Positions 1-64,000 of a DNA stretch of 64,000 bases are shown here, piece after piece. The DNA lies in NCBI GenBank assembly GCA_021805025.1, contig JAJZGF010000008.1:1-64000 (forward strand). The letters are read 5' to 3'. Source of the stretch: Acidobacteriota bacterium. Lineage in GTDB: Bacteria; Acidobacteriota; Terriglobia; Terriglobales; Acidobacteriaceae. Each line of letters begins with the position of its first letter. The first letter of the stretch is position 1. Under the pieces are notes generated by a model, which ran no database searches, had not been told where the DNA came from, and saw only the letters and a program-made list of their open reading frames with translations. A program made the position numbers and the translations under genes.

Positions 1-340
1 GTTCTTTGAATGCAAATGCCGGGCGAAGATTAGCAAAGCCACCCAGCTCTGAACGAATCTTCAACAAACCCGCTTCAGGCCGCTTGTCCGGGGGCAGGGA
101 ATTGAACTCATTGCCGCCCACCGCGCCCAGCAGCACGGCATCGCTGGCCAGCGCTTCGCTCAGCGTCTCGGCCGGCAGCGGCGTGCCGTCCTGCACAATC
201 GCCACGCCGCCGATGCGGCGCTCAGAGAATGCAAATTCATGCCCGCCCAGTGAAGCGGCTTCCGTCAGAACGGCGACGGCTTCGCTCGTTACTTCCGGGC
301 CGATTCCATCGCCCGCAACGACTAAAATTTTCAGCTTCAT
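1..340 (-). CDS. leuB: 3-isopropylmalate dehydrogenase, N-terminal part (cut by window edge)
   Basis: LeuB oxidises and decarboxylates 3-isopropylmalate to 2-oxoisocaproate with NAD+ in leucine synthesis. Only about 113 N-terminal residues are in the window; the rest lies beyond base 1. The visible protein begins MKLKILVVAGDGIGPEV, the usual LeuB opening with the nucleotide-site GDGIGPEV motif, and continues with LLGAVGGNE and a KRPEAGLLKIRSEL-type segment that also fits the family. A GAGAG ribosome-binding site precedes the ATG. It lies 49 bases downstream of leuA on the same strand, so the two probably share a transcript. Confidence 0.93.
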   Translation of the reverse strand, partial: MKLKILVVAGDGIGPEVTSEAVAVLTEAASLGGHEFAFSERRIGGVAIVQDGTPLPAETLSEALASDAVLLGAVGGNEFNSLPPDKRPEAGLLKIRSELGGFANLRPAFAFKE

Positions 341-389
341 TCGTTCTCTCAATAGTGGTTTGTGATCGGACGTGCGTGGTGCTCGATCC

Positions 390-1595
390 TCAATCAAGCT
401 GTGCGACAGGCATGTTGCGCCGCTCGCGAATCTGATCTGGCAACATGCCGATGAGGTCCTGGTCATAGATGTTTTTCTTGCGGTCGGCGAGAGCTACAAA
501 GCGGTAATAGGTCTGCTGCAGCTCTTCCCGGTCCAGCGTAAAGCCAAGTTGCTCCAGTCGGTGGCGCAGCGCCGCGCGGCCGGAGTGCTTGCCCAGCACA
601 AGATGCGTGTGGGAGACGCCGACCAACCCCGGCGTCATGATCTCGTAGCACAGCGGGTTCGCCAGCATCCCGTGCTGATGAATTCCCGACTCGTGCGCGA
701 AGGCGTTGGCCCCCACAATCGCCTTGTTGGGCGAGGGCTTGAAGGTGATGATCTGGCCCAGAACCTGGCTGGCCGGATAAAGCCGGTCAAGCTTGATGCT
801 GGAGGTTACGTTGTAGTGGTCCGAACGCACGTAGAGCGCGGCGGCAATCTCTTCCAGGGCGGCGTTGCCTGCGCGTTCTCCAATGCCGTTGATGGTGCAC
901 TCCACCTGCCGCGCGCCATTCTGAATCGCCGCCAGCGAGTTTGCTGCCGCCAGGCCGAGATCGTCGTGGCAGTGCGATGAGAGCACAATCCCTCTCTCGT
1001 CGATGGCAGGTATCCGCTCCCTTACCTCACGAAACATCTGGCCGTATTCTTCCGGCGTGGAGTAGCCCACCGTATCCGGCATGTTGATCGTCGTGGCGCC
1101 GGCCTGGACCGCTACGCGCACCATCTCCACCAGATAATCCCGCTCCGAGCGCGTTGCGTCCTCGGGCGAGAATTCGACATCGTCGACCAGTGAGCGCGCC
1201 AGTCGCACCGATTCCGCAGTACGGTCAAGCGCCTCCTGGCGGCCAATCTTGAGCTTGTATTCCAGGTGCAGATCGCTCGAAGCAAGAAAGACGTGAATGC
1301 GGGCGCGGTCGGCAAACTGCAGGGCGCGCGCCGCCATCTCGATGTCTTCCGTCTTGGCGCGGGCCAGAGAGGCGATGCGCGGCTTGCGAATGGCCTGCGT
1401 TATGGTGGCAATGGCCGCGAAATCACCCTCGGAGGCCATAGCAAAGCCGGCCTCGACGATGTCCACACCCAGATCCTCAAGAGCGTGGGCCATGGTCAGC
1501 TTTTCCTGCGTTGTCATGCTGCAGCCCGGTGACTGCTCGCCGTCGCGAAGCGTTGTGTCGAAGAAGACTACATGATTGGTCAGATTCGAATTCAT
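390..1595 (-). CDS. leuA: 2-isopropylmalate synthase lacking the C-terminal regulatory domain
   Basis: LeuA condenses acetyl-CoA with 2-oxoisovalerate, the first committed step of leucine synthesis. The catalytic TIM barrel is clear: FFDTTLRDGEQSPG near the N-terminus, the EFSPEDATRS region, SSHCHDDLGLA with metal-binding histidines, NGIGERAGN, then HESGIHQHG of the linker subdomain. The protein is about 401 residues and ends shortly after the linker, whereas typical LeuA is around 500-520 with a leucine-binding regulatory domain. The stop is followed 49 bases later by leuB, so there is no room for a lost domain behind a frameshift. The start at 1595 (MNSNLTNHVVFFDTT) matches the family; an in-frame alternative lies at 1634. 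Probably controlled by the divergent LysR protein. Confidence 0.93.
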   Translation of the reverse strand: MNSNLTNHVVFFDTTLRDGEQSPGCSMTTQEKLTMAHALEDLGVDIVEAGFAMASEGDFAAIATITQAIRKPRIASLARAKTEDIEMAARALQFADRARIHVFLASSDLHLEYKLKIGRQEALDRTAESVRLARSLVDDVEFSPEDATRSERDYLVEMVRVAVQAGATTINMPDTVGYSTPEEYGQMFREVRERIPAIDERGIVLSSHCHDDLGLAAANSLAAIQNGARQVECTINGIGERAGNAALEEIAAALYVRSDHYNVTSSIKLDRLYPASQVLGQIITFKPSPNKAIVGANAFAHESGIHQHGMLANPLCYEIMTPGLVGVSHTHLVLGKHSGRAALRHRLEQLGFTLDREELQQTYYRFVALADRKKNIYDQDLIGMLPDQIRERRNMPVAQLD

Positions 1596-1653
1596 GGAAT
1601 TGCCTGCCAGGGAAGCCTTTACTTGCAAATCCATTTTCTCGCATTCTGCTTGT

Positions 1654-1668
1654 ATAACGCAAAGTTAT
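1654..1668. promoter_or_regulatory. LysR-type operator (perfect T-N11-A palindrome)
   Basis: The sequence ATAACGCAAAGTTAT has perfect 5-bp arms (ATAAC/GTTAT) around a 5-base centre and contains the classical T-N11-A LysR core. It lies in the AT-rich gap between divergent leuA and the lysR gene at 1733, where a LysR regulator usually binds to control itself and its target. Confidence 0.7.
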
Positions 1669-1732
1669 TATTTTTGTAGAGTAGATTAGAATTATTTATA
1701 CACTTAGGAGCAGTCCTCAGCAGGAGACCCGC

Positions 1733-2656
1733 ATGGATCTGAACCAGCTCGAAACCTTTCTGGCCGTGGCAGAGGAGCGCAGCTTTTCCCGCGCCGCATT
1801 GCGGCTTCACCGCACCCAGCCCGCCATCAGCCAGGTCATTCGCAAGCTGGAGGCTTCTGTAGGGGAAACGCTCTTTGACCGCTCCGCCCGGGATGGATCG
1901 CTGACCGCGGCAGGTGAGCTGCTGCGCGAGTACGCGCTGCGGCTGCTGGCCCTGCGCCGGGAAGCATCCAGCGCTCTGGACGAGTTGAAGAGTCTGGAGC
2001 GCGGCCATCTGCAACTGGCCGCCAATGAATACACCTGCATGTATCTGCTGCCTGTCATGGATGCCTTTCGGCGGGAGTTTCCGCAGGTCCATGTGAACGT
2101 GCATCGCATGTTAGCAAGCCGTATTCCCGAGGAGCTCAATCTTCGCAGCTTTGAGATCGGCGTGGTCTCCTTCCGTCCAGACCCCGCCCAGTTCCGTACC
2201 ATCGCAGTTTACGGAGACAGTCTCGCTCTCATTGCAAGCCCCACCCACGCCCTGGCCAAGGCCGGGCGCATATCGATCACGGAACTGGGCCGCGAGGACT
2301 TCATCGCGCACAACGTCACCTCGCCCCTGCGGCGCAAAGTCATCGAGACTTTCCAGCGCTTTCGAACGCCCCTCAACATGCGGATCGAACTGCCCACCAT
2401 CGAGGCCATCAAGCGATTCGTCGCGATGGGCAACGGCGTGGCGCTCGTGCCAAACCTCACGGTTGCCCGCGAGCTTGAGACCGGCGACCTCGTCCGCATC
2501 AAGGTGGATGAACTTGAATTCAGGCGCGTGCTGCGCCTCGTTCACCGCCGCCAGACCCCCCTTTCTTATGCAGCGCAGGCGTTTCTGCGCGCCGTCCGCA
2601 CCCTTGCCCAGACGCAGGGCCCGCCCTTCTACTACCAGGTGGAGCGCCAGGGCTGA
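1733..2656 (+). CDS. LysR-family transcriptional regulator, probable leucine operon regulator
   Basis: A 307-residue LysR-type regulator. Residues 1-60 form the winged helix-turn-helix (MDLNQLETFLAVAEERSFSR, then the recognition-helix region TQPAISQVIRKLE). A linker helix and a periplasmic-binding-protein-like effector domain follow from about 90 to 300. An AGGAG ribosome-binding site sits just before the ATG. It is transcribed divergently from leuAB with a LysR box between them, so control of leucine synthesis, possibly with 2-isopropylmalate as co-inducer as in LeuO/LeuB-type systems, is a reasonable inference. The effector cannot be read from sequence. Confidence 0.88.
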   Translation: MDLNQLETFLAVAEERSFSRAALRLHRTQPAISQVIRKLEASVGETLFDRSARDGSLTAAGELLREYALRLLALRREASSALDELKSLERGHLQLAANEYTCMYLLPVMDAFRREFPQVHVNVHRMLASRIPEELNLRSFEIGVVSFRPDPAQFRTIAVYGDSLALIASPTHALAKAGRISITELGREDFIAHNVTSPLRRKVIETFQRFRTPLNMRIELPTIEAIKRFVAMGNGVALVPNLTVARELETGDLVRIKVDELEFRRVLRLVHRRQTPLSYAAQAFLRAVRTLAQTQGPPFYYQVERQG

Positions 2657-2862
2657 GCAGTAAGCCCGTCACCGCTGCTCCGCGCGCCCATTTGCCGCGT
2701 GCTTCGTCTAAGGGGTTAAAGCCTGTCGGGGCAGTGCCATCCGCCGTAACCCGCCCCGGCCATTTACAATGCTGAGAGCGGGGCCCGGCACCAACCGGCG
2801 CACCGGAATCGACAAGCTGGTTGCCGGCCGGACGGTTGGGCAGTCGTGAGGTTCTTGACCGA

Positions 2863-3468
2863 ATGAAGAAGATCGCCTTTTTTATAATTCTGCTGGCCTT
2901 GGGTGCGGCAGCGGGTCGTGCTCAGGAGAGCAGGCAGGATATCAGCGTCAGTGCGACGGGCATCGTCGAGCCGTTCATGGCATCTTCCACAGATGTGCAG
3001 GTAAGCGCGAATCGTGGCTTTGGCGCAATGCTCAGTTACCGCTTCATGATGACGCCATCAAGCGCCCTCGAAGCCAACTACGGCATCACCTATGACAACA
3101 AAATCCACTACCTCGTCAGCAACACCAACAGCTACCTCGTCAACACGCGTACTCAGGAAATCTCCTTCGCCTACGTGCGCAGCTTTACCTATAAGAAGTA
3201 CAACCCCTTCGTAGAGGGCGGACCGGGCGTCCTCATCTTCCTGCCCATCCGCGATCAGACGACACAATCGCTCGATGTTAAGCAGGAGACCGACCCCGGC
3301 ATCCTGTACGGCGGCGGCATCGCCTACGAACTCAGCCCCAGCTTTGACTTGCGCGCAGAATTCAGGAGCTTTGTCACTAAGGTTCCGAGCATGGGTTACT
3401 CCCAGTTGGACACCAAGCGCTGGTACAACATCTTCTATCCTGCGGTCGGTGTGGCCTACCACTTCTAA
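2863..3468 (+). CDS. Outer-membrane beta-barrel family protein
   Basis: A 201-residue exported protein. MKKIAFFIILLALGAAAGRAQ is a clear signal peptide with likely cleavage after GRA-Q. The rest alternates polar and hydrophobic residues in strands (for example SYRFMMTP, VEGGPGVLIF, ELSPSFDLRAEFR) and ends in YPAVGVAYHF, a C-terminal aromatic as expected for a barrel inserted by BAM. This resembles the OmpA-like/OMP_b-brl group. No substrate can be assigned. The ATG at 2863 is preferred to an upstream TTG because it begins the signal peptide. Not obviously in an operon; a strong hairpin follows. Confidence 0.75.
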   Translation: MKKIAFFIILLALGAAAGRAQESRQDISVSATGIVEPFMASSTDVQVSANRGFGAMLSYRFMMTPSSALEANYGITYDNKIHYLVSNTNSYLVNTRTQEISFAYVRSFTYKKYNPFVEGGPGVLIFLPIRDQTTQSLDVKQETDPGILYGGGIAYELSPSFDLRAEFRSFVTKVPSMGYSQLDTKRWYNIFYPAVGVAYHF

Positions 3469-3664
3469 AGCACTTTTGGAATTGCCGCAGGACGAAGTTG
3501 CAACAGTAAAGTCAATGCGACTCGCAGGGAGAGGAGCCCCTGTGGAATCTCAAACGGCCACATTCCTTCCGAGAATGCCGTAGCCGTTCCGGATTGGCCC
3601 GCCACTGCGGCCAGGCAAATTCACTGTCGCGGTATCATGCGGCGCTGGCACGCCTACTTCAGGC

Positions 3665-3707
3665 AAAGCAAATGCGGGAGCCTCCGTGAGGTTCCCGCAT
3701 TTGCTTT
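3665..3707. terminator. Bidirectional hairpin terminator between convergent genes
   Basis: A perfect 15-bp inverted repeat (3665-3679 with 3693-3707) extends inward through a G-U pair and CCTC/GAGG to a 3-base loop, giving about 20 paired bases. The outer ends are A-rich on one side and T-rich on the other, so it can work in both directions. It separates the plus-strand barrel gene from minus-strand pheA. Confidence 0.8.
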
Positions 3708-3725
3708 CTGCTTCCGGACTTGGGC

Positions 3726-4673
3726 TTACCCTTCAGAGCGCTTCGCTTCTGGGTAGCGTCCGAGTTCCTTCACCATTGCGCAGTGCGGCACAAGCGCCTG
3801 CACCGCGCGATCCGCCTCTTCCAGCGACCCAACCTGGCAATCCACATAGAAGATATACTCCCACGGCTTGCCATGCACGGGCCGCGACTCAATCTTCGTC
3901 AGATTGGTTCCCACTGCAGAAAGATCCGCCAGCGCCGCTGCCAGCGATCCAGGGCGATTCTCAACCGAAAACGCCAGGCTGATCTTGTTGGTATCGGTCC
4001 GCGGCCGCGTGTCCTCGGTTCGCCGCACCAGAAAGAAGCGCGTAAAGTTTTCGTTGTTGTCTTCGATGTTTGACTGCAGGATGTTTGCCCCGTAGTAGCC
4101 CGCGGCGGCTTCGCTCGCAATCGCTGCGGCGTGGCGGTCACGCAGCTCTACAAGCTGCTTCACGCTGCCCGCTGTGTCGTAGAAGGCAAAGGCCTCCATC
4201 CGCGGATGTGCGGCAAGGAACTGCCTGCACTGGGCGAGCGCAACCGGATGTGAAAAGACGCGGTCAATTTCGGCAACCGTTATACCGGAAAGAGCAATCA
4301 GGTTATGGTGAATCCGCAGCAGCGTCTCCTGCTCCACGCGCACGTCATGTGCCAGCAGCAGATCGAAGTGCTCTGACACCGATCCGGCCAGGCTGTTCTC
4401 AATCGGAATCACGGCGGCATCGATCTGATGATCGGACAGCGCCGCAAAGACCTCCGCCGACAGTGAGTATGGAATCACCAGACTGTCAGCGCACAGTTGC
4501 AAGGCCGCTCCGTGGCTGAAGGATCCGGGCTCGCCCTGGATTCCGACTCTCATTCCGGCGTCTTGTTCTCCTCGTGCCTGGTTGGTAGTGGGGACAGGCG
4601 AAAGTCTGGACTGCTTGCGCGCACCATACCACAACGCCGCCGCAGATTCGCGAGAGATTGTTTCTCCGGACAT
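3726..4673 (-). CDS. pheA: Prephenate dehydratase
   Basis: Converts prephenate to phenylpyruvate in phenylalanine synthesis. After MRVGIQGEPGSFSHGAA the protein has the periplasmic-binding-like catalytic fold with FYDTAGSVK, and NENFTRFFLV carrying the catalytic TRF triad. A C-terminal ACT domain (about residues 205-290) contains the ESRPVHGKPWEYIFYVD motif, the phenylalanine-binding feedback site. There is no chorismate mutase domain, so it is monofunctional. The ATG at 4673 has an ideal GGAGG 9 bases upstream, inside the end of the prenyltransferase gene, but adds 40 residues with no family match. The ATG at 4553 (MRVGIQG) is the family-like start, with GAGGAG about 14 bases upstream. It appears co-transcribed with the gene above it. 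Confidence 0.92.
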   Translation of the reverse strand: MSGETISRESAAALWYGARKQSRLSPVPTTNQARGEQDAGMRVGIQGEPGSFSHGAALQLCADSLVIPYSLSAEVFAALSDHQIDAAVIPIENSLAGSVSEHFDLLLAHDVRVEQETLLRIHHNLIALSGITVAEIDRVFSHPVALAQCRQFLAAHPRMEAFAFYDTAGSVKQLVELRDRHAAAIASEAAAGYYGANILQSNIEDNNENFTRFFLVRRTEDTRPRTDTNKISLAFSVENRPGSLAAALADLSAVGTNLTKIESRPVHGKPWEYIFYVDCQVGSLEEADRAVQALVPHCAMVKELGRYPEAKRSEG

Positions 4674-4679
4674 CGAAAT

Positions 4680-5543
4680 TTACCTCCGCAGCCACACGTC
4701 CGTGGCTACGAAACCAAGGAACACCATAGCGATGACCCCATTCATCGTGAAAAACGCGGCATTCAGCCTGCGCAGATCGCGCGGCGACACAATTGCATGC
4801 TCATACCCCAGAAGCAGGCACACCGCAGCCACGCCGAGCCAGCCCGCGCGCCCGAAGTGAAACAGTTGTCCAAACCACACCAGCAGCCCAAGCATCGCCA
4901 GATGCATCAGGCGCGCAGCCCAGAAAGCCGCCGGCACGCCAACCGCTTGCGGAAGACTGTACAACCCCACTGAGCGGTCGTGCTCAAAATCCTGGCAGGC
5001 ATACAGCACATCAAAGCCGCCCACCCACAGCGTTACCGCACCGGTCAGCACCAGGATGCGCGCGTCCAGGCTGCCCCGCACCGCAATCCACGCGGCGGAG
5101 GGCGCCAGGCCCAGCGCAAGCCCCAGCACGAGGTGCGACCAGCGCGTCAGCCGTTTCATGTAGCTGTAGCCCAGCAGCACGGCCAGCACCGCGGGCGACA
5201 GATACAGCGTGAGCCGATTCAGTTCCGCGGCGGCCACCACAAACCCCAGGCCGGTCAGCACCGTAAAACCCAGCACAAACTCCCGGCTCAGCAGCCCGGC
5301 CGGAATCGCACGGCTCCTGGTGCGCGGATTGGCTGCATCCAGATCGGCGTCAGCCCACCGGTTAAACGCCATCGCGCACGAGCGCGCCGTCACCATAGCC
5401 ACTAGGATCCACGCCAGCGTGTGCAGCGCGGGCAGCCCGTGCGCAGCCAGCAGCACCGCTGTCAGCGCAAACGGCAGCGCAAAGATCGAGTGCTCCCACT
5501 TGATCATCTCCAGCGTCGTGCGGGTTTTTGCGATCAGGCCCAT
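4680..5543 (-). CDS. UbiA-family prenyltransferase, MqnP-like
   Basis: An integral membrane aromatic prenyltransferase of about 287 residues with eight or nine hydrophobic helices. The first Mg-diphosphate motif is NRWADADLDAANPRTRSRA and the second YACQDFEHDRSVGLYSLPQ, both typical of UbiA enzymes and close to the MqnP pattern. MqnP attaches a polyprenyl chain to a carboxynaphthol intermediate of the futalosine menaquinone route. The mqnC gene elsewhere in this window supports that role over ubiquinone synthesis. The ATG at 5543 has GGAG 9 bases upstream; a TTG at 5564 is less likely. pheA begins 6 bases after its stop. Confidence 0.85.
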   Translation of the reverse strand: MGLIAKTRTTLEMIKWEHSIFALPFALTAVLLAAHGLPALHTLAWILVAMVTARSCAMAFNRWADADLDAANPRTRSRAIPAGLLSREFVLGFTVLTGLGFVVAAAELNRLTLYLSPAVLAVLLGYSYMKRLTRWSHLVLGLALGLAPSAAWIAVRGSLDARILVLTGAVTLWVGGFDVLYACQDFEHDRSVGLYSLPQAVGVPAAFWAARLMHLAMLGLLVWFGQLFHFGRAGWLGVAAVCLLLGYEHAIVSPRDLRRLNAAFFTMNGVIAMVFLGFVATDVWLRR

Positions 5544-5603
5544 CCGCGTCTGCTCCAGCCACAAGTGTACTTGAGGGCAGGGCAGCAGTCACTGCCGGCG
5601 CAC

Positions 5604-5954
5604 TCAGGCGTAGCCTTCAGCTTCTTCCACGGTGGCAGTCTGCGGGACAACGCTGTCAATCTTCGTGATTCGAAACAGTTCCATGACCCGGCTATTCGCA
5701 CCCACCACCACCATGCGGCCGCCATTCGTCTGGCAGTGCACATATTGATTCATGAGCAGGCCCAGCCCTGCCGAGTCCATGTATGGCACTGCACTCAGAT
5801 CAAGAATCGCCACACGAGACTTCTTGTCCTCGCGCAGTGCAGCCTGCAGATCAAACATGTTGCGCAGGGTGAGTGGTCCACTCAGAGCATAGATTGCGGC
5901 TTCGGCAGAGCTTCCCTGCCGGCGTTCGAATGTCAGGGGTGCATCGTTGAACAT
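5604..5954 (-). CDS. STAS-domain anti-sigma factor antagonist-like protein
   Basis: A 116-residue single STAS domain (about residues 18-105) of the SpoIIAA/RsbV type. The phosphorylation-site loop reads PYMDSAGLGLLM, with the conserved serine after aspartate. Such proteins release a sigma factor or other target by binding an RsbW-type kinase in their unphosphorylated form. No kinase lies next to it; the nearest RsbW-like gene is at 25288. There is no clear Shine-Dalgarno site, and a TACAAT box lies only 9 bases upstream of the ATG, so a very short leader is possible. Confidence 0.85.
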   Translation of the reverse strand: MFNDAPLTFERRQGSSAEAAIYALSGPLTLRNMFDLQAALREDKKSRVAILDLSAVPYMDSAGLGLLMNQYVHCQTNGGRMVVVGANSRVMELFRITKIDSVVPQTATVEEAEGYA

Positions 5955-6024
5955 GGTGAGGCGATTGTACGGATGCGCAGCGTATTCTGAGATTACAAAT
6001 CTGTGAATGTATTGCCAGGTCCCG

Positions 6025-9000
6025 CTACCGGTAGCGCCGCGTCGCTTTGATTACCATCGAGAAAACATCGGACTCATCGCGCGCAATCAGGAGCGAGACG
6101 TGGCGGTTGATGGCGATCTCGGCCTGCAGCAGTTGCTGCGCCGTCGTGTCCACATCCGTAGCCCAGGTCAGGGTCACATTCCGCCCCACCTGCTCCTCCA
6201 CCGTAATGCGCGTTGTCGAGTTGCCCAACAGTCCAAGGTAGCTCGGGTCCACCTTCACGGATCCTGCTCCGAACAGCTTCTGCACGCGGCTGCTCACCGT
6301 CGCATTCAGTGCACCGCCCAGTAGCGCGTCCGTTGCCGGATTCGAGGCCAACTGCTGCTGCTGCTGCGTATAAAGCCGCTCCTGGTTCTGCGTCCGTCCC
6401 AGCGCCAGCAGCGCCACAACGTCGGACTCCGGCAGCGGCGGATCACTGCGATAGGTCACCGACAACTTGTTTGGCGGCCCGTGAAGGCCCAGCGTAATGT
6501 CGTAGTCCTCCACGCGTGCGGTGGCGTTCAGGTCAATCGTAGGCTCAATCCGCACCGGGTTCGTAAAGGTGATATCGCCGCGTTGCAGGTCGTAGCGCGT
6601 TCCGGCAATCGTTGCGCTACCCTCCGTAATCGAAATCCGTCCCAGCAGCGACGGCGTCGCCAGCGTACCCCGGAGACGTAGATCAATGTCGCCGGCCAGC
6701 TTCGCAAAGGCGTTCTGGAAGTTCAGCTGCGGCGACGATTGAATCCGCACATCCAGTCGCACATGGTTTGAGGGAGCATCCTGCGACGTCACGGGCTGTA
6801 CTTTCCCTGCCTGCGCCACCAGGCCTGCTATATCCAGGTCCGGGCTCACCGTGAACCGCGTCACCAGCACGCGACCGCTCAGCAGCAGGCTGTTCTGCGT
6901 TCCCTGCAATTGCAGGTCGGCGTCGGCCAGGGAGCTAACTCCATCCGGATAGCGTATGCGCACTCCCTGCCCTGTCAACGAAAGCGCCGCAAAGATTCCG
7001 CTCTGATACGCCAGATAGCCTGAAACGCTCAGCGTTCCTCCGCCGGTCCGCGCCGTCAACGATTGCACCTCCAGCCGGTTCTGGTTAAACACCAGCGTCC
7101 CCTGCAACTGGCTCAGGCTGTTCGGCAGATCTTCGAGCGCCAGTGACGCATTCTGGAAATCAATCCTGCCGCTCAGGGAAGGTTTTTCCAGCGTTCCGCG
7201 CGCACGAATCTGGAATGTCGTCATGCCGCTTGCCGTCAGGTCTGGGTCAATCGTCTGCGCCAGCTTCAGGTTGATAGATCCGCTCGCATCCAGGTCAAGT
7301 TGTCGTCTGGCCTTCAGATCAATGATGCCCTGCGCCTTCAGATCCGTCTCTTCCCCTGTCACGTGCACCGGGTCCAGCACAATCCGCTCGTCGGCCAGCG
7401 TCGCATGCACCGGGCCCTCGCTCTTCAAATGCACTCCGGCGATCGTCGCTACAAGCGTCCGCAGTAGGGCTTCGCCGTGTAGCTGCTCCGGATGGCCGAG
7501 CGGCCCTTCCACATGCACCGTTCCCGCAAGGGACGACTCGCCGGAAAGTCCCTGAACATGCGCCATCTTCAGCAGGGCGCCAATGTCGAACTGTGTCAGT
7601 TGCAGCTCTGCCTTCGTCTGGTACGGCTCATGCAGAACGGTCTGTCCATGCGCCGTCAGCATCGCCGATGCAAAATGCGTATCCAGATCGTAAAGCAGGG
7701 TATGGTTCACGGTGTGCGCTGTCACTTCCACATTGCCCACCTGTTCTCCGCGCACCACCAGCCCGCTCAGCGTCCCGCTGCCCGCCAGTTGCGGATCGTC
7801 CGCCGTCCCTGTTCCGGTGGCATGGAAGGTCAGTGACCCGCTTATGCCCAGGGTCGATTGCTGCAGATCCCGCACCCGCGCAAGATCAATGCCGTTGCCA
7901 TGCGCGTCAAACTGGAAGCGGCCAGTGCTCATGTCATAGAATCCCGTGCCCGCCACCTTGCCGCCTGGGTCGCTGACGCTCAAAGACGCCACCTCGATCA
8001 CATGGCCCGCCACGCTGCCCTGTGCCCGCATGTTCGCGAAAGCCTGGCCCCAGGCCGTGCCGTTGTCCAGTGCCACCCATCCCGACCCGCTCAGTAGATG
8101 TACAGGCCCATCGGCTTCGAACTGCGCGCTCAGCGATCCCGTCACCGGCAGGCTCTGTCCCAGCAGGGTAAGCACCTCGCCGAGCGCCGCCTTGCGGGCC
8201 TCCACCCGCGCATGAAGCACTGAGTTCCAATCAAACTCCGGAATCCCCACCGCGGCATGAGCCTGTGGCGATGCGGTCAGGCTGCCCGCAACGCTCACCA
8301 TCGCATCGCCGTGCCGCAACTCGCCATGCTCAATCGCAATCCGGTTCGCTGCGTAACTTCCCGTCATCTCCACCGTGTCCCAGCGAATCGATTGAGCGCT
8401 CCCAGTCTTGTCTCCTGGATTCGCCGGCAACTCCATCCCCAGGTTGCTGGCCGAAAGGTTCCCGGCAAGATGCGGATCCATCACCGAGCCAGTCCAGGTT
8501 CCGGTAAAGTCCGCCTGGCCGCTCAGGGAGACAGGCAGCGCCGCGCTCCCAACCTTGCCATTTCGCTGCAGACCCAGATCCCGCAGCACGCGATCGAACT
8601 CCGCCAGATTGTGCGAGTGAAATGCAACCGAGATGGCCGAGGGGCTCGACAGCGGATAGGCCCCCAGGTGCCCATGTGCATCGACTACGCTGCCGGGCAG
8701 AGCCACATGCAACGCGCGCAGGTCCACGGCACCGTCTCGCTGCGTATAGGTGCCGTCGAGTGTTCCCGTTGCGGACACCTCGTCCGCCTGCGCCCTGCCA
8801 GACGGGCTCACCCGCATTGATGCCCTGACGACAAGCGTGTTCACATCGCCTTTGGTCCACACCGCGGTCGCCGGCCCATCCAGCCGCGCATCCACGCCCA
8901 GCCGCTGAAACGGTCTCTGCCCCACAATGTCCAGCACGGAGTCCGCAGACACATCCTCAAACTCCGCCGTCACCTTACCGTTCACCACCAGCGGCAGCGG

Positions 9001-10281
9001 CTGATTTGACGGAGGCTTCGGCGCGGGCTTCACCGGGTGCGCCTTCCTGCGCCAGAAGTGTTTGGGCGTCGCCGTCGGCGTTGCCACATCCAGCGTCGCA
9101 CTGCCGGGAATCGGCGGCAGCCAGTGATCCAGCACCACCTCGCCTCTCAGTTGGCCGCCCTGGGCCAGCCGTGCCACCACTGACCGGACGATCAGTTGTT
9201 GCGGATCGGCATGAACCACCGCATCCACCGTCACGCCGCGCGCCGTCACTCCCGGCGCAATGTACGATCCGCGATCGATATGCACTGGCCCGTCCACACG
9301 GAACTGGCCGTCATGCCCGCTGGCCGTTGCCTGCACCCGCGCAATCCCCTCCGTCGCATTCGGAAAGCCGGTAAAGCTCTCAAGGAGACGCAGGTCCAGC
9401 TCACCCTGCGCCGTCGCCTGCCAGCTTGGCCGCGCAAAGTCGTGCAGCCATCCTGTCACGGTCAGTGTGCGCTCGCCTGCATCCTTGCTCCGTGCCGTCA
9501 CGCGCATCTGGCGCAGGTACGCATCCGTGCGCGTCAGGTCCAGCGTCGCCTGCACAAACCCGCTCACCGGTCTCGCCAGTGGCTGAGCCGCCGTGCCGCG
9601 TAGCAATTCCACATCGCGCGCCCCAAACTCAATCCGGTAGCTCTCCGGCATCGTTGCCGCCGCCGCAAGATAGTGCAGTTGGACCGTAGCGTCCCGCGCC
9701 GTCAGGTCCAGCGGCTGCAGCCTGTTCTGAAAATCGAAATTCGCGGCGCGGTTCTCGTAAAGCACCACACCCTGTTCCACCGTGACATGGCCTGCCTGTA
9801 GATCAAACAGTGTATCCATCATCGGCTTGCCTGGCTGCGCTTTGTGCCGCGGCTGTGGCTGGTTGGTCGTGCCGTCCCGATACACAATAAGATGAATCGA
9901 AGGACGCTGCAGATCCAGTTCGCGCAGCAGTATGCGCGGACTCAGCAGACCCAGCATGCTGATACGCAAGCGAAGCGCATCGATTTGCGCGTAGGGCGCC
10001 TCGCCGGCCGCCTCGCGTCCGTGGATCACGATCCCGCCCGCATCAGCTTCCAGGTTCATCAGCCGCCAGTGAAACGATCGAATCTGCACCCGCCCGCCCA
10101 GCGCCGACTCCATCTTCGCGATCAGCCGCTTCCGCACCAGGTTCTCGCACGCCGAGGAGTTGGCCCACAAGCACGCCAGCACAGCCGCGACGAGCAACGC
10201 AAACAGCGTGGCCCCGGCCCACAGCACGTACCTCCCCGTGCGCGCAGGTTTCTGTGCCTTCCTCGGATCGCCTGTTGTCAT
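6025..10281 (-). CDS. tamB: TamB-like translocation and assembly module protein
   Basis: A 1418-residue TamB/DUF490-family protein. One N-terminal transmembrane segment (YVLWAGATLFALLVAAVLA) anchors it in the inner membrane. A very long repetitive beta-rich region follows, with many short strand repeats ending in LSG/VSG/GH-type turns, as in the bridge-like beta-helix proteins spanning the periplasm. The C-terminal DUF490 block (about residues 1250-1418) includes RIEPTIDLNATARVEDYDI and YRSDPPLPESDVVALLALG, the family signature. The start overlaps the end of the surA-like gene by 4 bases, and the bamA-like gene is two genes upstream. Likely role: outer-membrane protein insertion or phospholipid transport to the outer membrane. 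Confidence 0.93.
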   Translation of the reverse strand: MTTGDPRKAQKPARTGRYVLWAGATLFALLVAAVLACLWANSSACENLVRKRLIAKMESALGGRVQIRSFHWRLMNLEADAGGIVIHGREAAGEAPYAQIDALRLRISMLGLLSPRILLRELDLQRPSIHLIVYRDGTTNQPQPRHKAQPGKPMMDTLFDLQAGHVTVEQGVVLYENRAANFDFQNRLQPLDLTARDATVQLHYLAAAATMPESYRIEFGARDVELLRGTAAQPLARPVSGFVQATLDLTRTDAYLRQMRVTARSKDAGERTLTVTGWLHDFARPSWQATAQGELDLRLLESFTGFPNATEGIARVQATASGHDGQFRVDGPVHIDRGSYIAPGVTARGVTVDAVVHADPQQLIVRSVVARLAQGGQLRGEVVLDHWLPPIPGSATLDVATPTATPKHFWRRKAHPVKPAPKPPSNQPLPLVVNGKVTAEFEDVSADSVLDIVGQRPFQRLGVDARLDGPATAVWTKGDVNTLVVRASMRVSPSGRAQADEVSATGTLDGTYTQRDGAVDLRALHVALPGSVVDAHGHLGAYPLSSPSAISVAFHSHNLAEFDRVLRDLGLQRNGKVGSAALPVSLSGQADFTGTWTGSVMDPHLAGNLSASNLGMELPANPGDKTGSAQSIRWDTVEMTGSYAANRIAIEHGELRHGDAMVSVAGSLTASPQAHAAVGIPEFDWNSVLHARVEARKAALGEVLTLLGQSLPVTGSLSAQFEADGPVHLLSGSGWVALDNGTAWGQAFANMRAQGSVAGHVIEVASLSVSDPGGKVAGTGFYDMSTGRFQFDAHGNGIDLARVRDLQQSTLGISGSLTFHATGTGTADDPQLAGSGTLSGLVVRGEQVGNVEVTAHTVNHTLLYDLDTHFASAMLTAHGQTVLHEPYQTKAELQLTQFDIGALLKMAHVQGLSGESSLAGTVHVEGPLGHPEQLHGEALLRTLVATIAGVHLKSEGPVHATLADERIVLDPVHVTGEETDLKAQGIIDLKARRQLDLDASGSINLKLAQTIDPDLTASGMTTFQIRARGTLEKPSLSGRIDFQNASLALEDLPNSLSQLQGTLVFNQNRLEVQSLTARTGGGTLSVSGYLAYQSGIFAALSLTGQGVRIRYPDGVSSLADADLQLQGTQNSLLLSGRVLVTRFTVSPDLDIAGLVAQAGKVQPVTSQDAPSNHVRLDVRIQSSPQLNFQNAFAKLAGDIDLRLRGTLATPSLLGRISITEGSATIAGTRYDLQRGDITFTNPVRIEPTIDLNATARVEDYDITLGLHGPPNKLSVTYRSDPPLPESDVVALLALGRTQNQERLYTQQQQQLASNPATDALLGGALNATVSSRVQKLFGAGSVKVDPSYLGLLGNSTTRITVEEQVGRNVTLTWATDVDTTAQQLLQAEIAINRHVSLLIARDESDVFSMVIKATRRYR

Positions 10282-11051
10282 TGCGTACCCGCTCCCTGTG
10301 CGGCCGGGCCCAGCGCCGCTTCCAAATGCGGATCAAGTACCTCGATCTGACCTTGCTTGCGAAGATTTTCCAGCCAGTCACTGAACAGTACATTCACCTT
10401 CTGCTGCAGCAGAATCTCTTCAATTCGCGGCGACACCTCATCCAGCGTCGGCGCCTTTTCGCCCGCTGTATATTGCGGCGCCAGCATGTCGCGGTAGTAG
10501 GCTTCGATCTCCTCATGCGAAATGCGAATCCCTTGACGGAAGCGCAGCTCAATGAAGTGCAGAATCGCTAGCCGATTCCGCACATAGTCCTCCACCTCAT
10601 CCTGATCAAGGTCGTGGCTCAACAAAAAGCGTTGCCATCCGGCATCCGTCTCGCACTTGGATCGAACGCACGCAGGCAGCTCGCGGCGCATCAGTTGCAG
10701 TCGACTCGCCACCTCCTGCGCGGACGGAAGCGCCTCCTGTCCCTCCTCTTCCCGCATCTGTTGGCGGATCAAAGCGCGACTGATCAGGCGTCCAAGTGCA
10801 TCGGTCTCCGTCTCATGCGGGTCTGCGGCGGAACGGGGCTCAAGCGACGATAGATGAATTTCATTCTCCAGGTCGCTGGCCAGAATCACCTCGTCGTTCA
10901 CCACCGCAACCACGCTGTCCAGAACCACCGGCGCAGTTGCCGCCTGTGCCCATGCGCCCAGCGGAAGCATGGCGACCGCGCAGGTTCCGGCACAGGCAAG
11001 GTGCACCATCATTCCCGCCGTTTCCTTCACGCTCTGTCCGCGTCTCGCCAT
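10278..11051 (-). CDS. SurA N-domain-like periplasmic chaperone without PPIase domain
   Basis: 257 residues with a signal peptide (hydrophobic stretch LACAGTCAVAMLPLGAWAQA). VLDSVVAVVNDEVILASDLENEI is the classic opening of SurA and related chaperones. A helical SurA_N region with RLISRALIRQQM and a C-terminal helix rich in LQQK follow. There is no parvulin block, so it would act as a holdase rather than an isomerase. It overlaps the bamA-like stop and the tamB start, so the three are translationally coupled. Two cysteines (ACVRSKC) flank a short loop and could form a disulphide. Confidence 0.85.
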   Translation of the reverse strand: MARRGQSVKETAGMMVHLACAGTCAVAMLPLGAWAQAATAPVVLDSVVAVVNDEVILASDLENEIHLSSLEPRSAADPHETETDALGRLISRALIRQQMREEEGQEALPSAQEVASRLQLMRRELPACVRSKCETDAGWQRFLLSHDLDQDEVEDYVRNRLAILHFIELRFRQGIRISHEEIEAYYRDMLAPQYTAGEKAPTLDEVSPRIEEILLQQKVNVLFSDWLENLRKQGQIEVLDPHLEAALGPAAQGAGTQ

Positions 11052-14000
11052 CAGAATGTCTGCCCCAGGCTGAAAATGAAGTTGAAGTGTCTCGCCTCGC
11101 CGACCTGCGGTTGAGAGGCCGGCCTCGCCAGCGAGTAATTGATATTGACAGGAAATATCGGAGGATTCAGGTTATAGCTGAAGTCCAGCCGGATCGGTCC
11201 AACCGGCGTATGGTAGCGCAAGCCAAGTCCCGGCGCATGCGAGAAGTAGTTGAAGTTGCACTGCCCCTGCACGCCGGTAGAAGTCGATGGCCCGGTCGGA
11301 ATCGGATCGGCAAGACTTGTCGTGTTGCCGCTGTTGTTCAACACTTTGCATGCATCGCGATTCGGCTGATGAATTCGCATCGCGCTCACCCACGCCTCGC
11401 CCGCGTCCGTGAACACATTTCCCATGTCGTGGAAAAGCACAAAGCTCAGCGAGTTCCCAAGCCACGGCAGGTTCGGCGGCGGCAGGCGCAGTTCCGTGCT
11501 GTTCATCAGCGCGCCTGCGCCCCCGATCGGAAAACCGGTCTCCGGGTCGCGGGGTCCGGCCGCATTCACTGCAAAGCCGCGCAGCGAGATCGGTCCGCCC
11601 GCATAGATCCGCTCCGGCAGCGGAATCAACTCATCGGAAGCAGGCCCGTAAGCTCGCTCTTGCGCGTAACGCGTATTGCGCGCCAGCACGATCCGCCCGT
11701 GGTCCAGGCCAAAGTAATTCGAGTGCGACACATCCAGCCGGTTGAACTGCGCCTGGGCCCCAAATGCGTGATTCGAGAGAAACTCCTGAAAGCTCAGATA
11801 CGTTCCGCGATGCGCATCCAGGGGCGAATCGCGCGTGTCGCGAATCCACGTAAGGCCCGGCCCGCCCACGCGCACCGCCGCGGCAAGCTGCGGAATGGCC
11901 GCCGGATACACCTGCAGGCTTTCTGACGCAACCTTCACCCGCCGGAAATCAAATTCATAAATGAACGTGTTCGCGCGCGAAATGCCCGCGCTCGGCGCAT
12001 TGAAATTCTCCGTCACGCGCAGCCCCGCATCCAGCTTTGATGCAACGTAAGTCGTCACGTCCTGGCTGTTGGCATATCCGCCGGTGAACGTCAGCCCGAA
12101 GCTTTTGTTCCCGTGAAAATGCGGGTTCTGGTACACAAGATCGATGTTCTGCTCCAGCAGACCGTATGTTCCCTGGATCGATGCGGATTGTTCCCGGCCA
12201 AAAAGATTGTTGCGCGTCACGCTGCCCAGCACCCGCGGGCTGATGCCGGTCTTGCCATTCGGATTGCAGGGCGTACCCGTCACCTTGAACCCCGCGCAGT
12301 TGTTCTGCGGCTGCCCGGTCTGCGTCTCAAAGCCAAAGCCATAGGTCAGCGCCCAGCGACGCGCCTCCGTCGTTTGCACCAGAACCGTCTTGAATGTCTC
12401 CGCGCCCCGCGGATTCTCGATCGCGGTCCGTACCTCATTGAACAGCGCAAAGTTGTAAAGGTTGCTCTGCGTCTCAGCCAGCGCGGACTGGTCCAGCGGA
12501 TCGCCCGCATGAAGCGTAATCGCCCGAGCCACCGTCGAATCGCGCGTGAAATGAAGTCCGGTCAGCAGCACATTCCGCACAAAAATCTGCTGGCCCTCGT
12601 GAATCTGAAACGTCACATCCACCAGGCCGCCGTCTTTGGGATCAGCCGTCTGCGCTACGCTCACCTGCGCCTGGTCAAAACCCCGGCTCAGATAATCCGT
12701 CAGCAGAGTATCGCGGTCGCCGGCAAGGTTCTGCGGAGACAGAAGCTGTCCCGGAGCCGTATTCAGCAGCGGCAACAGCTTGCTGGTTTCCACATGCTCG
12801 TTCCCGCTCATTTCCACGGCTCCCACACGCTGCTGCGCTCCTTCCACGATGTTGTAGACGATCGACAACCCCGCGGGTTTGCGGCTCGCGCTGCCATGCG
12901 GCGGAGTCGCCTGGCTCACATCCGGGCTCACCGTCACCCGCGAAAACCCGTTGTTCTGGTAAACCGCCTGCAGCGCGCTTACATCGGCCGCCACAAGCGC
13001 CTGGCTGTAACTGCCATGATGATCCAGATAGTCAGCTGCGCGCACGCTCAAAAGATCCTTTAGCGTTGCAGCATCAAAGTAGTGGTTGCCCGCCACCGCC
13101 ACCTTTTCCACCCGCCGCCGCAAGCCCAGATCCACCGTGTACACAATGTCCACCTCGTCGGGCCGCGGCGTCAGCCGTCTATGGCTCACCTTCACGTCAA
13201 AGTATCCCTGCCGTTGAAAGTAGTCCCGGAGCCGCCGGTTGCCCTCGTTCAGCAGATCCTCGTCCACCGTGCCCTCTTCATACACTGGAACGGCTCGCTT
13301 CACCCGGTCCGGATCGATGCTTGCTCCCTCCACGCGCACCGTCACCACCGGGCCCCGCGTTGCGGAAAAGTGAAAGTTCGCCAGATCCGTTGCCGGCGCA
13401 TAATCCTGCGCCGTCAGCTTGATCTCCGCCTCCAGATGGTTCTCCTTCTGGTAGCGCTTCAGCACGCCCGACAGCGCGCGGTCTGTCGTCTCGTGATTCA
13501 CTCGCGCTCCAGGGTGCAGACGCGCCAACCGCCGGAACTCCGACACACTCATCCCAGGATCCCCGGTGACCTGCACATCGCCCACCCGCGCCTGTGGCCC
13601 GGAAGTCACATGAAACGCAATATCCACCAGTTGCTCTTCCGGATGCTCCACGAGGGTCTGCGTAATCACCGGCTCGTGAAATCCACTGTCCGCAAGCGTT
13701 GCCCGCATCTGCGCCAGTCCCGCATCCAGTCGCGTCGTGCTGAAGCGCGTCCCGGCCGTCAAGCGGCTTGCATACTCCAGTTGTGTGTTCAGCGTCGCGC
13801 CCTTCGCGCCGTCCACGGTCACCAGCCCTATAAAACGGCTCGGCTTGCCCCTGAAGATCAGTCCAACCCCGTCCGCTTCTCGCCTGCCCACCACCTCCAC
13901 CGTTTCAAACAAGCCCGTCGCATACAGTTGGCGAAGGCTCGTTGCCAGCTTCTCTTCGCTCAGCGGATCTCCCACCCCCTGCGCCAGATGCTGCGGCAGA

Positions 14001-14239
14001 GGGTTCAGCCGCGTCGCCGTCACGTTTTCAAAAGAGATGCTGCGCACCGGCTCACCGGCCCACCGCGCTGCCGGGTCCTCCGCCTTCGCCGTGCGTATCT
14101 TCGGCTGCGCCGCGCCGTTCGCCGCTGCCTGTGCCCAGCCTCCTGGCACACACAGCCCCGTAACGCTCCAAACCGCCAGCAGCACGCCGAGCCACAACTG
14201 ACCGCCCCATCGCACCGCCGACCTCTTCGTCAAAATCAT
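11051..14239 (-). CDS. bamA: BamA/TamA (Omp85) family outer-membrane assembly protein
   Basis: About 1062 residues. MILTKRSAVRWGGQLWLGVLL begins a signal peptide ending near GGWAQA. Several POTRA domains follow (about residues 50-620), each with a motif such as VEKVAVAGNHYFD, VGAVEMSGNEHV or VRNVLLTGLHF. The C-terminal Omp85 barrel carries the conserved lid motif SLRGFAVNAAGP and ends RHFNFIFSLGQTF, with terminal phenylalanine. It inserts barrel proteins into the outer membrane. The ATG at 14239 follows AGGAG; an upstream in-frame GTG at 14341 would place extra residues before the signal peptide. Because it is linked to surA-like and tamB genes and not to the usual skp/lpx genes, it may be a second, TAM-like Omp85 rather than the housekeeping BamA. 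Confidence 0.9.
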   Translation of the reverse strand: MILTKRSAVRWGGQLWLGVLLAVWSVTGLCVPGGWAQAAANGAAQPKIRTAKAEDPAARWAGEPVRSISFENVTATRLNPLPQHLAQGVGDPLSEEKLATSLRQLYATGLFETVEVVGRREADGVGLIFRGKPSRFIGLVTVDGAKGATLNTQLEYASRLTAGTRFSTTRLDAGLAQMRATLADSGFHEPVITQTLVEHPEEQLVDIAFHVTSGPQARVGDVQVTGDPGMSVSEFRRLARLHPGARVNHETTDRALSGVLKRYQKENHLEAEIKLTAQDYAPATDLANFHFSATRGPVVTVRVEGASIDPDRVKRAVPVYEEGTVDEDLLNEGNRRLRDYFQRQGYFDVKVSHRRLTPRPDEVDIVYTVDLGLRRRVEKVAVAGNHYFDAATLKDLLSVRAADYLDHHGSYSQALVAADVSALQAVYQNNGFSRVTVSPDVSQATPPHGSASRKPAGLSIVYNIVEGAQQRVGAVEMSGNEHVETSKLLPLLNTAPGQLLSPQNLAGDRDTLLTDYLSRGFDQAQVSVAQTADPKDGGLVDVTFQIHEGQQIFVRNVLLTGLHFTRDSTVARAITLHAGDPLDQSALAETQSNLYNFALFNEVRTAIENPRGAETFKTVLVQTTEARRWALTYGFGFETQTGQPQNNCAGFKVTGTPCNPNGKTGISPRVLGSVTRNNLFGREQSASIQGTYGLLEQNIDLVYQNPHFHGNKSFGLTFTGGYANSQDVTTYVASKLDAGLRVTENFNAPSAGISRANTFIYEFDFRRVKVASESLQVYPAAIPQLAAAVRVGGPGLTWIRDTRDSPLDAHRGTYLSFQEFLSNHAFGAQAQFNRLDVSHSNYFGLDHGRIVLARNTRYAQERAYGPASDELIPLPERIYAGGPISLRGFAVNAAGPRDPETGFPIGGAGALMNSTELRLPPPNLPWLGNSLSFVLFHDMGNVFTDAGEAWVSAMRIHQPNRDACKVLNNSGNTTSLADPIPTGPSTSTGVQGQCNFNYFSHAPGLGLRYHTPVGPIRLDFSYNLNPPIFPVNINYSLARPASQPQVGEARHFNFIFSLGQTF

Positions 14240-14425
14240 TTCTCCTGGGAATGCGAAAGGAATCACGCCGTCTGCCGTCGCTTCGCGCCACCCGCGACGT
14301 CCACCTTGCAAAGCTTCTGGGCTGCTTTCTCCATTGCCCACCGCTGCACCTTATACTAACGAGGATAGGTGCGCGGCGCAGCATCACAACGTCTGATGTT
14401 CCGCTATCGCAAACAAAGGAATTGC

Positions 14426-15097
14426 ATGCCCCGTCCCACCTCCCTCAAGCGCGTCCAGGGTGCGCAGTCGGCTGAGCCGCCGGATCCCCGCGGCAACCTG
14501 CCGAGCCACGCTCCCATTGCACCCACCTACCCGCAGGATGAGGCCCTCGCCCGAGCGCAGGCCGGAGACCATCAGGCTTTCGCTCAGTTGTATGCCCTCC
14601 ACAAGCGCCGCATCTATTCCCTCTGCCTCCGCATGGTCAACAACGTTGCCGAAGCAGAAGACCTCACCCAGGAAGCATTTCTCCAGCTGCACCGCAAAAT
14701 CGGCACCTTCCGCGGAGACTCAGCGTTCTCCACCTGGCTTCACCGCCTCGCCGTCAACGTGGTCCTCATGCACCTCAGGAAAAAAGGCCTGCAGCTCACC
14801 TCGCTCGATGAGGCCATGGAACCCACCCACGACGAGGGGCCCGGACGCAGCTTCGGTGCGCCCGATCTCTCCCTCACCGGCTCCATTGACCGCCTCGCAC
14901 TCGAACGCGCCGTCGCAGACCTCCCGGCAGGCTACAGGCTCATCTTCGTTTTGCACGACATTGAAGGGTACGAGCACAATGAAATCGCCACCATGCTTGA
15001 GTGCTCCATCGGCAACAGCAAGTCTCAGTTGCACAAGGCAAGGCTCAAGCTGCGTGATGCGCTGCGCACCGCTAGTCGAGGGGAGGGCGGTAAATGA
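14426..15097 (+). CDS. ECF-type RNA polymerase sigma factor
   Basis: About 223 residues. Region 2 (about residues 50-125) includes YALHKRRIYSLCLRMV, the AEAEDLTQEAFLQLHRK core-binding motif and STWLHRLAVNVVLMHLRKK. Region 4 (about 165-215) has LPAGYRLIFVLHDIEGYEHNE and a helix-turn-helix ending KSQLHKARLKLR. AAAGGA lies 5 bases before the ATG at 14426, which is preferred to upstream ATGs. The stop overlaps the start of the anti-sigma gene by 4 bases, the usual sigma/anti-sigma coupling. Target promoters are unknown; the adjacent envelope-assembly operon makes envelope stress a plausible signal, but this is inference. Confidence 0.93.
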   Translation: MPRPTSLKRVQGAQSAEPPDPRGNLPSHAPIAPTYPQDEALARAQAGDHQAFAQLYALHKRRIYSLCLRMVNNVAEAEDLTQEAFLQLHRKIGTFRGDSAFSTWLHRLAVNVVLMHLRKKGLQLTSLDEAMEPTHDEGPGRSFGAPDLSLTGSIDRLALERAVADLPAGYRLIFVLHDIEGYEHNEIATMLECSIGNSKSQLHKARLKLRDALRTASRGEGGK

Positions 15098-15348
15098 CCA
15101 ACAATCCCGGTAACATGAGTTGTGAACAGTTCCAGGCGCAATTGGCAGACCTGATCGGTTCCGGAGAAGATGCCAGCCGCCATCCCCATCTGCTCACGTG
15201 CTCCCGATGCCGTGCCCTGCTCGCCGACCTTGAAACCATCGCCGAGGCGGCGCGCCAGTTGCTGCCCGCCGAACTGCCCAAAGACGACCTCTGGGAGCGC
15301 ATCGAGTCGGCCATTCAAAAGGAAGAAACCTCACAGCAACAGGATTAA
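15094..15348 (+). CDS. Zinc-finger anti-sigma factor (cytoplasmic)
   Basis: An 84-residue protein overlapping the end of the sigma gene (ATGA). The segment HPHLLTCSRCRALL contains the H-x3-C-x2-C signature of zinc-binding anti-sigma (ZAS) domains, with an upstream CEQFQAQLADLI helix. No transmembrane segment is present, so it would be a soluble inhibitor like the RsrA/ChrR group, possibly released by redox or metal changes. Short but convincing because of its position and motif. Confidence 0.85.
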   Translation: MTNNPGNMSCEQFQAQLADLIGSGEDASRHPHLLTCSRCRALLADLETIAEAARQLLPAELPKDDLWERIESAIQKEETSQQQD

Positions 15349-15390
15349 GAAATCTCTCAGAGCCTGTATAAAAACTCGCGGTTTTGAAAG

Positions 15391-15450
15391 GGCATGGCTC
15401 CAGCCGTGCCGCAAATGCCCCTGAAGCAGCGCGGGCTTTAGCCCCTGGGG
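15391..15450. repeat. Interspersed palindromic intergenic repeat
   Basis: GGCATGGCT-CC-AGCCGTGCC forms a 9-bp hairpin with one G-U pair, followed by GCGGGCTTTAGCCCC, which holds a second small palindrome (GGGCTTTAGCCC). I recall very similar 'pseudo-REP' sequences in many intergenic regions of Acidobacteria; I cannot verify copy number here. It lies between convergent anti-sigma and ribE genes. Confidence 0.5.
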
Positions 15451-15497
15451 GAATGTAGGTCCATGGGGCACGCCGCATCAGCGATTTCCGAAAGGGC

Positions 15498-16202
15498 TTA
15501 ATACCCTTGCGCCACCAGCCACGCCTCTGTCAGCTCCAGCTCTGGCTTCCGGGCGTCCCCGTTCTCGATTCCGAGACCCGGGTTTTGAAGCAGCTGCTGA
15601 TGCGCCAGCTTCACCAGCACATCCGCTTCCACATTCACCGGCGCGCCCCGCGTCAGCGTATGCAGATTCGTCCGCCAATATGTCAACGGAAGAATCGCGA
15701 CCGTCACCGTCTCGCCGTCAAAGTCCGCGATCGTCAGACTGATGCCCTCAATCGCTACTGACCCCTTCGGCACCATCCACTGCCGAACGCCTTCCGGCGC
15801 ACGTATCTTCAGCGTCCAGTCCGTCGTCTCTTTGTCGAATTTCGGATCAGACCGAGCTATGACCGGCTCCAGCGCCGTCATCTCCCCGCAGCCGTCCACA
15901 TGCCCCTGCACAATATGCCCGCCCAGTGGGCTACCAGCCGCAGTCGGCAGCTCCAGGTTTACCTTTGCGCCGGCCGCCAGCGACCCCAGCGAGGTCTTGT
16001 CCAGCGTCTCCTGCGCCAGATCGGCGTGGAAGTACGTCGGGTTCACGTCCAGCGCCGTCAGGCACACCCCGGAAACCCCCAGCGAATCGCCCTCGCGCAA
16101 ACGCGCTGCAACGCCGGGAGCCTCGACCGTAATCCGCCGCACCCCGCCCCGGTCCGTCAGGCTGACCAGGGTTCCCATCTGCTCAATGATGCCGGTAAAC
16201 AT
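15498..16202 (-). CDS. ribE: Riboflavin synthase
   Basis: Dismutates two 6,7-dimethyl-8-ribityllumazine molecules to riboflavin plus a diaminouracil. The protein has the expected duplicated lumazine-binding domains: MFTGIIEQMG with GDSLGVSGVCLTA in the first, and GHIVQGHVDG with KGSVAIEGISLTI in the second. At 234 residues it is a little longer than the usual 200-220, the extra lying in the first half of domain two (IARSDPKFDKETTDW) and at the C-terminus. No FMN riboswitch is visible upstream. ribD of the same pathway lies 1.5 kb away on the same strand but is not contiguous. Confidence 0.95.
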   Translation of the reverse strand: MFTGIIEQMGTLVSLTDRGGVRRITVEAPGVAARLREGDSLGVSGVCLTALDVNPTYFHADLAQETLDKTSLGSLAAGAKVNLELPTAAGSPLGGHIVQGHVDGCGEMTALEPVIARSDPKFDKETTDWTLKIRAPEGVRQWMVPKGSVAIEGISLTIADFDGETVTVAILPLTYWRTNLHTLTRGAPVNVEADVLVKLAHQQLLQNPGLGIENGDARKPELELTEAWLVAQGY

Positions 16203-16339
16203 GGTTCCATTCTATTGGATCGCGGAATAGGCCATCTCTCGTCGTTGCCGCGGCCCACGCAGAAACACTCGTCGCAGCGGCCCTCGCTCATTACGGGGGC
16301 ATCATCCACACGCTCCGGCAAAAGGTCGCCGATCAGCCA

Positions 16340-16390
16340 AAAGATATATCTAAAAATATATTGACAAAATAGGTTTCGAGATATATCTTT
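16340..16390 (+). promoter_or_regulatory. padR promoter with paired autoregulatory operators
   Basis: TTGACA (16361-16366) is followed after 17 bases by TATCTT (16384-16389), a sigma-70-type promoter. Two identical palindromes AGATATATCT lie at 16342-16351 and 16379-16388. The second overlaps the -10 box and the first is just upstream of -35. Their flanks make the pair an overall inverted repeat (AAAGATATATCT and AGATATATCTTT). This fits repression by the PadR protein encoded immediately downstream. Confidence 0.75.
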
Positions 16391-16414
16391 AGCTAGTGCG
16401 AAAGGGGAACTTCA

Positions 16415-17059
16415 ATGCATGAACAGATTTTTGGAGTCAATGTGGAACATAGAGGGCGCGGCGCATGGCGCTGCGGCTTAGGTGAGGGCTCGCAGATGCG
16501 AGGGGAATATGGATGCGGTGGACGCGGAGACAAAGGCTTCGGGCGCGGCTTCGGTTTTGGTCGGCATGGCGGCTTTGGCCGCGGCTTTGGCGGAGGACGG
16601 GAACGCCTGTTTGATGCCGGGGATGTCAGGCTCGCCATCCTCAAGCTGCTGTCTGAGGAGCCGAGCTACGGGTATCAGCTGATGAAGACCATGGAGCAGC
16701 GCCTGGCCGGTGGTTATACGCCGAGTGCCGGTGTCATTTATCCGACACTTACCCAGCTCGAAGAGGAGGGTCTGGTGTGCGTCGCGGCATCTGAGAACAA
16801 CAAAAAGGTGTACTCCCTTACACCGGAGGGATTCACCTGCCTGGATGCCAACAAGGAGCGCATCGCGGAGCTATTCGAAAGACTCGAACAAGCTGGAGAA
16901 GGGTTTCGCCGCGGCCGATCCCCTGAGATCATGAAGGCTTTCATGAATCTGCGCGACGCCGTTGCCGCGCGAGTGTCTCGTCAATCGACGACGCAAGAGC
17001 AGGTTCGAAAAATCATCGACGTCATCAACGCTGCGTCCAAGACAATCGACGAACTCTGA
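16415..17059 (+). CDS. PadR-family transcriptional regulator with Gly/Arg-rich N-terminal extension
   Basis: 214 residues. The first 65 or so are rich in glycine, arginine and phenylalanine (GFGRGFGFGRHGGFGRG), predicted disordered. The PadR winged helix follows (about 70-145: DVRLAILKLLSEEPSYGYQL, then SAGVIYPTLTQLEEEGLV and KKVYSLTPEG), then a C-terminal dimerisation helix. PadR repressors usually control efflux or detoxification genes. No transporter lies next to this one, so the clearest visible target is its own promoter. AAAGGGG precedes the ATG. The Gly-rich head resembles that of some other PadR proteins, but its function is unknown. Confidence 0.88.
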   Translation: MHEQIFGVNVEHRGRGAWRCGLGEGSQMRGEYGCGGRGDKGFGRGFGFGRHGGFGRGFGGGRERLFDAGDVRLAILKLLSEEPSYGYQLMKTMEQRLAGGYTPSAGVIYPTLTQLEEEGLVCVAASENNKKVYSLTPEGFTCLDANKERIAELFERLEQAGEGFRRGRSPEIMKAFMNLRDAVAARVSRQSTTQEQVRKIIDVINAASKTIDEL

Positions 17060-17146
17060 CCCCGTGTTCCCAGGCTCCGCCTTTGGGGTCTGGGAATGCT
17101 CAAGGATGACTGTTTTGCCGTTTGTCTTCGTTTTGCGCCAACAACT

Positions 17147-17650
17147 CTACTCGGCCTCTTCCGCGGGCGTCTCCATCGTCAGCACAGGCCCGCTGGTCAG
17201 GGCACGATAGGCAAAAAACAGCTTCGCCCGCCAGCGCAGAATCATCCCGAAAGCCAGCAGGTAGAACAGCCCGCCCGTCTGCTCCAGCGTCATATACGAG
17301 TCGAGGTAGCCGCGCGCGAAGTACCGCACCGCCGCCAGCACAATCACCACAGTAAAGAATGCGCTGGACCGCTTCATCATGATCGCGTCGCCCTCGCGCT
17401 GCAGCCGCGACGTAAGCAGCAGGGGATACGCAAACACAATCGCGCCGACCAGAAAGGCAGCCAGCCCCCACATCCACGGCACACGAAACGCCGGCACTAT
17501 AAACATGCAGAACCCCGTCGACATGCCCAGCGGCGGCATCACGATCTTCTTCGCCGTCATCGCGGTGCGGCCTTCGCGAACCCGCCAGGCCAGCACGCCG
17601 CACAGGCCGACAAGGGATGCAACCGCCGTGACGACTGGAGAAACAACCAT
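17147..17650 (-). CDS. CcdC-like integral membrane protein (DUF1453)
   Basis: A 167-residue membrane protein with four or five hydrophobic segments. The family-typical start is visible: a helix, then VREGRTAMTAKKIVMPPLGMSTGF, followed by MWGLAAFLVGAIVFAYPLLLTSRL. This matches the CcdC/YneN group (DUF1453), named from Bacillus cytochrome c biogenesis genes though its direct role is unclear. GAGGTAG precedes the ATG at 17650. Isolated from other cytochrome genes; a c-type cytochrome is encoded at 40.0-40.6 kb. Confidence 0.75.
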   Translation of the reverse strand: MVVSPVVTAVASLVGLCGVLAWRVREGRTAMTAKKIVMPPLGMSTGFCMFIVPAFRVPWMWGLAAFLVGAIVFAYPLLLTSRLQREGDAIMMKRSSAFFTVVIVLAAVRYFARGYLDSYMTLEQTGGLFYLLAFGMILRWRAKLFFAYRALTSGPVLTMETPAEEAE

Positions 17651-17747
17651 CTAGTCTACCTCTTCAAAAAACGAGTGAACGAAACATACGGACGCGGGGA
17701 AAGACAGCACCTTCATTCTATTGGATGCAGCAAATCGGCAGTCCGCG

Positions 17748-18893
17748 TCACCGCTCCTGCGTCACCGGCCATGGATTGCGCAGCAGTGAGCACAGGCCCA
17801 GGTCATTCCCGTAGCGCTCCACCTCCACCTCGGCCATGCGCACAAACTGTCCCATTCCACGAAAGGCCGGCACCGCGTCCGAGCCCATAATCTGCGGCGA
17901 AACAAAGAGATGCACGCGATCCACCAGCCCCGCGTCCAGTAGCGCCGTGTTCAGGCGCGTGCCTGTCTCCGTCAGCAGCGTCAGGATGCCCTCCGCACCC
18001 AGCGTGTCCAGCACATTGCCCAGCGGTACGCGTCCCGCCTCGGCGGGCAGTATCTCCACGCGGACCCCGCGCCGGCGCAGCTCGTTAATTCTGGCCTCGT
18101 CGTTTGAGACGGTAAAGATTACGAGATCATTCTGCGCGCCGCGCACCATCTTTGAATCCAGCGGCATGCGCAGCGCCGAGTCCAGCACCACCCGCAGCAG
18201 CGGCCTCCGCCTGCGCAGCCCGCTACGGTCCGTCAGCATCGGATCGTCGGCCAGCACCGTGTCCACGCCCGTCAGCGCCGCATCGGCCTGCCAGCGCAGC
18301 GGCTGCACCGCTGCACGCGCCGCTTCGCTGGTGATCCAGTAGGGCTCCCGCTTCCAGTGGTGTCCGGCAGGCGGCGCAATCCTGCCATCCAGAGTCATTG
18401 CCACCTTCATCAGCACCAATGGCCGCCTGTGCTGGCTCCAATGCGCAAACCCCTCATTCAGCCGCCGCGCGTCCCTTTCGCACAACCCCACCTCGGTCTG
18501 AAGGCCCGCCACACGCAAGTGGTCGAGCCCATGTCCGGCCACCTGAGGATTGGGATCGATCGTCGCAGCCACCACGCGACCCAGCCCCGCGGCGATCAGC
18601 GCCGCAGTGCACGGCCCCGTGCGGCCCATGTGGTTGCACGGCTCCAGCGTCACATACGCCGTGCCGCCCCTCACCCGCTCGCCTGCGTGTTGCTGCGCTA
18701 CGCGCAAGGCCACAATCTCCGCATGATCCAGCAAGTCGTACTCGTGCCATCCCTCGCCCACCACCTGCCCAGCGCGGTCCAGAATCACACAGCCCACCGC
18801 GGGATTGGGTGAGGTCACAGCGACTCCGCGTCGCGCCAGTTCCAGCGCCCGCTGCATCCAGTACCGGTCTCGTTCAAGGGTTTCCATGCTCAT
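17748..18893 (-). CDS. ribD: Bifunctional riboflavin biosynthesis deaminase/reductase
   Basis: Two early steps of riboflavin synthesis: deamination of diaminohydroxyphosphoribosylaminopyrimidine and reduction of the ribosyl side chain with NADPH. The N-terminal cytidine-deaminase-like domain (about residues 1-150) has the zinc ligands in DHAEIVAL and EPCNHMGRTGPC. The C-terminal DHFR-like domain (about 155-375) shows KVAMTLDGRIA and VDTVLADDPMLTDR. The length of 381 is normal. Its start overlaps the stop of ftsY by 4 bases, so it is coupled to ftsY, an unusual partner. Confidence 0.95.
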   Translation of the reverse strand: MSMETLERDRYWMQRALELARRGVAVTSPNPAVGCVILDRAGQVVGEGWHEYDLLDHAEIVALRVAQQHAGERVRGGTAYVTLEPCNHMGRTGPCTAALIAAGLGRVVAATIDPNPQVAGHGLDHLRVAGLQTEVGLCERDARRLNEGFAHWSQHRRPLVLMKVAMTLDGRIAPPAGHHWKREPYWITSEAARAAVQPLRWQADAALTGVDTVLADDPMLTDRSGLRRRRPLLRVVLDSALRMPLDSKMVRGAQNDLVIFTVSNDEARINELRRRGVRVEILPAEAGRVPLGNVLDTLGAEGILTLLTETGTRLNTALLDAGLVDRVHLFVSPQIMGSDAVPAFRGMGQFVRMAEVEVERYGNDLGLCSLLRNPWPVTQER

Positions 18894-19864
18894 CCCAGCA
18901 ACGCATCCACAAAATCAGCAGGCGAAAACTCCAGCAGGTCAGTCATCTTTTCGCCCACGCCCACATAGCGCACCGGCAGGTTCAGCTCCCGCGCAATCGC
19001 CACCGCAATGCCGCCCTTGGCCGTGCCGTCCAGCTTAGTCAGCACAATGCCCGTAACGCCCGCGGCCTGCGTAAACAGCCGCGCCTGCTGCAGGCCGTTC
19101 TGCCCCGTCGTCGCGTCCATCACCAGCAGCACCGCGTGCGGAGCGCCTGGAATCAGCTTCGCCGCCGTGCGGCGCATTTTGTCCAGCTCGTCCATCAGCC
19201 CGGTCTTGGTGTGCAGCCGCCCCGCCGTGTCCACAATCAGATCGCTGATGCCGCGCGCCTTCGCCGCCGTAGCCGCATCGTACAAGACCGCCGCCGGATC
19301 GCCGCCCTGCCGCGTCTTGATCATCTCCACGCCGCTGCGCCCAGCCCACACCTCAAGCTGCTCAATGGCCGCCGCGCGAAAGGTGTCAGCCGCGCACAGC
19401 AGTACCGTCTTGTTCTGCGCGCGATACCAGGCAGCCAGCTTGCCCGCCGAGGTAGTCTTGCCCGTCCCGTTCACACCCACCAGAAACGTCACGTTGGGTG
19501 GCGCATCGGGCAAGAGAACCGGTCGCTGCGGAGCCTCCAGGATGGCCCGCAACTGCGCCTTCAACAGCTCGCGCAGCTCGGCCCCCCCGTCAATTGCCTG
19601 CCGCTTCGCCCGCTCCCGCAGCGCATCCAGAATCTCCGTCGTCGTCTGCACGCCGATGTCGCTCGTCAGCAGCGCCGCCTCCAGATCCTCCAGCGCAGCT
19701 TCATCCACGGTCCGCGTCAGCGAAACCAGGTCTTCAATCTTCGCGGAAAACGACTCGCGCGTCCGCGTCACGGCCTGCTTCATCCGGCCAAAGAAGCCGA
19801 TTTTCGCCGCCGCCTCCGGCTCCGCTTCCGGAGGATCGTTCTTGCCGCCAAACAGCTTGATCAT
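18890..19864 (-). CDS. ftsY: Signal recognition particle receptor FtsY
   Basis: SRP-receptor GTPase that docks ribosome-nascent-chain complexes at the SecYEG translocon. About 324 residues: a short N-terminal region, an N-domain helical bundle, then the G domain with G1 GVNGTGKTTSAGKLA, DTFRAAAIEQL of the insertion box, G3 DTAGRLHTK and G4 TKLDGTAKGG. The acidic A domain of the E. coli protein is nearly absent, as in many non-enteric bacteria. The ATG at 19864 is preferred to a TTG 18 bases upstream. Co-transcribed with ribD. Confidence 0.95.
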   Translation of the reverse strand: MIKLFGGKNDPPEAEPEAAAKIGFFGRMKQAVTRTRESFSAKIEDLVSLTRTVDEAALEDLEAALLTSDIGVQTTTEILDALRERAKRQAIDGGAELRELLKAQLRAILEAPQRPVLLPDAPPNVTFLVGVNGTGKTTSAGKLAAWYRAQNKTVLLCAADTFRAAAIEQLEVWAGRSGVEMIKTRQGGDPAAVLYDAATAAKARGISDLIVDTAGRLHTKTGLMDELDKMRRTAAKLIPGAPHAVLLVMDATTGQNGLQQARLFTQAAGVTGIVLTKLDGTAKGGIAVAIARELNLPVRYVGVGEKMTDLLEFSPADFVDALLG

Positions 19865-20025
19865 GGGTGGGTCCAGGCTCAAGTTTAGTGCATTCGCTCA
19901 AATCGGCGCGACCCGCCACGACGGTTCGGCAACCCTGCAAGCACACCTTGCCATCCGGGTCATTTTGCGCCAGGTCCGGATGGGAAGACGACCGACGCCC
20001 GCAATGCGATTGCGGTGTCGTGATG

Positions 20026-20304
20026 TTACTTCTTGAAGATCTTGGTAAAGCCGGCGCCGGCATCGGCGTCTTCCACCACCGCGACGGTGCGAAGCTCCAG
20101 CACATCCGCCCACTTCGCCGCACCCTCAAAAAGCGCCGCGGCATTGTTTGTCTCGTACAGCGCAAAGCCGCCGTTGCAGTCCGTTTGGTGCCAGCGGCCC
20201 AGCAGGGTCACGCCCGCCGCAGGTGTTCCTTCGCCGGCCAGAAAGCGGTCCACTGCCGCTCGCAAGGTTCCAGGGACAACAGTCCAGGTTGACATGAATT
20301 TCAT
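20026..20304 (-). CDS. DUF3303-family small protein
   Basis: 92 residues beginning MKFMSTWTVVPGT, then a ferredoxin-like alpha/beta pattern with VTLLGRWHQTDCNGGFALYE and VAVVEDADAGAG. This matches DUF3303 proteins, a small family of unknown function related in shape to stress-response dimeric alpha-beta barrels. GGAGG lies 9 bases upstream of the ATG at 20304, which decides the start. A TATAAT box is present on the minus strand at 20384-20389. It is divergent from the beta-propeller gene. Confidence 0.75.
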   Translation of the reverse strand: MKFMSTWTVVPGTLRAAVDRFLAGEGTPAAGVTLLGRWHQTDCNGGFALYETNNAAALFEGAAKWADVLELRTVAVVEDADAGAGFTKIFKK

Positions 20305-20533
20305 GATCTTCGTCCTCCATGTTGCGGTAATTGTCGCGATGATGGTTGCGGGGGAAGGGTTCTCGGTGTTGCCGAGCCCGCCAATTATAGGCCGAATCAA
20401 CACAGCTGGTGGTCGCCGCTTTCAAAAAATAGCTGGCATTTTGCAGTCGATTTGAGGAAGAATGCGGAGAGCAGCCGCTCTCCTTTCCCAGGCGCCTGCG
20501 CAGAGATAACAGAGATAAAGGAGCCCATCAGCG

Positions 20534-21709
20534 ATGAGCAAGGTGCGTGTCTTGGTCGGAACGCGCAAGGGTGCGTTCATCCTTACTTCAGACGGCAAGC
20601 GCGATCAGTGGCAAGTCAGCGGTCCCCACTTCGCCGGATGGGAGATCTACCACATGAAGGGTTCGCCCGTGGAACCCGACCGCATCTACGCCTCGCAATC
20701 CAGCGGATGGTTCGGGCAGATTCTCCAGCGCTCCGACGATGGCGGCAAAACATGGGCGCCTCCCGGCGGTGAGCCCATTCCCACCCCCGGCCCGCCAAAG
20801 CCCATCAGCAACCGCTTCGCCTATGACACCTCCGCCGAAACCGGTGCTCCCCTCACCACGCACATGTGGTACGACGGCACGCAGCATCCATGGGAGTTCA
20901 AGCGTGTATGGCACCTCGAACCCTCGCTCACGGACGCCAATGTTGTCTACGCAGGCGTGGAAGACGCCGGCCTCTTCCGCTCCACAGATGGCGCCGCCAG
21001 TTGGCAGGAACTCTCCGGCCTGCGCGGCCACGGCACTGGGCCAAAGTGGCAGCCCGGCGCGGGCGGCATGTGCCTGCACACCATCCTCCTTGACCCCTCG
21101 AACCCCGACCGCATCTACATCGCCATCTCCGCCGCAGGCGCTTTCCGCACAGACAACGGCGGCAAATCCTGGAAGCCCATCAACAAGGGCCTCGTCTCCG
21201 ACTTCATGCCCAATCCCACCGCGGAGGTCGGCCACTGCGTCCACCACGTTGCAATGCATCCCTCGCGCCCCAACACTCTTTTCATGCAGAAACACTGGCA
21301 TGTCATGCGGTCAGACGATGCCGGCGACAACTGGACGAAAATCAGCGGCAACCTGCCCACCGACTTCGGCTTCGTCATCGACGTCCATGCGCACGAGCCG
21401 GAGACCCTCTACGTCGTCCCCATAAAAAGCGATTCGCTCCACTTCCCCATCGACGGCAAACTCCAGGTCCATCGTTCCCGCACCGGCGGAAACGAGTGGG
21501 AGCCGCTTACCAACGGCCTTCCGCAAAAAGACTGCTACGTCAACGTTCTCCGTGACGCCATGTCGGTGGACAGCCTGGACGACTGCGGCATCTACTTCGG
21601 CACCACCGGCGGCCAGGTCTACTGCTCGCCCAACGGTGGCGACAACTGGAAACCCATCGTCCACGACCTCCCCGCCGTGTTGTCGGTCGAGGTGCAGACG
21701 CTGCCATGA
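20534..21709 (+). CDS. BNR/sialidase-like beta-propeller protein
   Basis: A 391-residue protein without signal peptide. It contains repeated propeller blades with Asp-box-like turns: [59 protein letters not shown] and [11 protein letters not shown]. This is the BNR/VPS10/sialidase-fold architecture often annotated 'glycosyl hydrolase', but no sialidase catalytic residues (Arg triad, FRIP) are evident, so an enzymatic role is not supported. AAGGAG precedes the ATG. Its stop overlaps the start of a MoaD/ThiS-like gene (ATGA), which strongly suggests a joint function. Confidence 0.8.
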
Positions 21710-22002
21710 TTCGGGTACAAATCCCGTACCACCTGCGCTGCCTGGCGCGGGTGGAGGGCGAGGTGACGCTCGATGTCCCCGCGCCCGTCACCGTCCGCAC
21801 CGTCCTCGACGCGCTCGAGGCCTGCTACCCCATGCTCGCAGGCACCGTTCGCGACCACGACACACAAAGGCGCAGGCCGTTCCTCAGGTTCTTTGCCTGT
21901 GAAGAGGACATCTCCCTTGAATCGCCGGACACTCCATTGCCAGACCCCATCGTGCAGGGCAGGGAGCCGCTGCTGATTATCGGCGCGATTGCAGGCGGAT
22001 AG
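21706..22002 (+). CDS. MoaD/ThiS-family ubiquitin-like protein
   Basis: A 98-residue beta-grasp protein of the MoaD/ThiS superfamily: [16 protein letters not shown] opens the fold, [17 protein letters not shown] is the typical helix, and it ends AIAGG with the C-terminal diglycine needed for adenylation and thiocarboxylation. It is translationally coupled to the propeller gene, with no moa, thi or E1-like gene nearby, so molybdopterin or thiamine synthesis is unlikely to be its main role. A sulphur-carrier or protein-modifier function is possible but unproven. Confidence 0.8.
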
Positions 22003-22048
22003 AGCCGAAAATCCCGTCAATGCGATCTAGGCAATTGCCGGCGCAGGT

Positions 22049-22231
22049 CTATGCTGCAGCCTTTGCGATGCCGAGCTTTGGCGTTTGGAGGAGTTCGTCG
22101 AAGATGGCCCGGTGCTGAATCATTGCGACGCGCAACTCTTCGGTGGTGGCATGGGCCTGGTAATGGTGAACGGCGACAACGTTGCCGTGGAAGGCACGAA
22201 TGCAGTCCCATGCAAGGGGCATCGCTTTCAA
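22049..22231 (-). pseudogene. Short conserved-looking fragment, possibly a small protein or gene remnant
   Basis: A 60-codon open frame directly downstream of the nitronate monooxygenase gene. Its translation (KAMPLAWDCIRAFHGNVVAVHHYQ in two parts, then EELRVAMIQHRAIFDELL) looks like a real folded helix-rich segment rather than a random frame, but it begins at a TTG, or an ATG at 22222, without a good ribosome-binding site, and a stop codon lies just upstream in frame. It could be the C-terminal remnant of a larger gene or a small protein. I do not recognise the family. Confidence 0.3.
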
Positions 22232-22254
22232 TTCAGGGTACCGGCCTCAGCCCG

Positions 22255-23733
22255 TCAGGCCGTCGCCGCCAGTAGCGGTTCGGCTTTGGGTTCCGCTTCC
22301 ACGCCTGCCATGCTCAGCCGCAGCAGCGACCGCACCACGTCCACCGCGGAGTAGCTCTCCCGCCCCGGCACAAGGAACTGCGCAATCGAGTTCAGATCGT
22401 CGCCTACGGTCACGAGCGGAACCTCAACGCTGCCATCTTTGCGCGTCTGCGCGTGACCAATATTGGCCATCAGCGCGTTGCAGAGACACTTGCGACCGAC
22501 CGTGTCCTCCACTTTGCCGCCCTTGGCGACATAGTTCGCCACCGGTTCGGCCGCGCAACGGTAACCGATCTTGCCATCCTCTGCGGCATACGGCTCACGC
22601 AGATAGCCCAGATCGCATACCCGTTTCCGCTCCTGATAAATCGGAAAAGACGAAGCCGTTCCCTCCAGTTGAGCTACCTTGAACGGGAACCCTGTCGGCG
22701 AAGCCAGAGGGTCCGTAAACACTTCTCCCAGGCTCGCTCGCGCCTGCGCAATCAATTTTGCCTTCAGGTCTGACCGCATCCCGGACTCATCACTGAACGC
22801 GAACGCTGTGCCCACCTGAATGCCGGCCGCGCCTTCGTCCAGCGCCTCGCGAAGCTTCTCCGCGTTCCCATAGCCGCCCGCCAGCCAGAATGGCACGCCC
22901 ATCTCGCGGAAACCGGCCAGGTCCACGCGATCCCGCTCACCATACACCGGCTCTCCGGCATCGTTCAGTTGCAGTTTGCCCCGCGGCGGCGCATTGTGCC
23001 CGCCCGCCGTCGGGCTCTCAATCACAAAGCCGTCCACCCGTCCGTTCGCCCGGCGCAGCATCGTCGCCGCCAGCGTGTTGGACGACACAATGGCCAGAAA
23101 CCGTGGCCGGTTCAGCAGCGGCAGCGGTCCTTCGACGTAGTCCGCCGGGTTGAACCGCATGAAAGTGTCCTGTTCCGGTGTCGCTCCGGTCACGGCTAGC
23201 TTGTATTCCGAAATCTGATGCGTCGCATACGCATCCAGAACCCCCGGAATATGCAGCGGAATCCCCGCGCCCATCAGCACGTAGCTCACCCCAGCCAGCA
23301 TCGCCCCGTAAATGGAAGCCAGATGCGGCATCTGTACCTTCTCCAGGAAATTGATGCCCACTGGATTCCTGTGCCCTTCGCGCGCCAGAAAAACTTCCAC
23401 AAAATTGCTGACGATGCATAGCTCCACCAGCTTGCGCGGTTCTACCCGCTGGTGCATCGGCACATTGGGATACGCTGCTTCGCTCGGCTTGCCGCCCGGC
23501 ACAAAGTACTCATTCCAGATGCGACGCGCCATATCGGGAAACGGAAAAGCTTCCAGCCCGCGGCGCATGTGTCCGCCCAGGTCGCCATCCGCCAGGCGGC
23601 GCAGAAAAAGGGAATCAATCGCTGTTCCGGAGACGACGCCGAGTTGGCCGAGGCGTGAAACGGCATTGGCAAGGCGCCAGTTGGAAACGCCGACGCCCAT
23701 CCCACCCTGGATGATTTTAGGAAACTGCACCAT
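22255..23733 (-). CDS. Nitronate monooxygenase-family FMN protein (long form)
   Basis: 492 residues, TIM-barrel flavoprotein of the 2-nitropropane dioxygenase/NMO family. Features: IIQGGMGVGVSNWRLA at the N-terminus, VSGTAIDSLF, VIESPTAGGHNAP with the catalytic-site histidine region, LAGGYGN and GIQVGTAFAF forming the FMN phosphate site. It is longer than classical NMO (about 320-370): there is an N-terminal insertion (HMRRGLEAFPFPDMARRI) and a C-terminal extension with cysteines (IGYRCAAEP, GRKCLCNALMANIG). That extension recalls PfaD-like enoyl reductases, so the substrate may not be a nitronate. Monocistronic, apparently. Confidence 0.8.
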   Translation of the reverse strand: MVQFPKIIQGGMGVGVSNWRLANAVSRLGQLGVVSGTAIDSLFLRRLADGDLGGHMRRGLEAFPFPDMARRIWNEYFVPGGKPSEAAYPNVPMHQRVEPRKLVELCIVSNFVEVFLAREGHRNPVGINFLEKVQMPHLASIYGAMLAGVSYVLMGAGIPLHIPGVLDAYATHQISEYKLAVTGATPEQDTFMRFNPADYVEGPLPLLNRPRFLAIVSSNTLAATMLRRANGRVDGFVIESPTAGGHNAPPRGKLQLNDAGEPVYGERDRVDLAGFREMGVPFWLAGGYGNAEKLREALDEGAAGIQVGTAFAFSDESGMRSDLKAKLIAQARASLGEVFTDPLASPTGFPFKVAQLEGTASSFPIYQERKRVCDLGYLREPYAAEDGKIGYRCAAEPVANYVAKGGKVEDTVGRKCLCNALMANIGHAQTRKDGSVEVPLVTVGDDLNSIAQFLVPGRESYSAVDVVRSLLRLSMAGVEAEPKAEPLLAATA

Positions 23734-23847
23734 CTTAGAATTGTTTCACAGTTTATGTTGCAGAAGGAGAATTCTTTCTCGCCGACGCGGAATTGGTAAT
23801 CCCCATCTCAATTCGGGCCACCCTCTTCCCGACCCTAACCGCTTTCG

Positions 23848-25104
23848 CTACAGCTTCTCCCGCAGGAAGCTGATCACCTGCTCCGCCTGAACTACGCCCA
23901 CCATCCGGCCTTGCGCGTCCACCACCGGCAGCGCGTGCAGGTTGTACTTGTCAAACATCTCCGCCACGTCGTCCTGCTTCATATCCGCCGGGCACGAGAG
24001 CACGCGAGGCTCGGTGAGCACGGAAAGATGCGTCTCCGGCTGGGCCATCACCAGCCGCGCCAGCGGCACCACCCCCCGCAGCACCCGCTTTTCATCCAGC
24101 AGATACACCTCTGTCATGCTCTCCGGGTCGCCGTCAAAACCCCGCAGCGCATGCACGGCCTCGGCCACGGTGGCCTGCGTGTCCATCTGCACAAAATCCG
24201 TCGTCATGCAGCCGGCCGCCGAGTGCTCGTCAAACTCCAGCAGTTCGGAAACCTCCTGCCGCTCCTCCGGCTCCATTTCCTCCAGAATCGCGTCCGATTG
24301 CTCCTCTGAGAGCTCCGCCAGCAGGTCCGCCGCCGCTCCGGGATCCATTTCCTCCACAATGTCGGCGATCTTCTCTTCGTCCAGCTTCTCCAAGAGCGCC
24401 TTCTGCAGCTTGGGCTCCACCTCTTCCAGCGCCTCGGCTGCCACCCCCTCGTCCAGCGAGGTAAACACCGCCTCGCGCTCGGCCGGCGCCAGGTCCTCCA
24501 GTATCTCCGCCAGGTCAGATGGATGCATCTCCGCCAGACGCTCATGCTCAATCCGCAGCTTCACCCGTCGCGCCGGATCGACCTCGATCACGTCCACAAA
24601 CTGCCAGGGAATCCCCCGCGCCGTAAACCTCCGCGAAAGTCTCTCCAGCGTCGGTCGCGGCAGCATACCCTTGAACACCCGCCGGAATGCCCCGCGCAGG
24701 CCCACCTCCACCTCGGCCACCCGCAGCAGATGCGCCGCCCCATGCCCCATCCACTCCAGATCCACGTCATTCACCCGCACTACCTTGCGCCCGTGAATGT
24801 CGATAATCTGCCGGTCCACCAGGTCCTGCTGCAGATAGAGATAGTTCCCCTGCTCACCCAGCGGCGTCAGCGCGTCTACCGTCTGCAACTCCAGCGTCCC
24901 CGCCGGCGTCTCCATCACTTCCTGCGACGGAACAATGCACAGGCCCGCGCGCGTCTTCAGCACCAGGCCGGCCACCTTGCCCGCATCCGGTCCGGTAGCC
25001 ACCGCAATGTCCTTCAGCCTGCCCCGCAGTTGCCCCTGGGCATCCGTCACCGGCATCCCCAAAAGCGCCGTCAGACTCACCCGTGATGTCGTCCTCGGTT
25101 GCAT
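23848..25104 (-). CDS. PRC-barrel / MgtE N-domain / CBS-pair protein without channel
   Basis: 418 residues and fully soluble. The N-terminus (about 1-150) has PRC-barrel-like strands (VSLTALLGMPVTDAQGQLRG and a second copy with DIHGRKVVRVNDVDLEW). About 190-290 is an MgtE N-like superhelix (LHERLAEMHPSDLAEILEDL-type repeats, LDEEKIADIVEEMDP). About 295-415 is a CBS pair (MTTDFVQMDTQATVAEAV and PADMKQDDVAEMFDKYNLHALPVVD in parts). These are the Mg-sensing parts of MgtE without its five transmembrane helices. Likely a divalent-metal-sensing regulator of a separate transporter. Such genes often lie beside Nramp-type transporters, but none is next to this one. Confidence 0.8.
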   Translation of the reverse strand: MQPRTTSRVSLTALLGMPVTDAQGQLRGRLKDIAVATGPDAGKVAGLVLKTRAGLCIVPSQEVMETPAGTLELQTVDALTPLGEQGNYLYLQQDLVDRQIIDIHGRKVVRVNDVDLEWMGHGAAHLLRVAEVEVGLRGAFRRVFKGMLPRPTLERLSRRFTARGIPWQFVDVIEVDPARRVKLRIEHERLAEMHPSDLAEILEDLAPAEREAVFTSLDEGVAAEALEEVEPKLQKALLEKLDEEKIADIVEEMDPGAAADLLAELSEEQSDAILEEMEPEERQEVSELLEFDEHSAAGCMTTDFVQMDTQATVAEAVHALRGFDGDPESMTEVYLLDEKRVLRGVVPLARLVMAQPETHLSVLTEPRVLSCPADMKQDDVAEMFDKYNLHALPVVDAQGRMVGVVQAEQVISFLREKL

Positions 25105-25287
25105 GTCGTGAGTGTAGCCCTTTCTGCTCTATCTTCGCTGCCCCAGCTCATCCTCTTGCCTTGCCCGGACTCACGCCGGTCACCGCCCCACCCTTGACAC
25201 AGCGCGCACCAGCCATGAAACTGCCAGCAAGGTTCCTCGAACGGCAGCGCGTCGCGTCCTGCCCCGCCAGAGGAGGAGGCATTTCCA

Positions 25288-25728
25288 TTGGATAAGCCGC
25301 GAGCAGGCAAGCTGCAGTTTGCGCTCAGTTCCACCATGGACAGCGTCACCGAAATCGAGGCAGCCGCGGAAAAGCTCGCTACGGACGCCGGCTTCGACGA
25401 GGATGCGCGATTCGGCTTCACCATGGCCGTCCGCGAGGCTGCCGTCAATGCCGTCCTCCACGGCAACGAGTACGACCCTGCAAAGAGAGTCACCGCCAGC
25501 TTTGAAAATACCGGCAAATCCCTCGTCATCGCCATCAAGGATCAGGGTGCCGGACTGGACCCGGACAAAATCCCCGACCCCCTCGCTCCGGAAAACCTGC
25601 TCCGCGGCACCGGACGAGGCATCTTTCTCATCCGCTCATTTATGGATGAGGTACACTTCCGTCAATTGCATCCTGGAACCGAGATCACGCTCGTAAAGTA
25701 TCTGGCGCCGGCAGCCGACGCCACCTGA
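25288..25728 (+). CDS. RsbW-like anti-sigma serine kinase (HATPase_c_2)
   Basis: A 146-residue GHKL ATPase. The N box is REAAVNAVLHGNEYD, the G1 box IKDQGAGLDPDKIPDP and the G2 region GRGIFLIRSFMDEV. Proteins like RsbW/SpoIIAB bind a sigma factor or partner and phosphorylate a STAS protein. The likely start is TTG at 25288 because AGGAGGAGG lies 8 bases upstream; the first ATG at 25336 has no such site and would cut the first strand. The STAS gene 118 bases downstream is the obvious substrate. Confidence 0.88.
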   Translation: MDKPRAGKLQFALSSTMDSVTEIEAAAEKLATDAGFDEDARFGFTMAVREAAVNAVLHGNEYDPAKRVTASFENTGKSLVIAIKDQGAGLDPDKIPDPLAPENLLRGTGRGIFLIRSFMDEVHFRQLHPGTEITLVKYLAPAADAT

Positions 25729-25846
25729 CCACTCCGCACCCTGTAACCGGCACGCGAATGCAATGCAGCGAGGCATTCGCAATTTGCTCTCCCAACTCAA
25801 CATAAAAATGCTATAACCGTAACACCACAAAGAAGGAGGAGACACC

Positions 25847-26191
25847 GTGGCTCTGACAATTGCTTCCCGGGAGGTGGACGGCGTGACCGTACTCGACCTC
25901 AACGGGCGGATTACCCTGGGCGAAGGCAGCGTTCAACTGCGCGAAGCAATTCGCGATCTCATCAGCAAGGGCATGAAGAGCATCCTGCTGAACATGGGCG
26001 ACGTGAACTACATCGACAGCTCCGGTCTGGGCGAGCTCGTCAGCGCCTACACCACTGGCAAGAATCAGGGTGCTGCGCTCAAGCTCCTCAGTCTCACCAA
26101 GAAGGTCAAGGACGTGCTCCAGCTCACCAAGCTCTACACCGTCTTTGACATCTTCGACGACGAGGCCAGCGCCATCGCTTCTTTCAAGTAG
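25847..26191 (+). CDS. STAS-domain anti-sigma factor antagonist
   Basis: 114 residues, single STAS domain. The phosphorylation loop reads NYIDSSGLGELV, the standard RsbV/SpoIIAA motif with the acceptor serine. The GTG start at 25847 has AAGGAGGAG 5 bases upstream. It lies downstream of the RsbW-like kinase on the same strand and probably forms a partner-switching pair with it. No sigma factor gene is adjacent, so the controlled target is elsewhere. Confidence 0.9.
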   Translation: MALTIASREVDGVTVLDLNGRITLGEGSVQLREAIRDLISKGMKSILLNMGDVNYIDSSGLGELVSAYTTGKNQGAALKLLSLTKKVKDVLQLTKLYTVFDIFDDEASAIASFK

Positions 26192-26216
26192 CTTTCCACG
26201 AGCTGCCTCCTGCCCT

Positions 26217-26265
26217 CCATGCGAAAAGGGCCATCTCTGCAAGCGAGATGGCCCTTTTCGCATGG
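26217..26265. terminator. Bidirectional hairpin terminator
   Basis: A perfect 21-bp inverted repeat (26217-26237 with 26245-26265) around a 7-base loop, containing AAAAGGGCC/GGCCCTTTT. It sits between the convergent STAS and lemA genes, starting 25 bases after one stop and ending 5 bases before the other. Confidence 0.85.
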
Positions 26266-26270
26266 TCGTC

Positions 26271-26849
26271 TTAGAACTTCACGCCAGGCACCTGCTGCGC
26301 CGCCGGGCTCGCCGTAAAGTAGGCCGTGTTCTGCTTGTACCCTGCGATCCCCGCCCAGATGCTGTTCGGAAACTGCAGCACAAACGTGTTGTAGGTCTGC
26401 AGCGAATCGTTGTAGCGCTTGCGGGCCACGCCTATCCGGTTTTCCGTGCCGGCCAGTTCATCCTGCAACCGCATGAACTGCTCGCTTGACCGCAGTTGCG
26501 GATAGTTCTCCGTCAGCATCAGCAGCCGGCCCAGTGCACCGTCCAGCTGATTGTTGGCCGCGATCTTCGCCGACGGCCCCTGCGCATTCAGCATCCCCGC
26601 GCGCGCGTTGGCAATGTCGCCAAACACCGTGCTCTCTTCTTTGGTAAACCCCTTCACCGTCTCCACCAGGTTCGGGATCAGGTCGGCCCGGCGCTCCATC
26701 TGCACATCCACCTCTGACCACGAGGCCTTCACGTCCTGATCGTAGGCCACCATCTGATTCCGCGCGCTTACATAGCTTGAAAACACCATCAGCGCCACCA
26801 GAACCAGCACCCCCGCAATTCCAAGTCCTATCAAAAGTCCACGACGCAT
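26271..26849 (-). CDS. LemA family protein
   Basis: 192 residues with an N-terminal signal-anchor helix (LLIGLGIAGVLVLVALMVFSS) and a long coiled-coil-like helical body. The family hallmark NQMVAYDQDVKASWSEVDVQ and RRADLIPNLVETVKGF is present, as is the C-terminal YNTFVLQFPNSIWA. LemA proteins are membrane-anchored and of unclear function, often encoded with TPM-domain proteins, as here. GGAGGAG lies upstream. The C-terminal PGVKF is typical. Confidence 0.92.
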   Translation of the reverse strand: MRRGLLIGLGIAGVLVLVALMVFSSYVSARNQMVAYDQDVKASWSEVDVQMERRADLIPNLVETVKGFTKEESTVFGDIANARAGMLNAQGPSAKIAANNQLDGALGRLLMLTENYPQLRSSEQFMRLQDELAGTENRIGVARKRYNDSLQTYNTFVLQFPNSIWAGIAGYKQNTAYFTASPAAQQVPGVKF

Positions 26850-26912
26850 ACAGTTCTTACTCTCCTCCGGCTTCCACCGTGGGAAGCCTCTGCTGCAAAC
26901 AACCTCGTTGAA

Positions 26913-27701
26913 CTACCAGTCGCCGCCCGCGCCGCCGCCGCCGAAGCCGCCGCCGCCAAAGCCGCCAAATCCACCGCCGCCTCCGCCTCCACCACCCAGG
27001 CCGCCACCACCACCGCCGCCCATCGAGGTCAACGCCCAGATGCCCCCCAAGAGCCCGAAGCTGCCAAACACCCGCAGCAGATAAAAGAGAACAACAATTG
27101 CGATCAGAATCAGTTGAAAAACCTTGAACCCCGACACCGGACGCTCCACCGACTTCGGTGGCGCCGGCTCATCGGTCAGCGTCACATTGGCGTCGGTGGC
27201 GATCACCTGCGCAACCTGCCCTGCCGCCAGCAGCACTGCGCTGTCATAGTCGTTGGCCCGCAGGTACGGCACCATCGCCCGGCCGATGTCGCCCACCTTG
27301 CCATCCGGCAGGATGCCCTCCAGCCCGTAGCCCACCTCGATCCTGTATTTGTGGTCGTCCACCGCCAGCAGCACCAGCGCTCCGCGGTCTGAACCCTTCC
27401 GCCCCATCTTCCACTTGGTCTCAAGCGCGTCCGCAAAGTCCGCCGCGTCGTCGCCGTTCAGGTTGCGGACCGTCACAATCGCAAGCTGCGCATTAGCCTT
27501 CGAGTGGTCAAGCTGCGCGCACAGCCCGTCCAGTTGCGCCACCGTCTGGGCTGACAGCACATGGGCATAATCGCTTACATAATCCGTGGGTTGCGGCAGA
27601 TCCTTCACCTGCTCGGCTCCGCCGCCCAAAGTCGACAATCCGAGCGCGGCCGCCACAAGCAGCTGAAGAGAAGCAAAGAACGTGCGGTGAAAAACTTTCA
27701 T
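26913..27701 (-). CDS. TPM-domain (YgcG-like) secreted/membrane protein with poly-Gly tail
   Basis: About 262 residues: signal peptide (MKVFHRTFFASLQLLVAAALG), a TPM domain (about 35-175: YVSDYAHVLSAQTVAQLDGL, RGALVLLAVDDHKYRIEVGYGLEG, then GDIGRAMVPYLRANDYD), a transmembrane helix (VFQLILIAIVVLFYLLRVFG) and a tail of about 50 residues that is almost all Gly and Phe, ending GAGGDW. This architecture matches YgcG/TPM_phosphatase proteins. GGAG precedes the ATG at 27701. It lies 63 bases upstream of lemA on the same strand, a recurrent pair linked to membrane-protein maintenance. Confidence 0.9.
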   Translation of the reverse strand: MKVFHRTFFASLQLLVAAALGLSTLGGGAEQVKDLPQPTDYVSDYAHVLSAQTVAQLDGLCAQLDHSKANAQLAIVTVRNLNGDDAADFADALETKWKMGRKGSDRGALVLLAVDDHKYRIEVGYGLEGILPDGKVGDIGRAMVPYLRANDYDSAVLLAAGQVAQVIATDANVTLTDEPAPPKSVERPVSGFKVFQLILIAIVVLFYLLRVFGSFGLLGGIWALTSMGGGGGGGLGGGGGGGGGFGGFGGGGFGGGGAGGDW

Positions 27702-28163
27702 CGCTCTCCATTGTACGAGTCCATCCACCAGTTCGTTCCGCACCCCCACAGCCCAGGGCGTTTCGCTTTCGATTCTGAACCCTGGGGAACTGCCAAACCC
27801 GCCCAGCTGGTTCGCTGCCGTCAACACCCCTTGGCCCAACATTTTCTCTATCCTCCTCATTCCATTCATAAAAAGCCTGCCGCCGTTTTGCAGATCATTT
27901 CCCTCCCAAATCGCACAATCAAACTATTCATGCAAACCACGCTCTCCAATCCGTCCGCGATCTCCGCGGTTCATTCTGCCGGAGATCCCCGGGTTTATAC
28001 CCGGAGAAGAAATACCCACCCCACTTTGCGAGATTTGCGGTTTTCCATATTTCCCTTGCACAAAAGTGCGAAGTCAATTTCGGATAATCTTCGCGTTTTG
28101 CCGCGCCGGAACTGTACGACTCCTGGTCGAATGCGCGCCCCCGTCAACCCGCATTCGGCTACC
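27702..28163. other. Intergenic region between divergent TPM and nnrDE genes
   Basis: About 460 bases with lower GC in the middle (27890-28110). The only structure I see is a small hairpin, CCGGGT-TTAT-ACCCGG near 27990-28005, and GCAC-AAAA-GTGC near 28057-28068. The plus frame stays open into nnrDE but has no family content or ribosome-binding site upstream of 28164. Confidence 0.5.
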
Positions 28164-29813
28164 ATGGTTGCCATGCAAGTCTTATCCGCAGCGGAGATGC
28201 AAACCTGTGACCGCGTCACATCTGAGCGCTACGGCGTCCCCTCGCTCAGGCTTATGCGCACTGCGGCGGCTGCGGTAGCCGGATGTGCGCGCGAGATGTT
28301 TCCCAGGGTGCGTCGCGTCACCGTGCTCTGCGGCTGCGGCAACAACGGCGGCGACGGCCTGATGGCCGCGCGCATGTTGGCCGCCGCCGGACTCCAGGTG
28401 ACCACGCTGCTCCTCGGGTCCATAGACAAGTTGACCGACGACGCCTCCGAGGCCTGGCGCGAGCTCGTTAACCCGGTCCAGGGACTCATTCACATCGTCA
28501 CCACGGCGGAAGAGTTGGTTCACCACAACAGCGCGCTCGCCACGGACCTGATTCTCGATGCCATCGTCGGCACCGGCTTCAAGCCGCCGCTCAGGGGCCT
28601 GGCTCTTGCCGCGCTCGAATGGGTCAGCGCCAGCGCAGCGCCGATTCTTGCTGTCGATCTGCCCTCCGGCTGGCCCGCCGACGCAACCGCGGCGACCGTG
28701 GACAGTCCCGTCTTCCCCGCAGATGCTGTCGTCACCTTCACCGCTCCCAAGCCCGCGCACCTCTTCGGCCAGCTCACTCGCCGCTGGCATCAGCCCATTG
28801 TGGTCGCTCCCATCGGCTCGCCGGGTGAGGCCATCGTGTCGTCCCTCAACATCGGCTGGGCCGGCTCAGCTCTCGCGCTCGCGCAGCAGCCGCGCCCCGC
28901 TGCGGCAAACAAGGGTAACTTCGGCCACGTCCTCGTCCTCGGCGGTTCGCTCGGCAGGTCCGGCGCGCCCTCCATGGCCGCGCTCGCCGCGCTCCGCACC
29001 GGCGCAGGACTCGTCACCGCCGCCGTCCCCGCGCCCATTCTGCCCATCGTCGCCGCGGTTGCGCCCGAGCTCATGACCCGGCCCCTCACTGCCACTGAAG
29101 ATGGCCAGATCGCCGCAGACAACGCCCGGCCCAAGCAGATTGAAGCCCTCATCGCAGGCATCACGGTCCTCGCCATCGGCCCCGGTACCGGCCAAAGCGC
29201 AGACACCATCAAGTTCGTCGCCGGCATCCTCTCCGCTACAAAAATGCCCGCCGTCATCGATGCCGATGCGCTCAACATCCTCGCCCGCAAACCTGTTCTG
29301 CTCACAAAACTCGCCCTGGGCCGCACCCTCGTCCTCACCCCGCATCCGGGCGAGATGGCGCGCCTTGCCGGCATCACAACCGCCGAGGTGCAGGCCAACC
29401 GTCTTGCCATCGCGCGCGACTTCGCCCAGCGTCACGGCGTAACCGTCGTACTGAAAGGCTGGCGCACGCTCATCGCGCACTCCGACGGCCGCGTCGCCGT
29501 CAACACCACCGGGAATCCCGGCATGGCCAAAGGCGGCAGCGGCGATCTTCTCGCCGGCATCGTCGCAGCCATGCTTGCACAATATCCCGCCCAGCCTGCG
29601 CGCGCCGTCGAGGCCGCTGTTTATCTCCACGGCCTTGCCGCGGACCTCGCCGTGCGCCAGGCACACGAGCACACCCTGCTCGCGACCGACAGCCTGCGTG
29701 AACTGGCCAGCGCTTTTCAAGTTCACATGCCCGGCAGAAACGGTTATGTTTGGTTACAGGGGCTTCCGCCGGAGTCGCTTCCAGCCGCGCCGCCGCACGA
29801 GGGAATAGCATGA
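28164..29813 (+). CDS. nnrDE: Bifunctional NAD(P)H-hydrate repair enzyme
   Basis: Repairs damaged nicotinamide cofactors: the N-terminal YjeF-type epimerase (about residues 1-215) interconverts R- and S-NAD(P)HX, and the C-terminal ribokinase-like dehydratase (about 235-530) regenerates NAD(P)H using ADP. Motifs: CGCGNNGGDGLMAARML, AIVGTGFKPPL and VDLPSGWPAD in the epimerase; LVLGGSLGRSGAPSMAA, TPHPGEMARLAG and NPGMAKGGSGDLLAG in the dehydratase. The start is ATG at 28164 or 28173 (MQVLSAAEM), neither with a strong ribosome-binding site. The stop overlaps the start of tsaE, a common arrangement. Confidence 0.94.
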   Translation: MVAMQVLSAAEMQTCDRVTSERYGVPSLRLMRTAAAAVAGCAREMFPRVRRVTVLCGCGNNGGDGLMAARMLAAAGLQVTTLLLGSIDKLTDDASEAWRELVNPVQGLIHIVTTAEELVHHNSALATDLILDAIVGTGFKPPLRGLALAALEWVSASAAPILAVDLPSGWPADATAATVDSPVFPADAVVTFTAPKPAHLFGQLTRRWHQPIVVAPIGSPGEAIVSSLNIGWAGSALALAQQPRPAAANKGNFGHVLVLGGSLGRSGAPSMAALAALRTGAGLVTAAVPAPILPIVAAVAPELMTRPLTATEDGQIAADNARPKQIEALIAGITVLAIGPGTGQSADTIKFVAGILSATKMPAVIDADALNILARKPVLLTKLALGRTLVLTPHPGEMARLAGITTAEVQANRLAIARDFAQRHGVTVVLKGWRTLIAHSDGRVAVNTTGNPGMAKGGSGDLLAGIVAAMLAQYPAQPARAVEAAVYLHGLAADLAVRQAHEHTLLATDSLRELASAFQVHMPGRNGYVWLQGLPPESLPAAPPHEGIA

Positions 29814-30283
29814 GCAACGCAGCACCCGCCGTCGAGGGCCGCATCCACGAGTTCCGGACCGCAAGCGGAGCGGACACGATCCAGTTGGGACGCAAGCTTG
29901 CCCGTCTGCTTCATCCGCCGCAACTGCTCATCCTCCAAGGCGACCTCGGCACTGGCAAGACTACACTCGTCAAGGGCATCGCCCAGGCTCTCGATGCCGC
30001 CGACCCCGACGAAGTCACCAGCCCCACCTTTACGCTGCTGCATGAGTACGATGGCTCGCTTGACGGCCAGTCCGTCAAGCTCTTTCACCTCGATGTCTAC
30101 CGCCTCGAAGGCGAGCGGCAGTTGGAGACGCTTGGCCTCGACGATCTGCTCACACCCGACGCTCTCGTACTCGTCGAGTGGGGCGAGAAGTTCAAGAGCA
30201 TCCGCAAAAAGGCCACGGGCGAAATTGTCATTGCCTCTGAGGGCGGCGACGCGCGCCGCATCACCGTTACGCTCAAAAGCTGA
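29810..30283 (+). CDS. tsaE: tRNA threonylcarbamoyladenosine synthesis ATPase TsaE
   Basis: 157 residues. TsaE is the P-loop ATPase that, with TsaB and TsaD, installs t6A at position 37 of ANN-decoding tRNAs. Walker A GDLGTGKTTLVKG, the VTSPTFTLLHEY segment, HLDVYRLEG and VEWGEK are all family hallmarks. The ATG at 29810 overlaps the nnrDE stop (ATGA) and follows GAGGGA. Translational coupling to nnrDE is widespread. Confidence 0.95.
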   Translation: MSNAAPAVEGRIHEFRTASGADTIQLGRKLARLLHPPQLLILQGDLGTGKTTLVKGIAQALDAADPDEVTSPTFTLLHEYDGSLDGQSVKLFHLDVYRLEGERQLETLGLDDLLTPDALVLVEWGEKFKSIRKKATGEIVIASEGGDARRITVTLKS

Positions 30284-30309
30284 AACGCAACCCCCAGGCC
30301 CGCATTGCC

Positions 30310-31314
30310 ATGCAGCGACTTCCTTTTCACGAGCTCCAGGCCACCCTCGCCGGCATTCTTGTCGGGCTCGGCTTTGCGCCGGCGCGTGCCGCCCATTGCG
30401 CGCAGCTCTTTGCAGAGACCACGCGAGACGGTGTCTACTCACACGGCGTCCATCGATTTCCGCGCTTCGTTGCCATGATCCGCAACGGCAATATCCGTGT
30501 CGATGCCGAGCCTGCGCTGGTTACGCGCTTCGGCGCAGTCGAGCGATGGGATGGCCATCGCGGCCCCGGCAACCTCAACGCCCATGCGTCCATGCAGCGC
30601 GCCATCGCACTTGCTCGCGAGCACGGCATCGGCTATGTGAGCCTCGCCAACACCAACCACTGGATGCGCGGCGGCACTTACGGATGGCAGGTTGCAGAGG
30701 CCGGCATGATCGGCATCTGCTGGACAAATACGCTGCCCAATCTGCCCGTGTGGGGCGGGGTCGAACCCTGCATCGGTAACAATCCTCTAATCTTCGCTGT
30801 GCCGCGCGCAGCGGGTCACGTCGTGTTGGACATGGCTATCTCGCAGTTCTCGTTCGGGGCGCTGGAAAGCTATAAAGCCCGCGGAGAGATGCTGCCCGTC
30901 GATGGAGGCTTCGATCGCCAAGGACAGCTCACGCGCGACCCCGCCGCGATTGAAGCGTCCGGCCGCGCGCTGCCCGTCGGCTATTGGAAAGGCTCCGGCC
31001 TCTCGGTCCTGCTGGACATGATTGCCGCGATGACCTCCCTTGGCCTCGCCACTCATCAGCTCGCAGGCGATCCGCTGCAGGAGGCCGGCATCTCGCAGGT
31101 CTTTCTTGCCATTCAGCCCGCAGCATTTGGCTCTGCCGATCACTCCGCGCGCATCGCCGACGAAATCGTTGCCTCGCTGCACCGCTCTTCACCCACAGAC
31201 CAGCACACACCCATCCGTTATCCCGGCGAACGGACCTTGCAGATTCGCGCAGAAAACCTTGCCCGCGGCGTTCCTGTCGACCCAGCCGTCTGGGCAGAGA
31301 TTCTCACGCTGTAA
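30310..31314 (+). CDS. yiaK: 2,3-diketo-L-gulonate reductase-like Ldh-family oxidoreductase
   Basis: 334 residues of the malate/L-lactate dehydrogenase-2 family. SHGVHRFPRFVAMI, NTNHWMRGGTYGWQVAEAG, GICWTNTLPNLPVWGG, GNNPLIFAVPR and LPVGYWKGSGLSVLLDMIA follow E. coli YiaK (2,3-diketo-L-gulonate reductase, NADH-dependent) almost step by step. The family lacks a Rossmann fold and uses a conserved histidine in the TNHW motif. It starts 26 bases after tsaE. A role in ketogulonate or other uronate-derived sugar catabolism fits the adjacent GH88/GH105 gene, but the true substrate may differ. Confidence 0.85.
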   Translation: MQRLPFHELQATLAGILVGLGFAPARAAHCAQLFAETTRDGVYSHGVHRFPRFVAMIRNGNIRVDAEPALVTRFGAVERWDGHRGPGNLNAHASMQRAIALAREHGIGYVSLANTNHWMRGGTYGWQVAEAGMIGICWTNTLPNLPVWGGVEPCIGNNPLIFAVPRAAGHVVLDMAISQFSFGALESYKARGEMLPVDGGFDRQGQLTRDPAAIEASGRALPVGYWKGSGLSVLLDMIAAMTSLGLATHQLAGDPLQEAGISQVFLAIQPAAFGSADHSARIADEIVASLHRSSPTDQHTPIRYPGERTLQIRAENLARGVPVDPAVWAEILTL

Positions 31315-31437
31315 CGGAATCGCGGGCAGCGCGTGCGCCTTTGCCGCATCCCACAGCCTCGGTGCGCAGAGGTCTCTGTCGATCGGCAATTTCGAGACAC
31401 CTTGCGGCAAATCTTTCTTCCGCTTTAGTCCCGGTTC

Positions 31438-32631
31438 TTAACGGCCGATGTGCGCAACCTCAGAACCGGCGAGCAGAAAGGCTCCGGTTCCGAAAACGTA
31501 ACTCGCCCCAGGCGAGTACGCTCCGGGCGCTGCTCCCACGGGCTGAATGCAGCCCAGGCGGCCATCTTCATAAATGTGGGTAACCAGCCCGCTCCAACCC
31601 TTCAGAATTACGGGGCGATACGTTTTGCGATCGAGAATTCCGTGGTTCACTCCCCATGCCATTGCGTAGACGAAGAAGGCCGAGCCGGAGTTTTCGGGAT
31701 ACGGGTAGTCTGCGGCATCCAGCAGGCCGGGCCTCCAGAGCCCGTCTTTGCCCTGAAGCTCGCGGATTCTTGACGACATCAGGCGCAGCTTCTCTACAAA
31801 GAAGGGACGGCGGGGATCGTCTTCGGGGAGGAACATAAGAACCCGAACCAGACCAGCCATGACCCAACCGTTGCCTCGCGACCAGAAAACCTTGTTGCCG
31901 TTCTTCTCCCGTTTGTCCAGGTAACTCTGATCGCGATAGAAGAGGTGCTCCTGGGGATCCCAAAGGAGCTTTGAGGTAATCTGCCACTCGCGATTCATGT
32001 AATCGAGATATTTTTCCCGGTGCGTGACGGCGGCCAGTTGCGTCCAGACAGGCGGCGCCATAAAGAGAGCATCGCACCACCACCAGACAGGCTTCTGCGG
32101 ATCGTCCGGCGCGAGCATTACTTCATCGAATTGCTGCTCGAGAGGGGTCAGGTCTTTCGGATCGCGCTGCTGGCTATAGAGCCACAGGTAGGACTGGCCG
32201 ATCGCCTGATCATCTGCATGATACCTTCGCGGCCCAAGCGCCCACTGATAATGCTCCGAAACGCCCTTCACAAAATCCCGATAGCGCGTATCCTGCAGCG
32301 TGTCTGAAGCCGCCAGCATCCCGAGATAGAGCGTGGCGAACGTCCAGTCCCGGCTGAAGGTTCCATCCACGCGAGCCAATTGCCAGTCTGCAACTTTACG
32401 CATCGCGGTTCTTACAGCAGCGGGGCGCACGCTTCCAGAAAGGCGCGACGCAGGCGGACCCGGATCTGCGGGTGCATCCCCGACCAATGCCTGGCTCTCA
32501 TTTGTACTCAACTGCGCATGCAACCGGGAAGCTGGCAGGATGCAAAAGATGCAGATCAGCAAGCCGGCAGCCGGAGGAACGAGCCGGACCTGGGCAAGTA
32601 CCGGAAACGTGAATCGACTCGAATTCCTCAT
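31438..32631 (-). CDS. Secreted GH88/GH105 unsaturated uronyl hydrolase
   Basis: About 397 residues. A signal peptide (hydrophobic core AAGLLICIFCILPAS, cleavage near LHA-Q) is followed by an (alpha/alpha)6 barrel with family motifs WTFATLYLGMLAASD, RRYHADDQAIGQSYLWLY, WWWCDALFMAPPVWTQL, VFWSRGNGWVMAGL and KDGLWRPGLLDAADYPYPENSGS. YteR/RhiN-type enzymes hydrate and release the 4,5-unsaturated uronic acid left by pectin or rhamnogalacturonan lyases. The aspartate in HADDQAIGQ is the likely catalytic residue. The ATG at 32631 gives a proper signal peptide; a longer TTG start at 32703 is possible. Convergent with the YiaK-like gene. Confidence 0.88.
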   Translation of the reverse strand: MRNSSRFTFPVLAQVRLVPPAAGLLICIFCILPASRLHAQLSTNESQALVGDAPADPGPPASRLSGSVRPAAVRTAMRKVADWQLARVDGTFSRDWTFATLYLGMLAASDTLQDTRYRDFVKGVSEHYQWALGPRRYHADDQAIGQSYLWLYSQQRDPKDLTPLEQQFDEVMLAPDDPQKPVWWWCDALFMAPPVWTQLAAVTHREKYLDYMNREWQITSKLLWDPQEHLFYRDQSYLDKREKNGNKVFWSRGNGWVMAGLVRVLMFLPEDDPRRPFFVEKLRLMSSRIRELQGKDGLWRPGLLDAADYPYPENSGSAFFVYAMAWGVNHGILDRKTYRPVILKGWSGLVTHIYEDGRLGCIQPVGAAPGAYSPGASYVFGTGAFLLAGSEVAHIGR

Positions 32632-32801
32632 CAATATCGTTCTCACCAAAAGCTCGGATTCATGAGAGGAATCATCATCCATCCTGGGGATGCTCGATGG
32701 CAACCAGAGCCCTCAATTTTCCCCATGTCCTGCGGGAGGATGCGCTCAAGGTGCGAGCCGAACTCACTTCTGTCGCTCAGGTTGATCGATCGGTCCCCAA
32801 A

Positions 32802-35063
<2,262 letters not shown>

Positions 35064-35101
35064 GTTCGGTTGACAGATCCTGAGCGTTCTACAAGGCATA
35101 C

Positions 35102-35140
35102 CCTCAACCTGGCACCGGGTTATTCCGGACCAGGTTGAGG
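35102..35140. terminator. Bidirectional hairpin terminator after katG
   Basis: CCTCAACCTGG (35102-35112) pairs perfectly with CCAGGTTGAGG (35130-35140), with an inner CCGG/CCGG stem around GTTATT. It separates convergent katG and the MFS gene. Confidence 0.75.
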
Positions 35141-35168
35141 CAGTGCCGCCGGACCAGCGGAGCGATTT

Positions 35169-36482
35169 TCAACCGACGCCAGCTTCGGCGGGGTGCCGAT
35201 CAGCGAAAACAATTGGGTCTTTCACAATCAGAAGGTAAGAAAGCGCGCCAAGAATTGAGACCATCGAGCAGATCACCAAGGTGAGATGGAACGAGTGGGT
35301 ACGATCGAGCAGCCAGCCGGTGATGACAGGCGCAAACGAGGCACAGACGAAGCTGCCGAAGTTTTGGATTGCAGCCACGGCACCGACGGCTCCTCGAGGC
35401 GCAATGGACTGCACAAGCCCCCAGCCTGAGTTTCCCGCAAGATAGGTGAAGAAGAGCGCCATTCCAATGGCAAACGCGGCGGCAGTTGCGCCGGGAACAT
35501 ACGGCACCAGCAATGTAGATGCGGCAGAACACGTCATTCCAATGACGAGAAGAGTTCTGTGGCTGTTGATCGGAGAAACGCCATTGCGTACGAGCAGATC
35601 TGCGATGATGCCGCTCAACAACATGCCAACGGCGCCGCAAGAGAAGGGGATCATCGCAAGCATTCCGGTTCTCGCGACGCTAACGTGATGTTCAGCCTCA
35701 AGGTAGTTCGGCATCCAGGACATGTAAAGCCACACCGTGTAGTTAATGCCGCCGAACCCGAGCATCATTCCCCAAACAGTGCGCAAACGAAATAGGCCCC
35801 ACCATTGGGAGAAGGAAATGCGGACGGAACCGCCCCGTCGACCCGACGCTTCGAGGTACGCCAGCTCACTTTTGTTCAAGGAAACCTTTTTGCGATCACG
35901 ATAGAGAGCGAACCATGCAATTGAAAGGACCAGACCGGGGATACCAATCAGCATGAACATGCCTCGCCATCCAAACGCCAGCATGGTGATTGTGAGAATG
36001 GGCGGGGCGATGGCCTGCCCCAGAGTGGTTGAAGCGTTGACAATGCCCATTGGCGTAGCGCGATCGCGAACATCGAACCAGTCGTTGACCGTTTTCACCG
36101 AAGAGACAACGAAAGGCGATTCACCTACAGCCAAACCTACGCGTGCGCCCACAAATGAGGCGAAGCCTCTCACAAGGCCGGTTGCCGCCTGCGTCAAGGA
36201 CCAAAGAAACATCCCCGCGCCAAGCACCAGACGTTCGCCGAATCGGTCCAGAAGTATCCCCATAGGGAGTTGTGAGATGGCGTACGACAGCGAGAATATC
36301 GATAACAAGACGCCCATCCGCGTCGCGGAGATGCCGATATCCGCGCGGATCGTTGTGTTGGCTATAGCGAGGGAACCGCGATCGATATAGTTGATTACGC
36401 CTGCGATCGAGAGAATGGAAACCGCGATGATTTGTATTCGCGCAATGCGTCGCGGCTTGTGAGGCTTGGTACCAGAGTCCAT
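35169..36482 (-). CDS. MFS transporter, anion:cation symporter (hexuronate-like) family
   Basis: 437 residues with about twelve hydrophobic helices. The first helix (ILSIAGVINYIDRGSLAIA), the loop LLDRFGERLVLG between helices 2 and 3, and ARVGLAVGESPFVVSSVKTVNDWF match the ACS family that includes ExuT, GudP and other hexuronate/glucarate transporters. Given the neighbouring GH88/GH105 and YiaK-like genes, uptake of a uronate or related acid sugar is a fair inference; specificity cannot be read. No operon partner. Confidence 0.85.
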   Translation of the reverse strand: MDSGTKPHKPRRIARIQIIAVSILSIAGVINYIDRGSLAIANTTIRADIGISATRMGVLLSIFSLSYAISQLPMGILLDRFGERLVLGAGMFLWSLTQAATGLVRGFASFVGARVGLAVGESPFVVSSVKTVNDWFDVRDRATPMGIVNASTTLGQAIAPPILTITMLAFGWRGMFMLIGIPGLVLSIAWFALYRDRKKVSLNKSELAYLEASGRRGGSVRISFSQWWGLFRLRTVWGMMLGFGGINYTVWLYMSWMPNYLEAEHHVSVARTGMLAMIPFSCGAVGMLLSGIIADLLVRNGVSPINSHRTLLVIGMTCSAASTLLVPYVPGATAAAFAIGMALFFTYLAGNSGWGLVQSIAPRGAVGAVAAIQNFGSFVCASFAPVITGWLLDRTHSFHLTLVICSMVSILGALSYLLIVKDPIVFADRHPAEAGVG

Positions 36483-36939
36483 GCTCGTTCAAACCACCAA
36501 ACCGCCTCGGGCGATGCGACGGCGCAGGCTTAGTGTAGAGCATTTTCCGAGGGATCGGTGCATCGGCCGCGATGGATCCAAATCCAGCCGTGATGTTCGC
36601 CGTGAGCCTGCTTGCGTCGACGTCCGTGACCGTTAATCGAATCGCGTATACACGCCAATAGGCGTGTGTTGGGAAGAAAGCGCAAACGCGGGCTGCTCCA
36701 CTGGAGCGAAGGGCGTACTTAAACCGGCGCCTCTCGCGCAAAAAACGTGAGCGGCGAATGGTCTTGCGGCATCTCTGCGCACTATTGAGTAGAGCAAACC
36801 CGATCGGTGGTCCTGCCAACATCGTGGATGCGGGGCTTGCAATGATACGAGAACGAGGGAGGCCGGAGGCGTGAGGGAAGACAGGTGAAACTGGGGTTGC
36901 CCAGGTCTCGGCGCGATGCGGGACCTGGGCGGCAGCGCG
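36483..36939. other. Intergenic region, no gene recognised
   Basis: About 457 bases between the minus-strand MFS gene and the downstream end of the lipoprotein gene. A small hairpin ACACGCC-AATA-GGCGTGT is at 36650-36667. Open frames here are short, lack ribosome-binding sites and show no family features. Confidence 0.5.
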
Positions 36940-37470
36940 CTATTTGCAGCCGGTGTGGGGTTTGGTGATGACGACCTCTGTGGGGAGCCAGTCGGAGAGG
37001 CGCTTGTCATTGATCTCGGCGTCTTCGGCTCCGGGGTTGAGCGAGGAGCGGGCGAGCGCGACGGAGACCTTGACTTTGCCTTTCATGCAATAGGCGCCGG
37101 TGAGGCGGGCGAGGCCCTGGTCGGCGATGTCGAGGGTATCGGCGGAAAGCTTGCCGTCGGCTCCGGAGATGTCAAAAGGGGCCAGGATGATCTGGTTGAC
37201 GATCAGCTTGTCGGTCTTGATGCCGGAGGTGTCAAAGCGGACGACGAGAGTGGCGCGGCGCTCAAGGGCGTCAGGGTTGGCGGTGAAGCTGACGTCCGGA
37301 AGGGTGATGCCGGCGGGGTTGGGCTTGGGCGCTTTGGTGTCAAAGGCGAGGCGATAGGCAGGGCCCTTCCACTTGGGTTCGGTGGGAATGCCGGCGGTGT
37401 TGTCTGGTTTGCTGTTGCAGCCGGCGACGAGCATGAGTCCGCTGACAGCCAGCAGGATGACATTTTTCAT
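36940..37470 (-). CDS. Hypothetical lipoprotein
   Basis: 176 residues. MKNVILLAVSGLMLVAGC is a lipoprotein signal with lipobox LVAGC. The mature part is beta-rich with two further cysteines (GAYCMKG and a C-terminal TGCK), possibly a disulphide. AGGAG lies 6 bases before the ATG at 37470. I do not recognise the family. It lies 128 bases downstream of the antitoxin gene on the same strand, probably as a separate unit. Confidence 0.7.
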   Translation of the reverse strand: MKNVILLAVSGLMLVAGCNSKPDNTAGIPTEPKWKGPAYRLAFDTKAPKPNPAGITLPDVSFTANPDALERRATLVVRFDTSGIKTDKLIVNQIILAPFDISGADGKLSADTLDIADQGLARLTGAYCMKGKVKVSVALARSSLNPGAEDAEINDKRLSDWLPTEVVITKPHTGCK

Positions 37471-37598
37471 GGGGTTCTCCTGAAGGAAGAAAATGACGGG
37501 CAAGAATACCACCGCAGAGGCTGGGTTGGGTGTGACGGCAGTAAACGCGGGGAGCAACGAGGTTTTCCATCCATCGCCGGGAAGGCGCGGGATGGATG

Positions 37599-37979
37599 CT
37601 ACGAGGCTTTGCGGAGCGGCTTGCGGCGCGACGTGGATTTTTTCGCAGCGCGCTTGGGCCTGGCGGGCGCGGGCACGACGGAGAGGCGCAAGCCCATGGG
37701 CTTGAGGACGGCGACAAGGGTCTTGAGGGTGGGATTGCCCTTGGGCGAGAGCGAGCGATAGAGGGCTTCGCGGCTGAGGCCAGCACTGGCGGCGATAGCG
37801 CCGAGGCCGCCGCAGGCTTCGGCGAGGGCGCGAAGTGCGAGCAGGCCGCCAGCGCGTTCGTCTGGATTGTCGAGGGAAGCGAGGGCGAGCTTGAGGTACT
37901 CAGCGGCAAACTCGCGGTCTGCGCGGAGTTCCTCGACTACCCACTCATGATGCGGAGCGGCGCCTGCGAGGTTTTTCAT
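37599..37979 (-). CDS. Antitoxin, HigA-like addiction module antidote
   Basis: About 126 residues. The central region (about 45-100) is a helix-turn-helix: LLALRALAEACGGLGAIAA then SAGLSREALYRSLSPKGNPTLKTL, the typical pattern of the 'addiction module antidote' family. It has a lysine/arginine-rich tail (RPKRAAKKSTSRRKPLRK). Its start overlaps the toxin stop by 4 bases, with the toxin first, as in higBA systems. Confidence 0.88.
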   Translation of the reverse strand: MKNLAGAAPHHEWVVEELRADREFAAEYLKLALASLDNPDERAGGLLALRALAEACGGLGAIAASAGLSREALYRSLSPKGNPTLKTLVAVLKPMGLRLSVVPAPARPKRAAKKSTSRRKPLRKAS

Positions 37980-38299
37980 GATTGCCTCCGTTTCCAGTCT
38001 GTCCAATAGCCTTTGGCACGCTCGATATCTTTCGATTGACTGCTCTTGTCGCCGCCGCAGAGGAGGATGATCCAGTGGTCTCCATGGCGGCCGCAGTAAA
38101 TGCGATAGCCTGCTCCGGCATCGACACGCAATTCCAGCACGCCTTCGCCCACGGCTTTGGCGTCGCCAAGGCTTCCTGCTTCGAGATGGTTCAGGCGCAT
38201 GGCGATGCGGGCCTTTGCGAGCCTATCGCGCATTTGTCCAAGCCACGTGCGAAATGGGAAGGTCCCATCCTCACGTTGATAGTGGACAATTTCGAGCAC
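37976..38299 (-). CDS. Toxin, RelE/HigB-like (Gp49 family)
   Basis: 107 residues. FPFRTWLGQMRDRLAKARIAMRLNHLE and GVLELRVDAGAGYRIYCGRHG, then ILLCGGDKSSQSKDIERAKGYW (each in part) match the addiction-module killer family, probable ribosome-dependent mRNA interferases. The start is GTG at 38299. It is translationally coupled to the downstream antitoxin. A small palindrome 10 bases upstream is a likely operator. Confidence 0.88.
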   Translation of the reverse strand: MLEIVHYQREDGTFPFRTWLGQMRDRLAKARIAMRLNHLEAGSLGDAKAVGEGVLELRVDAGAGYRIYCGRHGDHWIILLCGGDKSSQSKDIERAKGYWTDWKRRQS

Positions 38300-38308
38300 G
38301 CAGTCATC

Positions 38309-38324
38309 GTAGCATAAAAGCTAC
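38309..38324. promoter_or_regulatory. Probable operator of the toxin-antitoxin module
   Basis: GTAGC-ATAAAA-GCTAC, an inverted repeat with 5-bp arms, lies 10 bases upstream of the toxin start and overlaps a possible minus-strand -10 element. Toxin-antitoxin operons are commonly repressed by their antitoxin at such sites. Confidence 0.45.
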
Positions 38325-38366
38325 AATGGGAAAGATGGGATGGTGGCAGGATGGGCTGAGGCTGTA

Positions 38367-38464
38367 GGGTGCCGGGGCTGTTTTCCCAGGTCTCAGAATC
38401 GAGACCAGGGGCACCCGGTAACCGCAGATCCTTCGGCTACGCTGTGCTTCGCTCAGGATGACAA
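38367..38464. repeat. Composite interspersed repeat between mqnC and the toxin gene
   Basis: Two parts. First, a nested hairpin: GGGTGCC (38367-38373) pairs with GGCACCC (38410-38416), enclosing CCC-A-GGTCTC / GAGACC-A-GGG around AGAATC. Second, GATCCTTCGGC ... GCTCAGGATGAC (38427-38462), a sequence I recall from many intergenic regions of Acidobacteria. Copy number cannot be checked here. It lies downstream of mqnC and may also act as its terminator. Confidence 0.5.
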
Positions 38465-38501
38465 CGCGGAGAATCGCGACGGAGTTGGCCGCTGACGCAG
38501 G

Positions 38502-39563
38502 TCAGTTCAGGAACATGGTGCGGTAGAGGGTGTCGCGCTGGACGGGCTTGAAGCCGGCGTCGCGGATGATGCGGCGGAGCTCTTCTTCGGTGGTGCAGTT
38601 GCTGGTACCCGCGGCTTTGACGACGTTCTCTTCGAGCATGACGGAGCCTACGTCGTTGCCGCCGAAGTGGAGGCCGAGCTCGAGGACCTTGAGACCCTGC
38701 GTGACCCAACTGGCCTGCACGTTCTCGATGTTGTCGAGATAGAGGCGGGAGATGGCGAGGGTCTTGAGGTATTCGACGGAGGTGGCCTCGTCCCAGCCGC
38801 GGCCGCCGAGGGCGGTGTTGTGGGGCTGGAAGCTCCAGGGGATGAAGGCCGTGAAGCCGCCGGTCTCTTCCTGCAGGCGGCGCACGACTTCAAAATGGTT
38901 GACGCGCTGGTCGAAGGTTTCGCCGACGCCGAACATCATGGTGGCGGTGGTCCTCATGCCGAGCTGGTGGGCGGTGCGATGGACGCTGACCCAGTCCTCG
39001 GTGCGGCACTTGAGGCGCGCGATGCGGAAGCGGACGTCGTCGTCGAGGATCTCAGCGCCGCCGCCGGGGATGGAGTCGAGGCCGGCGTCGCGGAGGCGGG
39101 CGATGGTGGTGCGGAGGTCGAGGTTGCTGTACTCGGCGATGGCGAGGACTTCCGAGGCGGACAGGCAGTGAAGCCAGATCTGCGGGAAGCGTTGCTTGAT
39201 GCCGCGGAAGAGCGACTCGAACCAGTCGATTTTGAGGTCGGGGTGGATGCCGCCCTGCATGAGCACGCCGGTGCCGCCCATCTCGACGGTTTCGGCGATC
39301 TTCTCGTAGATCTTCTCGAAGTCGAGGATATAGCCTTCGGCGGCCCTTGGGTCGCTTTTTCCAGGTTTTGGGAGCGGGCGGTAGAAGGCGCAGAAGGTGC
39401 AGTACTCGGTGCAGAAGTTGGTGTAGTTGATGTTGCGATCAATGATGTAGGTGACGACGCCTTCGGGGTGCAGGCGGCGGCGGACGGCGTCCGCCTCAAA
39501 GCCAAGGCCGATGAGGTCAGGGGATTGAAAATGATCGAGGGCCTGCTGGCGGTTGAGCGTCAT
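38502..39563 (-). CDS. mqnC: Cyclic dehypoxanthinyl futalosine synthase
   Basis: A 353-residue radical SAM enzyme of the futalosine menaquinone route. The cluster motif is CTEYCTFCAFYR (C-x3-C-x2-C), preceded by RNINYTNF, as in MqnC. GGTGVLMQGGIHPDLK, SIPGGGAEIL, TTATMMFGVGE and SFQPHNTALGG are further family blocks. MqnC makes the spiro-cyclic ring of cyclic de-hypoxanthine futalosine. No other mqn gene is adjacent, but the MqnP-like prenyltransferase at 4.7 kb fits the same pathway. Confidence 0.93.
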   Translation of the reverse strand: MTLNRQQALDHFQSPDLIGLGFEADAVRRRLHPEGVVTYIIDRNINYTNFCTEYCTFCAFYRPLPKPGKSDPRAAEGYILDFEKIYEKIAETVEMGGTGVLMQGGIHPDLKIDWFESLFRGIKQRFPQIWLHCLSASEVLAIAEYSNLDLRTTIARLRDAGLDSIPGGGAEILDDDVRFRIARLKCRTEDWVSVHRTAHQLGMRTTATMMFGVGETFDQRVNHFEVVRRLQEETGGFTAFIPWSFQPHNTALGGRGWDEATSVEYLKTLAISRLYLDNIENVQASWVTQGLKVLELGLHFGGNDVGSVMLEENVVKAAGTSNCTTEEELRRIIRDAGFKPVQRDTLYRTMFLN

Positions 39564-39616
39564 AGGTTGATTTTACCAATTCGCGGATGTTCGGTCAGCC
39601 CGCTGGGCCGTGGGGG

Positions 39617-39802
39617 CTATTTGGGTTGGGTTTTGCGGAAGAGAAAGAGGCCGCGGGTGTGTACGGGCTCACGGCGGGTACGCGAGAGGTTGGAGGCGGT
39701 GGAGATGCCGCTGAAGAGGACGAAAAAATCCCAGAAGGCGCGCAAGTGGTCGCGAAGGGAGCGTGGGCCGATGGGGGAAGAACGTGGGCGAACGGAAAGC
39801 AT
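39617..39802 (-). CDS. Possible small basic protein
   Basis: A 61-codon frame from ATG 39802, extendable to 39844. Its codons end mostly in C or G, like true genes of this genome, and the translation has a hydrophobic centre (FWDFFVLFSGIS) flanked by basic residues. No family is recognised and the ribosome-binding site is weak. It lies between cytochrome c and mqnC on the same strand. Uncertain. Confidence 0.35.
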   Translation of the reverse strand: MLSVRPRSSPIGPRSLRDHLRAFWDFFVLFSGISTASNLSRTRREPVHTRGLFLFRKTQPK

Positions 39803-40009
39803 ATCTCTGTCTATTGGAGACCAGCGGGCCGCCGCGGGTTGCATTTTCTGCTGGCGCGGCGGCGTGGCGGGTTACCTGGGCTGCTGTTTTTCCGATGCTG
39901 GACGCGGCGCCGGCTTTTTGTTTGGGCTGGAAATGCCCATGCTCATGAGAAAGAAGCGCAGACCTTTGCGAAGTGCTTCAAGCATGATGAATTTCCTTCT
40001 GCGGCGGGG

Positions 40010-40573
40010 CTACTTTGCTGCGGCAGCGCGGGGCGGTGCAGGCGAAGGTGCGGGAGCGCGCAGCAGGTCGAGCGCGGCCGGCGGCAGGGGTTTGTCCGCG
40101 TTGGCGAGCAGCAGAGCGACCTGCCACATTTCAGTGTCGGTGAGCTGCTTTTTGTAGGAAGGCATGCCTGTAAGGCGAATGCCATTGGCGACCTTCCAGT
40201 AGGTTTCGCCTGGGGGGTCGTCGCTGACGCCGACGACGGTGCCGTTGTGGTGCTTTTGCCAGAGCGGCGGCGCGTCGGGGAACATGTTTTTGCCAATTTC
40301 AGAGGGCTGGCCGTAGACGCCGTGGCAGAAGGCGCACTTGTCGGCGTAGATGTGTGCGCCGGCGATGAAGTTATCGCCTGAGGGCTGGATGGGCGGCTGG
40401 GCAATCATTTCGCGGTCGATGCGGGCGTTGAGCGGGATATGGGTGAGCTGCCGCTCGAAGGGAAAGGGCTGATCATCGACGGCGACGGGGATGTTGCCAA
40501 ATTTGAAGTAGACGAGGCCGGCGACGGGCACTAAAAGCAGCCCGAGGATAATCCCAAGCAGGATGCGTGACAT
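40010..40573 (-). CDS. Membrane-anchored monohaem cytochrome c
   Basis: 187 residues. An N-terminal uncleaved helix (ILLGIILGLLLVPVAGLVYF) is followed by a cytochrome c domain with one haem motif KCAFCHG (C-x2-C-H) near residue 80 and the axial methionine in IRLTGMPSYKKQLTD. The tail is Pro/Ala-rich. GGAGG lies 11 bases upstream of the ATG at 40573. It is probably an electron carrier on the periplasmic side of the membrane; no oxidase genes are adjacent. Confidence 0.88.
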   Translation of the reverse strand: MSRILLGIILGLLLVPVAGLVYFKFGNIPVAVDDQPFPFERQLTHIPLNARIDREMIAQPPIQPSGDNFIAGAHIYADKCAFCHGVYGQPSEIGKNMFPDAPPLWQKHHNGTVVGVSDDPPGETYWKVANGIRLTGMPSYKKQLTDTEMWQVALLLANADKPLPPAALDLLRAPAPSPAPPRAAAAK

Positions 40574-40824
40574 GAACGGTGAAACCTCCGTGGACTTCAA
40601 TCGTAGAGCATGGGAGCGCCGGGTTGCGCCGGAATGGGTGATTTCGGGTGAAAAAATGAGGTGATTCGCCTGGATGGACGCGGTGCGCGCGCAGCCAAGG
40701 GGCGGCGGATGCGTCCAAGTTGAGTGTGGGGTCGCCCGCAAGGCAGTTCAAGATGATTTAATACCTAATGGGGGAGCGCTTCATAGCGGGTGCTTCCGTA
40801 ACGTTGTGGAGGGTTCCCGAAAGC

Positions 40825-41580
40825 ATGGTTTTATTCCGCCGTTTTGTGTTTTTGCTGGCGCTGGTGTTGCCGGCCGCCGTGGTGGTACACGGGGAGAGTA
40901 CGGATTCGAGCAGCAGCTCGTCGCTCGACGGGCAGCAGGAGAGCCAGGCCCAGCCGCCTGCGGGTGCTGCGACCCAGCCGCAGATGAGCGTGCAGGAGCG
41001 CATCCGGCTGCGGCGCGCGCAGCGGCAGGCGCAGACGATCCACGACACGTACTCACCTAAGTGGGAGGCGTTTCTCGGCACTGACTATCTGCGTTTTACG
41101 CCGGGGCCGGACAAGGAGCGCGTGGCCTATTACGGGTGGGACACGGGGCTGACCCGGTATCTGACCGAGCGGCTGGGTGTGACGGCCGATATGCGCGGCT
41201 ACTATGGCACAGCGTATGTGGGACTTAACTTTGCCGCGATTACGCGGCCTGCAATCAGCGAGTACGGAATGCTGATGGGGCCGACGTACAGGGTGTATCT
41301 GCGTCCCAAATACTCGGTTTCAGCGCGTGTGCTGGGCGGTGCTACGCTGGGGAATTTCTCGAGCGATACGAACGGATTTGGCAGCACAGCTCTGGGGCTT
41401 TATCCGGACGGCTATACCTACGCGGTGGATCCTGGCCTGATCGGCGAGGCGAATGTCAGCCCGGACCTGTCGTTGCGGGTTGGCGGCGAGTATTATCTGA
41501 CGGGCTTCGGCTCGTCCTTTCAGCACAGTTTTGGCTATACGGTGGGGTTTGTGTATCGCTTCGGCAACAAAATGAAGTAA
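40825..41580 (+). CDS. Outer-membrane beta-barrel protein
   Basis: 251 residues. Signal peptide (FVFLLALVLPAAVVVHG), then a Ser/Gln-rich linker and a helix rich in Arg and Gln (ERIRLRRAQRQAQTIHD). The rest is an amphipathic strand-rich barrel with many aromatic residues (YYGWDTGLTRYLTERLG, YTVGFVYRFGNKMK). GGAGGG precedes the ATG at 40825; an upstream in-frame ATG at 40768 is less likely. Function unknown. A hairpin follows. Confidence 0.75.
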   Translation: MVLFRRFVFLLALVLPAAVVVHGESTDSSSSSSLDGQQESQAQPPAGAATQPQMSVQERIRLRRAQRQAQTIHDTYSPKWEAFLGTDYLRFTPGPDKERVAYYGWDTGLTRYLTERLGVTADMRGYYGTAYVGLNFAAITRPAISEYGMLMGPTYRVYLRPKYSVSARVLGGATLGNFSSDTNGFGSTALGLYPDGYTYAVDPGLIGEANVSPDLSLRVGGEYYLTGFGSSFQHSFGYTVGFVYRFGNKMK

Positions 41581-41613
41581 TACCAGGCGATGCCCGTTCT
41601 TCATTGATTGCTC

Positions 41614-41644
41614 ATCCTTTCCGCGGCAAGGCTGCGGAAAGGAT
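41614..41644 (+). terminator. Hairpin terminator after the barrel gene
   Basis: ATCCTTTCCGC (41614-41624) and GCGGAAAGGAT (41634-41644) pair perfectly around a 9-base loop, 33 bases after the stop. Only a short T stretch follows. Confidence 0.55.
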
Positions 41645-41711
41645 TTGAGCGCATCGGCGGAAGGTCTGCGACTTTCGGTTCCCATCCAGAAAAATCCAGG
41701 GCAAAACTGTC

Positions 41712-41741
41712 TTGACATTCGATGAAGGCTGTGGCTATACT
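41712..41741 (+). promoter_or_regulatory. Near-consensus sigma-70 promoter of the xylanase gene
   Basis: TTGACA (41712-41717) and TATACT (41736-41741) are separated by 18 bases. The expected start of transcription, near 41748, falls inside the inverted repeat at 41744-41777. Confidence 0.7.
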
Positions 41742-41743
41742 CG

Positions 41744-41777
41744 CGGCGCTTGAGTAAATCGAATTACTCAAGCGCCG
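41744..41777. promoter_or_regulatory. Perfect 14-bp inverted repeat at the xylanase transcription start
   Basis: CGGCGCTTGAGTAA (41744-41757) and TTACTCAAGCGCCG (41764-41777) flank ATCGAA. Placed directly after a strong -10 box, it is well positioned as a repressor operator; alternatively it forms a 5' hairpin in the mRNA. Confidence 0.65.
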
Positions 41778-41843
41778 AGCGGTACGCCCGGAGTGCCTGC
41801 GTCGCGGGCATAGGTTGGTGTGCGCCCAAAGGGAGAGTGTGCG

Positions 41844-44831
41844 ATGGTCCAGATAGCGCAGGAGTTTTCGTGGGCCCGTGTTGCGGCCAAGGATGTTTCG
41901 CTCAGGATTCGTTCCTTTGCCTGGGTTTTGATCTTTCTGCTGATGCCCCTGGCGATGCGGCTGAATGCCCAGACGGTGGCGACGTACAGCTTTGAGGATG
42001 GCGGGGCAGACGGGTGGAGCTCGTTCAACGGGGCAACGGCCCCGGCGGCGACGAACCTGACGGCGTATGCAGGCACGTATAGCCTGGCAACGACCACGGG
42101 CGCGAGCGGACAGGGCGGGCCATCGCTTGTTGTGACCCCGTTGCTGCAGGCCGGCGCTCAGTACACGATTACCGGATGGGTGAAGCTGGCGAGCGGCGAA
42201 GCGGCGAGCAACGCGAATTTCACCGTGCGGCGCAGCGATGCGAGTTGCAGCGGCGGTACGTGCTACGACACGATCGGGAGCTACAAGGTAGCGGTGACGG
42301 ACTCGGGATGGGCGCAGATTGGCGGCAGCTATACCGTGAGCGCGACGGAGACGGGGATGACGCTGTACGCGCAACTGGTGGGCGCGACGACGGCGCAGAC
42401 GTTTTATCTGGACGATGTGGTGATTACGGAAACGGCTCCGCCGCCGGGCGGAACGCCGATCGCCACGTACACCTTTGCCGATGGCGGGACGGATGGATGG
42501 TTTGCGTTCGGCTCGGCAACGTTGACGAACGCCGCTCCGCCGACGGCTGACCCGAATGGCGACACGCACAGCCTGCTGGTGACAAACCGGACTTCCGGTT
42601 ACATGGGACCCGCGCTGAATCTGCTAAGCGTGCCGAATGTGGTGGCCGGCGCAACATATCAGGTGACGGCCTATGTGCTGCTGGCCGCGGCGGACGCGAC
42701 GAATCCGACGGCAACGATTTCAACCAAGACGACGGACTGCGCGACATCGGGTGCGTACAGCAACATTGCTACGTCAGGGCCGCTGTCGAGCGCGGTATGG
42801 ACGAAGGTGCAGGGTACGTTCAGCTTCAGCAATTTGCCGGGACCGCCGACGGGGCTGACGCTTTACATTCAATCGAGCAGCGCCACGGATTCGTTCTACA
42901 TCAGCGATGTGACGATCGGGCAGCTTGCGCCACCGCCCCCCACGCCGAGCCAGCAGGACAACACGGGAATTTCGAGCACGTTTGAAGATGGAGGGACGGA
43001 TGGATGGAGTTCGCGCTCGGGCAAGTCGAGCGTAACGAACTCGACGGCAGCGGCGCACACGGGTACGCACAGCTTGCTGACAACGGGACGCATTGCGAAC
43101 TGGGACGGCCCGCAGATCAGCGTGAGCGACAAGATGTATCCGGGCAGCGTGTACAACCTGAGCGCATGGGTGATGCTGACGCCGGCGGACGGCACGAGCC
43201 ACGTGATCAACATGAGCCTGCAGACGACGCTGAGCGGGAACACAAGCTATCCCAGCATTACAGGGTATCCGGGCGTGACGGTGGCGGCAGATGGGCAATG
43301 GCACCAGATCAGCGCGATGGGCTACAACATGGCGAACAGCTATGACACGGGTCAGGCGAGCCTGTACCTGCAGACGGTGCCTTCCTCCGGCAACGATCTG
43401 GTGTCGTTCTACCTGGACGATTTCCAGTTGACGTATGTTCCGCCGGCGGTGATTCAGAGTAACATTCCGTCGATCTACAAGACGCTGGCGCAGTTCTTCC
43501 CGGTGGGCGCGGCGACAGATATGAGCGACATCAGCGGGCCGCATGCGCAGTTGCTGACGATGCACTTCAACAGCATGACGCCTGGCAACGATCTGAAGTG
43601 GAGTTCAGTGGAATCGTCCAAGGGCTCGTTCGACTACACGAACGGCGATGCTCTGGTGGGCGAGGCGGTGTGCGCGGGGATGCGCGTGCGCGGGCAGAAC
43701 CTGGTGTGGTCCACGGCAGCGCAGACGCCATCGTATGCGACGGGCGACGGCACGAACTCGGCGGCGAATCAGGCGGTGGTGACGGCGAATATCCAGGAGC
43801 ATATCCAGAACGAGGTGCAGCACTTCGGGACCAAGGTGTACGCGTGGGATGTGGTGAATGAGCCGCTGGATCCGAGTCAGCCCGACTGCCTGGAGCACGG
43901 GCCATTCTATCAGGTGCTGGGCAAGAGCTACATCGACGTTGCGCTGGAGGCCGCGCGGCAGTATGCGCCGGCAGGGACCAAGCTCTTCATCAATGAGTAC
44001 AGCACGAGCGATCCGGCGCGGCTGGCGTGTCTTGTGAAAGTCGTCAGCGATCTGCGCGCGCGCGGGATTCCGTTGGATGGCGTGGGGCACGAGATGCACA
44101 ACGCGATCAACTATCCCGCGGTGAGCGCGATGTCGAACGCGATTGACACAATGGCGGACAACTTCCCCGGCCTGGACCAGCAGGTGACGGAGTTCGACAT
44201 GAGCGTGTACAACGCCGGCGATAAAACTTCAAACTACGGAAACAACATTCCGCCGGCTGTACTGGCCGAGCAGGGATGGCTCTACAAGCAGACGTTCGAC
44301 CTGTTCCGGCTCTGGAGCGGCAAGATCAGCGCGGTGACGCTGTGGGGCATGGCGGATGACGATACGTGGCTGGACAGCTTCCCGGTGGTGCGGACGGATT
44401 ATCCGCTGCCGTTCGACATGCAACTGCAGGCCAAGCCGGCGTACTGGGGGATTGTCGATCCGACGCAACTGCCGGGCTACGGGATGACGTTTGCCATCAC
44501 GAGCACCGCGACTACGCAGGACCAGCGCATCCTGACGGTTACGGCGACGAACGGTGACGTGGGTCCGGCGTATGCGACGCAGCTGAACGGCATCACCTTT
44601 ACGCAGTTGACGAAACCGGCCTGCACGCCACAGGTGGTTTCGCCGACGAGCTTCCCGGTGGTGCTGGGCGATATTGCCACGGGCGGCACGGCGAGCGCGT
44701 CGTTCACAGTGAGCATTGTTGGATGCAATCCGAATGCGGAGTTCACTGTGAGCGTTCCGTGGAGCTCGGCGGTGTATGACACCGGAACAGCGACGCAGAC
44801 GATGAACTTCAACCGCGGTGCACAGCAGTAA
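41844..44831 (+). CDS. Secreted GH10 endo-1,4-beta-xylanase with three CBM4/9-like modules
   Basis: About 995 residues. A signal sequence (AWVLIFLLMPLAMRLNAQ) precedes three tandem beta-sandwich modules (about 45-180, 190-330, 345-495), each opening with a variant of T-x-FxDGGxDGW and ending in a YLDDVVI/YISDVTI/YLDDFQL strand, typical of CBM4/9. The GH10 barrel (about 505-860) has HFNSMTPGNDLKWSS, the acid/base glutamate in WDVVNEP, INEYS, the nucleophile in TEFDMS and VTLWGMADDDTWLD. A C-terminal Ig-like domain of about 120 residues with two cysteines is unassigned. It would cut xylan outside the cell. The ATG at 41844 follows GGGAG. Confidence 0.93.
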   Translation: MVQIAQEFSWARVAAKDVSLRIRSFAWVLIFLLMPLAMRLNAQTVATYSFEDGGADGWSSFNGATAPAATNLTAYAGTYSLATTTGASGQGGPSLVVTPLLQAGAQYTITGWVKLASGEAASNANFTVRRSDASCSGGTCYDTIGSYKVAVTDSGWAQIGGSYTVSATETGMTLYAQLVGATTAQTFYLDDVVITETAPPPGGTPIATYTFADGGTDGWFAFGSATLTNAAPPTADPNGDTHSLLVTNRTSGYMGPALNLLSVPNVVAGATYQVTAYVLLAAADATNPTATISTKTTDCATSGAYSNIATSGPLSSAVWTKVQGTFSFSNLPGPPTGLTLYIQSSSATDSFYISDVTIGQLAPPPPTPSQQDNTGISSTFEDGGTDGWSSRSGKSSVTNSTAAAHTGTHSLLTTGRIANWDGPQISVSDKMYPGSVYNLSAWVMLTPADGTSHVINMSLQTTLSGNTSYPSITGYPGVTVAADGQWHQISAMGYNMANSYDTGQASLYLQTVPSSGNDLVSFYLDDFQLTYVPPAVIQSNIPSIYKTLAQFFPVGAATDMSDISGPHAQLLTMHFNSMTPGNDLKWSSVESSKGSFDYTNGDALVGEAVCAGMRVRGQNLVWSTAAQTPSYATGDGTNSAANQAVVTANIQEHIQNEVQHFGTKVYAWDVVNEPLDPSQPDCLEHGPFYQVLGKSYIDVALEAARQYAPAGTKLFINEYSTSDPARLACLVKVVSDLRARGIPLDGVGHEMHNAINYPAVSAMSNAIDTMADNFPGLDQQVTEFDMSVYNAGDKTSNYGNNIPPAVLAEQGWLYKQTFDLFRLWSGKISAVTLWGMADDDTWLDSFPVVRTDYPLPFDMQLQAKPAYWGIVDPTQLPGYGMTFAITSTATTQDQRILTVTATNGDVGPAYATQLNGITFTQLTKPACTPQVVSPTSFPVVLGDIATGGTASASFTVSIVGCNPNAEFTVSVPWSSAVYDTGTATQTMNFNRGAQQ

Positions 44832-44846
44832 GCGCCGAGAAGACTG

Positions 44847-44908
44847 CAGGCTCCCCATGACGTGGCCCGAATGCGGGTGGGCGATGGTCGTGGGGAGCCT
44901 GATTTTTT
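44847..44908 (+). terminator. Rho-independent terminator of the xylanase gene
   Basis: A 15-bp stem with one U-G pair (44847-44861 with 44887-44901; core CAGGCTCCCC/GGGGAGCCTG) is followed by A and a run of six T (44903-44908). Confidence 0.85.
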
Positions 44909-44926
44909 GCGCGGCTGCGAGCGGCG

Positions 44927-46453
44927 CTATTGCAGGATGGGAATGTTGGCGATGCGTTGCTGCCACTCGGCGGGGCCGGTCTGGTGGACGCTGGTGCCTT
45001 TGGAGTCGACCGCGACGGTGACGGGCATATCTTTGACATCGAACTCGTAGATGCCTTCCATGCCGAGATCCTGAAATGCGAGCTGGCGTGCGCCGATGAT
45101 GGCTTTCGAGACGAGATATGCCGCACCGCCAACGGCCATGAGGTAGACTGCGCCGAACTCCTTGATGGCCTCAATGGCTACGGGGCCGCGCTCGGCTTTA
45201 CCCACCATGCCGAGGAGGCCGGTCTCGGCGAGCATCTGGCGAGTGAACTTGTCCATGCGGGTGGCGGTGGTGGGGCCGGCGGGACCGATGACCTCTTCGC
45301 GGACGGGATCGACGGGGCCAACGTAATAGATGAAGCGGCCGCGGAAGTCGACGGGAAGTTTTTCGCCGCGGTTAAGCATGTCGGTCATGCGCTTGTGCGC
45401 TGCATCGCGGCCGGTAAGGAGCTTGCCGGTGAGCAGCAGAACTTCGCCGGGCTTCCAGGTGGCGGCTTCATCGCGGGTGACGGTGTCGAGGTTGACGCGG
45501 CGCGCGCCGGAAACGTCATAGGTGAGTTTGGGCCAGTCCTGCAGATTCGGCGGATCAAGGTAGACGGGGCCGGAGCCGTCGAGCACGATGTGCGCGTGGC
45601 GCGTGGCGGCGCAGTTGGGAATCATGGCGACGGGCAGGTTGGCGGCGTGCGCAGGGGTGTCCAGCACCTTTACGTCCAGCACGGTGGTTAGTCCGCCGAG
45701 GCCTTGTGCGCCGATGCCGAGCCGGTTGACCTTGTCGTAGAGCTCGATGCGGAGCTTTTCTGCGGTGGTTTGGGGGCCGCGCGCGATGAGGTCCTGGATG
45801 TCGATGGGGTCCATCAGCGATTGTTTGGCGAGCAGCATGGCCTTTTCCGCTGTGCCGCCGATGCCGATGCCGAGCATTCCGGGCGGGCACCAGCCGGCGC
45901 CCATGGTGGGCACTGTCTTGAGCACCCACTCGACAATGGAGTCCGACGGATTGAGCATAGCGAATTTGCTTTTTGCTTCAGAGCCGCCGCCCTTGGCCGC
46001 GACGGTGACATCCACGTTGTTGCCGCGCACGAGTTCGACATTGACGACGGCGGGGGTGTTGTCTTTGGTGTTGATGCGCTTGCCGGCCGGGTCGGCCTGG
46101 AGCGACAGGCGCAGCTTGTTGTCGGGGTCGAGATAGGCGCGGCGCACACCTGCATCGACCATCTCCTGGAGATCGAGTTGCTTCTCGCCGGGACCGGTCT
46201 CGAAGCGAACGTTCATGCCGACTTTGACGAAGGCGTTGACGATGCCGGTGTCCTGGCAGATCGGGCGATGGCCCTCGGCGCACATGCGGCTGTTGATGAG
46301 GATCTGCGCGATGGCGTCTTTGGCGGCGGGCGACTGCTCGCGCTCGTAGGCCCTGGCGAGGCTGGTGATGTAGTCGACGGGATGATAGTAGCTGATGTAT
46401 TGCAAGGCGCCGGCGACGCTGGCGATGAAGTCTTCCTGCAGGATGACGGTCAT
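44927..46453 (-). CDS. fumA: Class I (iron-sulphur) fumarate hydratase
   Basis: 508 residues, containing both the alpha part (about 1-280) and beta part (about 300-508) fused as in FumA/FumB. Interconverts fumarate and malate in the TCA cycle. Cluster cysteines are in RPICQDTG, GAGWCPPGML and IPNCAATRHAH. GGGSEAKSKFAML, TGIVNAFVKVGM and GPAGPTTATRMDKF are family blocks. The oxygen-sensitive class I form is notable next to katG a few kilobases away but common in soil bacteria. GAGGGA precedes the ATG. Confidence 0.94.
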   Translation of the reverse strand: MTVILQEDFIASVAGALQYISYYHPVDYITSLARAYEREQSPAAKDAIAQILINSRMCAEGHRPICQDTGIVNAFVKVGMNVRFETGPGEKQLDLQEMVDAGVRRAYLDPDNKLRLSLQADPAGKRINTKDNTPAVVNVELVRGNNVDVTVAAKGGGSEAKSKFAMLNPSDSIVEWVLKTVPTMGAGWCPPGMLGIGIGGTAEKAMLLAKQSLMDPIDIQDLIARGPQTTAEKLRIELYDKVNRLGIGAQGLGGLTTVLDVKVLDTPAHAANLPVAMIPNCAATRHAHIVLDGSGPVYLDPPNLQDWPKLTYDVSGARRVNLDTVTRDEAATWKPGEVLLLTGKLLTGRDAAHKRMTDMLNRGEKLPVDFRGRFIYYVGPVDPVREEVIGPAGPTTATRMDKFTRQMLAETGLLGMVGKAERGPVAIEAIKEFGAVYLMAVGGAAYLVSKAIIGARQLAFQDLGMEGIYEFDVKDMPVTVAVDSKGTSVHQTGPAEWQQRIANIPILQ

Positions 46454-46614
46454 GGAGATTCCCTCGAAATTCGTGCAATTCTAGGGTAATCGATGCGAGG
46501 CGGGGTCGTCCGACGCGAGTGTCAATTCTGGATGTCAATCAAGGCGCGGAGTGTATTTCGCACGACGCCAGGCGGGATTTCTCGACCAGCATCATGTGGG
46601 TGGAGAGATGCACT

Positions 46615-47571
46615 TTAAGAGGCATTCGAGATCAACCGCTCTGCGGTGCGTCGATCCGTGATGAGGACATTGATCCATTTTCCCTTGAGCGCAGCTATGA
46701 TGGCGGGGACCTTGGCATCGCCGCCGGCGATTCCGACCACGCGAGGAGCGGACTTCAGCGTGGTGAGATCGATGCCGATGACGCGCTTCATGAGAGGGGA
46801 CTGGATCTGGCGGCCTTGCTTATCAATGAACTGAAAACAAATGTCACCGACCGCGCCGGAACGACGCAACTGGCGTCTCTCTTCTACGGAGAAGATGTTT
46901 CCGCTGCTTGCGAGTAGTGAGGATGGCTCGAGCGATCCAATGCCAACCAGAGCAAGATCAAGTTTCCCAAAAAGTTTTGCGGCCTCTTCCACGGCGGCAT
47001 CTTTTACCAGTACAGCCCTGGCCTGGGCAGAGCCGACAACCCCAGGGGCCTGCAACAGGACCGGCGATGCGCCGATCAAGCCTGCCATGCGCTGCGCCAA
47101 CAGCATGGCCTGGTATTGGGTGCTGGCATTGCCCACGCCACCCAGAATCTGCACGACCTTTCCCCCGATGCCGGCGGTACTCGGATGCATGGCATCGACC
47201 ATGGAGAAAAGCGAGCGGCTCCATGATGAGATACCGAGGACCATCTCCGGTTTGATCGTTGTTTCCACATAGAAGGCGGATGCAGCGCCGAGATCGCGCA
47301 CCACGCGCTCTTCCTCGCCATCCGAGTCGATCACTACGGCTTCCTTCAATTGGAAGCGGCTTTCCAGCGCGTCTTCCAAGTCAGGGAAGAAGCCGGCAGG
47401 CGTAGCAACGCTGATGCGGACGATGTTCGCTTCCCGTGCACGTTTGAGCATACGGGATACTTTCGACTGGTGAATGTTGAGTCGTTCCGTAATCTCCTGC
47501 TGACGAATGCCCTGGTCGTAGTACATGCGCGCGACCTTGGCCATCAAGCGGATCTCGTCCAGACGTGACAT
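46615..47571 (-). CDS. SorC-family sugar-responsive transcriptional regulator
   Basis: 318 residues. The N-terminal helix-turn-helix (about 10-55) reads AKVARMYYDQGIRQQEITERL and HQSKVSRMLKRARE, typical of SorC/DeoR-like regulators. The C-terminal sugar-phosphate-binding domain resembles NagB (VLGISSWSRSLFSMVDAM, KVVQILGGVGN, LVGIGSLEPSS, VVGIAGGDAKVPAI). It is the last gene of the sugar operon, 9 bases after the isomerase-like gene, and presumably senses a phosphorylated intermediate and binds the operator array upstream of the transketolase genes. Confidence 0.9.
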   Translation of the reverse strand: MSRLDEIRLMAKVARMYYDQGIRQQEITERLNIHQSKVSRMLKRAREANIVRISVATPAGFFPDLEDALESRFQLKEAVVIDSDGEEERVVRDLGAASAFYVETTIKPEMVLGISSWSRSLFSMVDAMHPSTAGIGGKVVQILGGVGNASTQYQAMLLAQRMAGLIGASPVLLQAPGVVGSAQARAVLVKDAAVEEAAKLFGKLDLALVGIGSLEPSSLLASSGNIFSVEERRQLRRSGAVGDICFQFIDKQGRQIQSPLMKRVIGIDLTTLKSAPRVVGIAGGDAKVPAIIAALKGKWINVLITDRRTAERLISNAS

Positions 47572-47580
47572 AGAGCTAGC

Positions 47581-48996
47581 CTATCGTGAGGCGGGCACGT
47601 GGCGATACACGTCCCAACCGAGGTATTTGCCGAGGGCTTCGGAGGTCGGCGCGGCGCAGTGACTGGCGGTCATTGCGGCATGATGCTCAAAGCCATTGAG
47701 GCAGATGTACTGCATCAGCTCCTGCAACTGCGGAATCTGAACCACGGCGCGTGTGCCAAAAGTATTCAGCGCATCCTCGGTGAAGTCTCCGTCGCCGAAA
47801 TATGCGCGAATCCTGCCGGAGGCATCATCGGTGCTGACTCTGCCGAAGGTCATCGGACCTGCAGGCGTGCGACCCGCCAATGCACCGACAGTGTTTTCTT
47901 CACCCAGCATGGTGCCGAGAATGGGAGCGGTGCCGATGCGAATGTCGGGGAGGAAATCCTTGGCCCAGTTGCCGCAATGGAAGAGGACGCACTTGTCAGG
48001 TGCGCTGCCGTAGTTGTTGTTCCAGTCCACAAGCGCGCTTGGCCTGCCGCTGGCCAGTTGCAGCGCATACATGCTGACGACTCCGGCGATGTCGACTTCA
48101 CAGGCGGAAGGCATCATCTGCTCCGACATCATGCTCATCACCGTGCAAACATTCACGCCGAAGTTTTTTTGCATCGAACTCCAGCACTGGATCGCGGTCG
48201 CAGTCAATCCCAGAGAAGACATCCAATCGTCGATGACGAGGGCAAACTTTGCCATCTTGTTGAGCGACTCGATAGGAGCGGCAGAGCTGTCAGCATAGGC
48301 ACGAATCCGATCGACGCGCTGTTTGACTCCGGGGTCATTGTCGGCAATCTTGGAGGCGCTTCCAAAGATCTCTGATAGATCGATGGTGTTCACGGAGATT
48401 CCCGCGGCCTCAAGCAGCTTCTCGCTATATCGTGTCGTGTTGAAGGCATTGGGCCGCGCACCGACTGCGCCAATGCGCACGCGCCTCATGCCGCGCACCA
48501 CGCGACAGACGGCGAAGAAAGTCTTCAACTCATCCCGGAAGAGATCGGAGGACAACGACGTGGTGTGATTGCGTGTCAGGGAGAATTTATAGCCATACTG
48601 GCGCAGATTGTTGCAGACGGAGATTTTGCCGCAATAAGCATCGCGACGGCGCGCGAGCCTGAACTGGTCAAGGTCGTCGGGACATGCCTGCACAAGGATG
48701 GGTACGTTCAATTCAGAGAGGCGAATCGCATCGGCCACGCCCTTTTCATCGCCGAAATTGGGCAGGCACACGAGAATTCCGTCGATGCGCACACGATTGG
48801 TGCGGAAGAGCGTTCCGCATTTAGCGGCGTCAGACCAGGTTTCAACGGCGCCCAGTTTGGAATCGGCTTCCGACAGCCAGACCGGCTCTACGGAAAGATC
48901 TTTGAAGACGCTGATTAGATCGCGCCGCGCTTCAGAGATGAGCGCATCCGGAAAGAAATCTCGATTGCCGAGAATGACGCCGAGTGTGATGGACAT
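47581..48996 (-). CDS. L-fucose/L-arabinose isomerase-family sugar isomerase
   Basis: 471 residues. The fold and motifs (RIGAVGARPNAFNTTRYSEK, FGVNVCTVMSMMSEQ, MPSACEVDIAGVVSMYALQL, ALVDWNNNYG, LFHCGNWA) place it in the FucI/AraA superfamily of Mn-dependent aldose-ketose isomerases. The glutamate in ACEVD and the histidine in LFHCGNW resemble metal ligands of the family. It is too divergent to be FucI or AraA proper (usually 500-590). In this operon it would convert the imported aldose to a ketose for the FGGY kinase. GAGG lies 9 bases upstream; it starts 6 bases after the binding-protein gene. Confidence 0.82.
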   Translation of the reverse strand: MSITLGVILGNRDFFPDALISEARRDLISVFKDLSVEPVWLSEADSKLGAVETWSDAAKCGTLFRTNRVRIDGILVCLPNFGDEKGVADAIRLSELNVPILVQACPDDLDQFRLARRRDAYCGKISVCNNLRQYGYKFSLTRNHTTSLSSDLFRDELKTFFAVCRVVRGMRRVRIGAVGARPNAFNTTRYSEKLLEAAGISVNTIDLSEIFGSASKIADNDPGVKQRVDRIRAYADSSAAPIESLNKMAKFALVIDDWMSSLGLTATAIQCWSSMQKNFGVNVCTVMSMMSEQMMPSACEVDIAGVVSMYALQLASGRPSALVDWNNNYGSAPDKCVLFHCGNWAKDFLPDIRIGTAPILGTMLGEENTVGALAGRTPAGPMTFGRVSTDDASGRIRAYFGDGDFTEDALNTFGTRAVVQIPQLQELMQYICLNGFEHHAAMTASHCAAPTSEALGKYLGWDVYRHVPASR

Positions 48997-49002
48997 GTGG
49001 AT

Positions 49003-49956
49003 TTACCTCACCTTTTCAAAGTCTCGATAATCACTGGCATTTTGTTGTGTGACGAGATCGCAGGGAATGATCTGCCGCTCTGGTTTGCCTGTGCTGCCGG
49101 AATGGAGAAACCTATCCGCTTCATCAACAGCCATACGGGCGATGAGAACCGCGGGTTGCAGCGATGTGGCGCGCAGGGCTCCGGAGCGGATGGCCGCGAT
49201 GGCATCCGGGCTGCCGTCAAGGCCTGTGATGACCATGCCGCTCAAGGCGGAAGTCTTTACAGCAGCCGATGCGCCTAGGGCCATTGTGTCGTTGCCTGCG
49301 ATGATGCCGCGGAGATTTGCATGGGCCTGCAGCATGGTCTCTGTCTTTTGAAACGCCTCAGCCTGGGACCAATTGGCCGATTGGGCGGCCACGCGATGCA
49401 AGTTGGGTTGCAGGTCAAGAACGGCATGGAAGGCGCTGGTGCGTATCTGCGCGTTGGTATCGGATTCGCGGCCCAGCAACTCAGCGTAGTCGCCACCCTG
49501 GGAACCAATGGCGCGCGCAAACTCCTGGGCAACGATGCGTGCGCCCTGATCGTTGTCGGCGATGATCTGGGCTTTGGCAATGCCATCGGCTTCAATCTCC
49601 CGATCGATAAGAAAGCACGGAATGCCCGCCTGGGTAGCGCGGCGGACGGCTGCGATCGACGAATCTGCGCCGGCATTGTCGAGAACAATTGCCGCGGCAT
49701 TGGAGGCAATGGCAGCATCGATCAGGTTGTCCTGGCGATAGGCGTCATCCTCATGAGCATCGACGCGTACGCGATAGCCCAATGACTGAGCGCGCGCAGC
49801 GGCCGCGTCCGCTTCTGCTTTGAAGAAGGGGTTGTCTTGAGACGGCACAAGGATGACGATGAGCGGTCGCGACATTGCAGCGCGATGGCAGGCCGCAGAC
49901 GCGAGTAGCAGCAAGCAGGCTGCTGTCGCGGCCAGGATGCTCATGCGGTCTCGCAT
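49003..49956 (-). CDS. Sugar ABC transporter substrate-binding lipoprotein (RbsB-like)
   Basis: About 317 residues. MSILAATAACLLLLASAAC is a lipoprotein signal with lipobox ASAAC. Type I periplasmic-binding fold: VILVPSQDNPFFKAEADAA, VDAHEDDAYRQDNLIDAAI, AAIVLDNAGADSS, GIPCFLIDREIEADG, GIIAGNDTMALGA and VITGLDGSPDAI, as in RbsB-type pentose/hexose binders. AAGGAG lies 8 bases before the ATG, which overlaps the permease stop by one base (TGATG). Confidence 0.92.
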   Translation of the reverse strand: MRDRMSILAATAACLLLLASAACHRAAMSRPLIVILVPSQDNPFFKAEADAAAARAQSLGYRVRVDAHEDDAYRQDNLIDAAIASNAAAIVLDNAGADSSIAAVRRATQAGIPCFLIDREIEADGIAKAQIIADNDQGARIVAQEFARAIGSQGGDYAELLGRESDTNAQIRTSAFHAVLDLQPNLHRVAAQSANWSQAEAFQKTETMLQAHANLRGIIAGNDTMALGASAAVKTSALSGMVITGLDGSPDAIAAIRSGALRATSLQPAVLIARMAVDEADRFLHSGSTGKPERQIIPCDLVTQQNASDYRDFEKVR

Positions 49957-51038
49957 CACTGCGCTCCTTCTGCATCTGCGTCTTGCAGGTATGGTAGGAA
50001 TCGGGTCTGCAGCCGGGTCTGCAGTTGATCTACGGCGACGGCCAGCACGATGACTGTGCCTTTGATAATCATCTGCCAGAACTCCGAGACGCCAAGCATG
50101 ACAAGGCCATCGGAAAGTACGCCAATGACGAAGGCTCCGATGAGTGAACCGGGGATGGAACCGCGTCCACCCATGAGGGATGTACCGCCGAGAACCACTG
50201 CGGCGATGGCGTTGAGTTCGAAGCCTTCGCCGGTTGCGGGGTGAGCTGCCTCCAACTGCGAGGCGATGATCAGACCGACGATCGCAGCGCACAACGACGA
50301 TGCAAGATAGGTGAAGAGTTTTACGCGCGGCACACGTATGCCGGCAAGGCGCGCGGCTCTCTCATTACCTCCGATGGCGTAGATGTGACGGCCGAGAGGC
50401 GTCTTGACTGCAATCAACCAGGCAAGGGCAAACAGCGCAAGCATGATCCAGACCGGCAGCGAAAGTCCCATGAACGAGCTTCGACCCAGCAGGGGAAAGC
50501 CGGTATTGCCGCGCGCAGGCTGGCCTGCAAGATTTGGGAAGGTCTTTCCATCGGAGAGCAGCAGAGCTGCTCCGCGGGCAATGTAGAGGGTGCCGAGAGT
50601 AGCGATGAAGGGCGCAACACCGGCGTTTGCAACGAGCCATCCATTAAGAAGCCCCACGATGAGGCAGGCGGCAAACGCGAGGAGCATGGCTAGGAAGACG
50701 GGAGGATAGTGGAGCACGCCTGCAAGGACGATGCCCTGCGTCAGCACGTATCCCGCAACCATTCCGCCGAGGCCTGCGAGGGAGCCAACGGAAAGATCGA
50801 TGCCACCGGAAAGCACGACGAAGGTCATACCGATGGCCAGGATTGCTGAGATAGCCACATGCTTAGAGAGAATGGCGAGGTTATTGGCCGTAAAAAACGA
50901 TGGAGCGAGAGCGGAGAAGAGCACCACCAGGGCGACAAGCACGAAAACTGCGCGTGCGCGAAGGACAAACAGAAGTACCCGCACAGAGAACTTGGCCAGA
51001 CGGTGAGAGCGATGCTGTACGGCGGGGGCAGTGGTCAT
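49956..51038 (-). CDS. Sugar ABC transporter permease (RbsC-like)
   Basis: 360 residues with eight to ten hydrophobic helices. VVLSGGIDLSVGSLAGLGGMVA (in part) is the RbsC/AraH hallmark; ALAWLIAVKTPLGRHIYAIGGNERAARLAGI and AIAAVVLGGTSLMGGRGSI are the other conserved cytoplasmic loops. It forms the membrane channel with the ATPase encoded just upstream; starts overlap by 4 bases. Confidence 0.94.
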   Translation of the reverse strand: MTTAPAVQHRSHRLAKFSVRVLLFVLRARAVFVLVALVVLFSALAPSFFTANNLAILSKHVAISAILAIGMTFVVLSGGIDLSVGSLAGLGGMVAGYVLTQGIVLAGVLHYPPVFLAMLLAFAACLIVGLLNGWLVANAGVAPFIATLGTLYIARGAALLLSDGKTFPNLAGQPARGNTGFPLLGRSSFMGLSLPVWIMLALFALAWLIAVKTPLGRHIYAIGGNERAARLAGIRVPRVKLFTYLASSLCAAIVGLIIASQLEAAHPATGEGFELNAIAAVVLGGTSLMGGRGSIPGSLIGAFVIGVLSDGLVMLGVSEFWQMIIKGTVIVLAVAVDQLQTRLQTRFLPYLQDADAEGAQ

Positions 51039-52591
51039 GCGAGTGAAACTCCAGAGAGCGGCGGCCGGGTGTTGACGGTGGGACTGGCGGCGCCGAAGAG
51101 GGCCTCATCGGTGATCTCGGCGCGCGTCAACTCAGAGGCGATGCGGCCCTGGCAGAGGACCAGAACGCGGTCTGCGAGGGTACGTGTCTCTTCAATTTCA
51201 GAGGATGTGAAGAGAACGCCAATGCCCTGATCGGCGAGCCGGCGCAGGATGGAATATATCTCCGCCTTGGCGCTTACGTCCACGCCACGGGTTGGTTCGT
51301 CGAGCAAGATCAAGGCCGGGTTGCGCATCAGGCATCGTGCGATGAGAACCTTTTGCTGATTGCCGCCGGAGAGCGATGTTACGGGCAATTCCAAATCTGT
51401 AGCAACAATGTTGAGTTCCATTGCTAGTTTTCGGACACGGGCTAACTGCTGAGCGCGCGAGAGCAATACTCCCCGCATGGCGCTGATGGTGATGTTTTCA
51501 AAGATCGACATATCGGGGATAAGGCCATCCCGCTGGCGATCTTCCGGCACGAGAACGATGCCGTGCTTTCCAGCGTTGGAGACAGTGGAGAGATGAGCCT
51601 GCACGCCGTTGAGAACGACGCTTCCGGCAAGCAATCGCCGGGCGCCCGCGAGAGACTCAAGCAATTCGGTTCGACCCGCGCCGAGCAATCCGTAGATGCC
51701 AAGAATCTCTCCGCGACGCAGCGTGAAGCTCACATCGTGCAACGCGGCCTGTGCGGCCTCATCCGCGCTGGAGGCTGCAAGCGTAAATCCGCGCGCGGTG
51801 AGGAGAGGGGGCGCATGGGCGAGAGAGGGCCGATCCGCAGGCGTCTCACTTATCGTTCGGCCCGACATACTTTCCACGATCCAATGCCGGGAAACCTCGG
51901 CGCGCGGGGCGTGGCCTACGATGCGGCCGGAACGAAGAACTGTGAACCAATCGCCGAGATGGAGCAACTCGTGAAGCCGGTGGGAGATATAGATGATTGT
52001 GACGCCGGAGCATTTGAGATCCGCGATGACCTGAAAAAGGGAGTCGGTCTCAGTGGAGGAGAGCGCCGACGTGGGCTCGTCCAAGATGAGAACCCTTGCG
52101 CCCTGATCCAGAGCGCGGGCGATCTCAACGATCTGGCGGCAACCCAGCGAGAGTTGTGCTGTCTTCACGCGGACTTGCATTGGCTTGCGCAGGCTCGCAA
52201 GTGCCTTTGTGGATCGAAGGTCCTCTGCTGGGCGGTTGAGCAGGACTGCGGCCCTCACCGGCTCGCGACCGGCGAAGATGTTCTCGCTGATGTCGAGATT
52301 GGGAAGCACGGAGAGCTCCTGGTGGACGATGGATATTCCCTGTGCTGCTGCTTCACGGGGCGAGCGTAGGCGGATGGGTGTGCCTTCGAGCAGAATCTCT
52401 CCGGAGTCGGCAGTTTCCACTCCCGCAAGAATGCGCATCAGGGTTGACTTGCCGGCGCCATTCTCACCAATGAGTACGTTGACCTGGTGGCGATGCACAC
52501 GCAGGGCAACGCCGTCGAGCGCGAGTGTGCCCGGATAGCGCTTTGTGATGTCTCGCGCTTCAAGAACGATTTCATCCGCGGTTTCGCTCAT
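51035..52591 (-). CDS. Sugar ABC transporter ATP-binding protein (RbsA-like, double domain)
   Basis: 518 residues with two ATPase domains in tandem. First: Walker A GENGAGKSTLMRI, signature-like LSLGCRQIVEIARAL, Walker B VLILDEPTSAL. Second: degenerate Walker A GLLGAGRTELLESL, signature LSGGNQQKVLIARCL, LILLDEPTRGVDV. This is the RbsA/AraG/MglA carbohydrate class. It overlaps both neighbours by 4 bases. Confidence 0.95.
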   Translation of the reverse strand: MSETADEIVLEARDITKRYPGTLALDGVALRVHRHQVNVLIGENGAGKSTLMRILAGVETADSGEILLEGTPIRLRSPREAAAQGISIVHQELSVLPNLDISENIFAGREPVRAAVLLNRPAEDLRSTKALASLRKPMQVRVKTAQLSLGCRQIVEIARALDQGARVLILDEPTSALSSTETDSLFQVIADLKCSGVTIIYISHRLHELLHLGDWFTVLRSGRIVGHAPRAEVSRHWIVESMSGRTISETPADRPSLAHAPPLLTARGFTLAASSADEAAQAALHDVSFTLRRGEILGIYGLLGAGRTELLESLAGARRLLAGSVVLNGVQAHLSTVSNAGKHGIVLVPEDRQRDGLIPDMSIFENITISAMRGVLLSRAQQLARVRKLAMELNIVATDLELPVTSLSGGNQQKVLIARCLMRNPALILLDEPTRGVDVSAKAEIYSILRRLADQGIGVLFTSSEIEETRTLADRVLVLCQGRIASELTRAEITDEALFGAASPTVNTRPPLSGVSLA

Positions 52592-54081
52592 GCTTCGGCC
52601 CCAGGATGCAGGCGCGCACGCAGGACTGCGACTTTCCAGGCGCCGTAATGGCGCTTGCGATCCGGCAAATCCATGGCCGGCGTGAACTGGTCTGAAGTGC
52701 GGGGCAGAGCGGCGATCTCTGCCAGGTCATGCCACCATCCCAGTGCCAGGCCTGCTAGCCAGGACGCTCCTGTTGCCGAGAGTTCTTCATTCACGGAGCG
52801 CAAGACCGGGAGTCCGAGAATGTCTGCCTGGAACTGCATGAGTGTGCTGTTGCGTGTGGCTCCGCCGTCGGCGTGCAGCGCGGTGAAGACAGAATTGCTC
52901 GCCTCTTCCATGGCGAAGAATACATCCGCCACCTGGTAGGCAATGGCGTCGACTGCGGCGCGCGCAAGATGAGCCGATGTATGCGATCGGCCCAGGCCGG
53001 TAATCGTTCCGCGTGCCGATGCGTCCCAGTGCGGGGCGCCGAGGCCGACCATAGCAGGCACGAAGCAGACGCCATCCGCATCGGGGACCGTTTCGGCAAG
53101 GGAAGCAGCCTGCTGCGCAGGATCGGCAAAGTGAAGAAACTCGCCGACCCATTGCACCGCTGAGCCGGTCATGGCGATGTTCCCCTCAAGAGCGAATTGT
53201 GTCTTGTCTGCGATCGACCAGGCAATGGTTCGCGCCAGAACGGGTGTGTCGGCGGCCAACGACGGCGTGAGCGCCATCAGGGACGAGCCCGTACCGTAGG
53301 TTGCCTTGACCGCGCCTGGGGTGTATTGTCCATGGCCGAACATGGCAGCGTGCGAGTCGCCAATCGCGGCGAGTATGGGCACGCCTTCAAGGTCAGGGAT
53401 GCCGAAGCAAATTCCGAAAGAACCGGACGAGGAGCGCAGATCCGGCATCGCGGAAAGAGGGATGCCGAAAAGTCGGAGCAATTCGGCGTCCCATATCAGG
53501 TTCTCAAGATGGAGCAGACCGGTGCGCGATGCATTGGAGAGATCTGTGGCGTGGACCTGGCCGCCTGTGAGGCGATGAATCAACCAACTGTCCACGGTTC
53601 CAAGACGCAGCGCTTCGTCCCGTGCGAGGGAATGAGCCTGAGCGTTGTTTTCGAGCAGCCATGCCCACTTTCCAGCACTCATAAGAGTCGCCAGGGGAAG
53701 GCCTGTCTTCGCGCGTATCGCCTCGGTGTGCGCAAGCATTCGCCGGCAAATCTCCGCTGAGCGCGCGCATTGCCAACTGATGGCATGCGCAACGGGAGCG
53801 CCGGTGCGCGCATTCCATGCTGTCGCGGTCTCGCGTTGATTAGAGATTGCGAGCGCATCAATGGAGCGCGCACACTGCGCGGCATACCGAGTGGACTCAG
53901 CAATCACGGCGAGCACTGAATCCCACAATTGAGCAGGATCTTGTTCCACATGGCCGAGCGCGGAGTGAATCAAGGCAACGGGCGCGGATGCGCGAAAGAC
54001 GGGCGCTCCTGAGCGGTCTACCAGAAGGGCCTTGGTGTTCGTCGTACCCTGATCGATGGCCAGGATCAATCCGGAAGGCAT
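52588..54081 (-). CDS. FGGY-family carbohydrate kinase
   Basis: 497 residues. The ATPase fold opens AIDQGTTNTKALLVD (phosphate 1), SNQRETATAWN follows, and GDSHAAMFGHG carries the catalytic aspartate region; ALHADGGATRNSTLMQFQAD is the adenosine/phosphate 2 block. It resembles glycerol kinase and xylulokinase most, but with its isomerase and split transketolase neighbours a ketopentose, such as D-apulose, is the more likely substrate. It abuts the transketolase C-half gene directly and overlaps the ATPase gene by 4 bases. Confidence 0.9.
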   Translation of the reverse strand: MPSGLILAIDQGTTNTKALLVDRSGAPVFRASAPVALIHSALGHVEQDPAQLWDSVLAVIAESTRYAAQCARSIDALAISNQRETATAWNARTGAPVAHAISWQCARSAEICRRMLAHTEAIRAKTGLPLATLMSAGKWAWLLENNAQAHSLARDEALRLGTVDSWLIHRLTGGQVHATDLSNASRTGLLHLENLIWDAELLRLFGIPLSAMPDLRSSSGSFGICFGIPDLEGVPILAAIGDSHAAMFGHGQYTPGAVKATYGTGSSLMALTPSLAADTPVLARTIAWSIADKTQFALEGNIAMTGSAVQWVGEFLHFADPAQQAASLAETVPDADGVCFVPAMVGLGAPHWDASARGTITGLGRSHTSAHLARAAVDAIAYQVADVFFAMEEASNSVFTALHADGGATRNSTLMQFQADILGLPVLRSVNEELSATGASWLAGLALGWWHDLAEIAALPRTSDQFTPAMDLPDRKRHYGAWKVAVLRARLHPGAEA

Positions 54082-55062
54082 TTACGGCTTCTCCCCCAAC
54101 AGGTCAAGAGCTGCATTGTGGATTCCCCGCGCGGTGAGTCCGAAGTGCTCAAGAAGAAATTCTGCGGAGCCTGTGGGAGCAAAGACTCCCGGCACGCCCA
54201 GGATGCGCATGGGCGCAGGATGATGGACGGCCAGAATCTCAGCCACGGCGCCGCCCAGCCCTCCGGCAGCAAGCGCTTCTTCTGCTGTGACGATGCCGCG
54301 CGTGGTGCTCGCCGCGTCGAGCACGGCGTCCACGTCCATTGGACTCATGCTGCTCATGTTCAGCACGCGGGCGTGAATTCCAATTTGATCCAGGGTATCT
54401 GCCGCGTCTAGCGCGCGCGAGACCATGACGCCGTTGGCCATGAGAGTTATGTCGTTGCCCGCGCGCAGAGTGCTGGCCTTGCCTAGCGTGAACTGAAAGC
54501 CCTGCTGATGCACGGCCCGCACCGGCATGCGGCTGATGCGCAGAAACATGGGGCCGATATGTTGGAGAGAATAGTGCATGGCTGCGGCGGTCTCAAGCGG
54601 ATCCGCGGGAACAACGACGGAGAGATTGGGAATGATGCGCGTCCAGGCGAGGTCTTCAATGGAGTGATGGGTGGGGCCGAGCTCTCCATAGGCCATGCCG
54701 GAGGACATGCCGCACAACCGCACATTCAATTTCGAGTAACCCAGATCCACTTTGATCTGTTCCATGGCGCGTGCGGTGAGAAAGCAGGAAGCAGCGCAGA
54801 CGTAGGGAACCATACCACTGGCGGCAAGCCCCGCGCCGACGCCCACCAGATTCTGCTCGGCGATGCCCACGTTGACAAAGCGCTCGGGAAACTTCTGGCT
54901 GAAAGACTTGAGCTTGGTGGAGGAGACGGAGTCGCTGACCAGGGCGCACACGCGCGGGTCCGCTGCAGCCATGGATTCAAGCGCCTGAGAGTAGGCATCG
55001 CGGCAATCGTAGAGTGTTGCGGTTGCAGGACTGGTTGCTGGAACTGTCAATGGTGTACTCAC
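54082..55062 (-). CDS. Transketolase, C-terminal subunit (split enzyme)
   Basis: 326 residues covering the pyrimidine-binding (PYR) and C-terminal domains of transketolase. FVNVGIAEQNLVGVGAG contains the glutamate that activates thiamine diphosphate. GMSSGMAYGELGPTHHSIEDLAWTRIIPN (in part) and ISRMPVRAVH follow, and a C-terminal transketolase_C domain begins near 200. It pairs with the N-terminal subunit whose gene overlaps its start by 4 bases. Split transketolases with this gene context include the apulose-4-phosphate transketolase subunits AptA/AptB. Confidence 0.92.
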   Translation of the reverse strand: MSTPLTVPATSPATATLYDCRDAYSQALESMAAADPRVCALVSDSVSSTKLKSFSQKFPERFVNVGIAEQNLVGVGAGLAASGMVPYVCAASCFLTARAMEQIKVDLGYSKLNVRLCGMSSGMAYGELGPTHHSIEDLAWTRIIPNLSVVVPADPLETAAAMHYSLQHIGPMFLRISRMPVRAVHQQGFQFTLGKASTLRAGNDITLMANGVMVSRALDAADTLDQIGIHARVLNMSSMSPMDVDAVLDAASTTRGIVTAEEALAAGGLGGAVAEILAVHHPAPMRILGVPGVFAPTGSAEFLLEHFGLTARGIHNAALDLLGEKP

Positions 55063-55928
55063 TGCGAGACCTCCACGCCGAGTTCAAGGGCGGCCAGAGC
55101 GAGATGCTCCTGGGTGGGCACACCGTGATGCCACGCGGGCTTGTTCTCAGCAAAGGAAACACCTTTGCCCTTGATTGTGTTTGCGATGATGCATGATGGC
55201 TTTCCCTTTTCAAGAGGGAGGCTTGCGAAAGTGCGCAGCATCGTGGCGTGATCATGACCGTCCACTTCAGTAACCGCGAAGCCGAAGGCAGCCCATTTGG
55301 GAGCCAGAGGGTCCATGCGGATGATCTTCTCCGTGAAGTCTCCCTGCTGGATACGATTGCGATCGACGATCACGATGAGGTTATCGAGTCCATATTGCTG
55401 CGCGGTCAGGGCCGCCTCCCAGTTGGAGCCTTCCTGCAATTCGCCATCGCCCGTCAGGACAAAGGTACGCCAGGCTTCTCCGCGCATGCGTGCGGCAAGA
55501 GCGCAGCCGACACCAATCGGCAACCCGTGACCAAGCGGACCGGTGTTGGCTTCTACTCCGGGCAGTTTATTGCGGTCGGGATGGCCGTTGAGCATTGAGA
55601 GCGGGTCCATGAAGGTTCCGAGCATGGCTGGCGGAAAGAAGCCTTTGAACGCAAGGGTGGAATAGAAAGCGCCGGAGCAATGGCCCTTGCTCATGATGAA
55701 GCGATCACGCTGGGGCCATGCGGGCTGAGCCGGATTCACGTTCAGGATTCCGCCAAGATACAGCGTCGCAAGAATATCGGCAGAGGAGAGATCTCCGCCC
55801 GTGTGGCCCAGGCCTGAGTGGTTTGTCATGGTCATCGCGCTGAACCGGATCTGATTGGCAGACTGGCGGAGATTCGGCACCAGTCCTGATCCGGCAATCC
55901 CGGATTCGCGGGGTGTAGAGTCGATCAT
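55059..55928 (-). CDS. Transketolase, N-terminal thiamine-diphosphate-binding subunit
   Basis: About 289 residues, the pyrophosphate-binding (PP) domain. GLGHTGGDLSSADILATLY, MSKGHCSGAFYSTLA, PLGHGLPIGVGCALAARM, then the metal-binding GDGELQEGSNWEA and IVIVDRNRIQQGD are family blocks. The ATG at 55928 has AGGAG 5 bases upstream and is preferred to an ATG at 55943, leaving the ATGCA operator repeats just upstream. It is the first gene of the sugar operon. Confidence 0.92.
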   Translation of the reverse strand: MIDSTPRESGIAGSGLVPNLRQSANQIRFSAMTMTNHSGLGHTGGDLSSADILATLYLGGILNVNPAQPAWPQRDRFIMSKGHCSGAFYSTLAFKGFFPPAMLGTFMDPLSMLNGHPDRNKLPGVEANTGPLGHGLPIGVGCALAARMRGEAWRTFVLTGDGELQEGSNWEAALTAQQYGLDNLIVIVDRNRIQQGDFTEKIIRMDPLAPKWAAFGFAVTEVDGHDHATMLRTFASLPLEKGKPSCIIANTIKGKGVSFAENKPAWHHGVPTQEHLALAALELGVEVSQ

Positions 55929-55941
55929 CGTCGCTCCTGAC

Positions 55942-55980
55942 ATGCATCACGAAAGTATGCATATTTATGCAAACATGCAT
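55942..55980. promoter_or_regulatory. Operator array of ATGCA repeats between divergent sugar genes
   Basis: ATGCAT occurs at 55942-55947, 55957-55962 and 55975-55980, with ATGCAA at 55967-55972. Two of them form the 14-bp palindrome TGCATA-TT-TATGCA at 55958-55971. Such clustering within 39 bases, directly before the first gene of the operon, suggests binding of a multimeric regulator, most simply the SorC-family protein of this operon. It may also control the divergent DUF1593 gene. Confidence 0.6.
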
Positions 55981-56087
55981 GATGTTGTAATCTCACTATC
56001 GATGATCCCTTTGCGGCTGTCAACTACTATTGCGTACGCAGAGCCAGGGCGAGGCAGGGAATCAACGAATGCGTGTGGAGGAGATCG

Positions 56088-57632
56088 ATGCGGATGGATG
56101 AACTCATGCAGAGCGGTTTGCGGGCGTGGATCATGCTGGTGGTCGGATTGTGTTTTGGCGCAGCGGCGGCAGCTCAGGCCGCGCTTCCCCCGGCGGCTGA
56201 CAGTTTTACCGGGCACCCGCGAGTGGCGATCATCAGCGACATCGGGAACGAGCCCGACGATCAGATGTCGTTTGTGCGCCTGCTGCTCTACTCGAACGAA
56301 CTCGACCTTGAGGCCATGATTGCCTCGACATCGACCTGGCAGAGGACCGCCACACATCCCGAGACGATGCACGCCATTGTTCAGGCCTATGGCCAGGTGC
56401 GGCCCAACCTGCAGTTGCATGCCAAGGGCTGGCCCACCGCCGAAGAACTGGATCAGCGCATCTTTGCGGGCCAGCCTGCTTACGGCATGGCCGCTACCGG
56501 AGAGGGTAAAGCGTCTGCCGGCTCGCAGGCGTTGATGAAGGCGATGGAACGCGACGATCCGCGCCCGCTGTGGATCTGCCTCTGGGGCGGCGTCAACACG
56601 CTGGCGCAGGCGCTGATCGATTTGCGCGCCGGGCATTCGCCGGCGGAGATGGAGCGGCTGGTATCTCATTTGCGAGTCTCTTCGATCTCGGATCAGGATG
56701 ACGCCGGGCCATGGATTCGCCGCGAGTTTCCCGCGCTGTTTTATGTGGTCAAGCCCAGTCCGCCGAACGGAGAGGAGTACTATTACGCGACCTGGACGGG
56801 TATCAGCGGTGATCTCTTCTACCGCAACGGCGCGGGAGCCGATACAAGCCTGGTGACCAATGAGTGGCTTGAGACGCATATTCGCGCCAAGGGCCCGATG
56901 GGCAAGTGGTATCCGAAGTTTCTCTTCATCATGGAAGGCGATACTCCGTCGTATCTTGGCCTGATCGACAATGGTTTGAATGCTTATCGGAGGCCGGACT
57001 GGGGTGGCTGGGGCGGGCGCTATGTCTATCGACAGCCCTACGGCGAACCCCATGCTATCTGGACGCAGGGCGGCGACGAATTTACGCGTGCAACCTCACA
57101 GGATCGCGTGGTCGGCATTGACGGCGTGAAGCATGTTTCAGATCAGGCGACGATCTGGCGCTGGCGCGAGGCTTACCAGAATGACTTTGCCGCGCGCATG
57201 GACTGGACGATCAAGGACTTTGCGCACGCCAACCACAATCCCGAACTGGTGGTGAATGGACAAGGGGGGACTGCTCCCGTCGAGTTCACCGTTGCGGCAA
57301 AGCAGACGGTGACGCTGGACGCGACAGGGAGCAAGGACCCCGATGGGCAGGCGCTGCACTACAAGTGGTGGGTTTACGAAGAGGCGGGCCTTGCGGGTAG
57401 TCACGGCGCCGATGTGGCCATTACGGCCGCCAATAGTCCCAAGGCCCAGGTGACAATCCACTCCCCGTGTCGCGACGCGTGGATTCCCGGCTTGATTCCT
57501 TGCAGAGGGGAGGGGGTTGCACACATCATTCTGGAAGTGACCGATGAGGGAGCACCGCGGCTCACGTCGTATCGGCGCATCGTGCTGCACGTGCAGGCAC
57601 CGCCGGCGGCTACGGCTGCAACTGGAAAGTAG
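56088..57632 (+). CDS. Secreted DUF1593 protein with nucleoside-hydrolase-like N-domain
   Basis: About 514 residues. A signal peptide (IMLVVGLCFGAAAAAQA) is followed by a nucleoside-hydrolase-like domain (about 35-320): VAIISDIGNEPDDQMSFVRLLLYS parallels the metal-binding Asp motif of that fold, LWICLWGGVNTLAQAL and SISDQDDAGPWI are further conserved blocks. The C-terminal part (about 375-505) is a PKD/Ig-like sandwich (VTLDATGSKDPDGQALHYKWW). This matches DUF1593/Sde182-type proteins from polysaccharide degraders, whose activity is not established to my knowledge. GGAGG lies 6 bases before the ATG at 56088. Divergent from the sugar operon with a shared control region. Confidence 0.85.
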   Translation: MRMDELMQSGLRAWIMLVVGLCFGAAAAAQAALPPAADSFTGHPRVAIISDIGNEPDDQMSFVRLLLYSNELDLEAMIASTSTWQRTATHPETMHAIVQAYGQVRPNLQLHAKGWPTAEELDQRIFAGQPAYGMAATGEGKASAGSQALMKAMERDDPRPLWICLWGGVNTLAQALIDLRAGHSPAEMERLVSHLRVSSISDQDDAGPWIRREFPALFYVVKPSPPNGEEYYYATWTGISGDLFYRNGAGADTSLVTNEWLETHIRAKGPMGKWYPKFLFIMEGDTPSYLGLIDNGLNAYRRPDWGGWGGRYVYRQPYGEPHAIWTQGGDEFTRATSQDRVVGIDGVKHVSDQATIWRWREAYQNDFAARMDWTIKDFAHANHNPELVVNGQGGTAPVEFTVAAKQTVTLDATGSKDPDGQALHYKWWVYEEAGLAGSHGADVAITAANSPKAQVTIHSPCRDAWIPGLIPCRGEGVAHIILEVTDEGAPRLTSYRRIVLHVQAPPAATAATGK

Positions 57633-57748
57633 GCGCAGGCGGCGTCACTGTCGCTTGGGCGGGGGCAACCTGGTGCGAGGCGTGGAGCGGCCGTTTCCCA
57701 TCTTCCGCGTAGTTGTTTTGCACCCCGCGCGCTACACTGAACTCAACC

Positions 57749-58324
57749 ATGGTCTTTGTTCTCGACAACTACGATTCATTCACCTACAACCTTGTTCAGT
57801 ATCTGGGCGAACTGGGTGCGAAGGTCGTCGTCTATCGCAACGATGAGCTGACGGTGGAAGAGGTGGAAGCCCTGAAGCCGGAGCGGATTCTGCTCTCGCC
57901 CGGCCCCTGCACGCCCGGCGAGGCAGGCATCCTGGTTCCGCTGATCCGGCGCATGGCGGGCAAGGCGCCGATTCTTGGCGTTTGTCTGGGCCATCAGGCC
58001 ATTGGCGAGGCCTTTGGCGGGCAGGTTGTCCGCGCGCACCATCTGATGCACGGCAAGACGAGTCCTGTGACGCACGATGGCAAAGGCATCTTTACCACTC
58101 TGCCCAACCCGCTGACCTGCACCCGCTATCACTCGCTGATTGTGGCGGAGGAGAGCTTGCCGAAAGAGCTGATCGTGACTGCGCGCACCCCGGAGTCCGA
58201 TGGCGGCACGGTGATCATGGGCCTGCGTCATCGCAGCCTGCCGATTGAGGGCGTGCAGTTTCACCCCGAGAGCGTCCTTACCGAAGGCGGCCACCAGATG
58301 ATCCGCAACTTCCTGGACATGTAG
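57749..58324 (+). CDS. trpG: Anthranilate/aminodeoxychorismate synthase glutaminase subunit
   Basis: 191 residues. Class I glutamine amidotransferase that supplies ammonia to TrpE (and possibly PabB). Opening [19 protein letters not shown] is diagnostic; the nucleophile cysteine is in [15 protein letters not shown], and the catalytic His-Glu in [22 protein letters not shown] box lies only 10 bases upstream of the ATG without a Shine-Dalgarno sequence, so the leader may be very short. Unusually, trpE lies downstream on the opposite strand. Confidence 0.94.
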
Positions 58325-58329
58325 CCACG

Positions 58330-59304
58330 ATGCCAGCCCTGCCGCAAGCGATACAGCGTCTTCCAGTCCAGCTGCTCTGTGCCGGGCTTCTTGCCGCGGC
58401 CCTGCCGCAACTGTTTGCGCAGAGTGCGGCCGCTCCCACATCGTCGGCAGCGGCTGCAAGCGTGGCCGGCCCGATTGCGATCGTGCCCATTGACGGCACG
58501 AGTTCAGGAAGCGGCGCCAGCGTCACCGGCGCGCTGGAAGTGACCTCAGGCAAGGCGATCATTGCGGCGAGCGGCACCGTCACTTCAGGCACTTCCACCA
58601 CCGATGTGATGCTGCCGCATCGCGGGACGCTGCGCGTCTGCGCTTCAACTGCCGTAAAGCTGGCCGCGGACTCGAGCGCGCCCGTTGGGGAGATCCCCGG
58701 CCTGATGATAGCTCTGGATCACGGCGCGGTGGAGGCCAGCTTTGCCACAGGACGCAGCGCCGACGTGCTGCTGACGCCCGACTTCCGCATCCTAATCAGC
58801 GGACCCGGCGCGGCAGACGTGAAGGTGCGTCTTGGCGAGCATGGCGACACGTGCATTGATAATCCCGGCGCGGACGCGCCCTATGTGCTGGTGACCAGCG
58901 TTTTTGATGGAAGCAATTACCGCGTGCAGCCCGGCCAGCGGGTCATGTTCCAGCATGGGAGCGTCCATGAGGTGGTGGACGAGGAAAAAGAGCCATGCGG
59001 CTGCCCGCCAGAGCCGCATCCCGGCACGAATGAGTTTCCGCTGGCGCAGAGCGCGGGTCTTGCGCCAACACCGCAGCCCAAGCCCAGCCCGGCGAAGCGC
59101 GAGGGTCAGCCTGCGGGGCCGTCTCCGCCCCTGGTCTTCAACGCGGCGGGCAGCGCGGCGCAGACCGCGACCGTCAGGGAGCCGGCGACGGCGAACAAGG
59201 CCGCGGCCGCAACACCGGCAGCGCCGCGGCCCGCACATAAAAACAAGGCTGGATTCTTCGGCCACGTAGGCCACTTTTTCCGCCGCATCTTTGGCGCGGA
59301 GTGA
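58330..59304 (+). CDS. Secreted FecR-like beta-rich protein
   Basis: 324 residues. Signal peptide (LLCAGLLAAALPQLFAQ), an Ala/Ser-rich stretch, then a beta-rich core (about 75-220) with LPHRGTLRVCASTAVKL, MIALDHGAVEASFATGRSADVLLTPDFRI (in part) and YRVQPGQRVMF, resembling FecR-type folds. A Pro/Ala/Lys-rich tail (PKPSPAKREG, PAPRPAHKNK-like) ends in GFFGHVGHFFRRIFG, an amphipathic aromatic helix. It begins 5 bases after trpG and is probably co-transcribed. Function unknown. Confidence 0.65.
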   Translation: MPALPQAIQRLPVQLLCAGLLAAALPQLFAQSAAAPTSSAAAASVAGPIAIVPIDGTSSGSGASVTGALEVTSGKAIIAASGTVTSGTSTTDVMLPHRGTLRVCASTAVKLAADSSAPVGEIPGLMIALDHGAVEASFATGRSADVLLTPDFRILISGPGAADVKVRLGEHGDTCIDNPGADAPYVLVTSVFDGSNYRVQPGQRVMFQHGSVHEVVDEEKEPCGCPPEPHPGTNEFPLAQSAGLAPTPQPKPSPAKREGQPAGPSPPLVFNAAGSAAQTATVREPATANKAAAATPAAPRPAHKNKAGFFGHVGHFFRRIFGAE

Positions 59305-59309
59305 GTGCC

Positions 59310-60860
59310 TTACATCTCCCGCGCGCGTTCGATGGCGCGAATCACTGCACGCGCCTTATTGATGGACTCCTCATACTCCAGCTCCGGAACTGAGTCAGCT
59401 ACGATGCCGGCGCCCGCCTGGACATAGCCTTTGCCGTTCTGCGTGAGCAGGGAACGGATGGCGATGCAGGAGTCCAGGTTGCCGGAGAAGTCCGCGTAGA
59501 GGACTGTGCCGCCGTAGGCGCCGCGCCGCGCCGGTTCGAGTTCCTCGATAATTTCCATGGCCCGCACCTTGGGCGCGCCGCTGAGAGTGCCGGCGGGGAA
59601 GCAGGCGCGCAGAGCGTCCACGGCGGTCAGCTCGGGCTTAAGCTGCCCTTCAATCGTGCTGACAATGTGCATCACATGGCTGTAACGCTCGACGAACATC
59701 AGGCGATCCACCTTGACGCTGCCGAATTTGCTGACGCGGCCCACATCGTTGCGGCCCAGGTCCACCAGCATCACGTGTTCGGCGCGTTCTTTCTCGTCGT
59801 GCATCATCTCGTATTCCAGCGCCAGGTCCTCTGCTTCAGTCACGCCGCGGGGGCGGGTTCCGGCGATGGGACGGTACTCGACCTTGCCGTCATGTACGCG
59901 CACCAGCAACTCCGGCGACGAGCCCGCCAACTCCACAGTCGCCGACTTTTTTGATCTTTTGGAGGAGATCTGCGGAGGTGCTTTCTTACCCAGTGGACCT
60001 TCCGGAGTGAAGCGGAGGAAGTACATATAGGGGCTGGGATTGACGGCGCGCAGGGCGCGGTAGACCTGAAATGTGTCTGTGCCCGGCTCCATGTCGAAAC
60101 GCTGTGAGAGGACGGTCTGAAAGACGTCGCCCGCGACGATGTATTCCTTGGTGCGATTCACAGCCGCCAGAAAATCCTGCTTGCGGGTGCGATGCGTGAC
60201 CTTCAGCTTTGGCGTGCCCTTGACCGCGGGCAGGCTGGGGAGCGGTTGCGCAAGGCGCTTTCCAAGGCGGGCCAGCCGCTTGACCGCATCGGCGTAGGCC
60301 TTGTCGGGCGGGTACCGGCTTACGTCGGCGGTGGCAATGAGCCAGATCTGCTTGCGCACGTGGTCAAAGGCCAGCACTTCATCGAAGAAGAGCAGGCAGG
60401 CGTCCGGCACGCCCAGTTCATCGTCGGCCAACTCGGGCAGGCGTTCGATCTGGCGGACGGCATCGTAGGCGAAGAAGCCGACTGCGCCGGCGGTGAAGGG
60501 CGGCAACCCGGAAAGGCGCGCGGGCTTATGCCCGCCCAGGGCCTGATGCAGGATGTGGAAGACGTCGCCCTCAATGTGCGTGGTTCGCTTGCCCTCGGTG
60601 ATGGCGATCCGTTGGCCGCGGGCTACGATGCGTTTGTAGGGATTGAGTCCAATAAAGGTGTAGCGGCCTACTTGCTCGCCATTTTCGACCGACTCCAGGA
60701 GAAAGCACTCCTGCTCTGGCCAGGCGGCGCGGAGGAAGGCGGAGACAGGCGTCTCCAGGTCGGCCGAAAGGGTGCGGTAGACCGGCACGAGTGTGTGTTC
60801 CTTGGCGAGCGCAAGGAAGTCTTTGCGGCTGGGCTGAATGAGGGATTGCGAGGTCTTCAC
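59310..60860 (-). CDS. trpE: Anthranilate synthase component I
   Basis: 516 residues. Converts chorismate to anthranilate with ammonia from TrpG. The tryptophan-feedback site motif is in CFLLESVENGEQVGRYTF, and catalytic blocks are ELAGSSPELLVRV, YRPIAGTRPRG, DLGRNDVGRV and CFPAGTLSGAPKVRAMEII. Just before the GSSPE block there is a Lys/Ser-rich insertion of about 20 residues (GPLGKKAPPQISSKRSKKSA) absent from standard TrpE, in an otherwise conserved strand. Convergent with the FecR-like gene, 5 bases apart. Confidence 0.95.
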   Translation of the reverse strand: MKTSQSLIQPSRKDFLALAKEHTLVPVYRTLSADLETPVSAFLRAAWPEQECFLLESVENGEQVGRYTFIGLNPYKRIVARGQRIAITEGKRTTHIEGDVFHILHQALGGHKPARLSGLPPFTAGAVGFFAYDAVRQIERLPELADDELGVPDACLLFFDEVLAFDHVRKQIWLIATADVSRYPPDKAYADAVKRLARLGKRLAQPLPSLPAVKGTPKLKVTHRTRKQDFLAAVNRTKEYIVAGDVFQTVLSQRFDMEPGTDTFQVYRALRAVNPSPYMYFLRFTPEGPLGKKAPPQISSKRSKKSATVELAGSSPELLVRVHDGKVEYRPIAGTRPRGVTEAEDLALEYEMMHDEKERAEHVMLVDLGRNDVGRVSKFGSVKVDRLMFVERYSHVMHIVSTIEGQLKPELTAVDALRACFPAGTLSGAPKVRAMEIIEELEPARRGAYGGTVLYADFSGNLDSCIAIRSLLTQNGKGYVQAGAGIVADSVPELEYEESINKARAVIRAIERAREM

Positions 60861-60909
60861 AAGGTTCAGTGTAACGGTTCCGGTGCGCAGGCTGGTCGTT
60901 GCCTTGCGT

Positions 60910-62103
60910 TCAAATCAGGCGCGCGGCGCCTGCTCCCTGCAGCCATTTGACCAACCCGGCAAGGGGCAAAGCAGGACTAAAGAGGAATCCCTGCGCGCCA
61001 TCACACCCCATGCGCTGCAGCAGCGTGACCTGCTCCTTTGTGGTCACCCCTTCGGCCATGACCTCCATGCCCAGTTCGTGACCCATTTCGATGGTCTTTT
61101 CGACCATAACGCGGTCGGTGTGGCTGGCATGCATGTTCTGGACGAGGCTCATGTCGAGTTTCAATTCCGTCGCCGGGACATTTTGTAACTGTTGCATCAT
61201 GGCGTAGCCTGCGCCGAAGTCATCGATGGAAAGCTGGATGGATTTCATGCGCAGCCGGGTGAGCACATCAAGGGTGCGGGCCAACTCGCGGATGAGGCCG
61301 GTTTCGGTAATTTCAATCACGATACTTTCGGCAGGAAACCTATGCTGATCGAGCAGAGCCATGAACATGTCAGGGAACTTCAGGTCACGCAGGGTGTGGA
61401 TGGATGCATTGAGGGATATTCGTGTCTGTGCGCCGAGTTTGTCCCGGAACTGGTGGACGTCTGCGAGCGCCATCTCCGCGGTGCTCCAGCAGAGGGCGTC
61501 GATGAAGCCCATGGATTCAGCACGCGCGATGAAGTGTTCAGGCAGAATGACGCCGCGTCGAGGATTGAACCAGCGGGACAGAACCTCGACCCCAATGACC
61601 ATTCCGGTCTTCAAGCTGATTTGCGGCTGATAGTAGTTGACGAACTCGGCCTGTGCGAATGCGCGCGCCAGTTCCGCATCCGGGAAATCAAGCTTTGGCT
61701 TTTCGTGCGCGACCAGGAGACTTTCGTCGGGAGCGATGTCGCCGAGCGCAGTGCGCAACTCTTCCACGCCGAAGGGCTTTTGCAGGTAGCCGACGACGAC
61801 GAGGCCGAGGGTGCGGGCGAGCTTCTTGGCGGTTTCGATGACGCGCTTGTCCATGCCGCTCATGAGCACGATGCGCGCCCTGCACTTCTGCTCCCCGAGC
61901 AGGCGCAAAACTTCAATGCCGTCCATGCCCGGCATGATGAGATCGAGAATAATGACTGCCGTATCGGCCGTAACGAGCTTGTGACAGTTGGCGGCGTCTT
62001 TGGTCACAATGCACTGAAAGCCTATGCTCCGCGCCATGGTGGAGACAAGCGAACCCACAACCCCATCATCGTCGACGACCAATATATTGTTGGCGGCCGC
62101 CAT
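60910..62103 (-). CDS. Response-regulator EAL-domain c-di-GMP phosphodiesterase
   Basis: About 397 residues. REC domain (about 5-120) with DDDG acidic pocket, phosphoacceptor in LDLIMPGMDG and lysine in QKPFGVEEL. EAL domain (about 145-385): the signature is EVL rather than EAL (GVEVLSRW), but the other metal/catalytic residues are in place: N in SLNASIH, E in IEITETG, DD in IDDFGAGY, K in ELKLDMS, E in MAEGVTTKEQ and Q in GAQGFLFSP. This is the RocR architecture, so it is probably an active phosphodiesterase switched by a sensor kinase not encoded here. GGAG precedes the ATG at 62103. Confidence 0.92.
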   Translation of the reverse strand: MAAANNILVVDDDGVVGSLVSTMARSIGFQCIVTKDAANCHKLVTADTAVIILDLIMPGMDGIEVLRLLGEQKCRARIVLMSGMDKRVIETAKKLARTLGLVVVGYLQKPFGVEELRTALGDIAPDESLLVAHEKPKLDFPDAELARAFAQAEFVNYYQPQISLKTGMVIGVEVLSRWFNPRRGVILPEHFIARAESMGFIDALCWSTAEMALADVHQFRDKLGAQTRISLNASIHTLRDLKFPDMFMALLDQHRFPAESIVIEITETGLIRELARTLDVLTRLRMKSIQLSIDDFGAGYAMMQQLQNVPATELKLDMSLVQNMHASHTDRVMVEKTIEMGHELGMEVMAEGVTTKEQVTLLQRMGCDGAQGFLFSPALPLAGLVKWLQGAGAARLI

Positions 62104-62692
62104 GTGATCTCCATATCTCGCGGGCACAGTTGCCCTTCAGAGTCCCACCATTTTGCGGGCGGGATTCGCGGCGAAAACTGCTCAACCCGCACCTGCTGAG
62201 CAATCAGGCACAACCGGTGGGTTCTGCCTACTTCGCAGCCATGAGGGTCGCTCACTCTGCTGCTGCTGCAACCGGCCAGGGTGAAGAAGTTAAGCCTGTG
62301 CAGAGTGTAACTTACCGCGCAGAGTTCGGGACGGATTTGCAGGGTCGTCCCGGCGATGGCATTAACTAAGTCGATGCGTACGGGGCCTTATTGGCCTCCC
62401 GGATGCCTCGGCTGGCTGCAGGACGACGTTGCAGGACAGGGATATTCTTAGGGTTCAGCAGCTGCAGTCGAGGTGATTCACGCGCTTGACGATGCTGGTC
62501 TGGCAGCCTAGACTCACAAGGGTTTGAGCAGAGCGCAAGGTCTGCCCTGACTGAAAGAATGAGCCCAGGGAGCTGTGAAGGTCGCGTCACGTGCCTGCCA
62601 TCCGGGAATGTGGAACGCGCATCTAATCGGGCAATGATTCCCTGAGGCGAACGGCGGCTTTTTTTTGAAGGCGCCAGGAATTGGAGAGTGAT
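62104..62692. other. Long intergenic region upstream of glutamate dehydrogenase
   Basis: About 590 bases between divergent genes. A run of eight T (62659-62666) lies 27 bases before the gdhA start, after a GC-rich stretch. No convincing gene, tRNA or riboswitch is visible; a short plus-strand frame ending at 62369 has no family features. Confidence 0.5.
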
Positions 62693-63970
62693 ATGCCAAC
62701 GGCACCACAAACTGTGACTTTGGACCAGGAGATTAACCCCTGGGAAGCCCAAAGCGCGCGGTTCGACTTTGCAGCACGTAAATTGAACCTCGATGAAGGC
62801 CTGTGGAAACTGCTCAGGACTCCCGCGCGCGAGATTATCGTTCATTTCCCGGTCGCGATGGATGATGGTCGTATTGAGATGTTTACCGGCTTTCGTGTAC
62901 AGCACAATATAGCCCGCGGACCCGCCAAGGGCGGCATCCGCTACTCCCCCGATGTGACCCTGGACGAGGTGCGGGCGCTTGCCAGCTGGATGACGTGGAA
63001 GTGCGCCGTCGTCAATATTCCATTCGGAGGCGCCAAGGGGGGCGTGATCTGCGACCCCAAGGCCATGAGCCACGGCGAACTGGAACGCATGACGCGGCGG
63101 TATACCTCTGAAATTATCGATTTCATCGGGCCGGAAAAAGACGTGCCCGCGCCCGACATGAATACCAACGAGCAGACCATGGCGTGGATTATGGACACCT
63201 ACTCCATGCACATGGGCCGCACGGTGACCAGTGTGGTGACGGGCAAGCCGCTGAATATTGGCGGATCTCGGGGCCGGATTGAAGCCACAGGCCGCGGCGT
63301 GAAGGTGGTATGCGACCAGAGCCTCCGCTACCTGAATCAGCCAGTGGAAGGCTGCCGGGTGGTGATCCAGGGCTTCGGCAACGTGGGGTCAAACACGGCT
63401 CGGCTGCTGATGGAGCACGGCTACAAGGTTATCGGCATTGCAGAGAAAGAGGGCGGCCTGCTGAATCCGGCGGGCATCGACATCCATCAATTGCTGGAAT
63501 ACAAGAGCCGCAATAGCACAACTCTGGGCTTCCGCGGCGCGGAGGCGATTCCAAGTGACGAGCTGATCACGGCCGAGTGCGAGATCCTGATTCCGGCAGC
63601 CACGGAGAATGTGATCACGAGCCGCAATGCGGACAAGATCAAGGCGCGGATTGTGGTGGAGGGCGCGAACGGTCCCACCACCGCAGTGGCCGATGAAATT
63701 CTGGCCGAGAAGCGTATTTTCGTGGTGCCCGACATTCTGGCCAATGCTGGTGGGGTGACCGCGAGCTACTTTGAGTGGGTGCAGGATCGGCAGGGTTACT
63801 TCTGGAAAGAAGCGATCGTCAACGAGCAGCTAGAGACGATCTTGCGCGACAGCTTTGAAGACGTGGTCCGTTATGCGGAAGCGCACAACGTGAACAACCG
63901 GATCGCGGCGTATATGCTGTCGATTGATCGCGTCGCCTTCACCATCAAGCAGCGCGGGATCTACGCGTAA
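62693..63970 (+). CDS. gdhA: Glu/Leu/Phe/Val dehydrogenase (glutamate dehydrogenase)
   Basis: About 425 residues. Reversibly deaminates glutamate to 2-oxoglutarate with NAD(P)+. [18 protein letters not shown] has the substrate-binding lysines region, [18 protein letters not shown] the catalytic lysine, [17 protein letters not shown] the conserved aspartate, and [16 protein letters not shown] the Rossmann dinucleotide motif. The hexameric 420-residue form is typical. The ATG at 62693 follows GGAGAG; a TTG 12 bases upstream is less likely. Coenzyme preference cannot be read with certainty. Confidence 0.95.
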
Positions 63971-64000
63971 GCTACGGGCAGGCGCAGCGTGGCGGAGGCA

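Follow-up and report, generated by a model that had tools for sequence, protein, structure and literature searches.

What does a secreted protein of the DUF1593 family do when its gene lies back to back with a sugar operon? The question is raised by a gene at 56088 to 57632 of the stretch of Acidobacteriota DNA analyzed here, which is 64,000 nucleotides long and is called the window throughout. An earlier reading, made from the sequence only, proposed that the protein may cleave a pentofuranosyl linkage, such as an apiofuranoside, and so feed the adjacent importer. Our results partly support that interpretation. The connection with apiose is strongly supported, and cleavage of a pentofuranosyl bond is what the protein's features would suggest.

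The open reading frame (ORF) runs uninterrupted on the plus strand from an ATG at 56088, which is preceded by a ribosome site, GGAGGAG, at 56077 to 56083, and encodes 514 residues. The family assignment holds: PF07632 (Sde182_NH-like, formerly DUF1593) matched residues 45 to 312 over its whole profile (1-268 of 268) with 347.3 bits against a gathering score of 26.8, and the Asp motif pointed out earlier, SDIGNEPDD, occupies residues 50 to 58. The domain occurs once in the window's own genome assembly. As had been proposed, the N-terminus looks by eye like a Sec signal peptide, with a hydrophobic stretch that ends in AAAAAQA. At the other end of the protein, PF21027 (Sde0182_C) matched residues 407 to 502 with 86 bits. 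The sequence-only reading had placed a PKD/Ig-like domain here; the predicted fold agrees (it matched PKD domains, 4aqo, with Z 9.6 over 86 residues), but the Pfam PKD model reached only 23.5 bits, below its cut-off of 27. In Pfam searches of the protein there was no match to the nucleoside hydrolase family PF01156 at E 0.001 and none to the apiosidase-like catalytic domain PF13204. Among solved structures its sole clear relative is 2YHG (phmmer E 1e-82). The features of the gene are as follows.

56088-57632, plus strand: secreted DUF1593/Sde182_NH-like protein of 514 aa (ORF, ribosome site, PF07632, PF21027, relative of 2YHG)
56088-56180, plus strand: signal-peptide-like N-terminus, residues 1 to about 31 (judged by eye on the translated sequence)
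56220-57023, plus strand: nucleoside-hydrolase-like domain, residues 45-312 (PF07632; fold match to 1yoe, Z 16.9)
56235-56261, plus strand: SDIGNEPDD motif, residues 50-58, with invariant D51, D57, and D58 (alignments A1 and A4)
56934-56948, plus strand: EGDTP motif, residues 283-287, with invariant D285 (alignments A1 and A4)
57306-57593, plus strand: C-terminal Sde0182_C/PKD-like domain, residues 407-502 (PF21027; fold match to 4aqo, Z 9.6)

The divergent sugar operon described earlier is real and consists of eight minus-strand genes at 46615 to 55943. The distance between the two start codons, previously given as about 160 bases, is 144 (55944 to 56087). The operon and its control region contain the following.

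46615-47571, minus strand: SorC-type sugar-binding regulator, which may bind the palindrome below (PF04198; 39% identity with its counterpart in the E. coli apiose cluster)
47581-48996, minus strand: fucose-isomerase-type enzyme, probable aldose (apiose) isomerase replacing ApsI (PF02952; role suggested by its place)
49003-49962, minus strand: ABC sugar-binding protein, start approximate (PF13407; 37% identity with its E. coli cluster counterpart)
49956-51038, minus strand: sugar ABC transporter permease (Pfam, NCBIfam)
51035-52591, minus strand: sugar ABC transporter ATPase (Pfam, NCBIfam)
52588-54081, minus strand: FGGY kinase, AplK-like (45% to E. coli SE15 AplK; NCBIfam score pattern)
54082-55062, minus strand: transketolase C-terminal subunit, AptB-like, TkC (39% to E. 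coli SE15 AptB)
55059-55943, minus strand: transketolase N-terminal subunit, AptA-like, TkN (48% to E. coli SE15 AptA)
55958-55971, no strand assigned: palindrome TGCATATTTATGCA, candidate operator in the 144-base divergent region (pattern search; conservation before TkN)
55995-56023, minus strand: sigma-70-like promoter match ahead of the operon, TTGACA-17-GATAGT (10 of 12 positions, a consensus match only)

Counterparts of AptA, AptB, and AplK of E. coli SE15 are all present in the operon (48%, 39%, and 45% identity). AptA has TkN as its only match in the window's own genome, and the window kinase is the best match of AplK there; the glycerol kinase model of NCBIfam gave 495 bits for E. coli AplK and 501 for the window kinase, both below its cut-off of 590. 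By homology, the window operon is of the apiose (apt) type, and its match to the E. coli D-apiose cluster is new in this analysis. Like the apt cluster of the E. coli SE15/Pectobacterium type, the window has AptA, AptB, AplK, a SorC-type regulator, and a ribose-type ABC importer; unlike that cluster, it has a fucose-isomerase-type enzyme and an adjoining DUF1593 gene. There is no DUF1593 gene among the seven SE15 genes examined, which lie between 574795 and 582988 and cover part of the cluster.

Pfam found no PF01261 protein (the xylose-isomerase-like ApsI) among the eight operon genes; a Fucose_iso_C protein is there instead. The Escherichia version of the cluster, as described in PMC13001218, is also without apsI, and the same source reports that cluster-bearing strains of E. 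coli and E. fergusonii grow on D-apiose while K-12 does not (SE15, which supplied that study's query sequences, is outside the strains tested for growth there). Candidates for ApsI do occur elsewhere, namely, a PF01261 protein adjoining AptA and AptB in Pantoea and a 50% relative of it in a Rhodothermia cluster. The fucose-isomerase-type enzyme of the window probably performs the apiose isomerase step as a non-homologous replacement of ApsI. Relatives of this enzyme with about 50 to 54% identity are common in the order.

The region between the DUF1593 gene and the operon contains TGCATAaatATGCA at 55958 to 55971, which is the sole match to the palindrome in the 64 kb when up to two mismatches are allowed (0.26 expected by chance). 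Because 21 of 100 shuffled windows also hold such a match, the presence of the palindrome in the window is by itself weak evidence; the evidence is its conservation. A palindrome matching at 12 or more of its 14 positions precedes TkN in 18 of 26 operons versus 0.2% of 1006 control windows of equal length. Before DUF1593 genes, such a site was found at 10 of the 16 copies that operon genomes contain (the other six have no site of 12 or more) and at none of 21 in operon-free genomes, a difference with a P value of 2e-5 if kinship is ignored. These 21 are the operon-free genes with a placeable start, excluding the fragment L055 and the C-terminal-only L062; two of them score 11. The site is also found at DUF1593 copies that are unlinked to the operon in operon genomes, four of nine having it (P = 0.005, kinship ignored). 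These four are the copies of G039 and G171 (subtype b), the C13 copy of G116, and that of G020. In G039 the operon lies 1.08 Mb from DUF1593 on one contig; the G020 copy may still be linked to its operon, since it sits at the end of a contig.

A strict 12-base core of the palindrome gave 38 sites in the 29 operon genomes versus 7 for a reversed control. Eleven of the 38 precede nine DUF1593 genes, six of which share the region with the operon; the other three (G039, G020, and G171) were not seen adjoining it. Further sites lie before outer-membrane beta-barrel receptors and, in G020, before a DUF5060/PF13204 apiosidase-like protein. The window's own genome has only one other strict site, at C242:721, and a receptor ORF starts about 600 bases further on. 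Folding of the intergenic strand showed nothing unusual (z = -0.47).

Two observations on other sites are recorded here. The stretch with the second palindrome of the window's own genome (L207, contig C242) is 99.8% identical over 5.2 kb to L210 (G128 C89), despite the assignment of the two genomes to different genera, which reflects either recent transfer or cross-binning of the assemblies. In two genomes of one genus, the palindrome lies near the start of an ORF (L211, G170 C260; L213, G043 C31) whose sequence resembles that of adenosylhomocysteinase.

The sequence-only reading had looked to co-occurrence with the operon in other genomes, and this is what we found. An operon was counted when its isomerase had at least 71% identity, which was the case in 29 of 397 genomes. 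In a sample of 150 genomes of the order, a protein search detected DUF1593 in 30; with Pfam, 31 genomes scored above the cut-off, one of them through a 23-position fragment. DUF1593 is carried by 9 of 13 operon genomes versus 22 of 137 operon-free genomes (P = 9e-5, kinship ignored). Against this, 22 of the 31 DUF1593 genomes of this sample are without the operon, and 15 of the 29 operon genomes are without DUF1593. DUF1593 adjoins the operon in 7 of the 25 loci with TkN in view, the window included, and is not adjacent in the other 18 (L073, L086, L087, and L092, with no TkN in the fetched stretch, are excluded). It is divergent from TkN in the window, L068, L093, L094, and L095, is co-directional and the first gene ahead of TkN in L076, and lies at the regulator end of the operon in L071. 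In L074, L075, and L079, TkN has a neighbor from one similarity cluster, whose L075 member has DUF5060 and PF13204. Recurring neighbors of other operon copies belong to GH95, GH78, GH29, and, below the cut-off, GH79 (one representative of each scanned), and these families fit the pectin RG-II. When the surroundings of unlinked DUF1593 genes in the order were compared, no cluster of neighbors recurred at most loci; the most widespread of the unassigned clusters, which resembles receptors, occurs in 10 of the clustered loci. In the sister genome G131 (L032), the segment equivalent to window positions 46517 to 56020 (about 9.5 kb, the operon and the palindrome) is lost and the DUF1593 gene is kept, with 96% identity. 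The remnants there are a 94-base part of the regulator gene, inverted, and a 38-base piece.

Beyond the order, we examined the best 80 DUF1593 loci from named genomes, and seven had an AptA homologue in the fetched stretch. Three of these (L106, L116, and L127) are gene sets already counted as G371, G028, and G330; four are new. In L125 (Acidobacteria), the ORFs of DUF1593 and the isomerase overlap by 4 bases. L163 (Pantoea) has a regulator, AptA (77% to E. coli), AptB, an ApsI-like protein, and DUF1593; a DUF5060/DUF5605 protein and an MFS transporter lie nearby. L164 (Rhodothermia) has two DUF1593 genes, an ApsI-like gene, and then a partial AptA gene, all in one direction. In L180 (Draconibacterium), AptA, AptB, and an importer are followed by three DUF1593 genes with GH88 between them. 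Outside the seven, L151 has pieces of a regulator and a binding protein, and L174 has an importer only. Multiple DUF1593 genes of different subtypes lie close together in L180 (5647 to 12760), L132, L174, and L178, and among such clustered genes there is a shorter one with the motif STDIGGTDPDDFQS.

For a genome-wide AptA search, 38 genomes were chosen from the best 80 loci, at a point when four of them were already known to have AptA; all eight Enterobacterales of those loci were included. The eight Enterobacterales with a window-like DUF1593 all have AptA (77 to 92%), against a base rate of 12 in 295 Enterobacterales genomes. Strong PF07632 matches occurred in four of these 295, three of them without AptA and with copies 33 to 42% identical to the window protein; three further genomes had weak matches (31 to 36 bits), and two of the three have AptA. 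In the same 38-genome search, 8 of 11 Sphingomonadales genomes gave no AptA match, and the Sphingomonadales DUF1593 neighbors that were checked include GH30 and GH3.

We placed the association on a DUF1593 tree of 93 rows, 17 of them labeled apt (among these the L151 remnant and four copies labeled by the palindrome alone); the tree omits 18 loci that were fragments or repeats within one genome, as well as segments shorter than 380 residues. The label requires 14 changes, at least 12 of them forced by starred branches. Because 58 of 500 shuffles gave values as low, the label is hardly clustered on the tree, and thus the association comes and goes in the family.

The apt-type operon, the recurrence of DUF1593 at apt clusters of several phyla, and the palindrome at four of the nine unlinked copies therefore give strong support to the apiose part of the sequence-only reading. 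Membership of the protein in an apiose regulon is well supported, and we are confident that it is part of apiose utilization in its lineage. Since it is apparently switched together with the genes for using apiose, a rare sugar of plant cell walls, it probably helps to free this sugar. Given the wide occurrence of PF07632 outside operon genomes, the family may there serve other furanosides, or apiose via other pathways. From this follows the question of whether the window protein is itself a general furanosidase of pectin or hemicellulose, acting, for example, on arabinofuranosides or another furanoside, that has been recruited to the apiose regulon in some lineages. The many copies in operon-free genomes (22 of 137) would fit, as would the neighbors elsewhere, which include GH30, GH3, rhamnosidases, GH42, GH51-type proteins, pectate lyase, and GH88. 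We consider this reading rather unlikely, since the palindrome and the linkage to apt genes turn up in separate lineages and are not confined to one subtype.

The preferred reading, an apiose-regulon protein that acts on apiosides, also makes demands on the fold, and structure prediction had been suggested as a check. The top structural match of the AlphaFold2 model (mean pLDDT 75, pTM 0.78) is 2YHG (Z 39.9, 397 residues, 41%). It is followed by 25 entries of the nucleoside-hydrolase fold at Z 15.4 to 16.9 (rows 2 to 26), led by 1yoe, E. coli YbeK with ribose (Z 16.9, rmsd 3.2, 231 residues). The predicted model of the window protein has the nucleoside-hydrolase fold. D51, D57, D58, and D285 are conserved without exception in the 22 aligned rows, which cover three subtypes. 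Nucleoside hydrolases have a D...DD motif and a further conserved Asp. The D-x-x-x-D-D spacing of the Rih proteins is found in subtype b (L061, L060, and L215) and in one Draconibacterium copy; the window-type motif has two extra residues between the first D and the DD, and MAFFT pairs D51 with the subtype-b aspartate. D51, D58, and D285 would be the counterparts of the classical metal ligands of nucleoside hydrolases. A profile-profile comparison of DUF1593 alignments A1, A3, and A4 with E. coli RihA, RihB, and RihC gave no significant match (the Rih alignment was thin, and a viral scan for relatives to deepen it yielded none), so the residue equivalences rest on motif spacing. The loss of metal ligands, which was named earlier as evidence against a furanosidase, is not what we see: aspartates resembling the ligands, equated on that spacing, are conserved.

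The predicted fold is thus like those of the nucleoside hydrolase YbeK/RihA (1yoe) and the effector XOO4466 (4kl0), with Z 16.9 and 15.9, and the D...DD motif with another conserved Asp is shared with nucleoside hydrolases. Unlike them, the window protein has neither PF01156 nor a significant profile match, has two added residues in the motif, and is predicted to be exported with an added C-terminal domain. Its closest solved relative, 2YHG, is Sde_0182 of Saccharophagus degradans, a member of the same Pfam family with three additional carbohydrate-binding domains (PMC8910321), none of which Pfam finds in the window protein. Sde_0182 is reported to retain Ca2+ and to be inactive on purine and pyrimidine nucleosides with ribofuranose binding kept, and it has been suggested that it may be a furanose-interacting module (PMC8910321). 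A second source reads the structure as suggesting a catalytic domain for furanose sugars, with no activity demonstrated in its account (PMC5294722, where the domain is printed as DUF159). The core furanosidase idea is consequently not new, because the furanose hypothesis and the structure are already in these publications; the passages describing Sde_0182 in the two sources make no mention of apiose.

Another protein family is a second candidate for apioside cleavage. The apiosidase-like proteins with PF13204 (GH140, the class to which BT1012 belongs) have the same proposed role and adjoin TkN in other operons, as DUF1593 does here, but their sequences are unrelated to the window protein. BT1012 is a beta-apiosidase (PMC7939467). 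A DUF5060/apiosidase-like protein is present in 22 of the 29 operon genomes: 6 genomes have DUF1593 only, 8 have both, 14 have the DUF5060/apiosidase-like protein only, and 1 has neither. (One of the eight is the window's own genome, where the protein is a fragment at a contig edge.) The protein occurs in 14 of 15 genomes without DUF1593 versus 8 of 14 with it (P = 0.035), which is suggestive of mutual exclusion. DUF5060-type proteins (with PF13204 and/or DUF5605 where scanned) lie beside the apt operons of L074, L075, L079, L081, and L163; one is under the same palindrome in L208, and one adjoins DUF1593 in L153.

These counts bear on whether the window protein might bind furanoses without catalysis, capturing or presenting apiosides that a DUF5060/PF13204 hydrolase or another enzyme cuts. 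The frequency of DUF5060/apiosidase-like proteins in operon genomes agrees with that, as does the behavior of Sde_0182, which is reported to bind ribofuranose yet not to act on nucleosides (PMC8910321). We think it distinctly improbable, because 6 of the 14 DUF1593 genomes among the 29 had no DUF5060 relative in our search and because the acidic site is invariant, though binding alone could conserve an acidic site too. The predicted fold by itself would allow a riboside scavenger, a secreted hydrolase of nucleosides or ADP-ribose, but this is scarcely credible for a relative of a protein reported inactive on purine and pyrimidine nucleosides (PMC8910321), with no match to PF01156 and beside an operon that is of the apt type and not for ribose or purine. 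We put last, as very unlikely, a chance neighbor with no part in using the operon's sugar: DUF1593 does remain in G131 after operon loss and is unlinked in 18 of 25 operon copies, but it takes operon-internal positions in other phyla and shares the palindrome at linked and unlinked copies alike.

Our preferred reading remains that of an exported member of a D-apiose regulon that hydrolyzes beta-D-apiofuranosyl units, with import of the freed apiose, and we lean moderately towards it. Computation gives the predicted fold, the conserved aspartates, the operon homology, the linkage, and the shared palindrome; the steps proposed below build on these. The SorC-type regulator would act at the palindrome in the 144-base divergent region, and the importer, isomerase, kinase, transketolase, and secreted DUF1593 protein would be switched together. 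Outside the cytoplasm, D51, D57, D58, and D285 would surround a metal in the nucleoside-hydrolase-like domain. In nucleoside hydrolases, the metal holds the cis-2,3-diol of ribofuranose, and beta-D-apiofuranose, like ribofuranose, has a cis-2,3-diol adjoining the anomeric carbon; in RG-II this is the diol bridged by borate. On a beta-D-apiofuranosyl unit of pectin (RG-II) or of plant apiosides, the domain probably grips this cis-2,3-diol. The apiose of RG-II is beta-1,2 linked to galacturonic acid and bears rhamnose (PMC7939467). The beta-D-apiofuranosyl bond would be hydrolyzed, and the free apiose would then be imported and converted by the operon enzymes to apulose, apulose-4-phosphate, and onward, the fucose-isomerase-type enzyme supplying the putative apiose activity. 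Because apiofuranose shares the diol held by the nucleoside-hydrolase metal, we somewhat favor hydrolysis of apiosides by the window protein over binding only.

PF07632 is a secreted family of several phyla with a structure since 2011 and, in the literature that we examined, no demonstrated activity; we found no link of DUF1593 to apiose in the open-licence papers searched, with subscription papers mostly outside that scope. The shared operator-like site, the linkage across phyla, and the operon's homology to an apiose cluster confirmed by experiment narrow "some furanose" to one testable sugar. A wider reading, to which we give an even chance, is that DUF1593 is a new family of metal-dependent, exported O-glycoside hydrolases (apiofuranosidases) on the nucleoside-hydrolase fold that recognize the cis-2,3-diol of apiose, regulated with an apiose operon in which a fucose-isomerase-type enzyme has taken over from ApsI; its subtypes, sometimes in tandem, would then serve different apiosyl linkages. 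We know of no protein of the nucleoside-hydrolase fold that acts on cell-wall sugars. If the reading is true, this protein would be the first, and its fold would be a second one for releasing apiose from plant pectin.
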